Positions 1 to 64,000 of a stretch of 64,000 nucleotides of DNA are shown one piece after another (within the stretch, counting starts at the first letter, position 1; the number at the start of each line of letters is the position of its first letter). The stretch comes from Gemmatimonadaceae bacterium. GTDB taxonomy: Bacteria; Gemmatimonadota; Gemmatimonadetes; Gemmatimonadales; Gemmatimonadaceae. The position numbers and the translations under genes are program-made. The DNA is taken from NCBI GenBank assembly GCA_022843265.1, contig JALHNZ010000005.1, forward strand, positions 1 to 64,000, given 5' to 3'. The notes beneath the pieces are model-generated. The model ran no database searches. It was given only the letters and a program-made list of their open reading frames with translations, and was not told the DNA's origin.

Positions 1-1
1 A

Positions 2-349
2 CCTGTCCAGCTCGTTGGATTTACACCATTGCCGAGCTTTGCCGGGCTGGCGTCAGTCGACGCGCGTTTGCGTGTCGCCGATCGCTGGGTCGCAGCGCAT
101 GGTGCCGGAGCGCGTGCGCATTGGATGTTCATGGCGGGACTGCCGCGCGCGCACGGCGATGCATCACAAAGCGCGGCCATTCGGCATGTGCTCGCGTGGT
201 CGTCGCGACGCGCGTACGTGCGAGGTGTAGTGATCGGCGAATTGCGTGACGATGTCACGACGCTCGGATTGATCTCGGCAAACGGGCGCGAACGGGCCGT
301 TGTGGAGATGGTGCGCCGCACGATGCCGCGCGACGACGGCCGGCGTTAG
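2..349 (+). CDS. C-terminal end of an unknown protein (cut by the left edge)
   Basis: An open frame enters from the left edge and ends at TAG 347-349. About 115 residues are visible. They contain stretches such as HWMFMAGLPRAHGD and a segment reading VVIGELRDDVTTLG. No family is recognised; the alternating hydrophobic and polar pattern would suit the end of an alpha/beta enzyme, but that is a guess. Its stop codon interleaves with the stop of the oppositely oriented M16 protease gene, so the two genes converge with no spacer and no room for a separate terminator. Codon use looks like that of the neighbours. Confidence 0.55.
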   Translation, partial: PVQLVGFTPLPSFAGLASVDARLRVADRWVAAHGAGARAHWMFMAGLPRAHGDASQSAAIRHVLAWSSRRAYVRGVVIGELRDDVTTLGLISANGRERAVVEMVRRTMPRDDGRR

Positions 350-3024
350 CCGCGGCCTCGCACCACGCCTTCAACACGCCGGGCCGGATCGAAATAGGTG
401 CGTGCCAGTTCCAGTATGTGCTCGGGCGTGACCGCGAGCACGCGCGCGTCGTGTTCGGCCAACTCCTCAAGCCCGTCTCCAAACGACCACGCATCAATCA
501 CATCAGACAACACGGACGCCCCGCTCTGCTGTGCAATCGCGTGCGTGCCAACCAGATACTGTCTCGCGCGTTCGATTTCATCTTCGCGAACTGGCTCATT
601 GCACAGCGCGGCGAACTGTTCAAGCAACCCCTCGCGCGCCTCTTCTTCTCGCGCTGGCGTTGTGGCGATGTACGCGGCGAACACACCGTCCACGCGCCGC
701 TCAATCGGATAGGCCGCCACCGTGTACGCCAGCGAACGGCGATCGCGCAGTTCTTCGAAAAACCGTCCACCGAGTCCGCTCGCGATCGCGGCCAGCACGC
801 GCGCCGTGTGCCGAGCCGGATCACGACGCGACGGTCCACGAAAGAGCATCGCGAGTGCGGTTTGCTGCTTCTCGCGCGTATCCTCGGCAATACGTATGGC
901 ATTGGGCCAGGTGTGCGCAGCGGGTTCGCGATCGGCTCCCCACGTAATCGCACTAAAGTGACGTTGCACCGCGGTTGCCGCGTCGTGGGTGTTCACGTCA
1001 CCCACAATGCCGATCACACACGCACCGGCATGCAGCGCCGTCTCGTGCTGCAGACGCACGTCGTCCGCCGAGATCGCTTCGAGTGACGATGCACTCCCAA
1101 CAACCGATCGGGCGTAGGGATGGCCGCGATACGCCGCCTCCGACGCCAAACGCATTGGCCAGCGATACATGTCATCGCGCAATCGCTCCACTTCGGCCAG
1201 AGCGAGCTGTCGCTCCGTGTCGACGGCAGCCGGCAGGAAGGTTGGCGACTGCACGACGTCGGCCAGCAACTCAAGCGCGGCGTCGAGTTGCCGCACTGGT
1301 ACGGACATGCTCCAGCCAAGGCTCTCAAGACCAGCACTCACGCCGATACTACCGCCGAGCGATTCCGCCGCGAGTGCAATTTCGGCGCCGGAGCGCGTGT
1401 GTGTGCCCTTGAGCGTACTCTGCGCCATCAAACGTGCGAGTCCTTCGCGGCCTTCCGGTTCCGATACAGTTCCGGCGCGCATGAACACACCGATACTGAC
1501 CAGCGGCGTTCCCGGTCGGGCATGAATCAGCACCGGCACGTCACGCGCCGTGCGAAACACATGCACATTACGTACGACGCGTTCCGCCTTGGCCGTTGGC
1601 GGCGCCTGTTGCGGGTTCCGCGCAACGGGTGCGCGTGACACACTCGGTGTGGCAATTGCGGTGACACTCTCCTGCGACTCCACCTCACCGAGCCATCGAC
1701 GCATCGATTCCGCATCCGACGGCAGCGCGCTGGCATGCTGTGGCCGATACACCATGACGCTGACCTGCGACGGATTCAGATGTGCTTGCATGGCGTGCTG
1801 CACATGCGCCGCGCTCGCACTAATCAGACGATCGTAGTACTCGGCACCCAACGACACGCCACCCTCGGCCTCCCACGAGGCGAGATAGGCGGCCTGCCCA
1901 TCCATGGTCTCGAGTCTGCGCAGCCACCGCGCTTCAAGGACGCGCTGTGCGCGCAACAGTTCTTCCGCGCGAAACGCCTGGCTGCGCGCGGCGCTGATCT
2001 CACGCCACGTGGCCAGCGCCGCGTCGGCCAGCTTGTCGGGAGGCGTTTCCGCGTGCACCACAAAAACGCCAAGATTCGCGGTGGTGTACTGATACGACGA
2101 CACACCGGACGCGAGCTGTCGTTCTCGCACCGCGCGATAGAAGCGTGAGGCACGCCCAGAGCCCAACATGGTTCCGGCCAGATCGAGTGCTGGCGAATCG
2201 CGATGCTCCTGCGAGGGCGAGCGCCATCCAAACGCCAACTGCGCCTGCGCAATATCACCAACCAGATCGCGTACACGAACGCCGGGCGCGTGCGATTCCT
2301 GTGGCGTGGCATCGCGTGTGACCTCGCCTGCGGGCAACGATCCGTACCGCGCGAGCACCGCGGCGTGCACCACCTCGGGATCCACGTGTCCGACAACCGA
2401 AAGAATCGTATTGCGCGGCACATACCACGTGCGATAGAACGAGTGCAGCATCTCGTGCGTGAAGGTGCGCAACTCATCAGGCTCGCCAATGCGCCAGCGG
2501 CGAATGCGATGATGATCATGCAGCAACGCAAACAGCGACTCCACCGTGACGGCCCCCGGCGAGTCCTTCTTGCGCCGCGCTTCCTGGACGATCACTTCAA
2601 GTTCGCGGCCGAGTTCTCCGGCGTCGATCAGCGAGTTCGCGTACGCATCAAACTGAATGTCGAGGCCACGTTCGAACGCGCCGTTGGGCAACACCGCCAC
2701 ATAGGCGGTGTGATCGTAGATGGTGTGCGCATTCAGCCACCCGCCGGCGAGCTTTGTTTCGCGAGCGATTGCGCCAACGCCGCGCGTTGGTGTGCCCTTG
2801 AAGTACATGTGTTCAAGCACGTGCGCGATGCCAACGCGGTCATCAGGCTCGTCGAAATAACCAGCTTTGACATGCGTATAGAGCCCGACCACAGGCGCCG
2901 TGGTATCGCGGCGCACCAGCAGTACCAGACCGTTCGGCAGGACGTAGCGCGAAACATCTTCGTGCACCGCCAATGCCGCCGCGCGTGCGCGCGACGCTTC
3001 GCTCCCTTCCGCCAACAGACTCAC
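346..3024 (-). CDS. M16 family zinc metalloprotease (two-domain, insulinase/pitrilysin type)
   Basis: An 892-residue peptidase of the M16 (inverzincin) family, which degrades peptides in a clamshell chamber. The N-terminal half carries the inverted zinc motif HVLEH at about residues 68-72, with the third ligand Glu about 76 residues later (VQEARRKKD), so this half should be catalytic. The second half, from about residue 470, repeats the fold but reads LARLMAQ where the motif would be, so it is a non-catalytic partner domain, as is usual for the family. I chose GTG at 3024 because it overlaps the upstream TGA as GTGA; the open frame extends to 3150, but that part lies over the upstream gene. 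No clear signal peptide is seen at this start. It is the third gene of a TPR-TPR-M16 operon. Confidence 0.88.
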   Translation of the reverse strand: MSLLAEGSEASRARAAALAVHEDVSRYVLPNGLVLLVRRDTTAPVVGLYTHVKAGYFDEPDDRVGIAHVLEHMYFKGTPTRGVGAIARETKLAGGWLNAHTIYDHTAYVAVLPNGAFERGLDIQFDAYANSLIDAGELGRELEVIVQEARRKKDSPGAVTVESLFALLHDHHRIRRWRIGEPDELRTFTHEMLHSFYRTWYVPRNTILSVVGHVDPEVVHAAVLARYGSLPAGEVTRDATPQESHAPGVRVRDLVGDIAQAQLAFGWRSPSQEHRDSPALDLAGTMLGSGRASRFYRAVRERQLASGVSSYQYTTANLGVFVVHAETPPDKLADAALATWREISAARSQAFRAEELLRAQRVLEARWLRRLETMDGQAAYLASWEAEGGVSLGAEYYDRLISASAAHVQHAMQAHLNPSQVSVMVYRPQHASALPSDAESMRRWLGEVESQESVTAIATPSVSRAPVARNPQQAPPTAKAERVVRNVHVFRTARDVPVLIHARPGTPLVSIGVFMRAGTVSEPEGREGLARLMAQSTLKGTHTRSGAEIALAAESLGGSIGVSAGLESLGWSMSVPVRQLDAALELLADVVQSPTFLPAAVDTERQLALAEVERLRDDMYRWPMRLASEAAYRGHPYARSVVGSASSLEAISADDVRLQHETALHAGACVIGIVGDVNTHDAATAVQRHFSAITWGADREPAAHTWPNAIRIAEDTREKQQTALAMLFRGPSRRDPARHTARVLAAIASGLGGRFFEELRDRRSLAYTVAAYPIERRVDGVFAAYIATTPAREEEAREGLLEQFAALCNEPVREDEIERARQYLVGTHAIAQQSGASVLSDVIDAWSFGDGLEELAEHDARVLAVTPEHILELARTYFDPARRVEGVVRGRG

Positions 3025-4094
3025 CGAAGAGGCGGTACTGGCATTGGTGCCGCGGGCACTGCATTCGCGCACGCCACCCAATCTCCTGGGCCGGCGCGAT
3101 CCAACCACCGACGCGCTTCGTCCACGCGTCCGAGTCGAGCCAGCGCGCACCCAAGAAAGCCCTGCGAGAGTCGGTCATCGGGTTCCAGTGCCAACGCACG
3201 CACGTAAAAACGACGCGCGAGTTCTGGTTGCCCATCGGCGAGCAGCGCGGAACCGAGCTCACGGTGCGAGAGCGCATTGTCCGGTGCGCGTTGCACCGCT
3301 TGTTCGAGCAGACGACGCGCCTGCACAATATCGCCCTCCTCGCGCGCGAGTCGGCCGAGGTAAATCAGCGGCCGTGCGTCGGTCGGATCCTTCACCATGG
3401 CCTGCTCAAACGCGATGCGTGCCGCTACACGCTGGCCCGCCTGATACGCGGCAATGCCCTGCTCCATTGGGTCTTTTCGGCCGACGCCGTTGAGGAGCAA
3501 CACGGCAATGATCGCGGCCACCACGCTGACGGCCGCAAGCGCGATGATAACGCGATTGTTGCGTCCGGTTGGCGCATCACTCCGGGCAGCCGCGTCTCCT
3601 GTGGATGCGGCGGCACCAACGGGCCCCACATTCGCCGCAGCCGTTGCAGCAGCTGTAGTCGCCGACGCGGCTGATGCCGCGGCCGCGCGTGCGTACTCCG
3701 ACTGCAACGGTACGGCCGACGACGTCTCGTCTGCGGTGCGCAGAATACGATCGAGCGTCTGGTCGGCACGCACCAGCAGCTGTCGCGGAAGCTCACCGGC
3801 AGGAGACGCCACATCAGAGGCGGCGCGAGCAGCCAGCGCGTGTGCATCAATGAGCGTGTGCGCTTCTTCCAGCGTGCAGAGCCCTTTTTGCCGGAGCGCC
3901 GCAACCAGCGCCTTGGCGTCGCCGGCGGGTGCGTCTGGCACGAGCGGCTCGAGCACGCTCGACATGGCGGCCCACGCTGATACGGCGTCTACAGCAGCGG
4001 GTGCACCGACCGACTGTGGGCTGTGCAACAGTCGGTCGAGCACCGGACGCGCGCTGGTGTAGGCCTGACGCGCGCGTTCAACAGAAACACTCAC
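3021..4094 (-). CDS. Membrane-anchored TPR protein
   Basis: A 357-residue protein. The N-terminal ~170 residues are Ala-rich and soluble-looking. One transmembrane helix follows (VIIALAAVSVVAAIIAVLLL, near residue 190), and the C-terminal part has about three or four tetratricopeptide repeats (for example AYQAGQRVAARIAFEQAMVKDP and the units after it). TPRs bind other proteins. The topology implies TPRs on one side of the membrane and the N-domain on the other. The GTG start at 4094 lies 10 bases after the upstream TPR gene; the longer frame to 4214 would overlap that gene. It is translationally coupled to the M16 protease downstream. No specific function is assigned. Confidence 0.75.
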   Translation of the reverse strand: MSVSVERARQAYTSARPVLDRLLHSPQSVGAPAAVDAVSAWAAMSSVLEPLVPDAPAGDAKALVAALRQKGLCTLEEAHTLIDAHALAARAASDVASPAGELPRQLLVRADQTLDRILRTADETSSAVPLQSEYARAAAASAASATTAAATAAANVGPVGAAASTGDAAARSDAPTGRNNRVIIALAAVSVVAAIIAVLLLNGVGRKDPMEQGIAAYQAGQRVAARIAFEQAMVKDPTDARPLIYLGRLAREEGDIVQARRLLEQAVQRAPDNALSHRELGSALLADGQPELARRFYVRALALEPDDRLSQGFLGCALARLGRVDEARRWLDRAGPGDWVACANAVPAAPMPVPPLR

Positions 4095-4104
4095 ACAATC
4101 TCGC

Positions 4105-5295
4105 TTAGCGAATGATGCGCAACAGCCCAGCGTGTTCGCTGCCGCGCAGGAACTCTTCCGGACCACGCGTTGAAATACGTACACCCGTGGCGCCGTACTG
4201 CCGCCGTGCTTCAACCGTCATGAAGTCATCAACCGACCGCGTGGAATCCTGCGCGTCGCGTAGTGCGGTTACGATCTCATCCCAGGTGCCTTCGAAAGAA
4301 CGACCATCGCGCAGCACAATCTGATGCGCCGACTCGGCGGTCAGTTCGCGCGACTTGGGCGACGGACGTGTGGCCGCGTCGAGCGCGAGCGCTTCGTCCG
4401 CCGTGGAGTCATGCTCGCGATCCTTGGCCAGCCCGTCGAGCAACGAGCCAAGCATTTCGAGATGCCCCTGTGCCTGCGAGTGCGCCGCGCCTTCGCGCTC
4501 CATGAACTGCGTCTCGACTTCGGCGAGCAGCTCATCGATTGCATCGGGGTCACTTGAAATTTCCGTGAGGCGATCATCCCAGGGCTTGAGACCGAGATCA
4601 TCGTCTGACAAACCGCCGGCCGACTTGCGCAGTTCAACAAGACGCCAAATGCCTAGCTCGTCCCAGTGATCTTCCGGTGTCGTGCGCTCGAACTCACCAA
4701 GTGCTGCCTCCAGCTCACCGGCATCGTACAACAAGTTGGCCAGGTAGACACGCGCCTCGCCAAACGACTCGTCGAACGAGAGCGCACGGCGAAGCGTATC
4801 GATCGCCTCGGCGTCGCGACCAAGCCGATGCTGCGCGTAACCGACACACGCCAGTGCCTCGGCATTTTCCGGCGCGTGCGCCACGCCACGCTCGAAGTAC
4901 GAGAGGGCAGGCTCGATGTAGCCCTCACGAAAAAGCGCGCGCCCGATCTGCAACATCAGATCGGTGTCGTCTTCGTAGCCAAGTTCCAGCGTGCGGCCGA
5001 AGGTGTGCATCGCTTCGTCAACACGTCCGAACTTGAGCAACAGTTCTCCCGCACCCGCCAGCGCATCTTCATGCTCGGGATCGAGCAACAGCGCTTCGTC
5101 GAAGCTGCGTCGGGCCCACGCAAACTCCTCACGCGCCAAACGCGCGTAGCCGACGCCCACGTGGAGTTCCACGGCGTTCGGATACAGGGCCAGCCCTTCG
5201 CGCAGCACATCCAGAGCATCGTCGTACCGCGCCTCGTTGTACAACGCGTGCGCGCGATCGTCGTACTCTTCCGAGCTCAAGAATGGGTTCGGCAT
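4105..5295 (-). CDS. TPR repeat protein
   Basis: A 396-residue soluble protein starting MPNPFLSSEEYDDRAHALYN. About six tetratricopeptide repeats fill residues 10-215, with recognisable units such as RYDDALDVLREGLALYPNAV and GRDAEAIDTLRRALSFDES. The last 180 residues are acidic and end with a small module (HQIVLRDGRSFEGTWDEIVTAL...) that may be a separate domain. No signal peptide is visible. It is the first gene of the TPR-TPR-M16 operon, so a scaffold role for the membrane TPR protein or the protease is plausible but not shown. The 118 bases upstream hold no gene. Confidence 0.8.
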   Translation of the reverse strand: MPNPFLSSEEYDDRAHALYNEARYDDALDVLREGLALYPNAVELHVGVGYARLAREEFAWARRSFDEALLLDPEHEDALAGAGELLLKFGRVDEAMHTFGRTLELGYEDDTDLMLQIGRALFREGYIEPALSYFERGVAHAPENAEALACVGYAQHRLGRDAEAIDTLRRALSFDESFGEARVYLANLLYDAGELEAALGEFERTTPEDHWDELGIWRLVELRKSAGGLSDDDLGLKPWDDRLTEISSDPDAIDELLAEVETQFMEREGAAHSQAQGHLEMLGSLLDGLAKDREHDSTADEALALDAATRPSPKSRELTAESAHQIVLRDGRSFEGTWDEIVTALRDAQDSTRSVDDFMTVEARRQYGATGVRISTRGPEEFLRGSEHAGLLRIIR

Positions 5296-5413
5296 ACTGG
5301 TCGAGCCTCCATCGCGAACGGGTTACCGGATAGTACCGCGCGATTCACAGCAAGTTCAACTGTTCAACTACCGGAAATCTACGTACCCGCACAACTCTAC
5401 GCGCCCACCACAC

Positions 5414-6343
5414 CTAACTGTTTCCGGCCTGAGCCCGAGCAATCGCCACCGCAATCTGCCCAGCCGTTACAGCGTTGGCCTCCAACAAGTCAAGATTCGC
5501 CTGCACTGACGCACCGTTCGTTTGACGTTCCACCTCCGCCAGAAGAAACGGCGTGACTGCGCCCCCTCGCACGCCTGCTGCGGCAGCACGCGCCAACGCA
5601 GCCGCCGTTGCAGCGTCTACGAGGTCATGGTCAAGCGCAGAGTGCGCGGGCGGCGGTTGCACCACAAGTAGCCCGGATGTCCGTCCCAGCGCCCGATGAT
5701 GCCGCCACAGCGTGGCAATCTGCTCCGGTGATTCTGCGGACGCCGAGAGTGGAATGCCCGTGCCAATCGTGAAAAAACCCGGAAGTTCGCGTGTGCCATA
5801 CCCGACCACGGTCACGCCGAGCGTTTCCAACCGCTCCAGCGTTGCCGGCAAATCGAGGATGCTTTTCGCGCCGGCGCACACCACGATCATGGGCGTGCGC
5901 GCGAGTTCCACCAGATCTGCCGATTCGTCGAACGGTGCGTCCCGATGCACGCCGCCGATGCCGCCGGTGGCGAAGACCTCCATGCCCGCCGCAGACGCGA
6001 GCGTGAGCGTAGCGGCCACCGTGGTGGCGCCATCGGCACCCTCCGTCATGCACCAGGCAAGATCACGCGACGACACTTTGCGTACCCCGTCGCGCGCCAG
6101 AAACCGTTCCAGATCGTGCGCCGCGAGGCCAACGGTTGGGACACCGTGCACCACGGCGGTGATGGCGGCCTCGGCACCGCTGCTCTCCACACCGCGTATC
6201 ATCCGCTCGGCAGCTTCGCGGTTGTGGGGAATGGCCAACCCCTGTGCCAGCACCGAACTCTCAAGCGCCACCACCGCGCCTCCTCGCGCGAGCGACGCAC
6301 GAATCGGGGCGGCCACGTGAACCACCGAGGCGCGAGACTCCAT
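5414..6343 (-). CDS. psuG: Pseudouridine-5'-phosphate glycosidase
   Basis: A 309-residue PsuG-family enzyme, which cleaves the C-C glycosidic bond of pseudouridine 5'-phosphate to uracil and ribose 5-phosphate. Family-typical segments are ALESSVLAQGLAIPHN near the start, then HGVPTVGLAAHDLERFL, FATGGIGGVHRDAP, VVCAGAKSILDLPATLERLET, GYGTRELPGF and the C-terminal NGASVQANLDLLEANA. The ATG at 6343 sits in a TAATG overlap with the upstream beta-lactamase stop; the open frame reaches 6484, but that part is inside the beta-lactamase gene. No pseudouridine kinase (psuK) or transporter lies next to it, which is unusual for a catabolic psu cluster. Confidence 0.93.
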   Translation of the reverse strand: MESRASVVHVAAPIRASLARGGAVVALESSVLAQGLAIPHNREAAERMIRGVESSGAEAAITAVVHGVPTVGLAAHDLERFLARDGVRKVSSRDLAWCMTEGADGATTVAATLTLASAAGMEVFATGGIGGVHRDAPFDESADLVELARTPMIVVCAGAKSILDLPATLERLETLGVTVVGYGTRELPGFFTIGTGIPLSASAESPEQIATLWRHHRALGRTSGLLVVQPPPAHSALDHDLVDAATAAALARAAAAGVRGGAVTPFLLAEVERQTNGASVQANLDLLEANAVTAGQIAVAIARAQAGNS

Positions 6344-7254
6344 TATTTGAATGCGCTCACAATCAACTCGCCGAGCCGGGCCATGAGTACCTGTGGTTCG
6401 CTGTCGAGTACCCAGCGTGTGTCCGCGTTGTCTCGTGTCATCACGCACGCCACCACGCGTGATCGCAAATACCACAGTGTGCATTCCGTGCGGACCGAGT
6501 CGGTGGCACCCGTTTTGTGCGGCGCGCGCACGCCGGAGACGCGGCGCTGCAGCAGCTGTGCGTCTTCGTTTGCGGCGAGCATGTCGCGCATGGCGGAATC
6601 TGCCTGGGGCGACACGGCGCGACCATTCGCCAACAGCGCGAAGAGCTGCGCCATTTCATTGGGCGTGGTCACGCCGAGACCGTATTTGACGGAACTATCC
6701 ATCGCCACGCTCGACGAGCGCAGGAATGATTTGGAATGCACGCGCGTAGCAGGCAGCGCGAGCGAGTCCATCTTTTCCCACACCCGACGGATGATGATGC
6801 GATCCAACAGCAGATTCGTGGCGGTGTTGTCGCTGATGGTGGTCATCAACCACGCCGCGTCACGCACCGTGATGGTGATGCCAGCGTGCAAGTGTTGCAG
6901 GATGCCCGCGCCGGGTACCACGTCGATGGGCAGCACCGTCAGCTTGTCATCGAGCGACAGCCGACCCTTCTCCACCAGATCAAACACGGTCACCAGAATC
7001 GGAACCTTGATCAGACTGGCGGTGGGAAATTTTTCGTCGCCGCGTTCGGATATCTGCCAGCCGGCATCCAGATCACGCACCGTGTAACCAACCACGCCAC
7101 GGTGCGGTTGAATGTCCCGTTGCAGCGCCGAGCGCAAGGCGCTGGTGTCAACGCTGACGGCGCGAGTGTTCTGGGCCTCGGCGCGCCGCGTCGTGGCGAT
7201 GAAGACGACCAGCGCCGTGCCGAGGGCGAAGCGCACCGTTCGGCGAATGCTCAC
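6343..7254 (-). CDS. Class A-like serine beta-lactamase / DD-peptidase-fold hydrolase
   Basis: A 303-residue exported protein with a signal peptide ending near RAEAQ. The penicillin-recognising motifs are present in order: S80-x-x-K83 (SLIK), SDN at 141-143 and KTG at 247-249. The class A omega-loop ExxLN motif carrying Glu166 is not visible: the stretch about 36 residues after SDN (HSKSFLRSSSVAMD) has no Glu. The protein may therefore be a poor beta-lactamase, a different serine hydrolase or a penicillin-binding-like protein. The GTG start at 7254 overlaps the upstream stop as GTGA. It lies between a small protein and psuG in one coupled operon. Confidence 0.85.
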   Translation of the reverse strand: MSIRRTVRFALGTALVVFIATTRRAEAQNTRAVSVDTSALRSALQRDIQPHRGVVGYTVRDLDAGWQISERGDEKFPTASLIKVPILVTVFDLVEKGRLSLDDKLTVLPIDVVPGAGILQHLHAGITITVRDAAWLMTTISDNTATNLLLDRIIIRRVWEKMDSLALPATRVHSKSFLRSSSVAMDSSVKYGLGVTTPNEMAQLFALLANGRAVSPQADSAMRDMLAANEDAQLLQRRVSGVRAPHKTGATDSVRTECTLWYLRSRVVACVMTRDNADTRWVLDSEPQVLMARLGELIVSAFK

Positions 7255-7499
7255 GCGTCAACTGGTGCGTCGTCGAACATATCACCGGTTCGTGTTTCCA
7301 CGAGTTCCCACTCTTTCGCGGACGTGTCATGGACCACCATGATTTTCACACGTTCACCAGGCCACGCGTCGAAGAGCTTCCCCTTGCCCTGATAAATCTT
7401 GATCTCGTGCCCGTCTTCGAACTTCAAGACCACGAGGGGATACGTGTTATTGCTGTACTGCTTGCGAAGCTTTTTCGGCGGCGTGCTCGAAGCGCTCAT
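7251..7499 (-). CDS. Small basic/acidic hypothetical protein (82 aa)
   Basis: An 82-residue protein starting MSASSTPPKKLRKQY. The core FEDGHEIKIYQGKGKLFDAWPGERVKIMVVHD looks like a small beta-barrel with alternating strands. I do not recognise the family. The ATG at 7499 is preferred; the frame continues to 7586 without good support. Its stop overlaps the GTG of the beta-lactamase by four bases, so it heads the three-gene run with bla-like and psuG. It has no cysteines and no signal peptide. Confidence 0.6.
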   Translation of the reverse strand: MSASSTPPKKLRKQYSNNTYPLVVLKFEDGHEIKIYQGKGKLFDAWPGERVKIMVVHDTSAKEWELVETRTGDMFDDAPVDA

Positions 7500-7595
7500 G
7501 TCGCGACGGGTTGGAGGAATCCTGCAGTGAAAACTGTGGTGAGTACGCGAACCGCGCCAGCGTGCGAACCGCCTTGATTTTGCCACAGCGTCCGA

Positions 7596-8804
7596 TCACG
7601 TCACCGTCCGCTTCTGTCCCGTAAAGGCGCGCCATGCGTCGGTGGCGACAATGTCATCGATCTCGTACGCCACGCGCTCCACCTCCGCGTCGGTCGTGTA
7701 GAAGTGTGGCGCGACCCGAATTCCTGCCCCCGGCCGATAGTCGATTACCACGTCGCGCGCGAGCAGCGCCTGTGAGATCTCCGACGCGTTCGGCATATCG
7801 AACGCGACCGTGCCACCGCGCCGTTCCGGTTCGCGCGGTGCGTTTACCGTCCAGCCGTGTTCATCGGCCAGTGCGATCAGCCGCGACGTTTGCCGCATGC
7901 TTTTCTCGCGAACGGCGCTCATGCCCGCCTGATGCACCAGCTTGGGGCCGTCAAGCCCCGCGAACAGTGCGGGAACGGTGGGCGTTCCACCGAGCCAGCG
8001 CCAGGCGCCGTCGGCGTAGTGCATTTGCGGATCGAATGCGAACGGTGTGCGATGCGCCTGCCAACCAGTCGTCGCGGGCGCAAACCGCGCACTGGCCTCT
8101 GGCGAGGCATACAGGAAGGCGCCACCCGGTCCTCCGCAGAGCCACTTGAGTACGCCGCCCGCAAGAAAATCCACACCAAGCGCGTGCACATCCACCGGAA
8201 TCACACCCACCGAGTGATAGGCGTCGAGCGCCACCACCGCTCCCACTTCTTTGGCGCGACGACAAATCGCGGCAACATCGAGAATGTACGCCGACTTGAA
8301 CAGCACGTGCGAAATCGCCACCAGCCGCGTGCGTTCATCGATGGCCTCGAGCACGCGCTCGGTTTCAATTCGCACACCATCATCGCTCGGCACCACCACA
8401 ATCTCGGCGCCGAAGCGTGGTGCCAATGCGTTGTAGGCGTAACGAACCGAGGGAAAATCCAGCGCGGTCATGACCACACGATTGCGTTGTGCCGGGAAGT
8501 CCAGCGACGAGAGCACCGAGCTCATGGCCTGCGTGACCGTGGGCATCATGGCCACTTCACCAGGTGCCGCTCCCATGAGCGGAGCAACAATGTCTCCCAC
8601 GCGTATGGGCATGTCCCACCAGCCCTCGGCCCACGCGCGTACGCCGCGCTCGCCCCACTGACGCGCGTATTCCGCCAGCTGCGCGGGCACACTTCTCGGC
8701 ATCGCGCCCAGTGAGTTGGACACGAGATACGTGGAGCGTTCGAGAATTGGAAACTCGTCGCGAAAGGCGAGCAGCGGATCAGCGTTTAGTGATGCAGCGC
8801 ACAT
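7596..8804 (-). CDS. Kynureninase-like PLP-dependent enzyme (aminotransferase class V fold)
   Basis: A 402-residue fold-type I PLP enzyme. The cofactor lysine is K220 in AGGVLKWLCGGPGG, and the PLP-binding Asp is D194 in ALDAYHSVG. The KWL-x-GGPG context and the VLFKSAYILDVAAICRRA segment resemble kynureninases (kynurenine to anthranilate and alanine), but class V desulfurase- or epimerase-like enzymes share the fold. No tryptophan-catabolism genes are nearby, so the substrate is open. I chose ATG at 8804; a GTG at 8840 is an alternative, and neither has a clear Shine-Dalgarno sequence. Confidence 0.78.
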   Translation of the reverse strand: MCAASLNADPLLAFRDEFPILERSTYLVSNSLGAMPRSVPAQLAEYARQWGERGVRAWAEGWWDMPIRVGDIVAPLMGAAPGEVAMMPTVTQAMSSVLSSLDFPAQRNRVVMTALDFPSVRYAYNALAPRFGAEIVVVPSDDGVRIETERVLEAIDERTRLVAISHVLFKSAYILDVAAICRRAKEVGAVVALDAYHSVGVIPVDVHALGVDFLAGGVLKWLCGGPGGAFLYASPEASARFAPATTGWQAHRTPFAFDPQMHYADGAWRWLGGTPTVPALFAGLDGPKLVHQAGMSAVREKSMRQTSRLIALADEHGWTVNAPREPERRGGTVAFDMPNASEISQALLARDVVIDYRPGAGIRVAPHFYTTDAEVERVAYEIDDIVATDAWRAFTGQKRTVT

Positions 8805-8940
8805 AACATGTGTATTTGCAACGTGGATACGATGGAACACCGGAACTACTGGCGCACGGACAGTGTCCTATGGATGTTATCACCGGCGCCCATTCCATGC
8901 GGTGTGGGCGACTCCCGGTGTTGGCTTAATCTCTCAGCTT

Positions 8941-8946
8941 AAGGAG
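8941..8946 (+). promoter_or_regulatory. Ribosome binding site AAGGAG fixing a GTG start
   Basis: AAGGAG lies six bases before GTG 8953. It decides the start of the small secreted protein against the much longer open frame, which reaches back to 8716 inside the opposite-strand PLP-enzyme gene. Confidence 0.8.
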
Positions 8947-8952
8947 TTTTAC

Positions 8953-9417
8953 GTGGCTCAGTTCACATCGCGTGCCGCCGTCCGCCCCGACCATCGTCGC
9001 TGGTTTGTCACCGGCGTCGCCTTCGCCGCGACCGCACTGTTTGCCTCAACGGTGTCAGCTCAGGAAACGACTGGTGGGCAGAACGCGACGGCATCTGCGG
9101 TTGTGTCCGTCGTGGAAACGACCGTTGCTTCCAACGCGGAAACGGCCGGTGCTTCGGCTCGCGTGAACATGGCGGGTCCGCTCATGCAGCGTGGTGAAGT
9201 GCGTTTCATTCCGGCGGCATCGCGTGATCAGGTCAATACCAATGCGAACGAGCTTATGATGCAGCGCGCGCCGAGCCGCCGCGCATCGATCGCCTTTGTG
9301 GTTGTGGGCCTCGCGGCCATGATCATTGGCTCAGAAGTAGACGACGCACCGGGCGACCTGATCGTTCTCGGTGGCGCCGGCTTCACGCTGTGGGGCATTT
9401 ACGGCCTGGTGCGTTAA
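8953..9417 (+). CDS. Small exported protein with C-terminal membrane segments
   Basis: A 154-residue protein starting at GTG 8953 behind a strong RBS. A signal peptide spans about residues 15-37 and ends STVSAQE. The middle is low complexity (A/T/V/E). The C-terminus has two hydrophobic stretches (IAFVVVGLAAMIIG and LIVLGGAGFTLWGIYGLV) separated by the acidic turn SEVDDAPGD. No family is recognised; a hairpin membrane anchor is the simplest reading. It converges on the metal-efflux pump gene, and the two stop codons share the same TTAA at 9414-9417. Confidence 0.7.
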   Translation: MAQFTSRAAVRPDHRRWFVTGVAFAATALFASTVSAQETTGGQNATASAVVSVVETTVASNAETAGASARVNMAGPLMQRGEVRFIPAASRDQVNTNANELMMQRAPSRRASIAFVVVGLAAMIIGSEVDDAPGDLIVLGGAGFTLWGIYGLVR

Positions 9418-12400
9418 CCCAGCGCTCCACGCTTCGCCGTTCGTGCTTCCAGCCAGCGATACAGCACTGGAAGCACGAACAGCGTGAGCAACGTCGACGT
9501 AAGCAGCCCGCCAATCACCACCGACGCCAGCGGCCGCTGCACTTCCGAGCCCGCGCCATCTGAAAGCGCCATCGGCACAAAACCGAGGCTCGCGACAAGC
9601 GCCGTCATCAGCACCGGGCGCAGTCGATCTCTGGCCCCCTTGCGCACGCGGCGCTCAAGATCGTGCTCCACGTGTCGCAGGTGATTCAGATGCTCAACGA
9701 GCACGACACCATTGAGCACGGCGATTCCAAATAGCGCGATGAAACCGATACTCGCCGACAAACTCAAGTTGAGCCCGCGCAGCCAGAGTGCGGCAACGCC
9801 GCCAACGAGCGCAAACGGAACGTTGGCCAGGACTAGCACGGACTGCCCCCACGAGCCGAACGCCGCGTAGAGCAGCAGCACGATCAGAAGAATCGCGGCC
9901 GGCACCACCAGCTCCAGTCGCTGCATGGCCCGCTGCTGGTTCTCGTATTGTCCACCCCACTCCAGAAAGACGCCGGCCGGCAGCACGATCGCATCGGCGA
10001 CGCGCTGTTGCACGTCACTGGCAAAACCTCCGAGATCGCGACCGCGCACATTGGCCACCACCAGCGTTCGACGTTGCGCGTCTTCGTGACCGATCAGCTC
10101 GGGCCCTTCGCCATACGTGAGTGTTGCGACGGCGCCGAGCGGCACGATCGCGCCACTCGCTGCCCGCAGCGGCAGATTGTTCAGCGATTCGCGATCGCTG
10201 CGTTGCGCGGCCGGGAGCACCACCGCAATCGGTACGCGCCGCGGACCGATCACCAACTCTGCCGCAGTGCGACGTGCCGTGCTGTAGTCCACCGCCGCAC
10301 GCAGATCCTCAATGCTGATGCCGTAGGCCGCCAGCGCGTTGCGATCTGGTGTGATGCGCAGCTCTCCCGCGCCCTCGCTTACTTCCACCATGACATCAGC
10401 AGCGCCCGGCACACCTGCAACGACCGCGCGGATTCGCTCCGCCACGGCGTGAATCAGCTCGAGGTCGGCACCAAAAATCTTGACCCCGAGATCGGTCTTG
10501 ATGCCGCTTTCCGCTTCATCGAGTCGCATGGCCATGGGCTGCGTAAACGCGACATCGAGTCCTGGGATCACACGCAACGCCGAATCAAACGCGGCCACCA
10601 GTCCTTCCCGTGTCTTCGCCGTGGTCCACGTGTCGCGCGGATGCAGCGGCACATACATATCGCCTTCAAACAGCCCCATCGCTTCGGTGGCGAGATCCGG
10701 GCGTCCTTGCTTGGTAATGGTGGTGATCACTTCCGGGAACTGTTTGATGATGCGCTCAGCGGCCGCAGCCAGGTGCATCGCTTCTTCCAGCGATGTACTC
10801 GGTAGCTGCCGCGTGTTCACAAGGATTGCACCCTCATCAAGACGCGGCATGAACTCTGTGCCCGTGTTGCGCAGCAGCACGAGAGAGCCGGCGATCAGCA
10901 TGACTGACGCGCCGACCACAAGTCGAGGTTGGCTCAGGCTGCGTTCGAGCGCACGCCCGTACGATCTCTCCAAACGTTCAAATCCTGCGGACGGCTTTCG
11001 GGCCACTGGCTTCAGTACGCGCGCCGCCATTGCCGGCACATACGTCAGCGCGAGAGCCAGCGAGGCGAGCACGGCCACCACGACCGTGAACGCCATGGGC
11101 CGGAACATGCGCCCTTCCATCCCGCCGAGCGCAAAGATGGGCAAGTACACCGCCACAATAATCGACACGCCGAACAAAACCGGACGGGCGACTTCGACAG
11201 CCGCGCGGCGCAGTCGCGCCTGTCGCTGCTCAACCGTCACGCCCGCGGCCGCGACGGAGTTTGGTCCCTCAAACTGTCGCACGAATTGATCGACCATCAC
11301 AATCGCGCCGTCGACCAGCAATCCGAAGTCCAACGCGCCAAGACTCATCAGATTTGCCGACGCACCCGTGGCCCACATGGCGGCGAAGGCAATGAGCATG
11401 CTGAGCGGAATAACGCTCGCAACAAGTAACGACGCGCGCACATCGCGCAGAAACAGAAACAGCACGGCGACCACCAGCACGCCACCAAGCGTCAGGTTGC
11501 TCAGAATCGTGTGCGTGGTTCGCGTGACCAACGCGCTCTGGTCGTAAAACGGGGTGATCTTGACGTGACTCGGCAGCGCGGCACGCACGTCATCCAGTCG
11601 TTCGAGCACACCCGTAATCACGCGCCGCGAGTCTTCACCCTTGCGCTTCAACACCATGCCAGCCACGGTGGCGTGTGTGCCGTCGCGCGAAACCGCACCG
11701 AAACGCGGCAGCGATCCCACTTCGACGGTGGCCACATCGCTGATGCGTACGGACACGCCATTCACTGAGCGAATCAGGACCGCCAGCAGATCATCGGCGG
11801 CTTCGACACGCCCGAGCCCACGCAACGTCCATCGCTCACCCTCGCTCTCGACATACGATCCACCAAAGGCCACGGAGTTGTTGGCCAGCGCATCGTGCAC
11901 ATCGTCCAGCGTGAGCGAATACGCCGCCAACGCCGCCGGGTTGACCTGCACCTGCACCTGCTCAATCAGTCCGCCCCACGAATTCACTTCGCTCACACCA
12001 GGCACACTGCGCAGCCGTGGTCGGATCACGTAGTCGTGCAGCGCCTTGAGCTCCGTCAGCGTAAGCGAATCACTTTCCACGACATACTGATACAACTCGC
12101 CCAACGGCGTAGACACCGGACCGAGCAGCGGCGAGACCCCATCGGGAAGCTCGGCTTTGGCGTCGCCAAGTCGCTGCGTGACAAGCGTGCGCGCGTGGTA
12201 GAGATCGGTGCCGTCAGCAAACGCAATGGTCACCAATGAGAGGCCGGCTTTGGAGGTAGAGCGCACCTGCTCCGCTCCTTCCACTCCCATGAGCACGGAC
12301 TCAATAGGATACGTGACCAGCTGCTCAACTTCTTCAACGGCGTAACCGCGCGCCTCGGTGATTACTTCCACGCGTACACCGGTAAGATCCGGAAACGCAT

Positions 12401-12593
12401 CGAACGGCAACCGCAGGAACGCCAACACGCCGGCCACCACGCACACCGCAACGACCAGCAGCACCAGAACGGGGCGGGCCATGGCGGTGCCAACCAAACG
12501 CGCCAGCGCCGAGCGGTGAATGCCCTCCGCGTCCTCAGTCAACGCCGCACGCGCTGGTTGTTCCGGTAACGCATGCGGATCAGTGTTCTGCAC
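9414..12593 (-). CDS. Heavy-metal efflux RND transporter, CzcA/CnrA-type inner-membrane pump
   Basis: A 1059-residue proton-driven pump of the HME-RND family, forming a tripartite exporter with the adaptor and TolC-like protein encoded just upstream. Hallmarks are the N-terminal LRLPFDAFPDLTGVRVEVITEA, VEQLVTYPIES, and the TM4 proton-relay segment ALDFGLLVDGAIVMVDQFVRQ. The two Asp are conserved, but the usual third acidic residue (Glu in CzcA) is Asp here. The periplasmic halves and the second TM block (VPAAILLIVLLLYAAFG) are complete. The start was set at GTG 12593 because AAGGAG lies six bases upstream; the open frame to 12644 overlaps the adaptor gene. The metal cannot be told from sequence alone. 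Confidence 0.93.
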   Translation of the reverse strand: MQNTDPHALPEQPARAALTEDAEGIHRSALARLVGTAMARPVLVLLVVAVCVVAGVLAFLRLPFDAFPDLTGVRVEVITEARGYAVEEVEQLVTYPIESVLMGVEGAEQVRSTSKAGLSLVTIAFADGTDLYHARTLVTQRLGDAKAELPDGVSPLLGPVSTPLGELYQYVVESDSLTLTELKALHDYVIRPRLRSVPGVSEVNSWGGLIEQVQVQVNPAALAAYSLTLDDVHDALANNSVAFGGSYVESEGERWTLRGLGRVEAADDLLAVLIRSVNGVSVRISDVATVEVGSLPRFGAVSRDGTHATVAGMVLKRKGEDSRRVITGVLERLDDVRAALPSHVKITPFYDQSALVTRTTHTILSNLTLGGVLVVAVLFLFLRDVRASLLVASVIPLSMLIAFAAMWATGASANLMSLGALDFGLLVDGAIVMVDQFVRQFEGPNSVAAAGVTVEQRQARLRRAAVEVARPVLFGVSIIVAVYLPIFALGGMEGRMFRPMAFTVVVAVLASLALALTYVPAMAARVLKPVARKPSAGFERLERSYGRALERSLSQPRLVVGASVMLIAGSLVLLRNTGTEFMPRLDEGAILVNTRQLPSTSLEEAMHLAAAAERIIKQFPEVITTITKQGRPDLATEAMGLFEGDMYVPLHPRDTWTTAKTREGLVAAFDSALRVIPGLDVAFTQPMAMRLDEAESGIKTDLGVKIFGADLELIHAVAERIRAVVAGVPGAADVMVEVSEGAGELRITPDRNALAAYGISIEDLRAAVDYSTARRTAAELVIGPRRVPIAVVLPAAQRSDRESLNNLPLRAASGAIVPLGAVATLTYGEGPELIGHEDAQRRTLVVANVRGRDLGGFASDVQQRVADAIVLPAGVFLEWGGQYENQQRAMQRLELVVPAAILLIVLLLYAAFGSWGQSVLVLANVPFALVGGVAALWLRGLNLSLSASIGFIALFGIAVLNGVVLVEHLNHLRHVEHDLERRVRKGARDRLRPVLMTALVASLGFVPMALSDGAGSEVQRPLASVVIGGLLTSTLLTLFVLPVLYRWLEARTAKRGALG

Positions 12594-13800
12594 CACCCGC
12601 TCCTTCGCGACGCTTGAGCAGCTCGGCGCGTGCAATCGTCGCACCGCGCGCGATCACAACGCGCCCGGCTTCAAGCCCAATCAGAATTTCGGCGTGCACG
12701 GCATCACGACGTCCCACGCGCACGGGCACCGCCACAATGTGCAGCCCCTCGCCGCGCTGTTCGGCCACAATCACCACGGTATCGCCGGCCAGCGATTGTA
12801 TCGCCTGTGCGGGCACAACGAGGGCCTCGCCATCCGAACTCGAACGCAACACCGCGGTCGCAAAACGCTCGGCGCGGGTTCCGACGGGCGCGCGCGTAAT
12901 CGCCGCGACCACGACGGTTGTGCGCGTCTCCTGATCAAGCACGGGCGACACACGAATCACGCGAGCCGTACCGCTGGCATCCGCATCTTCGGTTCCCACG
13001 AGTGTAAATCGAATCGAATCGCCCGTGGACACGCCCACCATCTGCCGATCGGTGAGTCGCAACTCCAGTTGCAAGGCGCGGGGGTCCGCCACCGCAAGCA
13101 GCGGGTCACCAGGCAATACCACCGTACCAGGCACCGCGGTCCGTTCCGTTACCACGCCGTTCATTGGCGAGCGAATCAGCACCTCGTGCGGATCAAGATT
13201 CGCGGGGATCGGTCCGTCGCCGAGCAGATGCTCAATCAGGCCTTGAGCGCGTTCTGTTTCCGCCTGCGCTTCATCGAATCGAGCGTGCGCAGCAGTGAGG
13301 GTAACTCGAGCGCGCTCCATATCGGCCTGACCCATCGCGCGCGCCGCCAACAGTCGTTCGGCGCGTTGCACGGCGATCTGCGCAGCATCTCGTTCCGCGG
13401 TCGCGGTCCGCAACTGTGACTCAGCGCGCACCACCCCGCTGCGCGCGTCCATAATTTCGTGCGAATGAATTGCCACGACGATATCGCCCGCCCGAACCGC
13501 ATCACCGACGCGTACCAGCACACGCGTAATTCGTCCCTCCGTGATACTGCCGAGCGTTTGATGTCGCGTTGGGTCAAGCGTGACGCGCGCGGGCGCACTC
13601 ACCGTAGACGACCACGGCACCACGCGGGCGGTGTCGAGCCCGAAGTTCGCAATCGCAACGGATTCAGCGCTTAGCAGCGCAGTATCAAGCGTCGCGCCCG
13701 CAGCAGTGACGTCTTCCGGTGGGGCCTCGGCGCTACATGCAAGCACCGCGACAGCGAGCGCCGCCCCGAACATTGATCTGGTGAGCGAATGCATCATCAC
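12580..13800 (-). CDS. Periplasmic adaptor (membrane fusion lipoprotein) of the metal RND pump, CzcB/CusB-like
   Basis: A 406-residue adaptor linking the inner-membrane pump to the outer-membrane channel. It has a lipoprotein signal peptide with lipobox LACS near residue 22. A lipoyl-like half (ITEGRITRVLVRVGDAVRAGDIVVAIHS) is followed by a long coiled-coil hairpin (about residues 115-195), the returning lipoyl half (IRSPMNGVVTERTAVPGTVV), and beta-barrel and membrane-proximal domains. Starts GTG 13800, ATG 13797 and ATG 13794 lie in tandem; the GTG overlaps the tolC stop as GTGA. No His-rich metal-binding N-terminus is seen. Confidence 0.9.
   Translation of the reverse strand: MMMHSLTRSMFGAALAVAVLACSAEAPPEDVTAAGATLDTALLSAESVAIANFGLDTARVVPWSSTVSAPARVTLDPTRHQTLGSITEGRITRVLVRVGDAVRAGDIVVAIHSHEIMDARSGVVRAESQLRTATAERDAAQIAVQRAERLLAARAMGQADMERARVTLTAAHARFDEAQAETERAQGLIEHLLGDGPIPANLDPHEVLIRSPMNGVVTERTAVPGTVVLPGDPLLAVADPRALQLELRLTDRQMVGVSTGDSIRFTLVGTEDADASGTARVIRVSPVLDQETRTTVVVAAITRAPVGTRAERFATAVLRSSSDGEALVVPAQAIQSLAGDTVVIVAEQRGEGLHIVAVPVRVGRRDAVHAEILIGLEAGRVVIARGATIARAELLKRREGAGGAEH
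12600..12605 (-). promoter_or_regulatory. Ribosome binding site AAGGAG for the RND pump, inside the adaptor gene
   Basis: On the minus strand AAGGAG is followed by six bases and GTG 12593. It lies within the last codons of the adaptor gene and indicates the pump start, overriding the longer frame. Confidence 0.75.
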
Positions 13801-15098
13801 GGAGAATTCTCGGACACGAGAGGAGCGCCGATTGCACGCGCGAGCGTGGCGTGCGCAAGCAGCAGGTCAGCGTGAAACTGTTGCATCGTGCGCGCCGCAT
13901 CAGTGGCGGCGCGGTGCGCGTCGAGTAGTTCCAGTAGCGTCATATTTCCTTCGGTGTAGCTCACGCGCGCACTCGCGGAAATGTCGTCCGCCAGACTCGG
14001 CGATTGTTGCAGCACATCGCCGAGGCGCTGCAGTCGGCGCAGGTCATCAGCGGCGGTACGCACGTCGGCCACAAGCTGCAGCTCAAGCACGCGCTGGAGG
14101 GCGAGCGCATCGCGTTCAGCGGCGCTCGATTGCAGACGCGCCCCGCTACTCTGGTTGAACAGCGGGAGCGGCACCGCTAATCCCACCTGACCCGTCATGA
14201 ATCCGCTGGTGCGCTTGGTGCCGCCCTGCAGCTGCCAGTCTCCTAGAAATCCAGTGCGTTCAGCGCGCCGCCGGAGAATGGCTTCCTCCACGGCAATGCT
14301 GGATGCCGTAAAGTCCGCTCGATCGCGCCGTGCACGAGCAATCAGCTCGGCATCATCGGACACGGGGATGTCGACGCGCAGCTCCGACACCGCCGCGTCG
14401 GCGATGCGCGGCAGCGCCGGCAACGCCTCGGATGCAACGCCAATCAACGTGGCCAGTGCATGTCGCGCGCGCGAGGCTCGTGACTCGGCCACCGCGACTT
14501 CGTGCGCCAAACGGTTCGCCTCAACGCGCGACCGCATCGCCACGGCTTCCGCCACCACACCCTCACGCGCCCGTTGGGAATCCACACGCGCAATCTCGTC
14601 AACGGCAAGTTTTTGGCCCTGCAGCGTTTCGCGCAGACCCGTCGACAGCAGCGCTTCGACCCAGGCACGCGTGATCTCGAGCTCGACATCACGGCGAGCG
14701 GCCCGTTGTTCAAATCCCACTCGACTCCGCGCCTGATCCGTGGCGCGCGCCAGCCGGATGCGGCGTCCCGTCAAATCGATTGGAACGTACGCCGTGACAA
14801 ATTCGTCGGGCAGAAGCGGGGAGCCGAGATTCTCCCGGCGATATTCGAGCGTCGGATTCGGCCATTGCGCGCTCGTCTGCAAGGTGCCGAATGCCATGTC
14901 CGCCTGCGCGTCAACTCGTTGCAAGGCCGGCGATTGCTGCTGCGCGAGTCGGAGCACCGTTCGAAGGGTGAGCTCGCTGCCGCTCGTGTTCGACCCACCC
15001 TGCGCCAGCACCAGCGTCGCCGAAGCGCTTATCAGCACCACGCAGGCGAGAAGCGCCACACCGCGTCGAGTCCGTTTCGATTGGGGGAGATGACTCAT
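13797..15098 (-). CDS. TolC-family outer-membrane efflux protein (CzcC/CnrC-like)
   Basis: A 433-residue outer-membrane channel with a signal peptide ending near VLAQGG and two repeats of the outer-membrane efflux domain. Segments such as ALQRVDAQADMAFGTLQTSAQWPNPTLEY and YTEGNMTLLELLDAHRAATDA are typical. ATG 15098 is chosen; the frame extends to 15239 without support. It is the first gene of the order C-B-A, as in cnr/czc operons. The 152 bases to the divergent FliS-like gene should hold its promoter, but no clear boxes could be assigned. Confidence 0.9.
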   Translation of the reverse strand: MSHLPQSKRTRRGVALLACVVLISASATLVLAQGGSNTSGSELTLRTVLRLAQQQSPALQRVDAQADMAFGTLQTSAQWPNPTLEYRRENLGSPLLPDEFVTAYVPIDLTGRRIRLARATDQARSRVGFEQRAARRDVELEITRAWVEALLSTGLRETLQGQKLAVDEIARVDSQRAREGVVAEAVAMRSRVEANRLAHEVAVAESRASRARHALATLIGVASEALPALPRIADAAVSELRVDIPVSDDAELIARARRDRADFTASSIAVEEAILRRRAERTGFLGDWQLQGGTKRTSGFMTGQVGLAVPLPLFNQSSGARLQSSAAERDALALQRVLELQLVADVRTAADDLRRLQRLGDVLQQSPSLADDISASARVSYTEGNMTLLELLDAHRAATDAARTMQQFHADLLLAHATLARAIGAPLVSENSP

Positions 15099-15250
15099 GA
15101 CGGGCAATGTACAGATCGAACATGAACCCTCGATGAACGCTAAAGTCTGCGTGGCTTCAAGCCGAATACCTAAGGCAGGGCGATACGCGTCGCTCTCCCC
15201 ACCTCCCGCGTCGCGATGACGCACCGAACGCTGCCGCACTTTCTAGTCCT

Positions 15251-15610
15251 ATGCGCCCAACTACCGCTTCTTCGGCTTCTCCGCTGCAACTGCTCCTGTC
15301 GGCTTACGATCAGGCCATCAGTGCGTGCCGTGCTCGCAACGCCTCCCGCGCCTATCGCTCGATCGCGCTGTTGCAGGCGGCGCATCCGTGCGACTCGCCG
15401 TCTGCCGGCGGAATTGTCGGCATCTACGATTGGTGCGAACGCGCGGTGTGCAGCGGCGATTTCCTCGGCGCGGCTCGCACGCTTGAGCAGCTTCGCACAG
15501 CCTGGGAAACCGCTGATCGCATTACCAATGTGCCGGCCATGACCGCGTCGGCCACAGCGCGTGTGTCCAGCTTTGACGCACCGCCAATTACGCGCGCACA
15601 GCTCGACTGA
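15251..15610 (+). CDS. FliS-like protein (flagellin export chaperone family), orphan
   Basis: A 119-residue protein. The segment SASPLQLLLSAYDQAISACRARN matches the start of FliS (SASPHQLIEMLFDGAL in E. coli, from memory), and GGIVGIYDWCERAVCSGD followed by TLEQLRTAWETA matches its second half (GG-x-LYDY...AN and the final DAW helix). FliS caps the flagellin C-terminus before export. No other flagellar gene is in the window, so either it is a dispersed flagellar gene or the fold has another client. Its 3' end overlaps the opposite-strand histidine kinase by 23 bases. Similarity is judged by eye. Confidence 0.6.
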   Translation: MRPTTASSASPLQLLLSAYDQAISACRARNASRAYRSIALLQAAHPCDSPSAGGIVGIYDWCERAVCSGDFLGAARTLEQLRTAWETADRITNVPAMTASATARVSSFDAPPITRAQLD

Positions 15611-16991
15611 AAACAGGCGCGGCGATTTCCCTCGGCCATTCCGCAACGATCGCCACGCCGGCCCGTGCGTCGGCCCGGTCCTTGGCCACGATAGTGCCGC
15701 CGTGTTGCTCCACGATCCACTGTGCCAGCGCCAAACCGAGTCCACTCCCATCGGCACGATGTTCTCGCGCCTCCGCCGCCCGATGAAAGCGCGCGAAAAC
15801 GGCGGCGCGCTCGGCTACGGGAATGCCGATCCCCTCATCTTCCACGATCAGGCGAACGTCATCCCGCTCCGCGGTACAGTGCACGGTGATCGTATCGCCT
15901 GCCGAACCGTAATTCACGGCGTTGTCGAGCAGGAGTGCAATCAGCTGGCGAACCAGCGACGCGTCAAAGACCGCCGCGACTTCTTCAAAGTCTCCGAGTA
16001 CGATTGTCATGCCGGAGGCGCTGGCCGATTCCTGCCAACGCGGCAACTCGTCGCTGACCACATCGTCCACAAATCCGTGTGCAAGCGTGAGCACGTTGGC
16101 GCCGGATTCCGCACGCGCCAGCGACAGGAGCCCGCCAACCACTTCCGAGGTCGCGCGAAGTTCACGCTCCAACGCGCCGAGTGTTTCGTCGGCCACACCA
16201 CGCGCCTGATCTGTGGATGAGCGCGCCAAGGACATGCGCCCCAGCTCCGTGCGAGACCGGAGTCGCGCGATTGGTGTGCGAAGCTCATGTGCAGCGTCAG
16301 TCAGAAATCGTCGCTGTTGACTGAGGGCCAGATCGAGGCGATCGAGCACGGCGTTGAAGCTGGCTCCAAACCGACCAAGCTCGTCGTCGGGGTATTGCAA
16401 CGTCAGGCGCGATCCGGCGCGCACGTCGAGCGTACGAGCTTCCGCCGCCATGCGGCCGATCGGTCGCAGCGCGCGACCGGCCAACCACCAACCGAGCAGC
16501 GCCGCCACACTCACGACCAGCGGAATGCCACCCAGTAGCCAGAGGTCGACGCGACGCGCGGCCGCGTCGAGCGTCGCGGTACTGGCGTGCAAGTTGATCG
16601 TCCAACCTGGTGCCAACGCGGGATCAAGCGGCACCGACACATCGCGAACTGGCAGCCGCAATGCAATGTGAGACGACACCTGCGGCGCGCCCGGTGCGAT
16701 AAAGAGCGAACCGTCGGGCCGATGCACATCGATGACGCGGTCTTCAAACACCAGCTCACTGGCGATGTGTGCAAGCGTCGCGTCCACCGACCGATACTCG
16801 GCGATCTCCACGCGAAAGAACTGGCGAAACAGTTCAATAGACGACACCACACTTTCATCATGCGCGCGATCCAGCGTACGACGCACCATATACCGCGTTG
16901 ACGCGGCGGCGGCCAGCAGCACGACGCACAGCGAGCCGGCGTACCATGCGATGAGACGTGTACGAAGGCGAGGGCGTGGAGTGGAGTGCAC
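15588..16991 (-). CDS. Sensor histidine kinase (CusS/CzcS-like)
   Basis: A 467-residue membrane kinase with TM1 at about residues 13-31, a periplasmic sensor at about 32-148, TM2 at about 151-172 and a HAMP linker. The phospho-acceptor is His235 in FLTDAAHELRTPIARLR. The N box (LLLDNAVNYG), G1 (DEGIGIP) and G2 (GSGLGLALAQWIVEQHGG) of the ATPase domain are intact. It begins two bases after the response-regulator gene ends. Its position next to the tolC-adaptor-pump operon suggests metal sensing; the sensor domain shows no obvious metal-ligand cluster. Confidence 0.93.
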   Translation of the reverse strand: MHSTPRPRLRTRLIAWYAGSLCVVLLAAAASTRYMVRRTLDRAHDESVVSSIELFRQFFRVEIAEYRSVDATLAHIASELVFEDRVIDVHRPDGSLFIAPGAPQVSSHIALRLPVRDVSVPLDPALAPGWTINLHASTATLDAAARRVDLWLLGGIPLVVSVAALLGWWLAGRALRPIGRMAAEARTLDVRAGSRLTLQYPDDELGRFGASFNAVLDRLDLALSQQRRFLTDAAHELRTPIARLRSRTELGRMSLARSSTDQARGVADETLGALERELRATSEVVGGLLSLARAESGANVLTLAHGFVDDVVSDELPRWQESASASGMTIVLGDFEEVAAVFDASLVRQLIALLLDNAVNYGSAGDTITVHCTAERDDVRLIVEDEGIGIPVAERAAVFARFHRAAEAREHRADGSGLGLALAQWIVEQHGGTIVAKDRADARAGVAIVAEWPREIAAPVFSRAVRA

Positions 16992-16993
16992 CG

Positions 16994-17692
16994 TTAACTC
17001 TGGCGCGCTGTGGCGCCCGCCATCGTGTGCCCCAGCCGGTAGCCTGCGCCGCGAACCGTTTCGAGCAGCGGCTGGTCGCTGTCCTGATCAATTTTTCGGC
17101 GCAAGCGTGCGATGTACACATCGATCACATTGCTGGCGGGATCAAAGTTGTCATCCCACGCGTGTTGACTCAGTCGCTCACGTGTGACCACGGTGCCCGC
17201 GCGGCGCATCAACACTTCCAGCACGGCGAATTCTTTGGTGGTGAGCGCAATCGCGCGTGCGCCGCGCGCCGCTGTGCGCGTGGCGGGGTCCAGTCGGAGA
17301 TCACCAACCACCAGGTGCGCAGGCAGCCCCTCGATGGGCCGCCGCAACAGCGCGCGCAGTCGCGCGACCAGCTCGCCCAGCGCGTAGGGCTTCACGATAT
17401 AATCGTCGGCGCCACCATCAAGTCCGGCGATGCGATCTTCCACCGCGTCGCGCGCCGTGGCCATGAGAATCCGCGACGCGTTCCCACGTGCGCGCAGCGA
17501 CCGACACACCGTGAAGCCGTCCGTATCCGGCAGCAACACATCAAGCACGATTGCGTCAAAGGGGCTGACGGCAGCCTGCACGAGCGCCATCTTCCCTGTG
17601 GCGACAGCGTCCACGGCAAAGCCCGTCGCCCGCAGGTAGGCCGACACTGTTTCTCGCAGATCGGCGTCGTCTTCCACCAGCAGAATTCGCAT
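16994..17692 (-). CDS. OmpR-family response regulator (CusR/CzcR-like)
   Basis: A 232-residue regulator. The receiver domain has acidic residues at 8-9, phospho-acceptor D51 (VLDVLLPDTDGF) and K101 (YIVKPYALGEL). The C-terminal winged helix (LTTKEFAVLEVLMRRAGTVVTRERLSQHAW, then NVIDVYIARLRRKID) binds DNA. It is cotranscribed with the histidine kinase. The likely target is the metal-efflux operon 2.5 kb away; this is inference from position. Confidence 0.95.
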   Translation of the reverse strand: MRILLVEDDADLRETVSAYLRATGFAVDAVATGKMALVQAAVSPFDAIVLDVLLPDTDGFTVCRSLRARGNASRILMATARDAVEDRIAGLDGGADDYIVKPYALGELVARLRALLRRPIEGLPAHLVVGDLRLDPATRTAARGARAIALTTKEFAVLEVLMRRAGTVVTRERLSQHAWDDNFDPASNVIDVYIARLRRKIDQDSDQPLLETVRGAGYRLGHTMAGATARQS

Positions 17693-17725
17693 GTTCGCAA
17701 TCTACCAGCGCCTGACCCTCCCCGC

Positions 17726-18826
17726 ATGACGGCCGCCACCAGTCCTCGTTTGGCGCTTGTGCTCGGCGGCGGCGCACTCAAGGGTTTTGCACACATCGGT
17801 GCACTCCGTGCGCTCGCGGAGCAGGGCATTCAGCCGAGCGTGTACGCGGGTTCCAGCATTGGGGCGTTGGTCGCGGCCGCGGCGGCGGGTGGAATGGACG
17901 TGCACACCATGGCCGAGCGAGCGATCGCGCTGCGTCGCAAGGATCTGTTTCGCATCAATCACATGGGCATGCTTATGGACCGCATGCAATCGCGGTCCAT
18001 CTATCTCGAAGCACCGCTGCGCGCACTGTGCGATCACGTGGTGCCGGAAGGCACGTTCGCGGAGCTGCGCACGCCGTTGCTTGTGACGTCGGTTGACATT
18101 GAGCAGGGTATGGAAGTTGTGTGGGGAACGCCCGGCCTGCGTGATGTCAGTGTGCGTGATGCGGTCTATGCATCGTGTGCGCTGCCCGGATTTTTTCCGC
18201 CTGGCATGGTGAATGGGCGCCCGTGCATTGATGGTGGCACCACGGATAATCTGCCCGTCAGTATTGCATCGCTCGGTGTCGACGCGGTGATTGCGATCGA
18301 CGTAGGAATCGGAGACGTGCCGGCCGCGGCAGGCATTGCGCAACAGGGGTTCGCGTCGGTGTATATGCGCGCGGCGACACTCATGATGCACGCACTGCAG
18401 TCCCGCGTGCTGGAACGTTGGCAGGGGCCGCCGATGCTGCTGGTGCGTCCTCGAGTCTCACACATCTCCTGGTTTGGATTTCAGCACACCGCCGAGTTGT
18501 TGCAACTTGGTTACGATGCCATGCGCGAGGCGCTGGGGGATTTTGACAAGGTGCTCGGTGCGCGCGGCGGGATATTTCCACGACGTCGTGTCTCGATCAG
18601 TGTGAACCGCGACGCTTGCGTTGGCTGCGGCCAGTGCGTGGCGCAGGCACCGCACTTGATGGCCATCGACGCCAGTGGCAAGGCGTTCGCCACCACCCCT
18701 AACCTGGAATGGAGCCCGGCCGACGGCTCGTTTGTCCGGCAGTGTCCGACCGGCGCCATTACGGTACGGAGTCGCGAGCGGCAGCTCACGCCGCCATCTG
18801 CACTGGCCCAGGTGGGCGTTGGCTGA
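17726..18826 (+). CDS. Patatin-like phospholipase fused to a C-terminal [4Fe-4S] ferredoxin domain
   Basis: A 366-residue protein. Residues 8-275 are a bacterial patatin (RssA/NTE-like) with oxyanion motif GGGALKG (14-20), nucleophile S44 in GSSIG and D169 in DGGTTDN, so the Ser-Asp dyad is complete. Residues 289-350 form a single-cluster ferredoxin: Cys298, Cys301, Cys304 (CVGCGQC) and Cys340 followed by Pro (CPTGAI). Patatins hydrolyse acyl lipids; a ferredoxin tail is not a normal part of the family. I chose ATG 17726 because the open frame further upstream runs through the opposite-strand regulator gene. It is divergent from the response regulator. Confidence 0.9.
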   Translation: MTAATSPRLALVLGGGALKGFAHIGALRALAEQGIQPSVYAGSSIGALVAAAAAGGMDVHTMAERAIALRRKDLFRINHMGMLMDRMQSRSIYLEAPLRALCDHVVPEGTFAELRTPLLVTSVDIEQGMEVVWGTPGLRDVSVRDAVYASCALPGFFPPGMVNGRPCIDGGTTDNLPVSIASLGVDAVIAIDVGIGDVPAAAGIAQQGFASVYMRAATLMMHALQSRVLERWQGPPMLLVRPRVSHISWFGFQHTAELLQLGYDAMREALGDFDKVLGARGGIFPRRRVSISVNRDACVGCGQCVAQAPHLMAIDASGKAFATTPNLEWSPADGSFVRQCPTGAITVRSRERQLTPPSALAQVGVG

Positions 18827-19006
18827 GCAGTCGCGCGCTCCGTCACGCACGTCGCGGCATCCAGTTGGCCGAGAGTTGCGTCGGGCCACTACATTACACA
18901 TAGCCTCGCCGCGACCGCGGGTTGCCCGGACTGGGCGGTGAGTGGCTCCACTCCGGACGCCGTGACGGACACCCGAAGGGTTCCGCACGCCGTACTCTCG
19001 TGCCTC

Positions 19007-21778
19007 ATGACACATCCCAACTCGTTCGGCAGCCGCGCCTCACTCTCAGTGGGTTCGCGGTCGTACTCGTACTACCGTCTCGGCGCGCTCGAAACGCTCG
19101 ACGGCAATCGCGTCGCCTCCCTTCCCTTCTCGCTCAAGATTCTGCTTGAGAATCTGCTGCGTGGTGAAGACGGCGCCTTCGTGCATCGCAGCGACATTGA
19201 AAGTCTGGCACGCTGGGATGTTACGCGTCCCGTTGACAAGGAAATCGCGTTCCGCACGGCTCGCGTCCTGCTGCAAGACTTTACGGGCGTGCCGTGCGTG
19301 GTGGACCTCGCGGCCATGCGTGATGCGATTGTCAAGCTTGGCGGTGATCCCACGCGCATCAATCCGCTGCAGCCGGTGGATCTGGTCATCGATCACTCCG
19401 TGCAGGTAGACGAATATGGCACCGAGGCTGCGGCGCTCCTGAACGTAGAAAAAGAGTTCGAGCGCAACACCGAGCGCTACGAGTTTCTGAAGTGGGGACA
19501 GCAGGCGCTGAACAACTTCCGCGTCGTGCCGCCGGGCACGGGAATTTGCCATCAGGTGAATCTCGAGTATCTGGCGCACGTCGTCTTCACGATGGCGCAG
19601 GACGGTGAGACCCTCGCGTACTGCGATTCACTCGTCGGCACCGACTCGCACACGACCATGATCAATGGTCTCGGTGTGCTCGGCTGGGGTGTCGGTGGCA
19701 TTGAAGCCGAAGCCGCGATGCTTGGGCAGCCGGTGTCGATGCTGGTGCCGGAAGTGGTGGGGTTCCGTTTGCACGGCAAGCTGCCTGCGGGCGCGACCGC
19801 GACAGATCTCGTGCTCACGTGCGTCGAGATGCTGCGCAAGAAAAAAGTCGTGGGCAAGTTTGTTGAGTTCTACGGACCCGGCATCTCGTCGTTGTCGCTC
19901 GCGGATCGTGCCACGATTGCGAACATGGCACCGGAGTATGGGGCCACGATGGGCTTCTTCCCGGTTGACGCGGAAACGCTCAAGTATCTCCGTCTCACCG
20001 GCCGCAGCGAAGAACAGGTTGAGCTGGTGGAAGCGTACTGCAAGGCGCAGGGACTGTTCCGCACCGATGATCAACCGGATCCGGAGTTTACGGACACGCT
20101 CGCGCTTGATCTCAGCACCGTTGAGCCGAGCCTTGCGGGACCCAAGCGTCCGCAGGATCGTGTGCCGCTCTCGGCATCCAAGAAGATGTTTCGCGAAGCA
20201 TTGGCGCAGCAGTTGGCGTCGCAGCTCACGCCCGCTGTGGCGGCGGCGAAACCGGCACCCGGTAGTGCCGAAGCGAGCATGGTTGCAGAAGGTGCACCGG
20301 TCGACACCGTTGATTCCGGCGTTGCGTGTTCGTATCGCGACGAACAGTTCACGATGAATCACGGCCATGTGGTGATTGCCGCAATCACGTCGTGCACGAA
20401 CACGTCGAACCCGAGCGTGATGCTGGCCGCGGGACTGCTTGCGCAGAAGGCCGTGGCGCAGGGATTGCGCAGCAAGCCGTGGGTGAAGACGTCGCTCGCG
20501 CCAGGCTCCAAGGTGGTGACCGAATATTTCAACAAAGCCGGCGTCACACCAGCGCTAGATGCACTCGGCTTCAACACCGTGGGCTACGGCTGCACCACCT
20601 GCATTGGCAACTCGGGTCCGCTGCCGGAGCCGATTACCGATGCGATTGAGGCGGGCAAACTCAACGTGGCCGCGGTGCTTTCGGGCAACCGTAACTTTGA
20701 AGGCCGTGTGAATCCGCTTACGCGCTTCAATTATCTGGCATCACCGCCACTGGTTGTTGCGTACGCACTCGCGGGTCGCATGGACATTGACTTTGCCACC
20801 GAGCCGCTCGGTGTTGGTGCCAACGGTCCGGTGTTCTTGCGCGATGTGTGGCCAAGCGCGCAGGAGGTACAGGATACGATTCTGACCAGTGTGAAGCGCG
20901 AGCAGTTCACGGAGCAGTACGCCAATGTGTTTGACGGAGACGCACTGTGGCAGCAGATCAATGCGCCGAGCAGCGATCGGTACACGTGGAGCGAATCTTC
21001 CACGTACGTACAGCATCCGCCGTACTTTGAAGGCATGACGATGACGCCACCCGGTGTACAGCCAATCGCTGGCGCGCGCGTGATTGGCATGTACGGCGAC
21101 TCGATTACCACCGATCACATCTCGCCCGCAGGTGCCATCGCTGGAGCGTCGCCCGCGGGTAAGTGGTTGCAGTCGCAGGGTGTGGAGCGCGCCGATTTTA
21201 ACTCATACGGTTCGCGTCGCGGTAATCATGAAGTGATGATGCGTGGCACGCTCGCGAACATCCGGCTTAAGAATGAGCTCGCGCCGGGCAAGGAAGGCTG
21301 GTGGACGGCGACGACGCCTGGCGGTGACGCCGTGGCGCTGTACGACGCGGCCATGGAGTGGCAGGCGGCGGGCACACCGCTCATGATCATTGCAGGCAAA
21401 GAGTACGGCACCGGTTCGTCGCGCGACTGGGCGGCCAAAGGTGTGGCGCTGCTCGGCGTGCGCGCGGTGATTGCCGAGTCGTTCGAGCGTATTCACCGTT
21501 CGAATCTGGTGGGCATGGGTGTGCTGCCGCTTGAGTTTACCGATGGGCAGACGCGGCAGACCTTGGGATTGACCGGCTTTGAGTCGTTCACGATTGCGGG
21601 ACTTGATGCGTCACTCACGCATCGCGCCACGTTAACGGTGCACGCAACGCGTGGTGATGGATCGGTGGCCACGTTCAACGTGCGCTGCCGCATTGATACG
21701 CCCGAGGAACTGCAGTACTACGCACACGGTGGCATTCTGCACTACGTGCTGCGTCAGTTGGCTTCACACAAGGTGTGA
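19007..21778 (+). CDS. acnA: Aconitate hydratase A
   Basis: A 923-residue monomeric aconitase of the AcnA/IRP family, interconverting citrate and isocitrate in the TCA cycle through a [4Fe-4S] cluster. Cluster cysteines lie in [11 protein letters not shown] and [12 protein letters not shown]. The substrate-site segments [21 protein letters not shown] and the swivel domain ([13 protein letters not shown]) are intact. The ATG at 19007 matches the family N-terminus ([13 protein letters not shown]). Its stop is overlapped by the start of the lipid-kinase gene. The 180 bases before it show no clear promoter. Confidence 0.97.
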
Positions 21779-22707
21779 CACTGAGCGCACCGGTTCGACT
21801 GCTGGTGAATCCGGCGGCGGGGCGCGGTCGCGCGCTCCGCCGTCTGGAAACGGCCCAACATGCGCTCGCGCGTGTTGGGCCGTTTGATGTGGTGACCACG
21901 CGGAGCGCGGGTGATGAATCGCGGCTTGCGCGCGACGCAGTGGCTGATGGGGTGAGCACGCTTGTTGTGCTCGGCGGTGATGGTACGATTTCGCGCGTTG
22001 CGGCAGCACTGGTCGAGAGCGGTGGTGATACGGCGCTGGCGATTCTCGGTGCGGGTACTGGAAACGATCTGGCGAAGTCGCTGGGCGCGCCGGTGTTTGA
22101 TTATGCGGCGATGGCCGAACGGATTGCCATGCGTGAGGTGCGGCGCATTGATGTGGGCGAAATTGACGGTCGCGTGTTCGTAAACGCGGCGGGCGTTGGG
22201 TTTGATGTGGCGGTGCTGGAGCGCACGCTGAACGCGCGATGGCTACGCGGTGATGTGTTGTACGCCGTGACCGCGCTTGGGCAGTTGTTCAGCTATCGCG
22301 GATTCGCGGCGGAGGTGGACGTGGCCGCCGCCGAGAAATCGGACACACTCGTCGCCGCTGCAGACACCGGAGGGGGGCACGCCACGCGTTGGCTCACGGT
22401 TGTGATTGCGAATGGGCAATGGTTCGGTGGCACGTTTCGCATTGCGCCAGACGCGTCGCTGAGTGACGGGGCGCTGGATCTGGTGGCGATCTCGGATGCA
22501 TCACCGCTGCGACGCGCGCAGTTGTTTGGCGGCGCGCCGTTTGGTCGACATGTGCTGGCGGCGGAGGTGCGGTATGCGCAGCAGCAGCGCGTGACGCTAC
22601 GGTTTGCGGAGCCGCCGTTGTATCAGGCGGATGGGGAGTTGTACAAAGCGAGCGGCGCGGTGCTTGATGTGCGGGTACGGCCGTTGGCGCTCAGTGTGAT
22701 TGCCTAG
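21775..22707 (+). CDS. Diacylglycerol/lipid kinase family protein (DagK/YegS-like)
   Basis: A 310-residue protein of the DAGK catalytic family, ATP-dependent lipid kinases related to DgkB, YegS and BmrU. It has the N-terminal [12 protein letters not shown], the nucleotide-binding [27 protein letters not shown], and the C-terminal beta-sandwich ending [13 protein letters not shown]. Its GTG start overlaps the aconitase stop as GTGA. The acnA-kinase pairing has no obvious metabolic logic. The exact lipid substrate is not readable from sequence. Confidence 0.9.
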
Positions 22708-22775
22708 GGCGCTTGGCCGCTGGGCGTTGGATCGGCGTTGGTGCTCGTCGCAAAGTTGGCCTTCGGTGCATGTGA

Positions 22776-22912
22776 AGGGCACCGGAAGACGCGAAGAGCG
22801 CGAAAAACGCGAAGCAGTGCACGTGGCTACAACCCACCTCGTTGAACACGCCGCTCCTCTCAAATTCTTGAGCGGTCGCGTCTTTCGCGCTCTTCGCGTC
22901 TTCCGGTGCCCT
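22776..22912. repeat. Long inverted repeat (37-base arms, 63-base loop)
   Basis: The left arm 22776-22812 and right arm 22876-22912 are reverse complements with one mismatch in 37 bases. The arms begin with AGGGCACCGGAAGACG and continue as 9-base CGCGAA repeats. If transcribed they would form a very stable hairpin; the loop contains a smaller stem (CTCAA/TTGAG near 22859-22872). It may be a miniature repeat element or act as a terminator between the kinase and the convergent NUDIX gene. Confidence 0.85.
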
Positions 22913-23054
22913 CCACCTGCGCCAACGACAACGCTCGCAGGCGGCGCGCGTCACATCGGAAACGGTCGTGTGGTCGATGAAGCGAAGGTGCTCCGCGTGC
23001 CGTGGGAACTGCGGCGGGAAGGACACGAAAGCACGAAGAACACGAAGGAGGGCA

Positions 23055-23110
23055 ACTGCGCCGGCAGCGCCGAGCACGCAAACCAGCGCCATTTGGCGCA
23101 CTTGTTTGGT
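23055..23110 (-). pseudogene. Decayed partial copy of the NUDIX gene 3' end
   Basis: On the minus strand this stretch reads NKCAKWRWFACSALPAQL, closely matching HKCAEWRWFAWSELPEPL near the C-terminus of the intact NUDIX protein encoded at 23136-23549. At DNA level a run of 17 bases (CACGCAAACCAGCGCCA) is identical in the two copies (about 23077 and 23203) and the similarity continues beyond it. The copy then runs straight into the 9-base CACGAA repeat block where the real gene continues to its stop. It is a truncated tandem duplicate. Confidence 0.7.
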
Positions 23111-23135
23111 GCTTGGCTCAACAGCGCACGAACGT

Positions 23136-23549
23136 TCATGGCACGAATCCTGTGGCCCGCAACGTCGCGAGCGGTTGAAAGAGCGGCTCCGGAAGCTCTG
23201 ACCACGCAAACCAGCGCCACTCGGCGCACTTGTGTGGTTCGAGAACCTGCGGCGTTCCTTCAGCGTCACGCATGATGGTAAAGAGCGTGACGTAGTGCAG
23301 CGATTCTGCCGAGAACACCGTGTTCACGTACGGCCCGAGCGCGACCGTGTTGGCCACCAGACCAGCTTCTTCACGCAGTTCGCGCGCGGCGCATTGCTCG
23401 ATTGATTCGCCAAACTCGAGATGTCCGCCAGGAGGCGCCCAGCTATCGGCACCGTGCGCGCCGAGGCGGCGGCCGAGCAGGATGCGCGCGTCACGCACCA
23501 CGAGGGCACCAACACCGACGCGCGGCAGGAGTACAGTCATAACGCTCAT
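23136..23549 (-). CDS. NUDIX hydrolase, NUDT15/MTH2-like
   Basis: A 137-residue (or 134 from ATG 23540) NUDIX pyrophosphohydrolase. The NUDIX box is intact: GGHLEFGESIEQCAARELREEAGL fits GX5EX7REUXEEXGU. The flanks (RVGVGALVVRDARILLGRR, HYVTLFTIM, EPHKCAEWRWFAWSELPEPLFQPLATL) resemble the NUDT15 group, which hydrolyses nucleoside triphosphates including oxidised or modified ones. ATG 23549 or ATG 23540 are both plausible starts. A decayed duplicate of its 3' end lies immediately downstream in its own transcription direction. Confidence 0.9.
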   Translation of the reverse strand: MSVMTVLLPRVGVGALVVRDARILLGRRLGAHGADSWAPPGGHLEFGESIEQCAARELREEAGLVANTVALGPYVNTVFSAESLHYVTLFTIMRDAEGTPQVLEPHKCAEWRWFAWSELPEPLFQPLATLRATGFVP

Positions 23550-23600
23550 GATACGACTTCGATCGCGCACTCTCAATCACGGTTGCGTACTACCTGATTC

Positions 23601-23632
23601 TTGACAATATTTAGAAGCTATGCTGGTAAATA
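23601..23632 (+). promoter_or_regulatory. Possible promoter upstream of sulP
   Basis: A consensus -35 TTGACA stands at 23601-23606 in an AT-rich patch unusual for this window. The best -10 candidates (TGGTAAAT, 23624-23631) are poor. It lies about 190 bases before the SulP start, in the 245-base gap between divergent genes that otherwise shows no gene. Confidence 0.25.
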
Positions 23633-23821
23633 CGTCAGTTTTTGAAGCCGCGCGCACCCTGTCGCGCCCCACGCCGCCCTGAATTCGCGGCCGCCGCACC
23701 GAACGCTGTTAGAGCGTCGGTGCCGCTCAGCGCCCCTCGGCGCCCCTACTTCATATCCGCGTTTACGATGACACCCGGCGACTGATCGGGACTGATCGTC
23801 GCGTGCAGATCCGTATTGCTT

Positions 23822-25303
23822 ATGGCCCTGAAAACAATCCGCCTCGATTGGTTCTCCAACGTACGCAACGACCTGCTGGCTGGTCTCGTGGTCGCACTCG
23901 CGCTGATCCCTGAGGCAATCGCGTTCTCCATTATCGCCGGCGTTGATCCGAAGGTTGGTCTGTACGCGTCGTTCATGATCGCCACCGTCATCGCCTTCGT
24001 TGGTGGTCGACCCGGCATGATCTCCGCGGCGACCGGCGCCATGGCGTTGCTCATGGTCACGCTCGTCAAGAATCACGGGCTAGAGTATTTGCTGGCCGCA
24101 ACGGTGCTAACGGGTGTACTGCAAATCATCGCGGGTTGGCTGCGCCTTGGCTCGCTCATGCGATTCGTATCGCGCTCTGTCATTACCGGATTTGTAAATG
24201 CACTCGCCATACTGATTTTTCTCGCGCAGATCCCCGAGATCGCACTCGCGAACACGATCGGATTGGGCATGATCGCTGGCGGGCTCGGCATCATCTACCT
24301 GTTTCCGTACCTCACCAAATCCATTCCTTCACCGCTTGTGTGCATTGTGGCGCTGAGCGGCATCGCCATATGGCTTGGGCTTGACGTACGCACGGTGGGC
24401 GACATGGGCGCACTGCCAGACAGTTTGCCGTTCTTCGCCTGGCCCAACGTGCCGCTCACGTGGGAAACACTGCAGATCATTCTGCCAGTCTCACTCACGC
24501 TGACGGCCGTTGGTTTGCTCGAATCCATGATGACGGCAACGATCGTCGATGATTTGACCGACACGAGCAGCAACAAGAATCGCGAGTGTCAGGGGCAAGG
24601 CATCGCCAACATTGCGGCGGGCCTCGTGGGTGGCATGGCGGGCTGCGCGATGATCGGTCAATCGGTGATCAACGTGAAGTCCGGTGGGCGCGGTCGCCTC
24701 TCAACGTTGGCGGCCGGCGTATTGCTGCTCACCATGATCCTGTTGCTCGGCGACTGGGTCGCACGCATTCCCATGGCCGCGCTCGTGGCCGTGATGATCA
24801 TGGTCTCGATCGGCACCTTCAGTTGGTCCTCGGTGACCGGACTGCGTACGCATCCGATGAGCTCCAGCATCGTGATGGTATCGACCGTCATCGTGGTGGT
24901 TGCCACGCATGACCTGGCCAAGGGCGTGCTGGTTGGTGTACTGCTGAGTGGCTTCTTCTTTGCCAACAAAGTGGGCAAGCTGCTGTATGTTGGCACGTCA
25001 ACGACCGACGAAGGTCGCGCCCGCGAGTATCAGGTGGTGGGACAGGTATTCTTCGCTTCCGCCGATCGTTTCATTGCGTCCTTTGATTACAAAGAAGTGA
25101 TTGAGCGCGTTCGTATTGACGTATCGCGCGCGCATTTCTGGGACATCACGGCAATCAACGCGCTCGACAAAGTGGTGGTCAAATTCCGCCGTGAAGGCAC
25201 CGATGTTGAAGTCCTCGGAATGAATCAAGCGAGCGCCACGATGGTGGACCGATTCGCGCTGCACGACAAAAGCGACGGCGTTGAACTGCTGGGGGCACAC
25301 TGA
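23822..25303 (+). CDS. SulP family anion transporter with C-terminal STAS domain
   Basis: A 493-residue permease of the SLC26/SulP family (sulfate, bicarbonate or other anions). About 10-12 hydrophobic helices run from residue 18 to about 400. The SulP signature area reads [27 protein letters not shown], and the anion-site region [25 protein letters not shown] is present. A STAS domain follows ([31 protein letters not shown]). ATG 23822 is used. It is followed after two bases by a universal stress protein gene, a frequent partnership suggesting bicarbonate-type or stress-linked regulation. A carbonic anhydrase is encoded 34 kb away. Confidence 0.93.
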
Positions 25304-25305
25304 CC

Positions 25306-26181
25306 ATGGCTGATCTCATTCATCACGACAAGCGTGTACTGGCGTGCGTGGACCAATCGCGCTTCGCCGAGTTTGTCGCCGACTACGCGGCGTGGGCTGC
25401 ACAGGGATTGCAGTTGCCGCTTGAGTTTCTCTACATCCTGGATCGACATCAGGAAACGGCAACAGGTGCGGATCACAGCGGATCGCTTGGACTGGAGCCC
25501 CAGGAAGCGTTGCTCGAACAGCTGGTCGCCGCTGAGTCTGCGCGCGCCAAATCGGTGTGTGAAGCCGGTCGCATCTTTCTCTCGGGACTGCGAGATCGCG
25601 CTATCGCGCGCGGTATCGAGAACCCGAGCATTCGTCAGCGCTACGGCGAGCTTGAAGACACGCTGGTGGAGCAGGAGCAGAGTGTGGAGCTATTCGTCCT
25701 CGGCCGGCGCGGTGAAGCCGCTGAGACAACGGGGCGCGACCTTGGGCGCAATCTCGAACGCATGGTGCGCGCGTTGCGCAAACCGATCCTGGCGGTCACT
25801 GAAGCGTTTGAGCGACCAGAACGCGCCATGATCGCCTTCGACGGCGGTGCGGTGACGCGCCGTGGCATTGAACTGATTGCGAACAGCCCGCTGCTGCGCG
25901 GCCTCGCGTGCGACATCGTGATGTCTGGTGAGGTATCCCGCAGTGGAACCGATCAGCTGGAAAAGGCGCGCCAGCGATTGTCAGACGAGGGCATGACCGT
26001 GGAATCGTTGATGCTACCCGGGGATCCGGAACGCGAAATTGCGAAGGCGATCCGGGACCGCGGTACGCACTTGCTCATCATGGGCGCGTACAGCCACACG
26101 CCGCTGCGGCGGCTGTTCCGTGGCAGTCGAACATCAGATTTGTTGCGCGCGTCGACCATTCCAACGCTGCTATTGCGCTAA
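25306..26181 (+). CDS. Universal stress protein, tandem UspA domains
   Basis: A 291-residue protein with two Usp folds (about residues 8-145 and 152-291). Each shows the beta-strand start (VLACVDQSRFAEFV; AMIAFDGGAVTRRG) and ends with a nucleotide-loop-like region. The second reads IMGAYSHTPLRRLFRGSRTSDLL, close to the G-2X-G-9X-G(S/T) ATP motif but with Ser in place of the second Gly, so ATP binding is uncertain. It is encoded two bases after the SulP gene and probably modulates that transporter. Confidence 0.88.
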   Translation: MADLIHHDKRVLACVDQSRFAEFVADYAAWAAQGLQLPLEFLYILDRHQETATGADHSGSLGLEPQEALLEQLVAAESARAKSVCEAGRIFLSGLRDRAIARGIENPSIRQRYGELEDTLVEQEQSVELFVLGRRGEAAETTGRDLGRNLERMVRALRKPILAVTEAFERPERAMIAFDGGAVTRRGIELIANSPLLRGLACDIVMSGEVSRSGTDQLEKARQRLSDEGMTVESLMLPGDPEREIAKAIRDRGTHLLIMGAYSHTPLRRLFRGSRTSDLLRASTIPTLLLR

Positions 26182-26202
26182 ACAACGAGAGTTACCGCAC
26201 AA

Positions 26203-26249
26203 ACAACGCGTCGCACTGAGGCCAGTGAAGCCACGATGCGACGCGTTGT
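26203..26249. terminator. Stem-loop between convergent genes (likely bidirectional terminator)
   Basis: A perfect 13-base inverted repeat (ACAACGCGTCGCA at 26203-26215, complement at 26237-26249) with a 21-base loop lies between the converging UspA and barrel genes. No T-run follows on either strand, so termination strength is uncertain. Confidence 0.55.
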
Positions 26250-26297
26250 GATGTGGGCACCGCCTGCGACGCGTACCGCCGCAGACGTCACCAGGCT

Positions 26298-28436
26298 TTA
26301 TCGCGTGCGGCTCACGCCAACAAGGATCCGCGTCTTGCTGAACAGATTGATGCCCTGCAGCTCAACATTCAGAAGCAGCGGCTTGTCAGCGCCGGTGCGC
26401 AGCTGGTACGACGTACCAACCGAGGTGTTGATGCCAAGGACGGTGGGCGAATAGATGCCACCGCCAACCGTGACGTACGGGCGGAAGGCATTGGCGCCGC
26501 CAATCGAGCCAAACGCGTACTGCACGTTTGCCATCGCGAGCACCGACGTACCACCGCCGCCCAGACCAACGGCAAGTTCCGGGACAAAGTTGAAGCCGCT
26601 GCCCGCGCTGATCGGGCCGAGGTCTGCGCGTGTGCCAAGAATGAGCTGCGTATCGCCGTCGTCAAAGCCCAATCCGACGTACGGGCGCAGGTCGGCCGTA
26701 CGCGTGCGCTGCAGGCGCTGAAACACCGGCAGACCGTTACGATCCTGCACCACCATGTTGCGCGTCTCCGGCGTGACAACCGTAACGTTTGGCGTGGCAC
26801 TCGGCGTCAGGGTCTGACGCTGCACCGCATCAATGCGAGCAGTGAGGCGACGTTCGATTTCGAGTAGCTGCGCCGCGAGATCGCCGCTCGGCGGGGTGGC
26901 CGAACGCATCATGACGGTGTCACGACCAGGCGTCATGCTGTCGGCGCGAACTGGCATGCCGTAGCGGAGAATGATTTCGCCCTGTGCCGGGACCGGAATC
27001 GTAATCCACTGCACGTCAGGTGAGCCGCCACGCACATTCGGGCGCGACAGGATGATCGTGGAGTCACGGTACATCCGCACACTGTCCGCCATCATACGAC
27101 CAACCCGCGCGTCGCGATCCATCATGCGCTCACGTTCCATCATCCGTTCGCGATCGGTCATGCCGTCGCGATCCATCATGCGATCACGCGGATCGCGCAT
27201 ACGCTCGGCGCGATCCCGCTCGGCGCGCATCTCACGAAGTTCTGCGTCACGCTCGCGCTCCCGCTGCGCCGACGATGGCGTTGACTTGCCACCGAAGCTG
27301 ATCGTCAGGCCAGCCGTGATCATGGTGTTGTGCGTGAGGTCGCCAGTGCTGGCAACATTGTCGAGATTTTCATCGACCGTCATGATATAGTCGCGAACCG
27401 CGCCATTGAGGCGCAGACGGTCTGTGAGACGGAAGCTCGCACCAGCGCCCAGAATGAGTGCCGTCTTGTCAACGCGCGAGACGCCAAGGGAATCCGCAAA
27501 GTTGTCCTTGTAGTCGATCTGGCCCGCACCAACGATCAGGAACGGCGACAGACCCTGGCCAGTCGAGAGATTGAACTGACCTTCACCGCCGTAACCGGCA
27601 ACAGGCGCCGGACCGTCGCGATCATCGTTCAAGCCACGCCAGTAAAAGCCACGAATACCAAACACTGGCGAGAAATCGATACCAGCGCGCAGGCCGGCAA
27701 CTTCCAGATCCGGCAAGCCGTGCTCACCAGCATACCGCAGTCGGCCGACGAACGGCTCGAGTGGCGCGGAGGAGCCGCTGAGGCCGCCGGCGTTACCCTC
27801 GTCCTCACGCATGGTGCTCAACGGGATCGTGATGGCTGCGCCGTACACGAAGTTGCGCAGCGTCATCGGGTTTGCCATCAGCGACGTATCCACGCCGAAG
27901 AGCGAGCCCGGATTCATACGGAAACCCATCTGTTCCGCGTACAGCTCCGCATTCAATCCGGCAAAGCCGAAGCGCACACCGCCGCCCGCACTCATCGTGA
28001 TGCGATCCTGCCGCGCCGCTGAGTCTGGCTCAAGACGCAGCACGCCAGCGCTGACGCGCGCGAACGGCACAAACGCCGCGTCGCCGAGATTGAACTGCAA
28101 TGAACTGCCGTAGTGTTGTACATCAACATCTTTTCCGGCGGACAACGGTCCGAACGCACTGAGCGCGCGTGTGCTATCGAGCCCAAGGCCATCACGGAAA
28201 AAGTAGAACGGCTGCAACTCGACCCACTTGCCAAAGCGCAAGGCAACGCGGCCACCGTACATGTAATCATCATCGAATGGCAGGTCTTTGCTCCACTGCA
28301 CGCGCTGCGCGCCGGGGAGTACAGAGACGCCGACCTGCTGTGCGTGAACCGTTGCACTCGACGCGGTCACGATGGCAGAAGCAAAAACCACACGCGCAGC
28401 ATTTAGCGCGCTTCGGGACAAACAAAATCTTGACAT
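26298..28436 (-). CDS. Outer-membrane protein with two beta-barrels joined by a Met/Arg/Asp-rich linker
   Basis: A 712-residue exported protein. The signal peptide ends near SSATVHAQ. Residues 33-385 are an outer-membrane barrel-like region (alternating strands ending AGLTISFGG). Residues 390-465 are a highly charged helical linker of about six-residue units such as RDRMMDRD and RERMMERE. Residues 575-712 form a second short barrel (LRPYVGLGFDDGDTQLILGTRADLG ... GVSRTR). AGGAAG five bases before the ATG is the RBS. The encoding DNA at 27090-27215 is a degenerate tandem repeat. No family name is assigned with confidence; a porin or structural OMP is likely. Confidence 0.75.
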   Translation of the reverse strand: MSRFCLSRSALNAARVVFASAIVTASSATVHAQQVGVSVLPGAQRVQWSKDLPFDDDYMYGGRVALRFGKWVELQPFYFFRDGLGLDSTRALSAFGPLSAGKDVDVQHYGSSLQFNLGDAAFVPFARVSAGVLRLEPDSAARQDRITMSAGGGVRFGFAGLNAELYAEQMGFRMNPGSLFGVDTSLMANPMTLRNFVYGAAITIPLSTMREDEGNAGGLSGSSAPLEPFVGRLRYAGEHGLPDLEVAGLRAGIDFSPVFGIRGFYWRGLNDDRDGPAPVAGYGGEGQFNLSTGQGLSPFLIVGAGQIDYKDNFADSLGVSRVDKTALILGAGASFRLTDRLRLNGAVRDYIMTVDENLDNVASTGDLTHNTMITAGLTISFGGKSTPSSAQRERERDAELREMRAERDRAERMRDPRDRMMDRDGMTDRERMMERERMMDRDARVGRMMADSVRMYRDSTIILSRPNVRGGSPDVQWITIPVPAQGEIILRYGMPVRADSMTPGRDTVMMRSATPPSGDLAAQLLEIERRLTARIDAVQRQTLTPSATPNVTVVTPETRNMVVQDRNGLPVFQRLQRTRTADLRPYVGLGFDDGDTQLILGTRADLGPISAGSGFNFVPELAVGLGGGGTSVLAMANVQYAFGSIGGANAFRPYVTVGGGIYSPTVLGINTSVGTSYQLRTGADKPLLLNVELQGINLFSKTRILVGVSRTR

Positions 28437-28686
28437 GTCAACTTCCTGAGTTCAGGTGAAACCAGCGCGGCGCCTGTTCTGCACGCACTTGCGGAGTCAT
28501 CACATCGGTGATGACGATGCGCCGCATCGCGCCTGTTCTATAGGTAATAGATGTTGTACAATTTGCCGGTGCGAAAAGTCACGTACCGGTGTGCATTGGT
28601 GCGCAAAGCGCTACTTCAATGCAACGTTGTGAGGGAAACTCATTCGAAAGAACTACGTGCGTGTCATCGATGCGACGTACAACGCA
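28437..28686. promoter_or_regulatory. Upstream region of the barrel gene with inverted and direct repeats
   Basis: This 250-base gap holds a perfect 8-base inverted repeat GTCATCAC/GTGATGAC (28496-28503 and 28508-28515, 4-base loop). Two direct copies of GCGCCTGTTCT flank it at 28470-28480 and 28529-28539, exactly 59 bases apart. It lies directly upstream of the barrel gene on the minus strand, where an operator would be expected. No gene is seen in the rest of the gap. Confidence 0.4.
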
Positions 28687-29379
28687 TTAGCAGCCGCGTG
28701 AAAAGTACCACACCGTTGGCGCACTATTGGTTCCCCACAATGGCACCCATCCGCTCGCGAGCGCGCGCGGTTCTTCATCATCGCATATGCTCGCACTCAT
28801 CACTTCAACTTCGGCCCACCATGTGGACGCATCGACGCGACGCGTGCGCAACACACGCGTTGGTGTGTAGCCGATATCAGAATGATTCGCTCGCAGCGGC
28901 GTTGAAACGAGCACGCGTGACGCGGTGGACGCCGGTGCCGAACGCAACTCGCCGTCCCACGCTTCGGTGAGATAGTGCAGTCGATCGTACAGCAGTGAAT
29001 CGAGCGGCATGAATGAATCAACACCCGCAGCGCGCAACCATGTGCGCGTACTGTCACGCGTACGCACGAGATACCAGCGCTCGCGAATTGCGTACACCGT
29101 CAGCGCGCGCTCTTCATATCCGTACTCGCGCGTTTCGAACAGCTCGAGGAGCGAATCTGGGGCGGTGACCAGTCCGATCAGCGAATCCGGTGCACGAGGA
29201 TCGAGAGCGGGCGGCGGGTCATTCGCTTGCGCGGTACGATCACGAGCCGTGTCAACAACAACGGGGGTATCAACCGCGCGCCGTGTGTCGGCGGATCCGT
29301 TTGCCGACTGGTCGGCGCCACCAGCGCCGGAACACGCCATGCAGACAACGAGCGCGACGATGGGCCCGAACAAGCGCAT
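28687..29379 (-). CDS. Hypothetical lipoprotein
   Basis: A 230-residue lipoprotein starting MRLFGPIVALVVCMACSG, with the lipobox Cys at about residue 16. A Thr/Asp-rich linker follows, then a folded domain with PDSLLELFETREYGYEERALTVYAIRERWYLVRT, which looks like a small SH3-like or beta domain. No family is recognised. The open frame extends to GTG 29430 through a 12-base tandem repeat, but the signal peptide makes ATG 29379 the better start. It may be cotranscribed with the acetyltransferase upstream. Confidence 0.7.
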   Translation of the reverse strand: MRLFGPIVALVVCMACSGAGGADQSANGSADTRRAVDTPVVVDTARDRTAQANDPPPALDPRAPDSLIGLVTAPDSLLELFETREYGYEERALTVYAIRERWYLVRTRDSTRTWLRAAGVDSFMPLDSLLYDRLHYLTEAWDGELRSAPASTASRVLVSTPLRANHSDIGYTPTRVLRTRRVDASTWWAEVEVMSASICDDEEPRALASGWVPLWGTNSAPTVWYFSRGC

Positions 29380-29383
29380 GGCA

Positions 29384-29431
29384 CCGCGCACTGTGCCGCG
29401 CACTGTGCCGCGCACTACACCGCGCAGCACA
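29384..29431. repeat. 12-base tandem repeat (four copies) before a lipoprotein start
   Basis: Four copies of CCGCGCACTGTG (two perfect, two degenerate) sit end to end just upstream of the lipoprotein ATG at 29379. A 12-base palindrome, AGCACGCGTGCT (29431-29442), adjoins them. If translated they would encode RGTV-type repeats. Copy-number changes would alter the leader or the N-terminus in steps of four codons. Confidence 0.7.
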
Positions 29432-29449
29432 GCACGCGTGCTTGCTCGT

Positions 29450-29980
29450 TCAGCGCGCGGCGCGTTCCGTGCGACGCACGGACCGACGCATCGCGATACG
29501 CTGCTGCAGGCCGCGCGCGCGCTCGGCCTTCAGTACGCCAGCCAGCTCCGGCCCGCATTCGGCATCACTGACGTCGACAAATCCGTGGCGCCGATAAAAG
29601 GGCGCATTCCATTCGAGATGTGCGAACGTCGTAAGCGTGACCGAGTGATTGCCGTGATGTTCGGCCACAAGCAACACGTGGCGAAGCATGGTCGCACCAA
29701 GGCCGCGGCGCGCGTGATCGGGGTGCACATCCATTTCCGTGATGTGCAACGTGTCGTCCACGACGTCGGCGAGCAGGAAGCCAACGGGCTGGTCGGACGC
29801 GTCAACGGCAACCCACAGGCGGTCGTCGCGCTGAGACTCGGTGAAGCGCGCGAGCGACGTCTGCTCGTCGAGCATGTGCGGCGGGAGATCGTCGGGCGAA
29901 AACATCGCCGCAGCGGCGCGCTCAATCGCGGGCAGTGCGGCGATATGATGGACAGCGGCGGGCTTTACGAGATAGCTCAT
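29450..29980 (-). CDS. GNAT family N-acetyltransferase
   Basis: A 176-residue acetyl-CoA-dependent acetyltransferase. The acetyl-CoA loop is in motif A: ITEMDVHPDHARRGLGATMLRHVL (R-x-x-G-L-G). The motif B region NAPFYRRHGFVDV is typical. The substrate is unknown; the fold serves ribosomal-protein, antibiotic or small-amine acetylation. The start is the ATG at 29980. The C-terminus is Arg-rich (IAMRRSVRRTERAAR). The downstream lipoprotein is unrelated. Confidence 0.9.
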   Translation of the reverse strand: MSYLVKPAAVHHIAALPAIERAAAAMFSPDDLPPHMLDEQTSLARFTESQRDDRLWVAVDASDQPVGFLLADVVDDTLHITEMDVHPDHARRGLGATMLRHVLLVAEHHGNHSVTLTTFAHLEWNAPFYRRHGFVDVSDAECGPELAGVLKAERARGLQQRIAMRRSVRRTERAAR

Positions 29981-30062
29981 ACGAAGAATCCTACGGGGTC
30001 ACACCGGCGCGTCAAGCGCCTTACGCACCGGTGCGACCCGAAGGCCGTTACACCTCCGGCAC

Positions 30063-30716
30063 TCAATACGGACGAGTACGCGGCTTGGTATAGATCTGCG
30101 ATCCGACAACGCCACCGAGCACGGCGCCCGTGATTGCGCCCACGGCGCCGCCCTTCACTTTGTCCCGCTGCGTCGCGATGCCCACCGCCGCGCCCGTCGC
30201 CGCGCCAATGATGGCGCCACGTTTCGTATTGGACTCGGTGCCCTGCGTTGAGCCGGAGCCGCTGCCTGCGCTCGCGCCGCCACCGCCGCCACCGCCGCCA
30301 CCACTCGGCGCACGATCACGATAGATCACTTGTGTAGGTGCGCGCTGTGCGACCGGCTGGGGATAACCATACGGCTGCGGCGGATACGGCTGGGGCGGAT
30401 ACGCCTGCGCTGGGTACGGCTGCGGGTAGCCCGGCGGATACGGCGCGGCATAGCCATACTGGGGCGCCGGGTACCCAGGCGGATAGGCCTGTGGGTAGCC
30501 CAACTCCATGGGAGAGGCGTACCCGGAGCGCATGCCCGGTGCCGACGACGCCATCGCCAGATCCGACTGCAGTGCCGCGTCCATTCGCTTCGCGTCGCTG
30601 TCGCCACACGCCGAGAGCGCCAGTACTGACGTGAGCACAGCCATCGTCAGGATCGCTTTGCGCGATACGAGTGGTGCTGGCCGCGCGACTACACGAACTC
30701 GCGTTGCATTCCGCAT
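30063..30716 (-). CDS. Glycine-zipper lipoprotein with Pro/Tyr-rich region
   Basis: A 217-residue envelope lipoprotein. ATG 30716 is preceded by GGAGG at six bases. The lipobox LSAC lies near residue 37. A repetitive Pro/Tyr/Gly region (YPPGYPAPQYGYAAPYPPGY and similar) and a run of nine glycines precede a glycine-zipper domain (GAIIGAATGAAVGIATQRDKVKGGAVGAITGAVLGG). Glycine zippers insert in membranes or form channel-like assemblies in surface proteins such as SlyB and YmgG. No partner is evident in the neighbourhood. Confidence 0.8.
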   Translation of the reverse strand: MRNATRVRVVARPAPLVSRKAILTMAVLTSVLALSACGDSDAKRMDAALQSDLAMASSAPGMRSGYASPMELGYPQAYPPGYPAPQYGYAAPYPPGYPQPYPAQAYPPQPYPPQPYGYPQPVAQRAPTQVIYRDRAPSGGGGGGGGGASAGSGSGSTQGTESNTKRGAIIGAATGAAVGIATQRDKVKGGAVGAITGAVLGGVVGSQIYTKPRTRPY

Positions 30717-30997
30717 CTGACACCTCCAAAGAGTGAGCGGCGAGGCTTCCAGAAGGATCCCCGACACGTGCTTCAGGGTGCAGAACCCGTGCCAACGCCC
30801 AATCGGTCAAAACCGAGGCAATTCGGCAGGAAACGTGCGAGGGGTCACCAAGCATTGTCCTTCTGCGGGATAATTGTCGTCCAATCGAGTGGACACCCGT
30901 TGTCAAATGAACACTTACGCCCTCAGCGGCGTATCTTCTTCGCAGTCGGTGCCGCGCATTTCGCGGTGATGGTTGATCGCTTCTTCACGGAGTTGGA

Positions 30998-31561
30998 ATG
31001 CTTCGTTTTTCCTCGTTGGTTGCGGCAGTCTCATTGATCGCCACGCCATTGGTTGCGCCCGCCGCTCACGCGCAGGCGCCAGCGCCTGCTCCGCTCGCGG
31101 TCGGCTCGGTTGCGCCGGACTTTACGCTGACCACTGTCACGCAGGCCGGACCGACCGCCGCGCCATTCAAACTGTCTGATCACCGCGGAGAGACCGTGGT
31201 GCTCGCATTTTTTCCGAAGGCGCGCACCAGTGGTTGCACCGCGCAGATGCATACGTATCGCGACAAGTACGAGAGCATGTTTCTGAATGGCAAGAAAGTG
31301 ACGTTGATTGGCATCAGTACGGACAACGGCGCTGATCTGACCGCCTGGGCAAAGGATGACGGATTCCAGTTCGCCCTGGGCGCCGACAGTGACAAGAAGG
31401 TTGGCGCACTCTACAACGCCGCCACAGAAACGGGATACCACCGCCGGTACCTGTACGTGATCGGTCCCGACGGCAAAATCACGTACACCACGAGCTTCCG
31501 CGCCATGGCGCAGGAAGCGTATGACGAGCTCGACGCCGCCATCAAGAAGGTCGCGCGTTGA
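30998..31561 (+). CDS. Exported peroxiredoxin (AhpC/TSA, BCP/PrxQ-like)
   Basis: A 187-residue thiol peroxidase. The signal peptide ends near PAAHAQA; GGAG lies five bases before the ATG. The thioredoxin fold begins VGSVAPDFTLTTV. The peroxidatic Cys is in FPKARTSGCTAQMHTYRDKY; this is the only Cys in the mature part, so it is a 1-Cys enzyme and the usual BCP resolving Cys is absent. The predicted location is the periplasm. Its stop is overlapped by the TTG of the glycerate kinase gene (TTGA). Confidence 0.88.
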   Translation: MLRFSSLVAAVSLIATPLVAPAAHAQAPAPAPLAVGSVAPDFTLTTVTQAGPTAAPFKLSDHRGETVVLAFFPKARTSGCTAQMHTYRDKYESMFLNGKKVTLIGISTDNGADLTAWAKDDGFQFALGADSDKKVGALYNAATETGYHRRYLYVIGPDGKITYTTSFRAMAQEAYDELDAAIKKVAR

Positions 31562-33027
31562 GTTCCGCACACGCCCTGCTCGCCGCGCTTCATCGGGCGG
31601 CGATCCAGGGCGTGTCGCCGTACCCGCGCACCCACGAGCGAGTGCGCAGCTGGTTGGACGCGCGCGAGTCATCCGTGCCGCTCCACATTCTTGCGCTCGG
31701 CAAAGCGGCGCCTGAAATGGCGCGGGGTGCACTGCAAGCGGTTCGCGAACATCGCGCCTCACTCGCTGGCGGACTTGTCGTTGCGGCACACAAAGTAGAC
31801 CCGAGCGAACTCGCGCCGCTTGCATTTCGCGTTGGTGATCATCCGCTGCCAAGCATCGGATCACTTGCAGCGGCCGATGCTATCGCCACAGCGATCGGCG
31901 CTGTTGACGCTGGTGATGATGTGCTGGTGCTGTTGTCCGGCGGCACCACGTCGCTGTGCGCTGCCCCGTGCGCCGAACTCACCGCATTGATCGGACATCC
32001 CGCCGACGCGCAGGACGCGATGGCCAGCGACATGCAACACATGATGGCGCACGGCATGGCGATTCATGAAATGAACGCGATTCGTCGACGCTTGCTGCGC
32101 TGGGGGGCGGGTCGACTCGCCACCGCCCTGCACGCACGCGGCGTGCGACGCATACACGTGATGGCGATATCGGACGTGATTGGTGACGACGCGGCCACGA
32201 TTGGATCCGGTCCCTGCACTCCGGATCCGCTGCAGCTCGAAGACGTGCTGGCACTCTGCGACGCGCACGGATTGCGGAGCGCATTTGACCCGGCCATCAG
32301 TCGCGCGCTCGGTCTGGCTGGAAGTGCGAACGTCGCCATCGTCACGCCGCCACAAACACATCCGGTATTTCACACCGTCACGTATGACGTCATCGCGAGC
32401 AATGCCGACGCCTGTCGCGCTGCAGCAAATGCCGCCGAACAGGCTGGCATTTCGTTCGTGGTGGTATCGGACCACATGCTCGAGATTGACGCGGACTCCC
32501 TCGGCGGCGCGGTCGTACAAATCGCGCTACGGTATGCGAATGAAATCGACGAGCGCATGGTGCTGATCTGGGGCGGCGAGCCGACCGTCAACATGTTGGA
32601 CGACGCACGAGTTTTCGGCGACGCTGACGAAAACGCGGCGTTTGTGAAAGATGACGACGACATTACGCCGCTCGCGGAGATCGCTCTGGCCGAAAGCGAG
32701 GAGGCACCACTCGGCGGCCGTATGCAAGCCCTAGCGCTCGCCGCGGCGATAACACTCGACGGCGCTGCCTCGAAACATCCGGACGCGCTTCGAATCAGCG
32801 TGCTGGCCGGCAGCACAGACGGTCGCGATGGCCCCACCGACGCCGCTGGCGCCATTGTGGACGCTACGACGGCTCGCCTGGTGCGACGCGCCGGCCGCGA
32901 GCCCTACGTCGATCTCTATCGACTGCGCAGCTACCGCGCGCTCGATGGTGCCGGGGCACTGCTGCGCACAGGTCCCACCGGCACAAATGTCATGGACATC
33001 GTGATCGCGTTGATCGACGCGCGGTAG
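31558..33027 (+). CDS. Glycerate 2-kinase (MOFRL family) with an acidic insertion
   Basis: A 489-residue kinase converting glycerate to 2-phosphoglycerate. The N-terminal DUF4147 part (ALGKAAPEMARGAL, LLSGGTTSL, MNAIRRRLLRWGAGRLA, SDVIGDDAATIGSGP) and the C-terminal MOFRL part (LAGSTDGRDGPTDAAGAIVD, TGPTGTNVMDIVIAL) are both complete. Between GGEPTV (about 340-344) and GGRMQALALA (about 387-396) an acidic stretch of about 40 residues replaces the short loop usual in the family, and GGRNQE reads GGRMQA. The TTG start is coupled to the peroxiredoxin stop and has a GAAGG sequence upstream. Confidence 0.88.
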   Translation: MSSAHALLAALHRAAIQGVSPYPRTHERVRSWLDARESSVPLHILALGKAAPEMARGALQAVREHRASLAGGLVVAAHKVDPSELAPLAFRVGDHPLPSIGSLAAADAIATAIGAVDAGDDVLVLLSGGTTSLCAAPCAELTALIGHPADAQDAMASDMQHMMAHGMAIHEMNAIRRRLLRWGAGRLATALHARGVRRIHVMAISDVIGDDAATIGSGPCTPDPLQLEDVLALCDAHGLRSAFDPAISRALGLAGSANVAIVTPPQTHPVFHTVTYDVIASNADACRAAANAAEQAGISFVVVSDHMLEIDADSLGGAVVQIALRYANEIDERMVLIWGGEPTVNMLDDARVFGDADENAAFVKDDDDITPLAEIALAESEEAPLGGRMQALALAAAITLDGAASKHPDALRISVLAGSTDGRDGPTDAAGAIVDATTARLVRRAGREPYVDLYRLRSYRALDGAGALLRTGPTGTNVMDIVIALIDAR

Positions 33028-33109
33028 CCGTCGCAAACGTTCCGTTGTGCCCGGGGGGTTCGCACGTTCATATTCGCCGGCAGTCCACCCCACACTTTCG
33101 CGCCCCGGC

Positions 33110-33826
33110 ATGCCTTCACGACCAGCCAAACGTCTGTCTACGCGCGCGCCGGCCACGCCCAGTGAGCCACCGGCGGTGGAAAACGAGTCGGAGCCCACGT
33201 ATCGACGCGTACCGCGACAGACACGCGGTCAGCGACGGGTGGATCTGCTGCTCGACGCTGCCGCGGAAGTGATTGCTGAACACGGGCTGAATGCGGCCAC
33301 GGCCGAGGCCATCGCGCTGCGAGCGCGCACGGCGAAAGGCTCGCTGTATCAGTTCTTCCCGAATCGTGAAGCCGTGGTGGCCGCACTGGCCATGCGATTC
33401 GCCGATGAACTGCGTCATATTCACGAAAAAGCGTTCGCTACCGATCCGCGCGGCATGCCACTCGATCGGTTGATCGATCGCATTGTGCGACCGCTGGCCG
33501 CGTTTCATGATCGCAACCCGGCGTTTCGGCGAGTGTTCATGACGGCGGATGCGCCAATCGACTCGACCGGCGCGGCGCCCAATCGCATCCGTGCGCAGCT
33601 GTTTGAATCAATCGTCGATCGCATGGACCTGTTATTCGCCGCGCGCAACCCGAAACTGCCGGCGCGTGATCGCCGCCGCGCGGCCATGGTGTGCTCCTCA
33701 ATCGGTCAAGCACTGCTCGCCAGACGCGATCGCGCCATGCAGGCTGAGAAGAAGCCGCTGCTCGACGACCTGCGGCGGGTGCTGCACTGCTATCTCACAC
33801 CACTGCTCGACCCGGAACAGCGCTGA
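33110..33826 (+). CDS. TetR family transcriptional regulator
   Basis: A 238-residue repressor. An unusually long, basic N-terminal tail (about 60 residues) precedes the HTH: GQRRVDLLLDAAAEVIAEHGLNAATAEAIALRARTAKGSLYQFFPNREAVVAAL. The helical C-terminal ligand domain (about residues 110-235) is typical. ATG 33110 is preferred; the frame opens further to 33047. The target is unknown; the following aguBA genes are the nearest candidates, but a 78-base gap separates them. Confidence 0.9.
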   Translation: MPSRPAKRLSTRAPATPSEPPAVENESEPTYRRVPRQTRGQRRVDLLLDAAAEVIAEHGLNAATAEAIALRARTAKGSLYQFFPNREAVVAALAMRFADELRHIHEKAFATDPRGMPLDRLIDRIVRPLAAFHDRNPAFRRVFMTADAPIDSTGAAPNRIRAQLFESIVDRMDLLFAARNPKLPARDRRRAAMVCSSIGQALLARRDRAMQAEKKPLLDDLRRVLHCYLTPLLDPEQR

Positions 33827-33904
33827 GTCTCACCTGAGAGCCCTACCCCCCGGCGTGTGAATCAACGAACTTTCAGGATTACACGCGCTCCGGCGCGTAC
33901 TCAC

Positions 33905-34849
33905 ATGTCTCGCGCCCACGTGCATATGTCCCGACGCTCCGTGTCCGTCGGTCTCGTTCAGGAGACCGCCAGCGATGATCGCGCCGCCAATCTGGAGCGT
34001 ACCATTGTGCGCATTCGCGAAGCGGCAGCGCGCGGCGCGCAGATTATTGCGCTGCAAGAGCTCTTCAACGCACCCTACTTCTGCAAGTCGCTGCGCATTG
34101 AGCGTTTTGATCTCGCCGAGCCAATCAATGGCGACACGGTGCAAACGTTGCAGGGGATCGCACAAGAGCTGGCGGTCGTCCTTGTCGTGCCGATTTACGA
34201 GCGTCAGGCGGCTGGGCTCTATCGGAACTCTGCGTGCGTGATCGATGCCGACGGTGCGTTGCTCGGCACCTACCGCAAAATGCACATCCCGCACGACCCG
34301 TTGTTCGAGGAGAAGTATTACTTCGCACCGGGTGACGTAGGCCCGGACCTGCGCAATGACAAACATCCCGGCATCAATGGCTTCCGGGTGTGGCGCACAA
34401 AATACGCCGACATTGGTGTGCTGATCTGCTGGGATCAGTGGTATCCAGAAGGCGCGCGCATCACGTCGCTGCTTGGCGCAGACATCCTGTTCTATCCCAC
34501 AGCGATCGGCTGGCATCCGGCGGAGAAGAGCACGTTTGGTACGGCGCAGGTTGAAGCGTGGCGCACGATGCAGCGCTCACACGCCATTGCGAATGGCGTC
34601 TTTGTGGCGTCACCGAATCGTGTTGGCCTCGAACCGGAAGCCGGAACAGACGGTATTGAGTTCTTTGGCCAGTCGTTTATTGCCGACCCATTCGGGCGTT
34701 ATCTCGCCGAAGCGGGCACCGATCCGGCAGTACTCGTGGCCGAGTGTGATCTGAATCTGATCGAAGAAACGCGCCGGAACTGGCCGTTTTTGCGCGACCG
34801 TCGCATTGATGCGTACGGTCCGATTTTGAATCGCTGGATTGCGGAGTAA
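33905..34849 (+). CDS. aguB: N-carbamoylputrescine amidase
   Basis: A 314-residue nitrilase-fold amidase hydrolysing N-carbamoylputrescine to putrescine, CO2 and ammonia. The Glu-Lys-Cys triad is visible: LQELFNAPYFC, YRKMHIPHDPLFEEKYYF and LICWDQWYPEGAR. FGTAQVEAWRTMQRSHAIANGVFVASPNRVG matches plant and bacterial AguB closely. Starts at ATG 33905 or 33926 are both possible. It is followed eight bases later by agmatine deiminase, giving the complete two-step agmatine-to-putrescine route. Confidence 0.93.
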   Translation: MSRAHVHMSRRSVSVGLVQETASDDRAANLERTIVRIREAAARGAQIIALQELFNAPYFCKSLRIERFDLAEPINGDTVQTLQGIAQELAVVLVVPIYERQAAGLYRNSACVIDADGALLGTYRKMHIPHDPLFEEKYYFAPGDVGPDLRNDKHPGINGFRVWRTKYADIGVLICWDQWYPEGARITSLLGADILFYPTAIGWHPAEKSTFGTAQVEAWRTMQRSHAIANGVFVASPNRVGLEPEAGTDGIEFFGQSFIADPFGRYLAEAGTDPAVLVAECDLNLIEETRRNWPFLRDRRIDAYGPILNRWIAE

Positions 34850-34857
34850 TCGGAACC

Positions 34858-35955
34858 GTGACGCCGATTGAAACGCTGGCGACGCCCGATGTCGTGACGC
34901 CACTCGTGGGCTGGCGTATGCCGGCGGAGTGGGAGCCGCATGATGCCACGTGGATTGCGTGGCCGCATCATGAGCCAGACTGGCCCGGAAAGTTCGAACC
35001 GATTCCGTGGGTGTACGCCGAAATTGTGCGTGCGCTTGCCGAAAGCGAACGCGTTGAGATTGTGTGCCACAGTGACGCCGTGCGTGAAGACGCGATTGCG
35101 TGTCTTGAGATGCACGCGGTGCCGGCACACGCGTATCGATTGCACGTGGCGCCCACCGATCGTGTGTGGCTGCGCGATAGCGGGCCCACGAGCGTGATGG
35201 ACGCGACCGGTCTTGTTTCACTCATGCGCTGGGATTTCAACGCCTGGGCCAAGTACGACAACTACGCAAACGATCAGCGTATTCCTGAAGTCGTGCACAG
35301 CGTGACGGGACTGCCGCTGGTTGTCGCGACACGCCCTGATACGGGCGCGCTGCTCGTGCTGGAAGGCGGCGGCATTGAGACCGATGGACTCGGCACGATG
35401 CTGGTCACCGAAGAATGGCTGCTGTCCGATGTGCAGGTGCGCAATCCTGGCATGACGCGGGACGACTACGAGCGCGCCTTTGCCCAAACGCTCGGCATCA
35501 CGCATACCATCTGGCTGGGCGAAGGCTGTGTTGGCGACGATACGCACGGCCACGTGGATGATATCGCACGATTCGTGGCGCCGGGTGTAGTGGTATTGGC
35601 GCATGAAACGGATCCGTCCGACGACAATCACGCTCGCTCGCTCGACAACCTGCGTCGACTGGAACAGGCCGTGGATGCGCGCGGTGAACCACTGCGTGTC
35701 GTCACGCTACCGTATCCGCGCGCGGTGATCATGGACGGGCAGCGGCTACCGGCGAGTTATGCAAACTTCTACATCGGCAACACCGTAGTGATTGTACCAA
35801 CGTTCAATGATGCAAACGACCGCGTCGCATTGAACATTCTCGCGGAGCTGTTCCCCACGCGTCGCGTGGTGGGCGTTCACGCGGTAGATCTTGTGTGGGG
35901 GCTTGGCACGTTGCACTGCCTGACGCAACAGCAACCCTCCGCACGCACGCCGTAA
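34858..35955 (+). CDS. aguA: Agmatine deiminase
   Basis: A 365-residue guanidino-modifying enzyme converting agmatine to N-carbamoylputrescine and ammonia, the substrate of the AguB encoded just before it. Family features are MPAEWEPHDATWIAWPHHEPDWPG, RDSGPTSV, WDFNAWAKYDNYANDQ, EGGGIETDG, the catalytic His/Asp segment DDTHGHVDDIARF and the nucleophile Cys in GLGTLHCLTQQQP near the C-terminus. The start is GTG 34858. It supports polyamine synthesis from arginine. Confidence 0.95.
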   Translation: MTPIETLATPDVVTPLVGWRMPAEWEPHDATWIAWPHHEPDWPGKFEPIPWVYAEIVRALAESERVEIVCHSDAVREDAIACLEMHAVPAHAYRLHVAPTDRVWLRDSGPTSVMDATGLVSLMRWDFNAWAKYDNYANDQRIPEVVHSVTGLPLVVATRPDTGALLVLEGGGIETDGLGTMLVTEEWLLSDVQVRNPGMTRDDYERAFAQTLGITHTIWLGEGCVGDDTHGHVDDIARFVAPGVVVLAHETDPSDDNHARSLDNLRRLEQAVDARGEPLRVVTLPYPRAVIMDGQRLPASYANFYIGNTVVIVPTFNDANDRVALNILAELFPTRRVVGVHAVDLVWGLGTLHCLTQQQPSARTP

Positions 35956-35961
35956 CTCACC

Positions 35962-36543
35962 ATGTCAGACGAATCACAAACGAATCAGGGCATTGCGCCA
36001 CACCAGCCTTCACCGGTGGAGAATGCTTTTCAGCAGCGCATGGGTGCGTTCATTGGCCCGCGCTGGGAGAGCTCGTACCGGCGCAAGCTGGCCGTGTTCA
36101 TGGACGATCCATCGTTTGTGCCAACCTGGAACTGGTCAGCCGCGCTCGCCCTGCCGTTCTGGTTTCTCTACCGCAAAATGTACTGGTGGTTCGCCGTGTT
36201 TTTCTTTCTGCCGGGCGCCGTGCTCGATTGGCTCGTTCCCACGGCAGGCGGGCTTACACCGGAAGCCATTCTCAAGCCGGAGAATCGTCAGGTCGTCTAC
36301 ATGTTGTTCGCCGTGCAAATCTCATCACGACTCGCGGCTGGTGGCTTGGCCAACTGGTTGTTGTTTCGACGCGCCAACACCGCGATTCGCGTGGTCGGCA
36401 TGCAGCCCATGAGTGACGACGACGCCACGCAACTGCTGCGTCGTGTAGGCGGCACGAGCCGGAGTCTTACCTTTGCGTTGCTCGGCGTGTTTCTGGTGCT
36501 GGGCATTGCCAGCGTGATGGGCACAGTCGCACCAACACCGTAG
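35962..36543 (+). CDS. DUF2628 membrane protein
   Basis: A 193-residue membrane protein of the DUF2628 type, whose members carry the segment seen here as FIGPRWESSYRRKLAVFM followed by PTWNWSAALALPFWFLYRKMYWWF. About four hydrophobic segments follow. The function of the family is not established. The start is ATG 35962, six bases after aguA, so it probably belongs to the same transcript. A strong stem-loop follows the stop. Confidence 0.8.
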   Translation: MSDESQTNQGIAPHQPSPVENAFQQRMGAFIGPRWESSYRRKLAVFMDDPSFVPTWNWSAALALPFWFLYRKMYWWFAVFFFLPGAVLDWLVPTAGGLTPEAILKPENRQVVYMLFAVQISSRLAAGGLANWLLFRRANTAIRVVGMQPMSDDDATQLLRRVGGTSRSLTFALLGVFLVLGIASVMGTVAPTP

Positions 36544-36551
36544 TTGCAACG

Positions 36552-36590
36552 AACAACGCGACGGAGCCAGGTGGGCGCCGTCGCGTTGTT
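36552..36590. terminator. Stem-loop between convergent genes (likely bidirectional terminator)
   Basis: A perfect 13-base inverted repeat (AACAACGCGACGG at 36552-36564, complement 36578-36590) with a 13-base loop starts eight bases after the DUF2628 stop and faces the end of the 609-residue gene. It is followed by GTTT on the plus strand. The arm resembles the stem at 26203-26249. Confidence 0.65.
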
Positions 36591-36613
36591 GTTTGCCAGA
36601 TCGTTCGCCGGCG

Positions 36614-38443
36614 TTATCGCTCGCCGCGCACCGTGAAGAGCTGCGACGTACTGTCAATGCCGCCGGCGCCTTCCAACTTCACGGTGAGTCGATACTCGCC
36701 GGGTGGCACTTCAGGCCACGTGAACACCACCGCGCGCCCCGGCAATCCATCAGGGCGTCCTGCGTCACGGTAGCTGATCGCCACCGGCGTCATCGCGCGC
36801 GACAGGCGAAGTGCGTTGGTGATGCGCTGGGAGAAGTTGGACGTGGTACGCGTTGCTCGAACCGTGACCTGCAGCGGCGCGTCAGGCGACACGGGCACGT
36901 ACGTTTCCCAGTACAGACCAAACGAGCGGCCCGGCACAATATCGTTGCTGCCCCACGCGCGCCCCGCGACATTTTCGAGTGACGGCGTCGCACCGGCATC
37001 GCCGCCGGCGAGCAACAGCATATCGCTGACACGTACCCCGTTAGCGAGCGGTTGCACCGCCGTGCGAACACGCGTCGCTCGCTTGGCGGTTGGCGCCATG
37101 ATCTCCAGCGACACCAGCTTGGCCGTCTTACCAAGTGCAGCGACAACGGCGCCGTTCGCAGGCGCACTGTCCTTGATGGTGCGTGAGATCACGACGGCAG
37201 AGTCGTCGGCGACAAACAGCCCGACCTGATACGGCGCCGGCCCCATCCGCTGTTCGCGCATCATGCGCCACGCGCCCGCGACGACCGTACTGTCGCCGCG
37301 CTTGAAGCGGGCAATCTGATGCGGAAGCATGCCAAAACCTGTCGCGTACCGTGTGGCGTAGCGCATGCGCGCGTCTTTACGATCGGGCTCCCAGTCGCGC
37401 TCCGTGGCCGCGAGCGGCGACGTGATTGCCGACGCGGACGGTATGAAGTCGTAGCTCGGTGTTGGCTCGTGTCCAATAATGCTCGGCAAACGCGGGTCGA
37501 GCGCGCCTGCGGTTTGCATGGACCACGCGGTCGGCCATCCGTAGCGCACCTGAATGGCCGGAATGGATCCGTCAAAGGACATGTCGTACGGAATACGTCC
37601 CTGGCCATGCACGATGGAAATGATATGGCGCGAATACAGTTCATTGCGCAAATCGTTCGCCGGCAACAGCCACAACGGCTGCGACAGGCGCAAGATGCGC
37701 GCGTTGTCCGACGCACGCTGCGCGCAGCTCTTGGCGCGATATGCTTCGTGTGTTGCGTTGGGCAGCCAGGGTGTGAGATCGGTCCATTCGCAGCGCATGG
37801 AATCACCCATGCTCGCGAGCGCACGATCAAACGCCGTGGATGAGGCCACGTGCATGTCTGATGCATGTAACGCAAGTCCGCGCAGCCCATCACACCACCA
37901 GGCGGTACCGCCGCACTCACGCGCGGCTTCAATGGCGAGCGGCAGCTTTTGTTGCTCAAGCGCGTAACGCACGCGCATGCCGGCCACCCAATCGTCGGCC
38001 GGGTCGGAGCGTGCCGCCTGCGCCAGCAGATCGAGCAATCGATCTCGCTCGATGATCAGATCGGTCCGCTCAGCCGGCGGCGGCACGTCACCATTGTTAT
38101 TCCAGTAACACAGCGTGCCAATCTGCACTTCGCACGACGCATTGGCACCACCGTTGTAAAAGCGCAGACCGGCGCGCCGATTGCGTTCGAATGCATCCTG
38201 CGCTGCGCGCGCTTGCGAGCCCGCGGCCGACACGGGGCGCGACTCGCCACTCGCAGTCCGTGTCTGATCTACGGTGAGCGAATCAAGGCGCGGCGGCGGT
38301 GGCGGCGGCGTTTGCGCAACACTCACGGCGGGCGCGAAGAGTGCGAACGCGAACGGCGCGAACGCGAACAGCGCGTACGCAACGGCACGTCGAAACAGCG
38401 GCGAAGCAACGTCGGACAGCATGGCAAGTTGCACGAGAGGCAT
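36614..38443 (-). CDS. Large exported hypothetical protein (609 aa)
   Basis: A 609-residue exported protein. The signal peptide is low complexity (ALFAFAPFAFALFAPAVSVAQ) and encoded by short tandem repeats. A Pro run follows, then a helical TPR-like region (about residues 120-260) with paired Cys (CEVQIGTLC; ECGGTAWWC). A central segment includes GQGRIPYDMSFDGSIPAIQVRYGWPTAW, faintly like GWxTD-type proteins, and the C-terminus (from about residue 510) looks like a beta-sandwich ending VEL-type strands. No family is assigned. GTG/ATG options lie near the N-terminus; ATG 38443 gives the longest reading. Confidence 0.75.
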   Translation of the reverse strand: MPLVQLAMLSDVASPLFRRAVAYALFAFAPFAFALFAPAVSVAQTPPPPPPRLDSLTVDQTRTASGESRPVSAAGSQARAAQDAFERNRRAGLRFYNGGANASCEVQIGTLCYWNNNGDVPPPAERTDLIIERDRLLDLLAQAARSDPADDWVAGMRVRYALEQQKLPLAIEAARECGGTAWWCDGLRGLALHASDMHVASSTAFDRALASMGDSMRCEWTDLTPWLPNATHEAYRAKSCAQRASDNARILRLSQPLWLLPANDLRNELYSRHIISIVHGQGRIPYDMSFDGSIPAIQVRYGWPTAWSMQTAGALDPRLPSIIGHEPTPSYDFIPSASAITSPLAATERDWEPDRKDARMRYATRYATGFGMLPHQIARFKRGDSTVVAGAWRMMREQRMGPAPYQVGLFVADDSAVVISRTIKDSAPANGAVVAALGKTAKLVSLEIMAPTAKRATRVRTAVQPLANGVRVSDMLLLAGGDAGATPSLENVAGRAWGSNDIVPGRSFGLYWETYVPVSPDAPLQVTVRATRTTSNFSQRITNALRLSRAMTPVAISYRDAGRPDGLPGRAVVFTWPEVPPGEYRLTVKLEGAGGIDSTSQLFTVRGER

Positions 38444-38562
38444 CTCGATGGAGGTCAGGAACTCAGAGGTCCATCAACTGGAACAATAGACACAACGCCG
38501 AGCCAGACCTGTGGAGGCCTGACCCGGCGCCGCTCCCCTCTGCCTAGTCTAACGCCAACCAG

Positions 38563-39264
38563 CTAGAAGGCGAGCTTCACACCTGCACTCAAGGCCCAGT
38601 TGTGCGAGAGGTTCCCACGCGACGTCACACCCACGGCCTCCTGCGAGTCAAAGCGGCCAATGTAGTCCTTGGCCTGAATGCGCAGCGCGATGTTTCGAGA
38701 CACTCCCACATCAACGCCTACCCCGGCCGAGTACATGAGGTTCGTGGACTGAATGTTGAGCAGGCGATTCTGGATGTTGTTGGTCATGCCACCGATGCCG
38801 CCCTGCACGAATGGCGCGATGCCCTGACCACCCCGGGCGAGGCCGCCCAACTCGAGGCCCGCGTCGTACACCCACATTCTGTTGCTTCCCACATTTACGC
38901 CGCCGATAATCGGCAGCCCCACACGCACGTCGCCCGAGGCATAGCCCACATTACCGGTGAGTGAGAGTCCAGCCGCCAGCGGAATGGACAGCTGGGCGCC
39001 GATCATTGGCGTATTGGCCGTGGAGAGGGACGTGCCAACGGGACCGTCATACCATTGCCCGGTAATCAGGTAGCCGGCGTACGGCGTGACCGAGCCGCCG
39101 ATGCCCAATCCGGTTTGCGCACGCATCTGCAGCGGCGAAAGCGCGAGCACCGTGATCGCCGCACCCGCCGCCAGCCACAGCTTGACGGACGCAGAATGGG
39201 AGTCTGCAGTGACGACGGGGCGACGAATCACGGACGCGACAGTACGGACAAGGACAGTGTTCAT
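38563..39264 (-). CDS. Outer-membrane beta-barrel protein
   Basis: A 233-residue exported barrel. ATG 39264 is preceded by AGGAGG at five to six bases. The signal peptide ends QMRAQT. Alternating amphipathic strands (YAGYLITGQWYDG, LSLTGNVGYASGDVRVGLP, MWVYDAGLELGGLA, RNIALRIQAKDYIGRFDS) end in GVKLAF with the terminal Phe typical of BAM substrates. It resembles the strand ends of the larger barrel at 26298-28436 (HNWALSAGVKLAF against HNTMITAGLTISFGG). Likely a small OmpA/OmpW-like barrel. Confidence 0.8.
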   Translation of the reverse strand: MNTVLVRTVASVIRRPVVTADSHSASVKLWLAAGAAITVLALSPLQMRAQTGLGIGGSVTPYAGYLITGQWYDGPVGTSLSTANTPMIGAQLSIPLAAGLSLTGNVGYASGDVRVGLPIIGGVNVGSNRMWVYDAGLELGGLARGGQGIAPFVQGGIGGMTNNIQNRLLNIQSTNLMYSAGVGVDVGVSRNIALRIQAKDYIGRFDSQEAVGVTSRGNLSHNWALSAGVKLAF

Positions 39265-39390
39265 GATCCCCTCCTGGAGGACTTGGTTGCTCTGTCGAAA
39301 TGCACGTCGCACGCCAGCGTGCCAGACGCCACGACCAATTCCTCAACTGCAATCACGGCAACGATTTGCGAACGCAGCAAGAGCGAACGC

Positions 39391-39433
39391 AAAAATCCGC
39401 TGTCTCCTGTAGGTGACACAGGAGACAGCGGAT
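39391..39433 (-). terminator. Rho-independent terminator downstream of terC
   Basis: A perfect 16-base stem (39395-39410 with 39418-39433, 7-base loop AGGTGAC) is followed on the minus strand by TTTTT (complement of 39391-39395). It lies 37 bases past the TerC stop and is the clearest intrinsic terminator in the window. Confidence 0.9.
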
Positions 39434-39469
39434 TTCAGGTCAATGATCAGATGCGTTGGCGAGCCGACG

Positions 39470-40231
39470 CTATTTCTTCGCGCCCGCCTCCGCGGCGCCG
39501 TCCACACGCAGCTCGACAGGTACCATCGTTTTGCGCAATCGCAGGTTGAGCATCTCAACGAGCACTGAGAAGGCCATGGCGAAATACGTGTAGCCCTTTG
39601 AGATGTGCTGCCCGAATCCTTCGGCCACCAGGTTGGTACCGATCAGCACGAGGAACGACAACGCGAGCACTTTCACCGTGGGGTGCTTTTCCACGAACTC
39701 GCTCACGGGCGTCACGGCCATCAGCATGACCGCGAGCGCGATAATGTTCGCCGCAATCATCACCTCAAGATGTTCAGCCATACCCACGGCGGTGATGACC
39801 GAGTCAAGCGAGAACACAATGTCGATCACCATGATTTGTGAAACGACCGCCACCATTGATACGGCGACCTTCTTCACCTCATCGCTTGTCGCTCCCTCGG
39901 GCTCAAGCTTGTGATGAATCTCCAGCACGGCCTTGCCGATCAGAAACAGTCCACCAAACACCAAAATCAGATCGCGGCCGCCCCATCCGCGGCCGAACAC
40001 GGTAAAGAGCGGTTCCGTCAGGCGCGCGATCCACGCGATCGAGGCCAGCAGCGCCAAACGACTGACAAACGCGCCCATGAGGCCCAGGCGACGCGCTTTC
40101 GCTTGTTTTGCATATTCCAGCCGCGACGCCAGAATGGAAATGAAGATGATGTTGTCGATGCCAAGCACAATTTCCAGCACCGTCAGTGTCAGCAGCGAGA
40201 TCCAGACATTCGGATCCGACAAGAGCTCCAT
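39470..40231 (-). CDS. TerC family integral membrane protein
   Basis: A 253-residue TerC/Alx-type membrane protein, a family linked to Mn2+ export, metal homeostasis and tellurite resistance. Seven or so helices carry the paired acidic motifs EIVLGIDNIIFISIL (TM1) and DIVFSLDSVITAVGM. The C-terminus AFSVLVEMLNLRLRKT is typical. GGAG six bases upstream favours ATG 40231 over the preceding TTG. A strong terminator follows. Confidence 0.93.
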   Translation of the reverse strand: MELLSDPNVWISLLTLTVLEIVLGIDNIIFISILASRLEYAKQAKARRLGLMGAFVSRLALLASIAWIARLTEPLFTVFGRGWGGRDLILVFGGLFLIGKAVLEIHHKLEPEGATSDEVKKVAVSMVAVVSQIMVIDIVFSLDSVITAVGMAEHLEVMIAANIIALAVMLMAVTPVSEFVEKHPTVKVLALSFLVLIGTNLVAEGFGQHISKGYTYFAMAFSVLVEMLNLRLRKTMVPVELRVDGAAEAGAKK

Positions 40232-40276
40232 CAACTACTCCGTAAAGGTGAACGTGGTGTCGCGGGAAACAGCGTC

Positions 40277-41581
40277 TTACTGACGACAGGTACCGTTGGG
40301 ATCCGGCTTGGGCTTATCGATCACCGGCGCGTTTGGTTGATTCGCCGTGAAGGCTGCCAGTTCATGCAAGTACTGTGTGATACGCGTGTACTTGGGATAT
40401 TCGATGTATTGCGGCTCATCCGTCACCTGATGATAGTCTTCATGGATACTGGTAAAGAAGAACGCGATCGGAATCCCGTAGCGCGCGTAGTGATAATGAT
40501 CACTTCGGCAGTAGAATTGCTGCGGATGGCCATCACGGTCGAACTCGTAGTCGAGTTGTAGCGGTCGAGCTTGCTTGTTGTTGACATCGCGGACCCACTG
40601 GTCAAACTGCGACGACAGGCGCTTCGGGCCGAGGATTGTGATGAAGTCATCACCGCCGCCTTTGACATCGCGCGCCGCACCACGACCGATCATATCGATG
40701 TTGATCTGCGCCACGATTTTATTGCGCGCCACGGTGGGATTGTCCATGAACCATTCAGCGCCAATCAATCCCTTCTCTTCGGCCGTGTGCCACACCAGCA
40801 GCAAGGAACGCTTCGGCTTGGCAGCACTCGTCGCGAACGCTTCCGCGATCTCGAGCAGCGCCATCGCGCCAGAGCCGTCATCGTCCGCGCCGTTGTAAAT
40901 GGAATCGAGTCGCGCCGGACGAATCGTGCGCAACGAATCCACATTCACTCGAATCGAAGCCCGCTGTTCCGGTGACGGCCCGCGGGCGTTCGGATCACGT
41001 CCAATCGCATTCCATCCGGCCTGCAAGAAGGCGCGCATGGAATCGTGATCAACAGGGCGTCGGGAAAAGCCCACATGATCGCTGTGCGCGCCCAACGCCA
41101 CGTACTCGGCCTTGAGTGTGGGATCAGAGCCTTCGATCACCGCGATCACATTGCGTGACCAGCTGGTATCCGCGGGGGCCGCACCTGCTCGCGAGCGCGG
41201 CACAGTGGGCACGCGTTGGTAGTAGCCGTTGACGCCTGCCGGCTTGATGCCAAGCCGCGTGAGCTCACCCACGAGGTACGTGAGCGCGCGTTCGTGGCCG
41301 ACACTTCCCGCATCTCGCCCCTGCATGGAATCGTCGGCGAAGATATAGAGGCGCCGGCGCAGATCGGCCTCGGTAATGGCTGGCGAGTAGCTCGCGGGAG
41401 CGGCCGCGGCGCGGCTCGGTGCGGCGCCGTTGCCGCCCGACTGCGCGCAGGCCACAAGGGCGCTGCCGGTCAGTGCCAACGCGACCGCAACGGAGGTGCG
41501 CGCACGCGATGCCTTCAGGAAACGATAGGGCACAATCAGTCGGGGCTTGAGGGTGGCCAGTTGGACGCCGAAGAATACCAT
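40277..41581 (-). CDS. M28 family zinc aminopeptidase, lipoprotein
   Basis: A 434-residue peptidase. The signal peptide ends in lipobox LVAC. The M28 zinc-site residues are [11 protein letters not shown] (His, Asp), [16 protein letters not shown] (bridging Asp), [13 protein letters not shown] (catalytic Glu plus ligand), INIDMIGRG and a C-terminal His in [13 protein letters not shown], so the site is complete. A PA-like insert may lie at residues 130-200. ATG 41581 is chosen; the open frame to 41923 runs inside queC. It is probably periplasmic or outer-membrane anchored. It diverges from queC with a 30-base gap. Confidence 0.88.
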
Positions 41582-41611
41582 CCACGCGCTTCGGGGAGAT
41601 ACCTTTCCGGG

Positions 41612-42352
41612 ATGCCAGGAACCGAAAACCCGATACCCCACAGCGTGGTGAACGCCGCGAAACCAGCCGTCGTGCTGCTCAGTGGCGGCCTTGATTCCAC
41701 CACCGTGCTGGCCGTGGCTCGCCGCGATGGTTTCTCGCCGCACGCCATGACATTTCGTTATGGCCAGCGACATTCTCATGAGATTGACGCGGCGCATCGC
41801 GTTGCGGCGGCGCAGGGCGTGTCCGCGCACGTGGTGGTCGACATCGATCTGCGACAGTGGGGGGGCTCGGCGCTGACCAGCGACGCGGCCGTCCCGAAGG
41901 ATCGCGACGTGTCGGCGGCGCATGATATTCCCATCACATACGTACCAGCGCGCAATACGATTTTTCTTTCGTTTGCCCTCGCCTGGGCGGAGACCCTCGG
42001 CGCGACAGATATTTTCGTTGGGGTGAACGCGCTCGACTATTCGGGCTACCCCGACTGTCGTCCGGAGTACTTACGCGCGTTTGAGCACATGGCGAATCTG
42101 GCCACCCGCGCCGGCGTCGAAGGCACGCAGCGTCTCACGATTCACGCGCCACTCCTGCATCTCACGAAAGCGGGCATCGTGTCGCTCGGCCACTCGCTTG
42201 GCGTTGACTACTCGCTCACCACGAGCTGTTATGATCCCGCCCCCGACGGCGCGGCCTGCGGACACTGTGATGCTTGTCTGCTGCGACTGAAAGGCTTTGC
42301 CGAAGCAGGTGCACATGATCCGATTGCGTACGTGGAGTCGCGCCGATCGTGA
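41612..42352 (+). CDS. queC: 7-cyano-7-deazaguanine (preQ0) synthase
   Basis: A 246-residue ATP-dependent enzyme converting 7-carboxy-7-deazaguanine and ammonia to preQ0 in queuosine synthesis. The PP-loop motif SGGLDSTT is at residues 24-31; TFRYGQRH and [17 protein letters not shown] are typical. The zinc-binding cysteines are in [24 protein letters not shown] 41612 fits the family length; the open frame starts far upstream inside the M28 gene. Its stop overlaps queE (GTGA). Confidence 0.95.
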
Positions 42353-42993
42353 CCTACACGGTGAAAGAGATTTTTTACACGTTGCAGGGCGAAGGTGTGA
42401 ACGCCGGGCGGCCCGCGGTGTTTTGCCGATTCAGCGGATGCAATTTGTGGACGGGACGCGAAGCCGATCGTGCCAATGCGATCTGTCAGTTTTGCGACAC
42501 GGATTTTGTGGGTGTGGGTCCGGACGGCGGAAAATTCGCGACGGCACAAGCGCTCGCGGCCGCTGTGTTGGCGCGCTGGCCGGCCGATGCACCGCCGCAC
42601 GTGCGCCCGTTTGTTGTGTGCACCGGCGGTGAGCCGCTGCTACAGCTTGATGCGGCGGCGATTGATGCACTGCACGCCGCGGGATTCGAAATCGCCGTGG
42701 AGAGCAACGGGACCATCGCGGCACCGGACGGCATTGACTGGTTGTGCGTGAGTCCGAAGGTCAATGCGACGCTGGTGCAAACGCGTGGGCAGGAGCTGAA
42801 GCTGGTGTTTCCGCAAATGGGAGCGCTCGGAGATCCGGCGCGGTTTGCCGAGTTGGCGTTTGAAAACTTTTTGCTGCAGCCCATGGATGGGCCGGCGCGC
42901 GCGGAGAACACGGCGGCGGCAATTGCGTACTGTCTGGCGCATCCGCAGTGGCGGTTGTCGGTGCAGACGCACAAAGATATCGGGGTGCGTTGA
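42349..42993 (+). CDS. queE: 7-carboxy-7-deazaguanine synthase (radical SAM)
   Basis: A 214-residue radical SAM enzyme forming 7-carboxy-7-deazaguanine from 6-carboxytetrahydropterin. The cluster motif is the atypical CX14CX2C form: C31, C46, C49 ([21 protein letters not shown]), as in the Burkholderia-type QueE. The start [20 protein letters not shown] and [10 protein letters not shown] (SAM binding) are present. It is coupled to queC. QueD, which makes its substrate, is encoded separately at 51.5 kb. Confidence 0.95.
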
Positions 42994-43010
42994 GACGCTC
43001 GGCGGCGTGT

Positions 43011-43043
43011 GTAGCGGAGTCTCGCGCTCCGCGACAACGCTAC
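43011..43043. terminator. Stem-loop between queE and the convergent toxin gene
   Basis: GCGGAG/CTCCGC (43014-43019 with 43027-43032, 7-base loop) is nested inside an outer GTAGCG/CGCTAC pairing (43011-43016 with 43038-43043). The two pairings partly exclude each other. It sits in the 46-base gap between queE and the toxin gene; no T-run follows. Confidence 0.45.
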
Positions 43044-43420
43044 CACAGCATGGGCACACCATACTTCGCAATCAGTGGATCATTGCTCACGAGTGGCAGG
43101 CCGTGCCGCAGCGCCTGTGCGACGAGCATGCGATCAAACGGATCCCGATGATGGCGCGGTAATAGGCCCGCAAGGTGCGCGTCACGACCCGTGATCACGA
43201 GCTCGCTGAAGCCCTGCCGCTCGAGCACATCAGGAAGTTGTGCCAATAACACCTCACCGCCCGGCAACTTTCCTAACTGCGTTTTGATTGCAATCTCCCA
43301 CGTACAGACGGCGCTGACGTGCACCACCTTTGCACGCTCAATCGCAAGGCGAGCGGACGCAGGCAACTGTGAATCACCCGCCAGCCACCACAATAACGTG
43401 TGCGTATCAAGCAGCAACAT
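43040..43420 (-). CDS. PIN-domain toxin (VapC-like ribonuclease)
   Basis: A 126-residue PIN-domain endoribonuclease of a type II toxin-antitoxin pair. The acidic metal site is present: D5 (LLDTHTLLWW), E42 (STWE-like AVCTWEIAIK), D93 and D96 (HRDPFDRMLVAQAL) and D114 (SNDPLI). The subtype (DTHTLLWWLAGD, RDPFDRML) is common with Phd/YefM-type antitoxins. The antitoxin gene lies 75 bases upstream rather than overlapping, which is a loose spacing for such a pair. Targets are unknown. Confidence 0.92.
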   Translation of the reverse strand: MLLLDTHTLLWWLAGDSQLPASARLAIERAKVVHVSAVCTWEIAIKTQLGKLPGGEVLLAQLPDVLERQGFSELVITGRDAHLAGLLPRHHRDPFDRMLVAQALRHGLPLVSNDPLIAKYGVPMLW

Positions 43421-43495
43421 TTAGCGAAAGGCGTGGCGCCGCATACGTGTTCTCAACTCTGCGGAGAGGGTGAGCGCGCGCATACGAATGCGCAT

Positions 43496-43780
43496 TCAGC
43501 GCGCATCCCAGGCGTCGAGTTCGCTGGCCTCGAGTGGCTCAATAAACGCGCTCGGCACACGCAAACTGTCTCGCAACGCGCCAAACTCGCGCGCCGACGA
43601 CGAAGCAGCAATTGGCACAAGCCGCGCGACCGGTGTGTCCCCCCGGGAAATCACATACTCAGCGCCCGCCGCGACTTCTCGGAGCAGTCGAGACAAGTGA
43701 GTTTTTGCGTAGTGCACCGTGACAGCGCCGGCGGCATCTGTCTCGAGATCTGGCACGCTGATCGACGGCTTGTCAGTCAT
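43496..43780 (-). CDS. Phd/YefM-family antitoxin
   Basis: A 94-residue antitoxin. The DNA-binding Phd/YefM fold is seen in VTVHYAKTHLSRLLREVAAGAEYVISRGDTPVARLVPI. The C-terminal FGALRDSLRVPSAFIEPLEASELDAW is the toxin-binding arm. GGAG six bases upstream selects ATG 43780 over the frame start at 43801. It precedes the PIN toxin, and a palindrome just upstream is a likely self-operator. Confidence 0.9.
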   Translation of the reverse strand: MTDKPSISVPDLETDAAGAVTVHYAKTHLSRLLREVAAGAEYVISRGDTPVARLVPIAASSSAREFGALRDSLRVPSAFIEPLEASELDAWDAR

Positions 43781-43813
43781 CTGCGACTCCGAAAAAGGCA
43801 AGGCGAACTGGTA

Positions 43814-43830
43814 GACTAATCGACTTAGTC
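43814..43830. promoter_or_regulatory. Palindromic operator candidate for the toxin-antitoxin pair
   Basis: GACTAA-TCGAC-TTAGTC is a perfect 6-base inverted repeat with a 5-base centre, 34 bases upstream of the antitoxin ATG. It is in the only space available for the promoter (43781-43851). Phd-type antitoxins bind short palindromes there and repress their own operon; the match is positional inference. Confidence 0.55.
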
Positions 43831-43851
43831 ATCTTGGTCAATGCCAGCGTT

Positions 43852-45471
43852 TCAGCCCACCCCATGCCGCAAAGCCCGCCCGGTGCCTGTCGCACTGCGC
43901 GATCCATCCCGGAGCGCGACCGAGCCGTTCACCAACACGAGCCGCATGCCCGTGGGATACTGGAACGGCGCTTCGAACGTGGCGACATCAGCGATCGTCG
44001 CCGCATCAAATGCGATCACGTCCGCCCATTGCCCCACCGCAATTCGACCGCGGTCTGCGAGGCGAACTCGACTCGCCGGCAGCGCACTCATTTTGTGAAT
44101 CGCCGCCGCCATCGTCAGTGTCTTGCGTTCACGCACATAGCGCCCAAGTACTCGCGCGAAACTGCCGATGCCGCGGGGATGCGGACTACCGCGACGTGTT
44201 GGCCCGTCAATCGCAAAGCCGCCGCCGTCGGTACAGACCATGCCGAACGGATGCGCGAGAATGCGTTCCAGATTCGTTTCGCTCATGGCAAATCCGATCA
44301 TGCTCACGTTGCCCTCACTGCGACGCAGCAATTGAACCGTGCGCTCGTATGCATCGGTGTTGCTGCGGGCTGCGTACGCACCCAATCGCGCGCCTTCCGC
44401 GTCACGATCTTCCACCGCCCGCACTGCCGTGATCTGCACGTTGTCCCAACCACCGAGCAGCGCGATCTTGGCCAGCGTTTCCTCGCGAATGCGCGGGGCC
44501 ACAGCGGCGTCATCCAGTCGGCGAAAAAACGCCTCCGTTCCACCGTCCCGACTCCAGACGGGGAACAGACTGGTGAGACCGGTTGCGTAGGCGAGATACG
44601 GATACCGATCGAACGCGACATCCATCCCGCCCGACCGGGCCGTCTCAATGCGCGCGAACACGGTGTCGAGCACGCCCCAGTTGCGTGGGCCCTGTGTTTT
44701 CAGATGCGAGATTTGCAAACCGCAGCCGGCGCCTTTGGCGACATCAATGGATTCATCAATCGCCTGAAGCAACCGGTCATCTTCGTTGCGCATGTGCGTG
44801 GAGTACACCAAACCACGCGCTGACAGCGGCGTGCACAAGGCGATCAACTCGTCACGAGATGCGAATGCGCCGGGTGTGTATTCGAGCCCGGTTGATGCCC
44901 CACACGCGCCGTCGGTGAGTGCGCGCTCCACGCACAAGCGCATGGTGCTCAGTTCGCTTGCGGTGGCCGGCCGGTCGTCGTTGCCAACCACCGCGCCTCG
45001 AACGCTGCCAAGACCAACGTTGCTGGCCACGTTGCACGCCGGATTCAACCGGTCGATGCTATCGAAATATTCCTTGAACGGGCGGGCGGGCGTTCCTGTC
45101 GCGCGCGAACTACCGTCGGCGCCGCCAACAATCGTGGTGATGCCCTGGCGAATGACCGACTCCGCGCGCGCATCATCGAACAGTGCGCTGTCTGCGTGCG
45201 AATGCAGATCAACAAAACCCGGCGCGACGATCAACCCGCGCAGATCGATCTCTTCGCGACCGCGGCCAGCAATGCGTGCACTGATCTCGGCGATGCGCCC
45301 GTTCGTGATCCCAACATCAAGCACGCGTCCACTCGCACCCGTGCCGTCGAACACGGTGCCACCGCGCAGAATCATGTCGTGATCAGCGCGTGTAGCGAGC
45401 AGGGCGGGCCCTGCCGCCAACGACAACAGGGACACGGATGAACGCGACAGAAACTCGCGGCGAGTGGTCAT
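43852..45471 (-). CDS. D-aminoacylase / N-acyl-D-amino-acid deacylase-like amidohydrolase
   Basis: A 539-residue exported amidohydrolase with a twin-arginine signal (MTTRREFLSRSSVSLLSLAAG). The metal site starts with APGFVDLHSHAD (HxH); the later features TTIVGGADGSS, TGLEYTPGAFAS, STHMRNEDD, QISHLKTQG and CTDGGGFAIDGPTRRGSPHPRG match N-acyl-D-amino-acid deacylases. It would release D-amino acids or process cyclic dipeptides in the periplasm. The start is the ATG at 45471, 12 bases after the TerB-DUF697 gene ends, so they may share a transcript. Confidence 0.9.
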   Translation of the reverse strand: MTTRREFLSRSSVSLLSLAAGPALLATRADHDMILRGGTVFDGTGASGRVLDVGITNGRIAEISARIAGRGREEIDLRGLIVAPGFVDLHSHADSALFDDARAESVIRQGITTIVGGADGSSRATGTPARPFKEYFDSIDRLNPACNVASNVGLGSVRGAVVGNDDRPATASELSTMRLCVERALTDGACGASTGLEYTPGAFASRDELIALCTPLSARGLVYSTHMRNEDDRLLQAIDESIDVAKGAGCGLQISHLKTQGPRNWGVLDTVFARIETARSGGMDVAFDRYPYLAYATGLTSLFPVWSRDGGTEAFFRRLDDAAVAPRIREETLAKIALLGGWDNVQITAVRAVEDRDAEGARLGAYAARSNTDAYERTVQLLRRSEGNVSMIGFAMSETNLERILAHPFGMVCTDGGGFAIDGPTRRGSPHPRGIGSFARVLGRYVRERKTLTMAAAIHKMSALPASRVRLADRGRIAVGQWADVIAFDAATIADVATFEAPFQYPTGMRLVLVNGSVALRDGSRSATGTGRALRHGVG

Positions 45472-45483
45472 AGTGATTCGGCC

Positions 45484-46440
45484 TTACGCCATGTCTCCGC
45501 GAACAGACTGCATGATGGACTGGAGCGAGTTGCCGCTGGCGATCTCGCTCACACGCTGCTGTACACGCGGGTACATCGTGGTACCATCGGACTTCAATCG
45601 TGAGAACAACGCCTTGAAATCGGCGGTCGACATGCTGCGACCTTGCGCATAGTACTGTTGTGCGGCGTGCCCCAATGCGTACGTGGTCGCGAACGTGACC
45701 GCACCACCGGCTGCAACACCGGCAGCACCGCCCAACAACCCGCCGAGCAGTCCGCCAGCCAGTCCACCAAAGGTTTTGCGCACCACCGACTCGAGCGCCT
45801 GTGCCGCGACGCCCACGCCCAGTGTGGCAATCAGCTCTTTCACGTGCACACCATCGGTCGCCTGCCCGCTCTGCTGTCCGATCATGTGCACAAGTCGCAC
45901 CTGAATTGGCAGAATTGCGAGATTCGCAAGCCGGTCTGGCAGCAGCTCAAGCGCCGCGGACAGCATGGCCTGATTAAGAATGAAGTCGTCCATGGAACCG
46001 CCCATCGTGCTCGCGCTCTTTTGCGCGTCGATGAGAGGCGTTCCGCCTGACGGCGTGGCGCTGCCGTACAGCCACGTATCAATTGCGCGCTTGGTGGTGG
46101 ACGACTCGGTGTCGTACTTGCCCGGATCAATATCCAGCGAGCGTGCAAGACTTTGCAGGAACAGGGTCTCGCGCGTGTTCGCATAGCCGTCTGCATGACA
46201 CACCGCGAGTGCGACGCGATACGCCGTGACGCGTGCTTCTTCTGTCATCAGACTGCGCGCGACCTGTGCCGCCGCCATTGGCGCGCTATCACCATCGGCG
46301 AGCACAAAGTCCTCGAGTGGAACACCGAGGCGCAAGGCGACCTCCGCTACCGCCTCCTGCTCGCGCTCGTCGTGCTCGCCATCAGCAAGCGCGGCAATGG
46401 CGGCGATGTTCACGATCAGTTGCGCTGTGTGTTCGTTCAT
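45484..46440 (-). CDS. TerB-like plus DUF697-like membrane protein
   Basis: A 318-residue protein. Residues 1-110 look like a TerB-type helical domain (IAAIAALADGEHDEREQEAVAEVALRLG; AVCHADGYANTRETLFLQSLARSLDI). Residues 170-260 resemble DUF697 (ILPIQVRLVHMIGQQSGQATDGVHVKELIATLGVG, then glycine-rich membrane segments GGLAGGLLGGLLGGAAGVAAGGAVTFATTYALGHAAQQYY). Both modules occur in stress-related or GTPase-linked membrane proteins. The combined function is unknown. Confidence 0.75.
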   Translation of the reverse strand: MNEHTAQLIVNIAAIAALADGEHDEREQEAVAEVALRLGVPLEDFVLADGDSAPMAAAQVARSLMTEEARVTAYRVALAVCHADGYANTRETLFLQSLARSLDIDPGKYDTESSTTKRAIDTWLYGSATPSGGTPLIDAQKSASTMGGSMDDFILNQAMLSAALELLPDRLANLAILPIQVRLVHMIGQQSGQATDGVHVKELIATLGVGVAAQALESVVRKTFGGLAGGLLGGLLGGAAGVAAGGAVTFATTYALGHAAQQYYAQGRSMSTADFKALFSRLKSDGTTMYPRVQQRVSEIASGNSLQSIMQSVRGDMA

Positions 46441-46499
46441 GAGACGGGGGCTGAGAGAAGAAAAATCATGCGCCGCAGCGAGTGTGCAGGCCGCTCGCG

Positions 46500-49400
46500 T
46501 TAGCGAACAGTCGGCACCATCACGGCCCGATCCGAAGGTCCGACGCGCTGCACACGCAACACGGTACTGCTGGTTTGTCCGCCGGCTTCGAGCACCACGC
46601 GATACTCACCCGTGTCGACCGCGCGCGCGGCACCACCGCCAAACCCACCACCACCACCGCCACCACCACCACCACCACCGCCGGTCTGCGTTGACACCGC
46701 CGCGAGTCGTCGTTGCACCGAGCTCGGGTTGGCGCTGCTGTCGGCGGCGCCGCGCGCTTCGGCGGGCCGCGGGTTGTAGCCGGCGGGGAAACCGTCCACC
46801 TGTACGCCGCCACCCTGCGCACCGCGACCACCACCAAAACCGCCGGCAAATCCACCGCCCGACTGCATGTTCCACTCCACGCGGTGCAGGCCGGCGGTGT
46901 TGCCGCCACTGATGCGCGCGAGTGTATCTCCGCCGGCGCTGAGCACCAGTACGCGAACCGCGCCGGATACCGGTGCCGATAAGCGATACGCAATCACGGC
47001 GCCGTTCGGACCGCCATCGGATTTCCACCCACGCTGCGCGCGCTGCTCCGACGGATTGGGCAGCTGCCCGTATTGAAACGCGGGAGCGGGCTCAAACACG
47101 TGCACCGCGTTGCTCAACACACGGCTCGTGAGTTGCTGCAGCGGCGCGACGTCGAGAATCTGGACGCCACGACCATGCGTCCCGGCGATGAGTTCGCGAT
47201 CGCGCGGATGCACCTGCAGATCATAGACAGGCACCGTGGGAAGATTGGCGCTGAGCGCGAACCACGTCTGTCCGGCATCAAGTGTTGCGGATACGCCGAG
47301 TTCTGTGCCGATGTACAGCAGATCCTTGTTCACAGGGTCTTCACGCACCACGTACACCGTGTTCGGACGATCGCGCGGAATGCCGGCGGCAATCGAGGTG
47401 AACGTTTTTCCGTAATCGCGTGAGACAAACAGGTACGGTGTAAAGTCATTCTCACGATGATTATCGAATGACACATACACCGTGCCGGAATCATAGCGTG
47501 ACGCTTCAACGCGACTGACGTACGTACCACGCGGTACGCCAGCAAATCGACCAGTGAGCGACTCCCACGCGCCACCATCGTTTCTGGTCAGCCACACGTT
47601 GCCGTCGCTCGTGCCGACGTACAGCATGCCGGGCTTGATCGGGGATTCACCGATCGTCACAATCGTCGCGTTTTCTTCGGCGCCCGTGGCATCGCGGGTA
47701 ATGCCGCCCGTGGCGTCCGGGGCCGGATTACCAAGCGCGTCAAACCCCGTGGTGATGCGAAGAACGTTCTCGTCGGCTGTTGAGAGATCCGGCGAAATCG
47801 CAATCAGATCGGCACCACCCTTTACAGACTTGAAGAGTTTTTCCGCGCCCGTATAAAACACGTTGGCATCGTGACGCGAGAGAATGAACGGCGTGTTCCA
47901 GTTCCAGCGCGTGGCCACTTGCGGATCACTGAGCTCGTCTTTCATGCGAGCGCGAAGTGCGTTCAACCGAGCCTGCTCTTCGGCGCTCAGCTTGCGACCA
48001 GCGGCCACGTTCTGAATGGCGGCGATTTGCGGGGCAAAATTCGCCCGCGTGAGTGTACGCGGACGCAGCCGCAGCAATTCGCCCGTAGCCAGATCACGAC
48101 GCATGAGATTGCCGCCCTGCGACTCGAAATACACGATGTCGGGATTGAACGGATTCTGCGCCGACTGTAAACCGTCTGCCGCAAACAGCGCGAACCAATC
48201 CGTCATTTGCAGCTGACCACCGCGACGCCGTGTGATCGCGCACGATGTGCCGTTGTCCTGCATGCCACCGCACACGCGATATGGCACCTGATAGTCGTAG
48301 CTGATGCCGTAAAACTGCGACATCACCATGTTGTTCAGCGCATCGTACGTGCCACCACGATCGTACGTCTGAAACAATCCGGCGTCACCGCCCACAATGA
48401 AATGCTCTGGATCCTTCGGATTGATCCACATGGCGTGATAGTCCTCGTGAATACCGAGCATGCCCGCACGCCACGAGTTACCACCGTCGTCCGACGAGTG
48501 AAACGCCACGGCCATGCGATACACGCGATCCGCGTTTTTCGGATCAACGGCAATCTCCGAGAAGTAAAACGGACGGCGATTTTCGGTGCTCATCCACGTC
48601 CACGATTTGCCCGCGTCGGCGGAGCGATACAAACCGCTCAGCAACAACGAGGGTTTGGCGCCACGCACCGAGTCGGCTTCCACCATGGCGTACACAACAT
48701 CCGGACTTGATGGCGCAAGTTTGATCGTGATGCGCCCCTTCATGGTTTCCGGGAAACCGTTGCTCTTGATCTCGTTCCACGTCACGCCGCCGTCTGTGGT
48801 CTTCCACAGTGCCGATCCAGGCCCGCCGCTCTTGAACGAGCTTGGCTTGCGAATGCGCTCCCAGCTCGATGCGTACAACACATCAGGATCGCGAGGGTCC
48901 ATCACCACGTCCACAAAACCGGCGCGATCGCTGATGAACTTTGACAGCGTCCACGTCTTGCCACCGTCCGTGGTTTTGTAGAGTCCGCGTTCGGCATTCG
49001 TGCCCCACAGCGCGCCAAGCGCCGCGATGTACACGACGTCGGGATTGGTCGGATGAATGACAATGCGTCCGATGTGCTGCGTTTTCTCCAGCCCCATCGA
49101 CTGCCACGAGACGCCGCCATTCGTGCTCTTGTACACGCCGAATCCGGGCGCCACCGAGTTGCGCGAATCTTCTTCACCAGTGCCGAGCCACACGATGTCG
49201 GGATTGCTCGGCGCGATGGCAATGTCGCCAAGTGAGGCGATTGGCCCGTCTTCCCAGACGGGAAAGAACGTGGTGCCCGAGTTCACCGTTTTCCACACGC
49301 CGCCGGTCGCGCCAGCCACGTAGAAGACCTTGTGATTGCCCGGATGCACGGCCAGCGCCGTGATGCGACCGGCCATGTTCGCCGGCCCCACGGAGCGCCA

Positions 49401-49514
49401 GCGCAGCGCCGCCCGCGTGGCCGAATCCGGAATGGTCTGAGCGCTGAGGGGCGACGCGAGGGGCGCGAAGAGCAGCGCGCCCAGAGCCAGGGCGCGGATG
49501 GAGCGTGGCAACAC
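46500..49514 (-). CDS. Large secreted BNR/VPS10-like beta-propeller protein
   Basis: A 1004-residue exported protein; the signal peptide ends SPLSAQT. Many BNR/sialidase-type Asp-box units are visible (STNGGVSWQSM, TTDGGKTWTL, TTDGGVTWNE, SADAGKSWTW, SDDGGNSWRA, DAGQTWFAL), forming one or two large propellers to about residue 760. A C-terminal region has a beta domain interrupted by a Gly-rich insert with a run of 13 glycines. Such proteins are annotated as glycosyl hydrolase, sortilin-like or photosynthesis-stability HCF136-like; no catalytic residues support glycosidase activity. It ends at 46500, 59 bases before the start of the TerB gene in transcription order. Confidence 0.88.
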   Translation of the reverse strand: MLPRSIRALALGALLFAPLASPLSAQTIPDSATRAALRWRSVGPANMAGRITALAVHPGNHKVFYVAGATGGVWKTVNSGTTFFPVWEDGPIASLGDIAIAPSNPDIVWLGTGEEDSRNSVAPGFGVYKSTNGGVSWQSMGLEKTQHIGRIVIHPTNPDVVYIAALGALWGTNAERGLYKTTDGGKTWTLSKFISDRAGFVDVVMDPRDPDVLYASSWERIRKPSSFKSGGPGSALWKTTDGGVTWNEIKSNGFPETMKGRITIKLAPSSPDVVYAMVEADSVRGAKPSLLLSGLYRSADAGKSWTWMSTENRRPFYFSEIAVDPKNADRVYRMAVAFHSSDDGGNSWRAGMLGIHEDYHAMWINPKDPEHFIVGGDAGLFQTYDRGGTYDALNNMVMSQFYGISYDYQVPYRVCGGMQDNGTSCAITRRRGGQLQMTDWFALFAADGLQSAQNPFNPDIVYFESQGGNLMRRDLATGELLRLRPRTLTRANFAPQIAAIQNVAAGRKLSAEEQARLNALRARMKDELSDPQVATRWNWNTPFILSRHDANVFYTGAEKLFKSVKGGADLIAISPDLSTADENVLRITTGFDALGNPAPDATGGITRDATGAEENATIVTIGESPIKPGMLYVGTSDGNVWLTRNDGGAWESLTGRFAGVPRGTYVSRVEASRYDSGTVYVSFDNHRENDFTPYLFVSRDYGKTFTSIAAGIPRDRPNTVYVVREDPVNKDLLYIGTELGVSATLDAGQTWFALSANLPTVPVYDLQVHPRDRELIAGTHGRGVQILDVAPLQQLTSRVLSNAVHVFEPAPAFQYGQLPNPSEQRAQRGWKSDGGPNGAVIAYRLSAPVSGAVRVLVLSAGGDTLARISGGNTAGLHRVEWNMQSGGGFAGGFGGGRGAQGGGVQVDGFPAGYNPRPAEARGAADSSANPSSVQRRLAAVSTQTGGGGGGGGGGGGGFGGGAARAVDTGEYRVVLEAGGQTSSTVLRVQRVGPSDRAVMVPTVR

Positions 49515-49594
49515 GGTGGGGAGGGCTAAGGGTTCGAGGGCAAGTCTATCTGCGCGGCGCCGTTCCCGCGAGAACCGTTGTCTCCCCCGAACGA

Positions 49595-50218
49595 CTACGG
49601 CTTGGGTGCCGCCAGCGCCGCCTTCAGGATGTCCCGGAACTGCGAGGTGGGGATGGCGCCGAGCAGGCGCGTTTCGCGCTGCAAGAAAAAGGTGGGGGTG
49701 CCGTACACACGCAGCGCGAGCGCGGCGGCCTTGTGTTCACGTACGCGGTCCCGCGTGCGCTCGCTGCGGACACACGCCGAAAACTTTGCCGTGTCGACGC
49801 CGGCGGACTGGGCGATCGCCACCAGCGCTGGCCCGGGCCTCCCCAGCCCACCCCACTCCCGCTGCCGCGACAGCAGCGAATCATGCATCACGAAATATTT
49901 GTCCTGCTCCGCGGCGCACTCGGCGGCTTCCGCGGCGAACGCCGAATGTCGGAATCCGCCCCCCACAAACGGTACCGAGCGCCATCGCACCTGACCGGTG
50001 CGAATAAACTCCTGATTCACCATGCCAAACGTGAGCTCGGTAAACCGCGCGCACTGGATACAGCCAAAGTCGAGGAACTCAATGACCTCGACCGGCGCTG
50101 AAGCAGAGCCGAGCACGTGGCCGAGTCTGTCGAGGTTCTGGGCTCGCCCGACACTCGACGCACCCAGGATCAGTACGCAGGCCAACCAGACACGCAACAG
50201 CGGGGCGCGAGGGCTCAA
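49595..50218 (-). CDS. DsbA/thioredoxin-fold oxidoreductase, exported
   Basis: A 207-residue periplasmic thiol oxidoreductase. The signal peptide ends VGRAQ. The active site is C53-I-Q-C56 in EFLDFGCIQCARFT, the thioredoxin_4/DsbA-like helical insert follows, and the cis-Pro loop is YGTPTFFL. Family roles are disulfide formation or delivery of electrons to cytochrome maturation. It lies in the same orientation upstream of the BNR protein gene. Gap 50219-50303 upstream shows nothing else. Confidence 0.9.
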   Translation of the reverse strand: MSPRAPLLRVWLACVLILGASSVGRAQNLDRLGHVLGSASAPVEVIEFLDFGCIQCARFTELTFGMVNQEFIRTGQVRWRSVPFVGGGFRHSAFAAEAAECAAEQDKYFVMHDSLLSRQREWGGLGRPGPALVAIAQSAGVDTAKFSACVRSERTRDRVREHKAAALALRVYGTPTFFLQRETRLLGAIPTSQFRDILKAALAAPKP

Positions 50219-50303
50219 GGGGATTGGTTAGGGGTCAAAGGGTATTCGATTCCTTTTGCGTATCACGTTCAGATCGGAAACGTTCCGGTCGACACCTATA
50301 AAT

Positions 50304-50636
50304 ATGCCTATTGTTCGATTTCCAGACGCGGACGCCACCGAGTGGCGCGAGCGGATGTCCGATGCGTCGCCGACGGTGCTGTTCAAGCACAGCCCGGCGT
50401 GCGGTCTCTCTGCGATTGCCATGGAAGAAGTGAAAGCGTTCAGCGCCGATAACCCGGACGTGTCTGTCCAGGTAGTGGATGTGCTGGGACAGCGATCCCT
50501 TTCGAACGCCATTGAGGCGGTTCTGGGGATCCGGCACGAGTCTCCGCAGACCATTGTGTTCCGTGACGGCCAGCCCCTGTGGCATGGCTCACACCGGAAA
50601 GTCACAAAAGTGATGTTGGAGAAGGCGATCGCGTAA
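50304..50636 (+). CDS. YtxJ-like monothiol bacilliredoxin (DUF2847)
   Basis: A 110-residue thioredoxin-fold protein. The segment TVLFKHSPACGLSAIAMEEV matches YtxJ/BrxC (FKHS-x-x-C-x-x-S); the single Cys would form a mixed disulfide with bacillithiol. The rest (VVDVLGQRSLSNAIEAVLGIRHESPQTIVFRDGQPLWHGSHRKVT) also follows the family. ATG 50304 is used. Its presence hints that the organism makes bacillithiol, but no bsh gene is in the window. A 12-base palindrome, CCTCGCGCGAGG, follows the stop and may be part of a terminator. Confidence 0.85.
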   Translation: MPIVRFPDADATEWRERMSDASPTVLFKHSPACGLSAIAMEEVKAFSADNPDVSVQVVDVLGQRSLSNAIEAVLGIRHESPQTIVFRDGQPLWHGSHRKVTKVMLEKAIA

Positions 50637-50757
50637 TCGCCCTCGCGCGAGGCGCGCCCAGACTGTACGTTATCACATCGTTACGGCCTGCCCCTTAAGG
50701 CGTAGTCTTCAAGGCTATGCTCCTTGGCTCATCACCTTCCGACCCCCCCGCTTCGAC

Positions 50758-51438
50758 GTGCCTACTTCTGCACGCCAGCGTCGTGTTTTGTCCCGCGCAG
50801 CTCTCGCGGCCGTCGTCACGGTGACGGCAGCGACCGCGTCTGCGCAGAGCGGAGCATCGACATCAGGAGCGAGCCGAGTGTCGGCCGCGGAAACGAACTT
50901 GTCGGCGATGCCGAAGGCCGCGATCGATCTGGCGAGGCCGCGCGCGTTCACGGCGCTCGCCGCATCGGTCACGGCACTTCGTGACTCAGTGGTCTCTCGC
51001 GCACGTAGCGCGATGGGCATTCGCTATGTGCTTGGTGGCAACGACCCCTCGCGGGGGTTGGATTGCAGTTCACTCATCAAGTACGTGCTCGGCGCGATTG
51101 ATATCTCACTCCCGCGCACGGCGCAGGAGCAGGCGCGCGCCGGACGTGCGATTCCCAAAGATCGCACGCAAATGAAGCCGGGTGACCTGCTCACGTTTGG
51201 CACCGGCTCCAAGATCACGCACGTGGGCATGTATGTTGGCGAAGGACGGTTCGTGCACGCCAGCACCTCGAAGCGCCAGGTGATTGAAAGCTCGCTGGAT
51301 GAAACGCGCTCCTCGCTCGTCCGCCAGTGGAAGGGCGTGCGCCGCCTCGTTGATGGTGATTTTGTGGCGGCGCGATATGACAGCGTGTTCGCGTATCTCG
51401 ATTCGATGCGCGATTCCGTCACCGACCGACGCCCCTGA
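50758..51438 (+). CDS. NlpC/P60 family cell-wall endopeptidase
   Basis: A 226-residue exported cysteine peptidase that would cut peptidoglycan stem peptides. The start is GTG 50758 and the signal peptide ends TATASAQ. The catalytic set is C103 (GLDCSSLIKYVLG), H155 (ITHVGMYVG) and H167 (RFVHAST). The N-terminal region up to residue 80 is Ala/Ser-rich with no recognised wall-binding domain. The C-terminal 50 residues are charged. The queD-like gene starts 17 bases later. Confidence 0.92.
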   Translation: MPTSARQRRVLSRAALAAVVTVTAATASAQSGASTSGASRVSAAETNLSAMPKAAIDLARPRAFTALAASVTALRDSVVSRARSAMGIRYVLGGNDPSRGLDCSSLIKYVLGAIDISLPRTAQEQARAGRAIPKDRTQMKPGDLLTFGTGSKITHVGMYVGEGRFVHASTSKRQVIESSLDETRSSLVRQWKGVRRLVDGDFVAARYDSVFAYLDSMRDSVTDRRP

Positions 51439-51455
51439 GCTCGTTGGGACCTCCG

Positions 51456-51815
51456 GTGGCAGAGCTGTCCGCCGATTTCACGCTCGCCAGCGCGCGGCGA
51501 CTGCCAAACGTGACCGAAGGACATCCGTGCGGCCGGTTGCACGGTCACACGTTTGGCGTGCGTCTTGTCGTGCGCGGCGCCATTGATCCCCAGAGTGGTT
51601 GGGTGATCGACTTCGCCGACCTGGCCAACGCGTGGGCGCCAGTGCACGACGCACTCGATCATCGCTTGCTGAACGAGGTGCCGGGGTTGGCCAATCCGAC
51701 CAGCGAAAACATTGCGCTCTGGATCTGGAAGGCGCTGCGCGTCACGATCCCTTCGCTCGTCGCCGTCGAAATTTCTGAAACCGGTGGTTTCCGAGTGATA
51801 TATCGCGGCGAGTAG
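51456..51815 (+). CDS. queD: QueD-like 6-carboxytetrahydropterin synthase with an altered zinc ligand
   Basis: A 119-residue protein aligning along its whole length with E. coli QueD (recalled from memory): DFTLASARRLPNVTEGHPCGRLHGHTF, GWVIDFADL, ALDHRLLNEVPGLANPTSENIALWIW and VEISETGGFRVIYRG. QueD makes 6-carboxytetrahydropterin from dihydroneopterin triphosphate, feeding QueE. The nucleophile Cys, the Asp-His pair (LDH) and the C-terminal Glu are present, and so are the two HGH ligands. The first zinc ligand (AAHRLP in E. coli) is Arg here (SARRLP, codon CGG). GTG 51456 is chosen; TTG 51444 is an alternative. Confidence 0.85.
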   Translation: MAELSADFTLASARRLPNVTEGHPCGRLHGHTFGVRLVVRGAIDPQSGWVIDFADLANAWAPVHDALDHRLLNEVPGLANPTSENIALWIWKALRVTIPSLVAVEISETGGFRVIYRGE

Positions 51816-51895
51816 TGGCCGCGTGAAGCTGTAGTTCCCGCCTCGCACTCCGCTGTGCGCTGTACCGTCCCCGTTTTCCGTCTACGGAGGAACCA

Positions 51896-53974
51896 ATGTT
51901 CGCGTCATTTCCATCTCGGCGTTCCCGCAACGCCACGTTCGCAGTAACGCTCGCGTTGCTATCTGCGCCAACGCTCCTGGCACAAACAACACGCGCCGAC
52001 TCGCCTGGTCCGAATCGCCTCACGATTGCGGATTACATGAATTGGCAGGACGTGAACAATCCGTTGCTGTCTCCGGACGGCCGACAGATTCTGTACACGC
52101 GATCATGGATTGATGCGGTCAATGACAAGCGTGAATCCGCGCTCTGGTTGATGAATGTTGACGGCTCGCGCAACCGATTTTTGTCAAAGGGTTCCAATCC
52201 GCGTTGGTCGCCAGACGGCACACGCATTGCGTATCTCGCGCCGGGTGAGCCTGGTGGATCGCAAATTTTTGTGCGCTGGATGGATGCCGAAGGCGCCACC
52301 TCGCAAATCACGCGACTGGTCGAATCACCGAGTGACATCAACTGGTCGCCCGACGGCGGACACCTGTCGTTTCAAATGCAGGTGCCGAAACGCGAGAACT
52401 GGAATCTCGCCATGCCGCCCGCGCCCAAAGGCGCAAAGTGGACGGAGCCGCCACGCGTTGTCACCTCGGTGCGTTATCGCGCGGATCGACAGGGCTTCCT
52501 GCCCGACGGTTTCACGCACCAGTTCATCGTCTCGGCAGATGGCGGCACGCCGCGACAGATCACAAGCGGCGATTGGAATCATACGGGCGGAACGTGGACG
52601 CCGGATGGCCTGGCCCTGTTGTTCGCGGGCAATCGCGATCCCGCATGGGAATATGCATGGCGTGAATCAGACATTTATCGCGTCGATGTGGCCAGTGGTG
52701 CGGTACGTCAGCTCACCACGCGTCGCGGCCCCGACAGCAATCCGGTGCCCTCTCCGGACGGGCGGTATATCGCCTACACCGGCTACGATTCGACGGACGC
52801 CACCTGGAAGGACGCCGCGCTCTACGTGATGAATGCGGATGGGACCAGTTCCCGCGTGCTCACCGCCGATCTCGATCGCTCACCGAGTGGCATTACGTGG
52901 GCGGCGGATAATCGCGGGGTGTACTTCAGCGTGCAGAGCGAAGGCGCGAGCAACGTGCATTACGTGTCGCTCACTGGTCAGCACCGTGTGGTGACCAAAG
53001 GCGCCCACATGTTGTCGGCCAACGACATGAGCAAGACCGGCCTCGTGGTGGGTACACGCAGCACGCCGATGCACCCGGCGGACATCGTGACGTTTGATGT
53101 ACGCACGCCCGACAAGTTCAACACACTCACGAACATCAACGCTGACTTGCTGGCGGGCAAAGATCTCGCCACCACCGAAGAAATCTGGTACACATCGGTG
53201 GACGGGTTTCGCATTCAGGGGTGGATTGTCAAACCACCCGATTTTGATCCGGCAAAGAAGTATCCGTTAATGCTTGAGATCCACGGCGGCCCGCACTCGA
53301 TGTACAACGTGGGCTTCAGCTTTGCGCGTCAGGATCACGCGGCGCACGGCTTTGTGCTGCTGTACACCAACCCACGCGGATCGACGGGGTATGGTTCGGC
53401 GTTTGGCAACGCCATCAAGAACGCGTATCCGGGCAAAGATTACGACGACCTGATGGCTGGTGTCGACTCGGTGATCGGCCGAGGCTACATCGATACGAAC
53501 CGGCTGTATGTGTTTGGGTGTTCGGGTGGTGGTGTACTGACCAGCTGGATTGTTGGTCACACCAACCGATTCGCCGCGGCGAGTGCCAACTGCCCGGTGA
53601 CCAACTGGTTCAGCTTTGTGGGCACCACCGACGGACCGTCGTGGTACCGTAACTTTGAGAAGTTCCCGTGGGATGATCCGTCTGAACACCTGCGACGCTC
53701 GCCGCTCATGTATGTGGGCAACGTGCGTACGCCGACCATGCTCATGACGGGTGTGAATGATTTGCGCACACCAATGGCGCAAACGGAGGAGTACTACGAG
53801 GCGCTCAAGGTACTGAAAGTGCCCACGGCGATGGTGCGCTTCAACAACGAATGGCACGGCACCAGTTCAACGCCGTCCAACTTCTTGCGCACACAAGCGT
53901 TCCTGCGCAGCTGGTTTGATCGCTGGACCGCCCCGCCCGGCAAGCCCGGCGGCGGACCGATCTCGCAGGAGTGA
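51896..53974 (+). CDS. S9 family serine peptidase (prolyl oligopeptidase / acylaminoacyl-peptidase type)
   Basis: A 692-residue exported peptidase. GGAGG is five bases before the ATG; the signal peptide ends PTLLAQT. Residues 35-400 are a beta-propeller with TolB/WD40-like blades (LLSPDGRQILYTRS, NPRWSPDGTRIAYLAP, SPDGGHLSFQM, VPSPDGRYIAYTGY). The alpha/beta-hydrolase domain has S543 (FGCSGGG), D622 (GVNDLRTP) and H654 (NEWHGTS), a complete triad. It cleaves short peptides in the periplasm. Its stop overlaps the next gene as GTGA. Confidence 0.95.
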   Translation: MFASFPSRRSRNATFAVTLALLSAPTLLAQTTRADSPGPNRLTIADYMNWQDVNNPLLSPDGRQILYTRSWIDAVNDKRESALWLMNVDGSRNRFLSKGSNPRWSPDGTRIAYLAPGEPGGSQIFVRWMDAEGATSQITRLVESPSDINWSPDGGHLSFQMQVPKRENWNLAMPPAPKGAKWTEPPRVVTSVRYRADRQGFLPDGFTHQFIVSADGGTPRQITSGDWNHTGGTWTPDGLALLFAGNRDPAWEYAWRESDIYRVDVASGAVRQLTTRRGPDSNPVPSPDGRYIAYTGYDSTDATWKDAALYVMNADGTSSRVLTADLDRSPSGITWAADNRGVYFSVQSEGASNVHYVSLTGQHRVVTKGAHMLSANDMSKTGLVVGTRSTPMHPADIVTFDVRTPDKFNTLTNINADLLAGKDLATTEEIWYTSVDGFRIQGWIVKPPDFDPAKKYPLMLEIHGGPHSMYNVGFSFARQDHAAHGFVLLYTNPRGSTGYGSAFGNAIKNAYPGKDYDDLMAGVDSVIGRGYIDTNRLYVFGCSGGGVLTSWIVGHTNRFAAASANCPVTNWFSFVGTTDGPSWYRNFEKFPWDDPSEHLRRSPLMYVGNVRTPTMLMTGVNDLRTPMAQTEEYYEALKVLKVPTAMVRFNNEWHGTSSTPSNFLRTQAFLRSWFDRWTAPPGKPGGGPISQE

Positions 53975-54798
53975 ACGGCGCGCCGATGCAGCACGTCATG
54001 CCAGCCGGACGCTTGTCCGGCTGGCTTGTGCGCGTTGGTGGTGCCGCACTCGCCTTCGGCACGTTGGAAGTAGCGCTGACAATCGGCCTGTCAGACGTCA
54101 CCAGCATCGGCCCGACCACGTTACGATTGGGCGCACTGGTCGCGGGCGCGCTCATTGCGCCCACACGGTTTGCACGCTGGCTGTGGTTTACCGCCATCGC
54201 GGCCATGATGGCGCTGCTGGTGATTTTGTACACACCGCTCGTGGAGCGACCGGCGCTCTCGTTGTTGCGCGCCGATGCCGCTGGCGCGCCGGCCGACGCG
54301 ATTGTGGTGTACAGTGGCGCCATGACGGATGCGGGCGAAATCGGAGACATCGCACTCTCGCGCCTCGTCAGTGCGCTAGAAGACGCGCAGCGATTGAGCA
54401 TGCGTGATGTCGTGGTTTCCGTGCAATCACGCGTGATCGAGGGACGCGTGGTTACCACGGAACAGGATCAAACACGACTGGTTGCGCTGCTCGGCGGTGG
54501 TATCACGCTGCATACGGTCACGAACGTGCGCAACACGCACGACGAGAGCCTTGCCTTCGCGGCGCTGGCCCGCACGCGTGGCTGGACGCGACTGCGCGCG
54601 ACAACCGATCCATTACACGCGCGACGCGCCTGCGAAACGCTTGAAGCCACGGGCGTGAGCGTGATGTGCGCTCCGTCGACCCCACGCCAGGTGACGTTCT
54701 CCCGACTTGGCACGCCCGGTGCGCGGCTGGTCGTGACCCGAGCCGCGCTGCATGAGGCGGTTGGCTTGCTCGTGTACAAACTGCGGGGCTGGTTGTGA
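53971..54798 (+). CDS. YdcF/DUF218-family membrane protein
   Basis: A 275-residue protein with three N-terminal hydrophobic segments (residues 15-95) and a C-terminal DUF218 domain: PADAIVVYSGAMTDAGEIGDIALSRLVSALEDAQR, TVTNVRNTHDESLAFAALARTRGWTRLRATTDPLHARRAC. The domain binds nucleotide-like ligands and occurs in ElyC/SanA-type envelope proteins. GTG 53971 overlaps the S9 stop; ATG 53986 is an alternative. Its stop overlaps the nuclease start in turn. Confidence 0.82.
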   Translation: MNGAPMQHVMPAGRLSGWLVRVGGAALAFGTLEVALTIGLSDVTSIGPTTLRLGALVAGALIAPTRFARWLWFTAIAAMMALLVILYTPLVERPALSLLRADAAGAPADAIVVYSGAMTDAGEIGDIALSRLVSALEDAQRLSMRDVVVSVQSRVIEGRVVTTEQDQTRLVALLGGGITLHTVTNVRNTHDESLAFAALARTRGWTRLRATTDPLHARRACETLEATGVSVMCAPSTPRQVTFSRLGTPGARLVVTRAALHEAVGLLVYKLRGWL

Positions 54799-55310
54799 AG
54801 CGAAACCTGCGCACATGCTACGGGCTCTTGCTTGTGGCGAGCGCATTGCTCTTCGCGTGCACGCCGCCGCGCGAGACCTCGCGCGAGGCGTGCACCGTTG
54901 CCGACGTGTCAGACGGCGATTCGTTCCGCTGCACGAACAATCAGCGCGTGCGATTGCTGCTGCTCGACGCGCCGGAAATGGATCAGGCACCGTTCGGCAC
55001 GCAGTCGCGCAATGCACTGCGTGCGCGCATGCCGCGCGGCAGCACGGTGTGGCTTGAGTTTGACGTGCAGCGCGAGGACCGATATGGCCGAACGCTCGCC
55101 TATGCCTACACCGAGGCCGTTGGCGGTGAGCAGATCAATCTCGCCCAGGCCAGAGACGGCTGGGCAGTGGCCGTCGTGTTCCCGCCAAACGTGCGCGACA
55201 TTGATGACGTGCGTCGTGCGGTTGCAACCGCACGACGCGATCGAGTCGGGCTGTGGCGCGATGGCGCGTTTACCTGTGAACCCATCGCGCACAAACAGGG
55301 GAAGTGCTGA
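54795..55310 (+). CDS. Thermonuclease-like (SNase) lipoprotein
   Basis: A 171-residue staphylococcal-nuclease-fold protein with a lipoprotein signal (ASALLFACTPP). SNase features are VSDGDSFRC (Ca-site Asp), VRLLLLDAPEMDQ (Arg and Asp), EDRYGRTLAYAY (Asp-Arg) and AQARDGWAVAVV. It would degrade extracellular or periplasmic DNA or RNA. The Cys pairs may form disulfides. GTG 54795 overlaps the YdcF stop by four bases, completing a three-gene overlapping run with the S9 peptidase. Confidence 0.9.
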   Translation: MKRNLRTCYGLLLVASALLFACTPPRETSREACTVADVSDGDSFRCTNNQRVRLLLLDAPEMDQAPFGTQSRNALRARMPRGSTVWLEFDVQREDRYGRTLAYAYTEAVGGEQINLAQARDGWAVAVVFPPNVRDIDDVRRAVATARRDRVGLWRDGAFTCEPIAHKQGKC

Positions 55311-55319
55311 CCGTTGCTG

Positions 55320-55868
55320 CTATCGTCGGATAGCGGCCGTGCGAAGCCCGGTTTCATTCAGTGATTCCGCGCCAGCCTCCACCAGTTCCGCCGCGATCAG
55401 CTCAAGGCGCTGCCACGCCTGCTGCGCGAGACCTGTGGACTGATTCGACACCATGATCATCTGACTGCGGGCCGCCACGCGCGCCCCAGTGCGTTCGCTT
55501 TTCATCACATGCGTACGCATTTCCACGGCACGGAGCGAAATCATGGTGCGACCCCACGGCATGGGATCGTAGCTCAAAAAAGCGTGCCACTGGCGGACCA
55601 GCATCTCGTCGGCCAGATCACTCCCCATGTCCACGCGCACCCAGCGTTCCACCTCGTGCTGCGCCGCGGTCTGTAGTCCGGCCTCGTAGATGGCACGTCG
55701 CATCTGTCGTACGGACTCTGCTTCGTTCAACGGCAGCACCAGCGAGAGCGACTCTGTGGGCGGAGTGGCGAGAGCACCGGTGACCGGTATTGCGTGATGG
55801 CAGGCGCTGAGCGCGACACCAAGCATCACGAGCATTCCCACGCGCGAATGATCCGTTCGGTAAGCCAT
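55320..55868 (-). CDS. Hypothetical lipoprotein
   Basis: A 182-residue lipoprotein with lipobox LSAC near residue 23. GGAGG eight bases upstream selects ATG 55868 over the frame start at 55895. The mature part is helical then beta (LPLNEAESVRQMRRAIYEAGLQTAAQHEVERWVRVD; TMISLRAVEMRTHVMKSERTGARVAARSQMIMVSN). No family is recognised. It converges on the nuclease gene with a gap of nine bases. The 228 bases upstream hold no gene. Confidence 0.7.
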   Translation of the reverse strand: MAYRTDHSRVGMLVMLGVALSACHHAIPVTGALATPPTESLSLVLPLNEAESVRQMRRAIYEAGLQTAAQHEVERWVRVDMGSDLADEMLVRQWHAFLSYDPMPWGRTMISLRAVEMRTHVMKSERTGARVAARSQMIMVSNQSTGLAQQAWQRLELIAAELVEAGAESLNETGLRTAAIRR

Positions 55869-56096
55869 GGACACATCCTCCCCCGGGACTCGCACCCGGT
55901 GCAGACAGGTGGCGGTCGATCGACGCGGGGAGTCGAGGGATTCTCGGCTGAGAACGCGTATCTGGCCGTATTTCTGTGACGCGTGACACTTCCGTGGCGC
56001 AACGGGTGGAGGTACGTTCGCCGGGTTACTGTAGCGAGCTGTTCATAGCGCTTCAGTAGCAGTCTCGACGACTATTCCCCTCGTCTCACTCTACCT

Positions 56097-57068
56097 ATGC
56101 TCTCTCAAGTCGGTTCCTTGCGCCAGTCCCATTCGAGCGCTTTGCGGTCCGTCGCCGTCGTGTTTTTCGCGCTGCTCACGCTCGGCGCCTGTCAGGATCA
56201 GAAGGCCATCGCGGAGGCAGAACGCCTCGCCACCGAGCTCGCGTTGGCCACTGCGGCCCGTGACTCACTCTCGGCGATCGTCTCAAACTCTGGCGCAGAA
56301 AGTGATCGCGCCATTTCCGAGCTTGCGGAAGCCAGCAAGTTTGCGGACCAGATTGACGCCGAGCTGCGACAGGTGCGTGGGCTCACATCCAAAGTGAAGC
56401 CACAAGCGGGCGACGAAAGCGGCAAGGCGCAGGCAAGCGCCGCGCGTGAAGATATTCTCGACCGCCTCAAGCAGCTCCGTCAGCGTCTCGCGGCGCGCCA
56501 GTCCGACCTGCAGCGCACGCGCGATTCGCTTGTGTCGCTACGCGGCGAGTCTTCGGCGGCCGCAGAGCTGCTGCAAGATCTGCAGGCGCGCCTCGCCATG
56601 CGCGATCGCGAGATTGTGGCGTTTGAAACGGAAGTGAAGGCGCTGCGCGAGACGAACGTGCAGCTGACGTACGAGAAAGCCGCGCTCACCGACACCGTGC
56701 GCCGCGTGGAGACGAGCCTGAACCGTGTGTTTTACACGGTGGGCACGAAGCGCCAGCTGCTTGACCGCAAAGTCATCGCGGAAGAAGGCGGTTCGCGTGC
56801 ATTGCTGATTACGCGGCTTGGTGAATCACTCGTGCCCGCGCGCACGCTTGATGAAGCCAACTTTACGATGGCTGACAAGCGCGAAACGCTCACCATCCCG
56901 TTGCCCCGTTCGGACAAGGATTATCGCATTGTCTCGCGGCACAACGCCGCCTACATCGAAGCCGAGCGTAAGGACAAAGACGGTGCGTTCCGCGGAACCA
57001 GCATTCGCATTACTGATCCGACCGCCTTCTGGGCCGCGTCGCCGTACCTGATCATCGTGGAGAAGTAA
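56097..57068 (+). CDS. Coiled-coil lipoprotein
   Basis: A 323-residue lipoprotein (lipobox LGAC near residue 32). Residues 37-215 are almost continuous heptad coiled coil (QKAIAEAERLATELALATAARDSL, AREDILDRLKQLRQRLAARQSDLQRTRDSL, DREIVAFETEVKALRETNVQLTYEKAALTD). A C-terminal beta-like domain of about 100 residues follows (FYTVGTKRQLLDRKVIAEEGG ... WAASPYLIIVEK). Probably a structural envelope spacer; no family name is assigned. Its 3' end overlaps the convergent permease by 17 bases. Confidence 0.8.
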   Translation: MLSQVGSLRQSHSSALRSVAVVFFALLTLGACQDQKAIAEAERLATELALATAARDSLSAIVSNSGAESDRAISELAEASKFADQIDAELRQVRGLTSKVKPQAGDESGKAQASAAREDILDRLKQLRQRLAARQSDLQRTRDSLVSLRGESSAAAELLQDLQARLAMRDREIVAFETEVKALRETNVQLTYEKAALTDTVRRVETSLNRVFYTVGTKRQLLDRKVIAEEGGSRALLITRLGESLVPARTLDEANFTMADKRETLTIPLPRSDKDYRIVSRHNAAYIEAERKDKDGAFRGTSIRITDPTAFWAASPYLIIVEK

Positions 57069-58728
57069 CACCGCGCCACTGGCGCACCGTGAGCGCGAGC
57101 AGGAGCGCGCTCACGGTGCTCCACCACGCCGCGCGGAGCAACGCGTCGCTCCACGGAATGTCGCCAACCGCCAGCAACGTGGGCGGATCGGCAAAGCGCG
57201 CCCACGGTGATGTCACGCCGTTTGCATCGAGTGCGACCGCGAGCACCCATCCGGTTATGAGCAACAGATGCGCCGCAATCTTGTTGCGGACCATCACGTG
57301 CACGAACAGCGAAAGCACGGTCCACTGCACGAAGGGCGCAAGCAACCAGACTGCTCCGAGCGCAAACACGGAGACCGGTGACGCGATCGCGCCACGCGCG
57401 GCGAGCGCACTCCACGCGCTCATCAACAACACCGCGACCAGAACCGTTTCGGCGACCAGAATGCCGAGTACGCGGCCGAGCACGAGTGATCGACTACGTA
57501 TCGGCGCGCTGAGCACCAGCTCATGCGAGCGCTGATCCACATCGCGCCAGAGCAGCTCACCAGCGTAAATCGTCGCGAGCAAAATGAAGAACAATCGTGC
57601 GTGCTCCTGCACCAGCAGCACAACCTGTCGCGCCAGCACTGCGGAGTTTGTCGCGGCGTCGGCCAGGGACACTCCGGAGCTACCAACGGCATGCGCGAGC
57701 ACGTTGATCGCACCGAGCGCCCCAATCACGCGCCAGCCGTTGTCACGCCACATCCAGCGCACGGTAAAGCGCGCCAACTGCACGGTGCGTGAGTGAATGC
57801 GGCTCAACGGTCCGTCGCTTGGCGCCGAGTCTGCGACGGTATCGTCTGTGCGCGCCGGCAACCGAGCCCAGACGATTGATTCGCGCGACTGTCGCAGCAT
57901 GAATGCTCCGGTGATCGCCGCGATCGTAAGCCACAGCAAACGACTCGCGCCCACCAATCCGAACAGCGGCACGAGCTCCTGCGCACGCTGCGCGTCGGTC
58001 CAGCCCGCCGTTACCACTTGCGTGGCGACCGTACCAAATGGATCCGCGAGCGCGGCGAACCACAGGCTGTCTGGCCGTGAGGAAAGTCCTGCACCAAACG
58101 CGTGATATTGCGCCAGCGCTTCGCACCCTTGCCACAGAAACACCAAGGCGAGCGCGCTGGCCACGACACCGAGCAATCGCTGCGTACGCAGCGCCGCTGC
58201 GATAAGAATGGTGGCAACCGCAACACTGGTTGGCACCGTGAGCGCAATCCACGGCACAAGAGCGCGCGTCACCACCTCAAGCAGCGATACATCACGCAGA
58301 ACCCACGGTGCCATCGCACCGAGCAGCACGCCAACGGTGAGCGCGCTGTACACGATCACCATCACGATCAAGGCCGCGCCCCAGCGACCCACCGTCCAGG
58401 CCCGGTGCGATAGCGGCGTCGTGAACACCAGTTGATCCGTGCGCCACGCGCGATCGCGCAGCACTGCACTGGCGGTGATCATGGTCGTGATCACCTGACC
58501 GAAAGCTGTCAGCCCACCGAGTGCCAGCGATATCGCGAGCGGCGACAGTTTCGGGAGCGCGCCGCGATCCTGCACCAGTTCAACAGTGCCGCTGCTGACA
58601 AACGCGAACGTGAGCAACAGGAACACGAGCGCGTAGAGATACGTGGCCGGCTCGCGCAACTGCACCTGCAGTTCAAAGAGACAGACCGCGAGCGCGCTAC
58701 GCCAGACGGATACGCGCTGCGTCTTCAC
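57052..58728 (-). CDS. ABC-2 type transporter permease (orphan, about 12 TM helices)
   Basis: A 558-residue membrane protein made of two similar halves of about six helices each, with the ABC-2 pattern (LREPATYLYALVFLLLTFAFVSSG; FTTPLSHRAWTVGRWGAALIVMVIVYSALTVG; ELVLSAPIRSRSLVLGRVLGILVAETV). It resembles the permease part of ABC permease/M1-aminopeptidase proteins but has no peptidase domain. No ATPase gene is adjacent. GTG 58728 is preferred; upstream GTGs (58794, 58803) would overlap the DUF983 gene by up to 44 bases. Confidence 0.82.
   Translation of the reverse strand: MKTQRVSVWRSALAVCLFELQVQLREPATYLYALVFLLLTFAFVSSGTVELVQDRGALPKLSPLAISLALGGLTAFGQVITTMITASAVLRDRAWRTDQLVFTTPLSHRAWTVGRWGAALIVMVIVYSALTVGVLLGAMAPWVLRDVSLLEVVTRALVPWIALTVPTSVAVATILIAAALRTQRLLGVVASALALVFLWQGCEALAQYHAFGAGLSSRPDSLWFAALADPFGTVATQVVTAGWTDAQRAQELVPLFGLVGASRLLWLTIAAITGAFMLRQSRESIVWARLPARTDDTVADSAPSDGPLSRIHSRTVQLARFTVRWMWRDNGWRVIGALGAINVLAHAVGSSGVSLADAATNSAVLARQVVLLVQEHARLFFILLATIYAGELLWRDVDQRSHELVLSAPIRSRSLVLGRVLGILVAETVLVAVLLMSAWSALAARGAIASPVSVFALGAVWLLAPFVQWTVLSLFVHVMVRNKIAAHLLLITGWVLAVALDANGVTSPWARFADPPTLLAVGDIPWSDALLRAAWWSTVSALLLALTVRQWRGVTSPR
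57084..57119. terminator. Strong stem-loop inside the permease gene tail
   Basis: A perfect 14-base inverted repeat (57084-57097 with 57106-57119, 8-base loop AGCAGGAG) begins 15 bases after the coiled-coil lipoprotein stop. It therefore lies within the C-terminal codons of the opposite permease gene. It probably ends transcription of the plus-strand gene. No T-run follows. Confidence 0.5.
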
Positions 58729-58759
58729 GCCGTCGATTGGCAGCGGGGCGCGAAACGTC

Positions 58760-59245
58760 TCAGACGTGCGGCAGCTCCCGATCGCCAATGTCACCGCCGG
58801 CACGGTGCCACCGGAGTTCCTCGTCGCTCAGTGGTCGAATGGCGAGGTCCACGGCCAGCCAGGTGGTCTTGGCAAACGGATAGCACAACAGGCAGCCGGC
58901 CAGCATGAGCGCAGCGGTAACGTAGGTGAGCAGATCCCACGGCACGTCGGGCCAGGTGATGAACACAAACCCGCACACACAGAAAAATAGAATCAGTTCA
59001 ACCGCAATGAGGTTGAACAGGTACGCACCGACGAAGTAGTCGCTTTCTCCACGTTCAATGCGCAGGCCACACGTTGGGCACTCATTCTTGAGCGTGAAAA
59101 ACGACGCAAAGAGTTTGCCCCCTCCGCAGTTGGGGCAGCGCAACAACAGCGCTCGGCCAATCAGACGGGACGCTGATACCCGAGACACCACATCGGGAGT
59201 TGCGATGCGTGCTGCGTCGCTGGGTGCTGCTTTCGTGACTACCAT
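58760..59245 (-). CDS. DUF983 family protein (zinc ribbon plus membrane segments)
   Basis: A 161-residue protein. The N-terminal zinc ribbon (RCPNCGGGKLF ... NECPTCGLRIERGE) has four Cys. It is followed by the DUF983 membrane hairpin (DYFVGAYLFNLIAVELILFFCVCGFVFITW; LTYVTAALMLAGCLLCYPFAKTTWLAVDLAIRP). The family has no fixed function; members occur near respiratory and membrane genes. The start is at 59245, 41 bases from the divergent carbonic anhydrase. Confidence 0.88.
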   Translation of the reverse strand: MVVTKAAPSDAARIATPDVVSRVSASRLIGRALLLRCPNCGGGKLFASFFTLKNECPTCGLRIERGESDYFVGAYLFNLIAVELILFFCVCGFVFITWPDVPWDLLTYVTAALMLAGCLLCYPFAKTTWLAVDLAIRPLSDEELRWHRAGGDIGDRELPHV

Positions 59246-59286
59246 ACGTATAATCTATCGGTTCGACTTCTACTCAGGAGCATACG

Positions 59287-59928
59287 TTGCCCTCCTCGTA
59301 CAATCAGATCTTCGAGAACAATCGCCGATGGGTGGCCCAGCGCACCGCCACTGATCCTACGTTTTTCGACCAGCTGGCCCAGGACCAGAAGCCCGGCTGG
59401 CTGTGGATTGGCTGCGCCGATAGCCGTGTGCCCGCAAACGAGATCACTGGTCTTGATCTCGGCGACCTGTTTGTGCATCGCAACATTGCGAATCTGGTGC
59501 CCAATACCGACCTCAACTCGCAGTCGGTCATTCAGTATGCTGTCGGGACACTCGGCGTCGACCACGTGGTGGTGTGTGGTCATTACGGCTGCGGCGGCGT
59601 GAAGGCGGCCATGCAGGCGGCTGATCTGGGGCTGCTCAACCCCTGGCTGCGCAATATCCGCGACGTCTATCGCATGCATGCGGCCGAGCTGAACGTGATC
59701 GAAGACCAGACGGAGCGGACCAATCGTCTGGTTGAGTTCAACGTGATCGAGCAGTGCCGGAATGTGCTCAAGATGGCCGTGGTGCAAAAACGCTACCTCA
59801 AAGCCGGCACCCCTGAGGTTCACGGCTGGGTCTACGACCTGCACGACGGCCTGCTCAAGGATCTCCACGTTGATACGGGTGCGCTGCTGGAAGAACTGCG
59901 CGCGATCTACGCGCTCACACCGGATTGA
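59287..59928 (+). CDS. can: Beta-class carbonic anhydrase
   Basis: A 213-residue zinc enzyme interconverting CO2 and bicarbonate. The zinc ligands are C43 (IGCADSR, with the D45-R47 dyad), H99 and C102 (VCGHYGCGGV). The N-terminus (YNQIFENNRRWVAQR) and RNIANLVPNTDLNSQSVIQYAV match E. coli Can. The start is TTG 59287 with AGGAG six bases upstream; no better start exists. It may work with the SulP transporter if that carries bicarbonate. Confidence 0.96.
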   Translation: MPSSYNQIFENNRRWVAQRTATDPTFFDQLAQDQKPGWLWIGCADSRVPANEITGLDLGDLFVHRNIANLVPNTDLNSQSVIQYAVGTLGVDHVVVCGHYGCGGVKAAMQAADLGLLNPWLRNIRDVYRMHAAELNVIEDQTERTNRLVEFNVIEQCRNVLKMAVVQKRYLKAGTPEVHGWVYDLHDGLLKDLHVDTGALLEELRAIYALTPD

Positions 59929-59934
59929 TCCGAA

Positions 59935-60003
59935 CGCAGACCCAGTCTGCGGCGTATAAGGGGTGGTCGCGGGCACGCTACCGAGACTCGGTACCGTGCC
60001 CGC
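59935..60003. promoter_or_regulatory. Two consecutive hairpins between carbonic anhydrase and RND operon
   Basis: Hairpin 1 is CGCAGAC-CCA-GTCTGCG (59935-59951). Hairpin 2 pairs 59969-59985 with 59987-60003, 16 of 17 bases complementary around a single central base, so as DNA it is a 35-base near-palindrome. One may terminate the anhydrase transcript; the second, 28 bases before the adaptor ATG, could be a repressor operator for the efflux operon. Confidence 0.6.
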
Positions 60004-60031
60004 TCCTCAATTCCGCCCAGGTTCTGCTCTG

Positions 60032-61216
60032 ATGCGCTTCGTGAACGTTTTGCAGGTGTCCGTGAAGGGACTGTTCGTCCCCGCACTGCTCTTTTCGCTC
60101 GCCGCGTGCGGGCAGGAATCGTCCGGGGCCGCACCAGCCGGCGGCGGTGGAGGGCGCCCGGGGGGCGGCGGTGGCGCGTCCCAGGTCACGCCGGTTGAAA
60201 TCGCGCTGGTTGAGCGCGTCACGATGGCCAATACAAGCCTCGTGACGGGTCTGCTGGAGCCCATTCGCACCGTCAGCGTGAACGCGCAGCTTGGTGGCGC
60301 CCTGCTGGATGTGAAGGTTGAAGAGGGCTCCCGCGTGCGCGCGGGTCAACTGCTCGCCGAAATCGACTCTCGCGAGCTGGCAGCGCAGGTGCGCGCGGCC
60401 GAAGCGGCGCTGACGTTCGCCCAGTCCACCGCCACACGTTCAGCCGATCTCTTTCGTCAGCAGATTGTCACGGCGGCAGAAAACGAGCGTGATCAAAGTG
60501 CGTTGGCGTCGGCGCAAGCCACGCTCACACAGCTCACCACGCGGTTGGGCTTTTCGCAGATCAAGTCACCCATCAGCGGCGTGGTGACGGCGCGTTTTGT
60601 ACAGGGGGGCGATATCGTGTCTCCCAACACCCGATTGTTCACGGTGAGCGATCTGAGCACGCTCGTGGTGCGACTCCCGGTGTCAGAGCTGGAAGTGTCG
60701 CAGCTGCGCACCGGCGCCGCGGTGAATCTGCGTGTCGATGCGCTTGGTGGCGCGCAGTTTCCCGGGCGTATTCGTCGAATCTTCCCTGCGGCAGATTCAG
60801 TGTCGCGACTTGTGCCGGTTGAAGTGGCCGTAAGCGGTGCGTCTACGGAGCAGTTGCGTCCGGGTTACACCGTGCGCGCACTGCTGCGCCTCGACGCGCG
60901 TGAAGATGCCATGGTTGTGCCGACGCGCGCTGTTTTGGGCGCGACCGGCGCACGCAGCGTGTTTGTCATTCGTGATGGACTGGCGGAGCGCCGACCGGTG
61001 CGCGTGGGCAGTGATGTAGATGGACAGCTGGAAGTGTTCTCCGGTTTGGCGGTTGGCGACACCGTGATTGTGGCCGGCAACTCGCTCGTCAGAGATGGCG
61101 GCAAGGTTCGTATTGTTGATCCGTTGTCACCCGATGCGCCGTCGCGCGCGGAAGGGACGCCGATTGCGACGCCCACCGCCCTGGCTGACAGTACCGCGCG
61201 GAGGAACACACCATGA
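60032..61216 (+). CDS. RND efflux periplasmic adaptor (AcrA/MexA-like lipoprotein)
   Basis: A 394-residue membrane fusion protein. The lipobox is LAAC near residue 26, followed by a Gly-rich linker (GGGGGRPGGGGGASQ). A lipoyl domain is formed by VNAQLGGALLDVKVEEGSRVRAGQLLAEIDSRE and KSPISGVVTARFVQGGDIV, with a short coiled-coil hairpin between; the beta-barrel and C-terminal domains are complete. ATG 60032 is chosen. Its stop overlaps the pump start (ATGA). It acts with the RND pump that follows; no TolC gene is visible before the window ends. Confidence 0.92.
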   Translation: MRFVNVLQVSVKGLFVPALLFSLAACGQESSGAAPAGGGGGRPGGGGGASQVTPVEIALVERVTMANTSLVTGLLEPIRTVSVNAQLGGALLDVKVEEGSRVRAGQLLAEIDSRELAAQVRAAEAALTFAQSTATRSADLFRQQIVTAAENERDQSALASAQATLTQLTTRLGFSQIKSPISGVVTARFVQGGDIVSPNTRLFTVSDLSTLVVRLPVSELEVSQLRTGAAVNLRVDALGGAQFPGRIRRIFPAADSVSRLVPVEVAVSGASTEQLRPGYTVRALLRLDAREDAMVVPTRAVLGATGARSVFVIRDGLAERRPVRVGSDVDGQLEVFSGLAVGDTVIVAGNSLVRDGGKVRIVDPLSPDAPSRAEGTPIATPTALADSTARRNTP

Positions 61217-64000
61217 GCGAGCAGAAGCGTCGTGGCATTTCCAGTTGGTCGATTCTTCGGCCCATCGGCACCATCATGCTGACGAGTACGCTGCTGGTGC
61301 TCGGCCTCGTGTACGTGGGACGGCTGCCCGTTGATCTGCTGCCCAAGATCGTGTATCCGCAAGTGCGCGTGAGCGTATCAAATGCGGGTGTCGAACCGGT
61401 GGTGCTTGAGGAAACCATTGCCAAGGTGCTTGAGTCGTCACTGGCGACGACGGAAAACCTGCAGCGCATGGAAACGGATATCTCCGAGGGACGCGTCAAC
61501 GTGTCGCTCGATTTTCGTTACGGCACCAACGTAGACTTTGCATTGCAGGATGCGGCGAAGAATGTGGAGCGGGTGCGCGCACGACTGCCGTTGGAAGCCG
61601 ATCCGCCAGTCATCAACAAGTCGGACCCGTCGCAAATGCAGATCTATCAGGTGGCGTTCTCCAGTACGGAGCGCGATCTGGTAGGACTGCGTCAGTACGT
61701 GGAGCAGCGACTGCGGCCTCAGCTGTTGTCCGTTGACGGCGTCGCCTCGGTCGACGTGTCCGGCGGTCTGGTTCGTGAAGTGCAGATCGAACTCGATCCG
61801 GAGCGGTTGCGCGGGTTTGGATTGTCGGTGAATGGCGTGTTGTCGGCGCTGCGCAATGACAATCAGAACATCGCGGGCGGACGCGTTTCCGGACCTGATC
61901 TTGAACTCGTCAGTCGCACCACCGGCAAGTTTGAAAGCGTGGACGAAATTCGCGGCGTGCTTCTCACGGGCGCGGGCGGAACGCGTGTGCCACTGCGCGA
62001 CGTGGCCATTGTGCGCGATACCAGCCAGGAGCAGCGCTTCTGGGCGCGACTCAATGGGTCTCCGGCGGTGCGTATCGGTATTCAGAAGCAGCCGGAAGCG
62101 AACACCGTAGAAGTCGTGGATGGCGTGCAGGAGCTGTTGGGGCGACTGAAAGAGAGCTCCTACATTCCGCGCGATATCGAATACAACGTCACGTTCGACC
62201 AGTCGGGCTTCATTCGTGACGCGCTCTCCTCGGTACAGGGTGCGGCGGTGACCGGTGCCATTCTCGCGATGATCGTGGTGTTGATCTTCCTGCGCTCGTT
62301 CCGCAAGACGTTCATTATTGGTGTGTCGATCCCGCTGGCCGTGCTGGCCACGTTCGTGATGATGGGTATTGCCGATCTTACGCTCAACATCATGTCGTTG
62401 GGCGGACTGGCGCTCGGCACTGGCCTGTTACTCGACAACGCCATTGTGATGCTCGAGAACATCTATCGCCGACGCGTGGCGGACGGTCTCGATTCGGAAG
62501 AAAGCGCGCACGTGGGTGCTGCCGAGGTCTCGAACGCCGTGGTCGCCTCGACGACGACCAACCTCGCGTCTGTGGCGCCGTTCCTGCTCATCACGGGATT
62601 GGCCGCGCTGATTTTTCGGGAGCTGATTCTCACGATTTCGTTCGCCATTCTCGCATCGCTTCCTTTGGCGTTGACGCTGGTGCCAATGCTCGCCGCGCAG
62701 CTTGGCAAGGTGCGGTTCTCGAGTGGACTTGAACGTTTTCCGCCGCTCGTCGCGTTTGATCGCTTTCTCAAGCGTATGACTGAGGGATATCGCACCGCGG
62801 CCGCTGGGGCGGTGCGTTGGCGGTGGTTCGTGGTTGGCGGTGCCGTGGCAATCTCCGCCACTGCCGTGTACGTCGGCCGCAGCATTCCCTCGGAGTTCCT
62901 GCCGCAGGTTGATGACGGCACGGTGAGTGCATTCGTGCGATTGCCGGCCGGCGCAACGCCCGCACAAACCGATCGACTCACGAAGGAGCTTGAGTCGATG
63001 GTGCAGGATATGCCCAATGTGCAAAGTGTGTTTGCCACAGCAGGCGGATTTCTGTTCGGTGGCTCAAGCAGCGCGAACGCGGGACGTGGTAGTCTGGACA
63101 TTCGACTCGACGGCGCACGTGATCGCAGCATTACGGCTGAGCAGTGGGTCACACAGCTGCAGCAGCAAATTGATGCGCGTGGATTCGCCGGCGCTCGGGT
63201 TGGCGTGCGGCCGCCGCGTATTCGTGGCTTGCGCACATCAAGCAGCGGCGAAGCCGTTTCTGTGGCCATTGTTGGCGACGAGCTGCCCACGCTGGAACAG
63301 ATTGGACGCAACGTCGCGCGGACGTTGCAGGGCACGCCGGGCTTGCAGAACTTCGATCTGCAAGCCGACGAACAGAATCCGCTGCTCTCCATCGAGCTCG
63401 ATCGTGAGCGCGCCCGCGCGCTCGGGCTCGACGTCGCAACCGTTGGACAAACCATTCGCACCGCACTCGACGGCACAGTGGCCACGCGGTACGCCGAGGG
63501 CAACTTTGAGTACGACGTGCGCGTGTTTTTCCCGCGCGGTCGTTTTCAGAGCGTGAACAATCTGGCGGATCTGCCGCTGTTTCCGGCTGGTGCAGGTCGC
63601 GATCCGGTTCAGCTGCGTGACGTCGCGTTTGTTGGGCCCGCACTTGGACCGTCGAGCATTCGGCGCGTGAATCAGAATCGACAGATTCAACTCACCGGCG
63701 ATGTACTGACGAACGTGGCAAGCGTTGGCGCTGTCACGGATTCCATTCGCAAGCGCCTGGCACAGCTCGACCTTCCGGACGGATACGGTGTGCTCATCGG
63801 CGGCGAAGCCGAGGCCATCGAAGAGAGCAACGCGCAGATGTTGCTCGTGGTAGGCCTCGCGATTTTTCTCGTGTTCGTCGTGCTGTCGGTGCAGTACGAA
63901 AGTCTCACCGATCCGTTCGTGATTCTGGCCGCGGTACCAATGTCACTCGTGGGCGTTGTCGCCATTCTCAAAATCACGGGTACGCCGTTCAGTGCACCGG
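61213..64000 (+). CDS. RND efflux pump, HAE1/AcrB-like (cut by the right edge)
   Basis: An open frame from ATG 61213 runs to the edge (about 929 residues seen, stop outside). The N-terminus reads SSWSILRPIGTIMLTSTLLVLGL, then LPVDLLPKIVYPQVRVSVSNAG. The TM4 relay reads MSLGGLALGTGLLLDNAIVMLENIYRR: the first Asp is kept and the second (Asp408 of AcrB) is Asn, a variant I recall from many HAE1-like pumps. The second half begins near VYVGRSIPSEFLPQVDDGTVSAFVRLPAG. It exports hydrophobic or toxic compounds with the adaptor encoded just before. The substrate is unknown. Confidence 0.95.
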   Translation, partial: MSEQKRRGISSWSILRPIGTIMLTSTLLVLGLVYVGRLPVDLLPKIVYPQVRVSVSNAGVEPVVLEETIAKVLESSLATTENLQRMETDISEGRVNVSLDFRYGTNVDFALQDAAKNVERVRARLPLEADPPVINKSDPSQMQIYQVAFSSTERDLVGLRQYVEQRLRPQLLSVDGVASVDVSGGLVREVQIELDPERLRGFGLSVNGVLSALRNDNQNIAGGRVSGPDLELVSRTTGKFESVDEIRGVLLTGAGGTRVPLRDVAIVRDTSQEQRFWARLNGSPAVRIGIQKQPEANTVEVVDGVQELLGRLKESSYIPRDIEYNVTFDQSGFIRDALSSVQGAAVTGAILAMIVVLIFLRSFRKTFIIGVSIPLAVLATFVMMGIADLTLNIMSLGGLALGTGLLLDNAIVMLENIYRRRVADGLDSEESAHVGAAEVSNAVVASTTTNLASVAPFLLITGLAALIFRELILTISFAILASLPLALTLVPMLAAQLGKVRFSSGLERFPPLVAFDRFLKRMTEGYRTAAAGAVRWRWFVVGGAVAISATAVYVGRSIPSEFLPQVDDGTVSAFVRLPAGATPAQTDRLTKELESMVQDMPNVQSVFATAGGFLFGGSSSANAGRGSLDIRLDGARDRSITAEQWVTQLQQQIDARGFAGARVGVRPPRIRGLRTSSSGEAVSVAIVGDELPTLEQIGRNVARTLQGTPGLQNFDLQADEQNPLLSIELDRERARALGLDVATVGQTIRTALDGTVATRYAEGNFEYDVRVFFPRGRFQSVNNLADLPLFPAGAGRDPVQLRDVAFVGPALGPSSIRRVNQNRQIQLTGDVLTNVASVGAVTDSIRKRLAQLDLPDGYGVLIGGEAEAIEESNAQMLLVVGLAIFLVFVVLSVQYESLTDPFVILAAVPMSLVGVVAILKITGTPFSAP

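Follow-up and report, generated by a model that had tools for sequence, protein, structure and literature searches.

Introduction

Of the described systems that come closest to the locus considered here, REPs are placed between unidirectional and convergent genes (PMC3733652), and the rRNA intervening sequence of Coxiella encodes a protein of the PF05635 family (the S23p ORF), has a 28-bp terminal stem and carries tandem heptamers ahead of the ORF (PMC4990558). The locus lies in a window, that is, the whole stretch of DNA analysed, of 64,000 nt, which was taken from contig C5 of a Gemmatimonadaceae genome assembly (4.63 Mb in 211 contigs, 95% complete; hereafter the study genome, G000). By their build, its repeat elements resemble the hairpins of REPs, BIMEs and MITEs.

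The locus and its repeat elements

Two intact genes converge on a spacer that holds repeats of two families, here called A and B, and a copied piece of one of the two genes. The features are given below in window coordinates.

21775–22707, + strand: intact left neighbour, a diacylglycerol-kinase-like gene of the YegS type (PF00781, E 1.1e-28; PF19279, E 3.5e-26)
22708–23135: spacer of 428 nt separating the two convergent stop codons
22733–23047: composite of A within B, collinear with L002 on contig C90 (local alignment score 231)
22765–22812, + strand: left arm of the family A inverted repeat, 92% complementary to 22876–22923
22876–22923, − strand: right arm of the family A inverted repeat, 48 nt
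22986–23057, + strand: family B element with ACGAAG units, of which one half is present and the left half was not seen
23058–23110, − strand: copied internal NUDIX piece of 18 codons, with 45 of 53 bases equal to 23186–23238
23069–23117: hairpin that the copy forms together with the sequence after it (folding matched by 4 of 2000 shuffles of 23111–23135)
23136–23576, − strand: intact NUDIX gene (PF00293, E 4.4e-23)
23186–23238, − strand: source segment within the NUDIX gene

The family A pair is a strong hairpin (22770–22918, z −11.35). On contig C90 a family A pair is nested within a family B pair and, since the window is collinear with that contig over 22733–23047, the window element represents this composite, with no left B arm to be seen. 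The arms of A and B elements measure about 50–85 nt and carry periodic units of 8–9 nt, which are similar in style and differ in type, GCGAAG in A and ACGAAG in B. The family B unit follows the pattern GGGAACTGCGGGCGGGAAGGACACGAAAGCACGAAGGACACGAAG, then AGAGCAAC, with CACGAA units at about 23023–23047 of the window, and ends at about 23056–23057 when set against other genomic copies, so that the copied fragment, starting at 23058, abuts it within about 2 nt. A preliminary description of this DNA had the fragment passing directly into a repeat related to the inverted-repeat arms; the direct junction is confirmed, but the repeat belongs to family B and the arms to family A, and the two share a style only.

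The copied NUDIX fragment

A repeat search of the window returned the fragment and its source as a pair of 85% identity, 128 nt apart and in the same orientation. The best ungapped score of 22931–23135 against the NUDIX gene was 37, above the maximum of 16 reached in 200 dinucleotide shuffles of 22931–23135, which rules out chance similarity. A simple assembly artefact was also rejected, as 8 of 53 sites distinguish the two copies.

On the minus strand the ORF of the fragment reads NKCAKWRWFACSALPAQL, corresponding to HKCAEWRWFAWSELPEPL in the NUDIX gene. Missing from the copy are the final 14 codons of the gene and its stop codon; hence, what had been taken for a copy of the gene end is a genuine copy, but of an internal piece near the 3′ end. 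Both sides of the fragment are cut, with no continuation into gene sequence at either edge. Since 4 of its 8 mismatches to the source fall at third codon positions and 6 of its 18 residues are changed, the fragment looks unconstrained.

Comparison within the genus

Five genomes of the genus were searched, the study genome included, and the kinase gene was found in four of them. G059 has the same kinase neighbour and keeps the order aconitase–kinase–NUDIX (90%, 68%, and 67% amino acid identity, respectively), and the window NUDIX gene has a normal terminus (GFVP-stop), with an identical ending in G059. The two stop codons of G059 lie 9 nt apart, with neither the repeat nor the copy, as against 428 nt in the window. 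Within the fetched kinase flank, neither G024 nor G050 showed a NUDIX gene, and G060 (64% complete) gave no kinase match. The window copies agree with each other at 45 of 53 sites and with G059 at only 34 and 36 of 53; being closer mutually than to G059, they were probably copied after the split.

The absence of repeats and copy from G059 fits an insertion in the window lineage, at an approximate empty site, G059 being too diverged for a base-exact one and the element ends being inexact. We infer insertion here; loss in G059 would leave the same difference. The preliminary description had stated that a relative free of both repeats and duplicate would refute it; G059 is such a relative, but its state is compatible with a later insertion too.

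Our preferred reading, to which we assign a probability of about 0.6, is that a REP/MITE-like composite was inserted in this lineage and that a local template switch or templated repair then copied a piece of the NUDIX gene. A family A pair inside a family B element would have arrived in the very short gap between the convergent genes. The 53 nt of the NUDIX gene, 128 nt off, would have been copied in the same orientation at the right edge of the composite, through a template switch during local replication or templated repair of a break, probably promoted by the hairpins, while the left B arm may have been lost or never copied. The fragment would have been left as a neutral scar, as it represents only part of the gene, differs at 6 of 18 residues and stands beside a NUDIX gene that is intact. 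This order of events, and the template switching, of which a single product is seen, are what we infer from the present arrangement.

An alternative, near to what had been proposed before, is that the NUDIX gene was once fully duplicated in tandem, that the second copy received the repeat by insertion or recombination, and that it lost everything except 18 codons. The same orientation and the short distance are as expected of a tandem copy. Nevertheless, only those 18 codons are present, the two unexplained spacer pieces (22708–22757 and 23111–23135) show no NUDIX similarity beyond that of shuffles (146 and 154 of 200, respectively, reach an equal score), and G059 has a single NUDIX copy with 9 nt between the stops, so we consider this course possible but unlikely. 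Of the earlier proposal, insertion agrees with G059, whereas a complete second gene is not supported, given the spacer and the single copy of the relative.

The hairpin of the copy

The hairpin at 23069–23117, tested only after having been seen, has a z of −3.20, and the source segment, itself a quasi-palindrome, has a z of −3.50; in the control at the source segment, 480 of 2000 shuffles fold as well. That the bases after the copy complete the hairpin better than 1996 of 2000 shuffles is in keeping with template switching or templated repair where hairpins form. Against this reading stands the source segment, whose folding is about as unusual as that of the copy. Two changes in the copy, at the positions matching 23220 and 23222, make its central palindrome larger.

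It could be argued that the copy has been retained as a 3′-end hairpin of the convergent pair, either as a terminator or as an mRNA stabiliser, given that the bases following the copy complete a hairpin (z −3.20) and that the changes matching 23220 and 23222 widen its palindrome. However, a single terminator-like site is present, on the + strand, against 0.9 expected by chance, the source segment folds equally unusually well, and the adjacent A pair is a far stronger hairpin; we therefore regard such retention as very unlikely.

Families A and B across the genome and its relatives

Family A DNA has at least 20 matches in the study genome, the window counted, and the query 22925–23138 has at least 32, of which at least 28 are to the B unit and the others to itself, to the NUDIX gene and, weakly and by chance, to two further places. 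Inverted pairs are frequent among the other A and B copies. Judged by the longest ORFs on either side, and not by annotated genes, 14 of 22 element loci lie between convergent ORFs, 8 between codirectional and none between divergent ones. These are 22 of 29 loci (L018, L053, L054, L060, L061, and L080, which are near contig ends, and L073 were left out).

Each of the 29 element loci, which contain overlapping ones (L003/L060, L055/L056, and L015/L016), was compared with itself, and only at the window locus did the element border on a gene fragment (1/29). The self-matches at L003, L060, and L072 are not abutting copies of gene ends, and L056 has a 28-nt direct repeat common to the flanks of two adjacent elements on C37. 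Among the 40 candidates scored, the sole full match of the fragment in the study genome is the adjacent NUDIX gene, and its two other, weak matches (C7 and C94) fall in unrelated coding regions, for which reason import of the fragment from elsewhere was rejected. That the element gained the fragment elsewhere and carried it here, or regularly carries gene pieces, is highly improbable on the same matches and on the single occurrence among 29 loci, even though the fragment abuts the element end.

The preliminary description saw in the junction a record of how the element spreads or destroys genes. This is not borne out: the NUDIX gene is intact and none of the other 28 element loci has a gene fragment at its edge, so that the copy is most likely a neutral scar and not a route of repeat spread or gene destruction. 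A general gene-destroying mechanism by the element is not supported, and nothing here suggests that A or B elements usually truncate genes. As a single locus, the case is of minor weight, being one neutral duplicate beside a repeat.

Beyond the study genome, the family B pair was matched in at least 2 of 179 genomes of the bacterial family, the study genome being one of the two, by an insensitive search that scored four candidates in each genome. Of the four other genomes of the genus, one had a match to the window element DNA. In two relatives, inverted pairs have GCGAAG-like units but differ otherwise in sequence (L048, G060:C238:5236-5455; L082, G003:C21:313531-313602), a sign of rapid turnover of such elements. 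In the literature that we searched we recognised no description of these repeat families, which is no proof of their absence from print.

The study genome, at 95% completeness, has no match to PF01797 (RAYT, Y1 transposase), for which 5 of 14 control genomes were positive, and none to PF13366 (GxxExxY). We noticed no A or B element in it that carries a gene. On contig C8, the two arms of one family A pair are separated by 1.6 kb (G000:C8:14900-16700, L093), and the right part of this locus resembles by eye the end of an IS256-type transposase, suggesting an insertion into an A element. At L021 (C4, near a contig end), an extra short-period inverted repeat of the CACGGAGG type adjoins a B element.

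PF05635 cassettes and family D

Four-helix-bundle genes are known to accompany short-period repeats. The one PF05635 match in the study genome, L092 on contig C11 (G000:C11:19481-20389), has inverted pairs of a further repeat family, D, on both sides (roughly 230–250 nt). Family D, with GGCCGAAT-type units, has at least 63 matches in the study genome, which merge by eye into at least 27 further places (including L124–L151). An ORF of the Uma2 nuclease family (PF05685) separates two neighbouring D places on C68 (E 1.3e-27), and another does so on C7 (E 3.5e-19):

G000:C68:4919-6106: two neighbouring D pairs with a Uma2-type ORF between them
G000:C7:91511-93290: two neighbouring D pairs with a Uma2-type ORF between them

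PF05635 matches occur in at least 95 of 118 genomes of the bacterial family. Inverted flanking repeats, with a local score of at least 20 as the threshold, were found at 62 of 70 PF05635 loci (27/30 and 35/40), a proportion that does not come from a random sample, since the loci (L094–L123 and L152–L191) comprise 30 among the best-scoring matches and 40 hand-picked among the matches listed. Among the controls, inverted flanks were seen in 3 of 52 off-centre windows, in 1 of 40 mismatched pairs and at 1 of 9 loci of NUDIX or kinase genes. A clear arm period of 7 or 8 nt is present at 31 of the 62 loci (18/27 and 13/35) and in none of 200 shuffles. The array unit varies between PF05635 loci; in G005 there are four different heptamers at four of five loci. 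AACTGCA was considered as a motif common to such elements and rejected as too weak (7 near 30 PF05635 genes, with 2.3 expected by shuffling and 3 in far flanks).

No PF05635 gene was found at A or B elements, and the gene of the study genome sits on C11 beside D; therefore, the link to the window element is one of resemblance only. Conceivably, A, B, and D could be gene-less kin of cassettes that hold a PF05635 gene (or, at two D places, a Uma2-type gene) between inverted short-period arrays; a mobility route tied to these proteins, itself a free-standing cousin of the rRNA intervening sequence, would copy the hairpins and occasionally, as at the window locus, a piece of a neighbouring gene. 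We consider this quite unlikely. The flanking pattern of PF05635 genes deserves a study of its own and could show the role of these genes and how gene-less hairpins spread.

Comparison with known systems

Like REPs and BIMEs, the elements are short hairpins dispersed through the genome, some paired in inverted orientation and others alone, that lie where genes converge or run in one direction, but their arms of about 50–85 nt with 8–9-nt units stand against the 20–40 bp of REPs (PMC3733652). Of the marks by which REPs and REPINs (the latter: PMC3116915) are recognised, the placement of palindromic repeats in intergenic positions at gene 3′ ends is found here (14, 8, and 0 of 22 loci), whereas the arms are longer than the 20–40 bp that goes with a GTAG or CGTC tag at one end. 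The study genome is without a RAYT-type transposase match, and for want of this Y1 transposase we have not filed the elements as REPs proper.

MITEs share with the elements a non-coding nature, long inverted arms, nested insertions and an empty site in a relative (PMC3733652), and the 48-nt arms, 92% complementary, are long terminal inverted repeats without coding sequence; unlike with MITEs, neither a partner transposase nor a target-site duplication was recognised here. The PF05635 cassettes resemble the Coxiella intervening sequence in having a PF05635-family ORF between inverted ends, with tandem heptamers before the ORF (PMC4990558). They differ in having come from a search for the gene, not for rRNA, and half of those with flanking repeats have clear inverted arrays of 7–8 nt.

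The copy itself may be likened to quasipalindrome template switching, in which changes complete an imperfect hairpin and switching has been proposed near inverted repeats (PMC7202029, PMC8794818); here there is in addition a 53-nt direct copy over 128 nt, and the product is seen once only. In essence, the locus brings together in little space a hairpin composite, the convergent genes on either side of it and a templated scar.

Follow-up and report, generated by a model that had tools for sequence, protein, structure and literature searches.

A QueD homologue encoded in the 64,000-nucleotide stretch of Gemmatimonadaceae DNA analysed here (hereafter the window) carries an arginine in place of the first zinc-ligand histidine, and proteins of this Arg type are a conserved zinc-site variant of QueD. 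The usual view is that QueD is a zinc enzyme and that the zinc-ligand histidine is essential in its family. Judging from sequence, the Arg type is most likely the genuine QueD of the cells that carry it, and it probably functions even though its zinc site is altered or missing. Our preferred reading, to which we assign a probability of roughly one half, is that it is the working QueD of a conserved Arg-type subfamily in which the guanidinium group of the arginine would take the place of zinc, so that little or no zinc would be needed. An earlier description of a QueD lacking a zinc ligand was not found in the open-licence literature, and novelty is judged within that scope.

The gene lies on the forward strand at positions 51,456 to 51,815, counted from the GTG start used in an earlier note on this DNA and including the TAG stop codon, and its 119-residue product belongs to the PTPS family. 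The product scores 106.1 bits against PF01242 and 95.2 bits against the NCBIfam QueD equivalog model TIGR03367, above the cut-off of 89.25 bits, and five further Arg-type proteins also exceed this cut-off (90.4 to 103 bits). Curated annotation models therefore label Arg-type proteins as QueD, leaving the zinc-site change unmarked. Among solved structures, E. coli QueD is the closest relative, at a sequence identity of approximately 52–53%; the near-complete match to QueD of the earlier note is slightly generous for this figure, but what the note says about the active site is exact. An AlphaFold model of the window protein (mean pLDDT of 97.1) matches E. coli QueD (4ntn) with a TM score of 0.98 and at 0.8 Å.

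The phmmer alignment to E. coli QueD (4ntm) is gapless and places FTLASARRLP over FTFEAAHRLP. Arg14 (codon CGG, positions 51,495 to 51,497, forward strand) therefore replaces the first zinc-ligand histidine, which is His16 in E. coli QueD and is present in all His-type relatives. This substitution was the central claim of the earlier note, and the realignment that might have overturned it fails, as none brings another histidine to the site of residue 14. Also as claimed, the catalytic cysteine, the Asp-His pair and the glutamate are all present. On the forward strand, Pro24-Cys25 (51,525 to 51,530) combines a lysine-to-proline change with the adjacent, retained catalytic cysteine, His29-Gly30-His31 (51,540 to 51,548) holds the remaining two zinc-ligand histidines, Asp68-His69 (51,657 to 51,662) is the catalytic pair, and Glu108 (51,777 to 51,779) is the pterin-anchoring glutamate. 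Among the 36 Arg-type sequences, all of which have Arg14 by definition (36/36), Cys25, His29, His31, His69, Glu84 and Glu108 are each found in 36/36 and Asp68 in 35/36, with one Asp68Glu. The window protein thus has the catalytic cysteine, CxxxHGH motif, Asp-His pair and glutamate of QueD, and, in common with the remaining 35 Arg types, keeps two of the three histidines of the zinc site. Because the first histidine is an arginine, we file the protein as a QueD variant and not as a standard member.

The first-strand histidine and the two histidines of the HGH motif are the established zinc ligands of the family, and their equivalents in Plasmodium PTPS are H29, H41 and H43 (PMC7546909). According to the same paper, which cites older work, related enzymes became inactive or nearly so when active-site residues, the zinc histidines among them, were mutated, and a change to arginine should therefore need compensation. 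A comparison of alignment columns between the 36 Arg-type and 66 His-type sequences revealed no position at which a His, Cys, Asp or Glu had been gained in every Arg type, so the new compensating ligand envisaged in the earlier note is not visible as a conserved residue. The nearest to a gained ligand are position 64, which is histidine in 26/36 Arg types, and position 22, which is Asp or Glu in about two thirds of them. Lys24, next to the catalytic cysteine, is lost in 35/36 Arg types (proline in 32), whereas position 24 is lysine or arginine in 60/66 His types, an association that spans few phylogenetically independent pairs. Positions 6, 24, 57 and 107, all four of which are lysine in E. 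coli QueD according to the alignment, hold a mean of 0.3 basic residues in Arg types against 3.0 in His types from the same phylum and 3.1 in other His types, a contrast that is only descriptive because the four columns were selected after viewing the data. Overall net charge is alike in the two types. The pattern suggests that the site has been rebuilt around Arg14, going beyond mere tolerance of it, with the Arg clades counting as few independent events because both may share one ancestor.

Under the preferred reading, Arg-type QueD would act as the 6-carboxy-5,6,7,8-tetrahydropterin synthase that provides QueE and QueC with their queuosine precursor and, less firmly than this function, the Arg14 guanidinium may occupy the zinc position. 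There it would take over from the zinc of His-type QueD the task of polarising the oxygens in the side chain of dihydroneopterin triphosphate, and proton transfer is predicted to fall to Cys25 and Asp68-His69. Related T-fold enzymes such as dihydroneopterin aldolase use no metal to turn over a substrate that is closely related to that of QueD. The more specific proposal of a naturally metal-free QueD, in which the guanidinium does the job of zinc and the basic residues at positions 6, 24, 57 and 107 were lost in a coordinated manner, is tentative and falls a little short of even odds. A point against it is the invariance of His29 and His31, as might be expected if the two still bound a metal.

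The main rival is a weakened two-histidine site: a working QueD in which zinc, iron or manganese is still coordinated by His29 and His31, the additional ligand being water, oxygens of the substrate or another residue, for instance Cys25, while Arg14 points away or touches a substrate phosphate. We regard this as a credible but less probable alternative. A site in which two histidines and the substrate together bind a metal is chemically possible, both histidines are conserved in all Arg types, and the enrichment of His64 would fit such a site even though it is not universal. Against it, no ligand has been gained by all Arg-type sequences, and a cationic arginine next to a two-histidine zinc is expected to be electrostatically unfavourable. 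For these two reasons, and because the arginine is uniform within lineages, we favour arginine standing in for zinc.

The genomic context ties the Arg type to queuosine synthesis. In the window, queC (41,666 to 42,352, forward strand; PF06508, 251.5 bits) is delimited from the start of its domain to its stop codon, with the true start slightly upstream, and queE (42,349 to 42,993, forward strand) overlaps the stop of queC; the distance of 8.5 kb to queD given in the earlier note agrees with the ends of these genes. Across the window's genus (g1), the distance from queD to queC-queE is 3 to 18 kb in the four genomes that have both loci on one contig. Neighbourhoods were examined using tblastn because some queD genes escaped crude ORF calling in the GC-rich flanks. 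In genera g13, g20 and g48, Arg-type queD is located directly behind queE in 16/16 genomes, with queC also in view in 15, and His-type queD occupies the same slot in G009, G683, G015 and G675. The link of queD to queC and queE is thus found for the Arg type as well. Informative conserved neighbours were not found alongside the Arg-type genes of Beta- and Gammaproteobacteria.

Arg-type queD is the sole PF01242 match in 11 of the 14 proteobacterial carrier genomes (G060–G066, G517, G404, G445 and G607), and the other three (G483, G547 and G663) have further PTPS homologues. It is unlikely that a second QueD was lost to missing sequence in all 11 drafts, whose completeness is not given. QueE was present in 18/18 genomes tested, including 14/14 proteobacterial carriers; QueC was present in 16/16, among them seven of the 14 proteobacterial carriers, and in these seven queE adjoins queC. 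TGT (tRNA-guanine transglycosylase) was present in 22/23 genomes tested and in 13/14 proteobacterial carriers. A search of the window's own genome for the second queD suggested by the earlier note yielded no His-type QueD, only two other PTPS homologues, on contigs C69 and C10, which score 59–60 bits against the QueD model and thus fall below 89.25. Three genomes with a His-type QueD (G009, G026 and G068) have three PTPS homologues each. As His-type genomes also carry extra paralogues, the two extras in the window's genome are probably not QueD replacements.

The same observations bear on the suggestion, raised in the earlier note, that the reaction has changed, in which case the protein would not be a QueD but an enzyme acting on a different pterin, such as one of the folate or biopterin pathway. 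In its favour, the zinc of PTPS-family enzymes coordinates the side chain of the substrate, and a substrate with less charge could explain why positions 6, 24, 57 and 107 are no longer basic. A changed reaction is nevertheless improbable because of the queC-queE-queD order in those 16 genomes and the sole-copy status of the Arg type, the 11 proteobacterial genomes without another candidate QueD all having QueE. The protein also keeps the cysteine nucleophile and CxxxHGH, and has neither the glutamate of PTPS-III nor the CxxxxxHGH of the folE-linked paralogue.

A conserved lineage without one ligand and without a back-up copy suggests that the chemistry is feasible in a rebuilt site. The Arg type is in this respect a natural test of the role of zinc in QueD, with a bearing on the zinc economy of cells in queuosine synthesis. 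If the metal-free reading is true, the queuosine pathway would be zinc-independent at the QueD step in whole lineages.

The window protein resembles E. coli-type QueD (PTPS-I; TIGR03367; 4ntk, 4ntm and 3qn0) in fold (0.8 Å), length, CxxxHGH motif with catalytic cysteine, Asp-His pair, glutamate, a score above the curated cut-off and, in relatives, an operon with queC and queE. It differs in having arginine for the first zinc histidine and proline for the lysine beside the catalytic cysteine, and the Arg type has lost three further basic positions. The Zur-regulated QueD2 of proteobacteria (PMC2770081; A. baumannii structure 7v0f) is likewise QueD-like and has been discussed in the context of zinc saving. 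Such paralogues are second copies that have been proposed to save zinc and whose expression is predicted to rise under zinc starvation; their zinc-binding residues are stated to be conserved (PMC2770081). The Arg type, in contrast, lacks one zinc ligand and is the main QueD, often the sole one: it does not sit beside a normal QueD in the window's genome, nor in the 11 proteobacterial genomes in which it is the sole copy. PTPS-II, the mammalian type, belongs to the same family and has the same overall active site, but its representative here, the C69 paralogue beside folE (59.8 bits on the QueD model), has C-x5-HGH spacing, a retained histidine and a biopterin-type context, whereas the spacing in the window protein is C-x3-HGH. 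PTPS-III (folate bypass; Plasmodium type) is also a PTPS variant defined by one altered active-site residue, but it swaps the nucleophile cysteine for glutamate and keeps the zinc histidine. The Arg type does the reverse, with Cys25 retained in all 36 sequences.

Arg-type QueD is an uncommon but recurrent variant, and the question posed in the earlier note of whether relatives share the arginine is answered by its conservation in several lineages. Position 14 is arginine in 5/5 genomes of the window's genus, the other four reading SARRLP or SARWLP with codons CGC, CGT, CGC and CGA. Within 179 genomes of the family, a pattern search recovered 81 QueD sequences, 21 with arginine and 60 with histidine, and among the matched QueDs the Arg type accounts for 5/5 in g1, 10/10 in g13, 5/6 in g20 and 1/1 in g48. 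An additional AGA-coded arginine, invisible to the search pattern, was found in G022 (genus g19); Arg14 codons within the family comprise all four CGN codons plus this AGA. Arg14 is uniform in whole genera, and drift to other residues is absent. Outside the phylum, the Arg type is found in Thiobacillus, Tepidiphilus-labelled and other Beta- and Gammaproteobacteria. Pattern searches identified eight true Arg types (starting genome included) among 349 genomes from the order of one proteobacterial carrier, and only the starting genome plus one more among 369 genomes from the class of another. A scan of viral contigs found no relatives of the window QueD.

Arg-type queD is under purifying selection: pairwise dN/dS values in genera g1 and g13 range from 0.03 to 0.29 and are mostly below 0.15, with many dS values near saturation. 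A decaying or inactive gene copy is therefore very unlikely, even though the lost ligand is one whose mutation abolishes activity in relatives, as the gene is intact in all genomes examined, the other active-site residues are retained and the arginine is uniform in whole genera. A sequencing or assembly error at codon 14, which the earlier note had allowed for and which might be entertained for a 211-contig draft assembly, is excluded because the arginine recurs, with different codons, in the remaining four genomes of the genus as well as in further genera.

In the phylogeny, the Arg types of Gemmatimonadota fall into one supported group (22 with G683), and another group is made up of 13 proteobacterial Arg types. 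The free tree implies four changes of His/Arg state. A tree uniting all Arg types was not rejected (p-AU of 0.67 and 0.76) and outscores the quick search. The Arg type may thus have had one origin followed by transfer, or several origins. G683 (L229) is nested in the Arg clade and has His14 yet already Pro24; it may represent an intermediate or a revertant.

The start of queD is probably CTG 51,435 rather than GTG 51,456, which would add an N-terminal extension (51,435 to 51,455, forward strand). An NlpC/P60 peptidase gene (50,758 to 51,438, forward strand) lies directly upstream and is probably translationally coupled to queD, the CTG overlapping its stop codon as CTGA (51,435 to 51,438). The same site is present in G001–G004 (L088–L091), and the CTGA overlap and in-frame relation hold in 5/5 genomes of the genus. 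It is likely that translation of queD begins at this rare CTG and is coupled to that of the upstream gene, because three relatives (G002, G003 and G004) have no in-frame ATG, GTG or TTG start for queD.

Further variation was observed among the PTPS paralogues and TGT genes. The C10 paralogue of the window's genome (L007, positions 1,486 to 1,914, G000) has the motif CARPNFHGH, is found throughout the genus and in relatives, and falls below the QueD cut-off. G663 has four PTPS homologues, one of which (contig C11, L192) has HGG for HGH, another zinc-site variant. The window's genome has two TGT homologues, on contigs C37 and C81; several relatives also have two and others have one.
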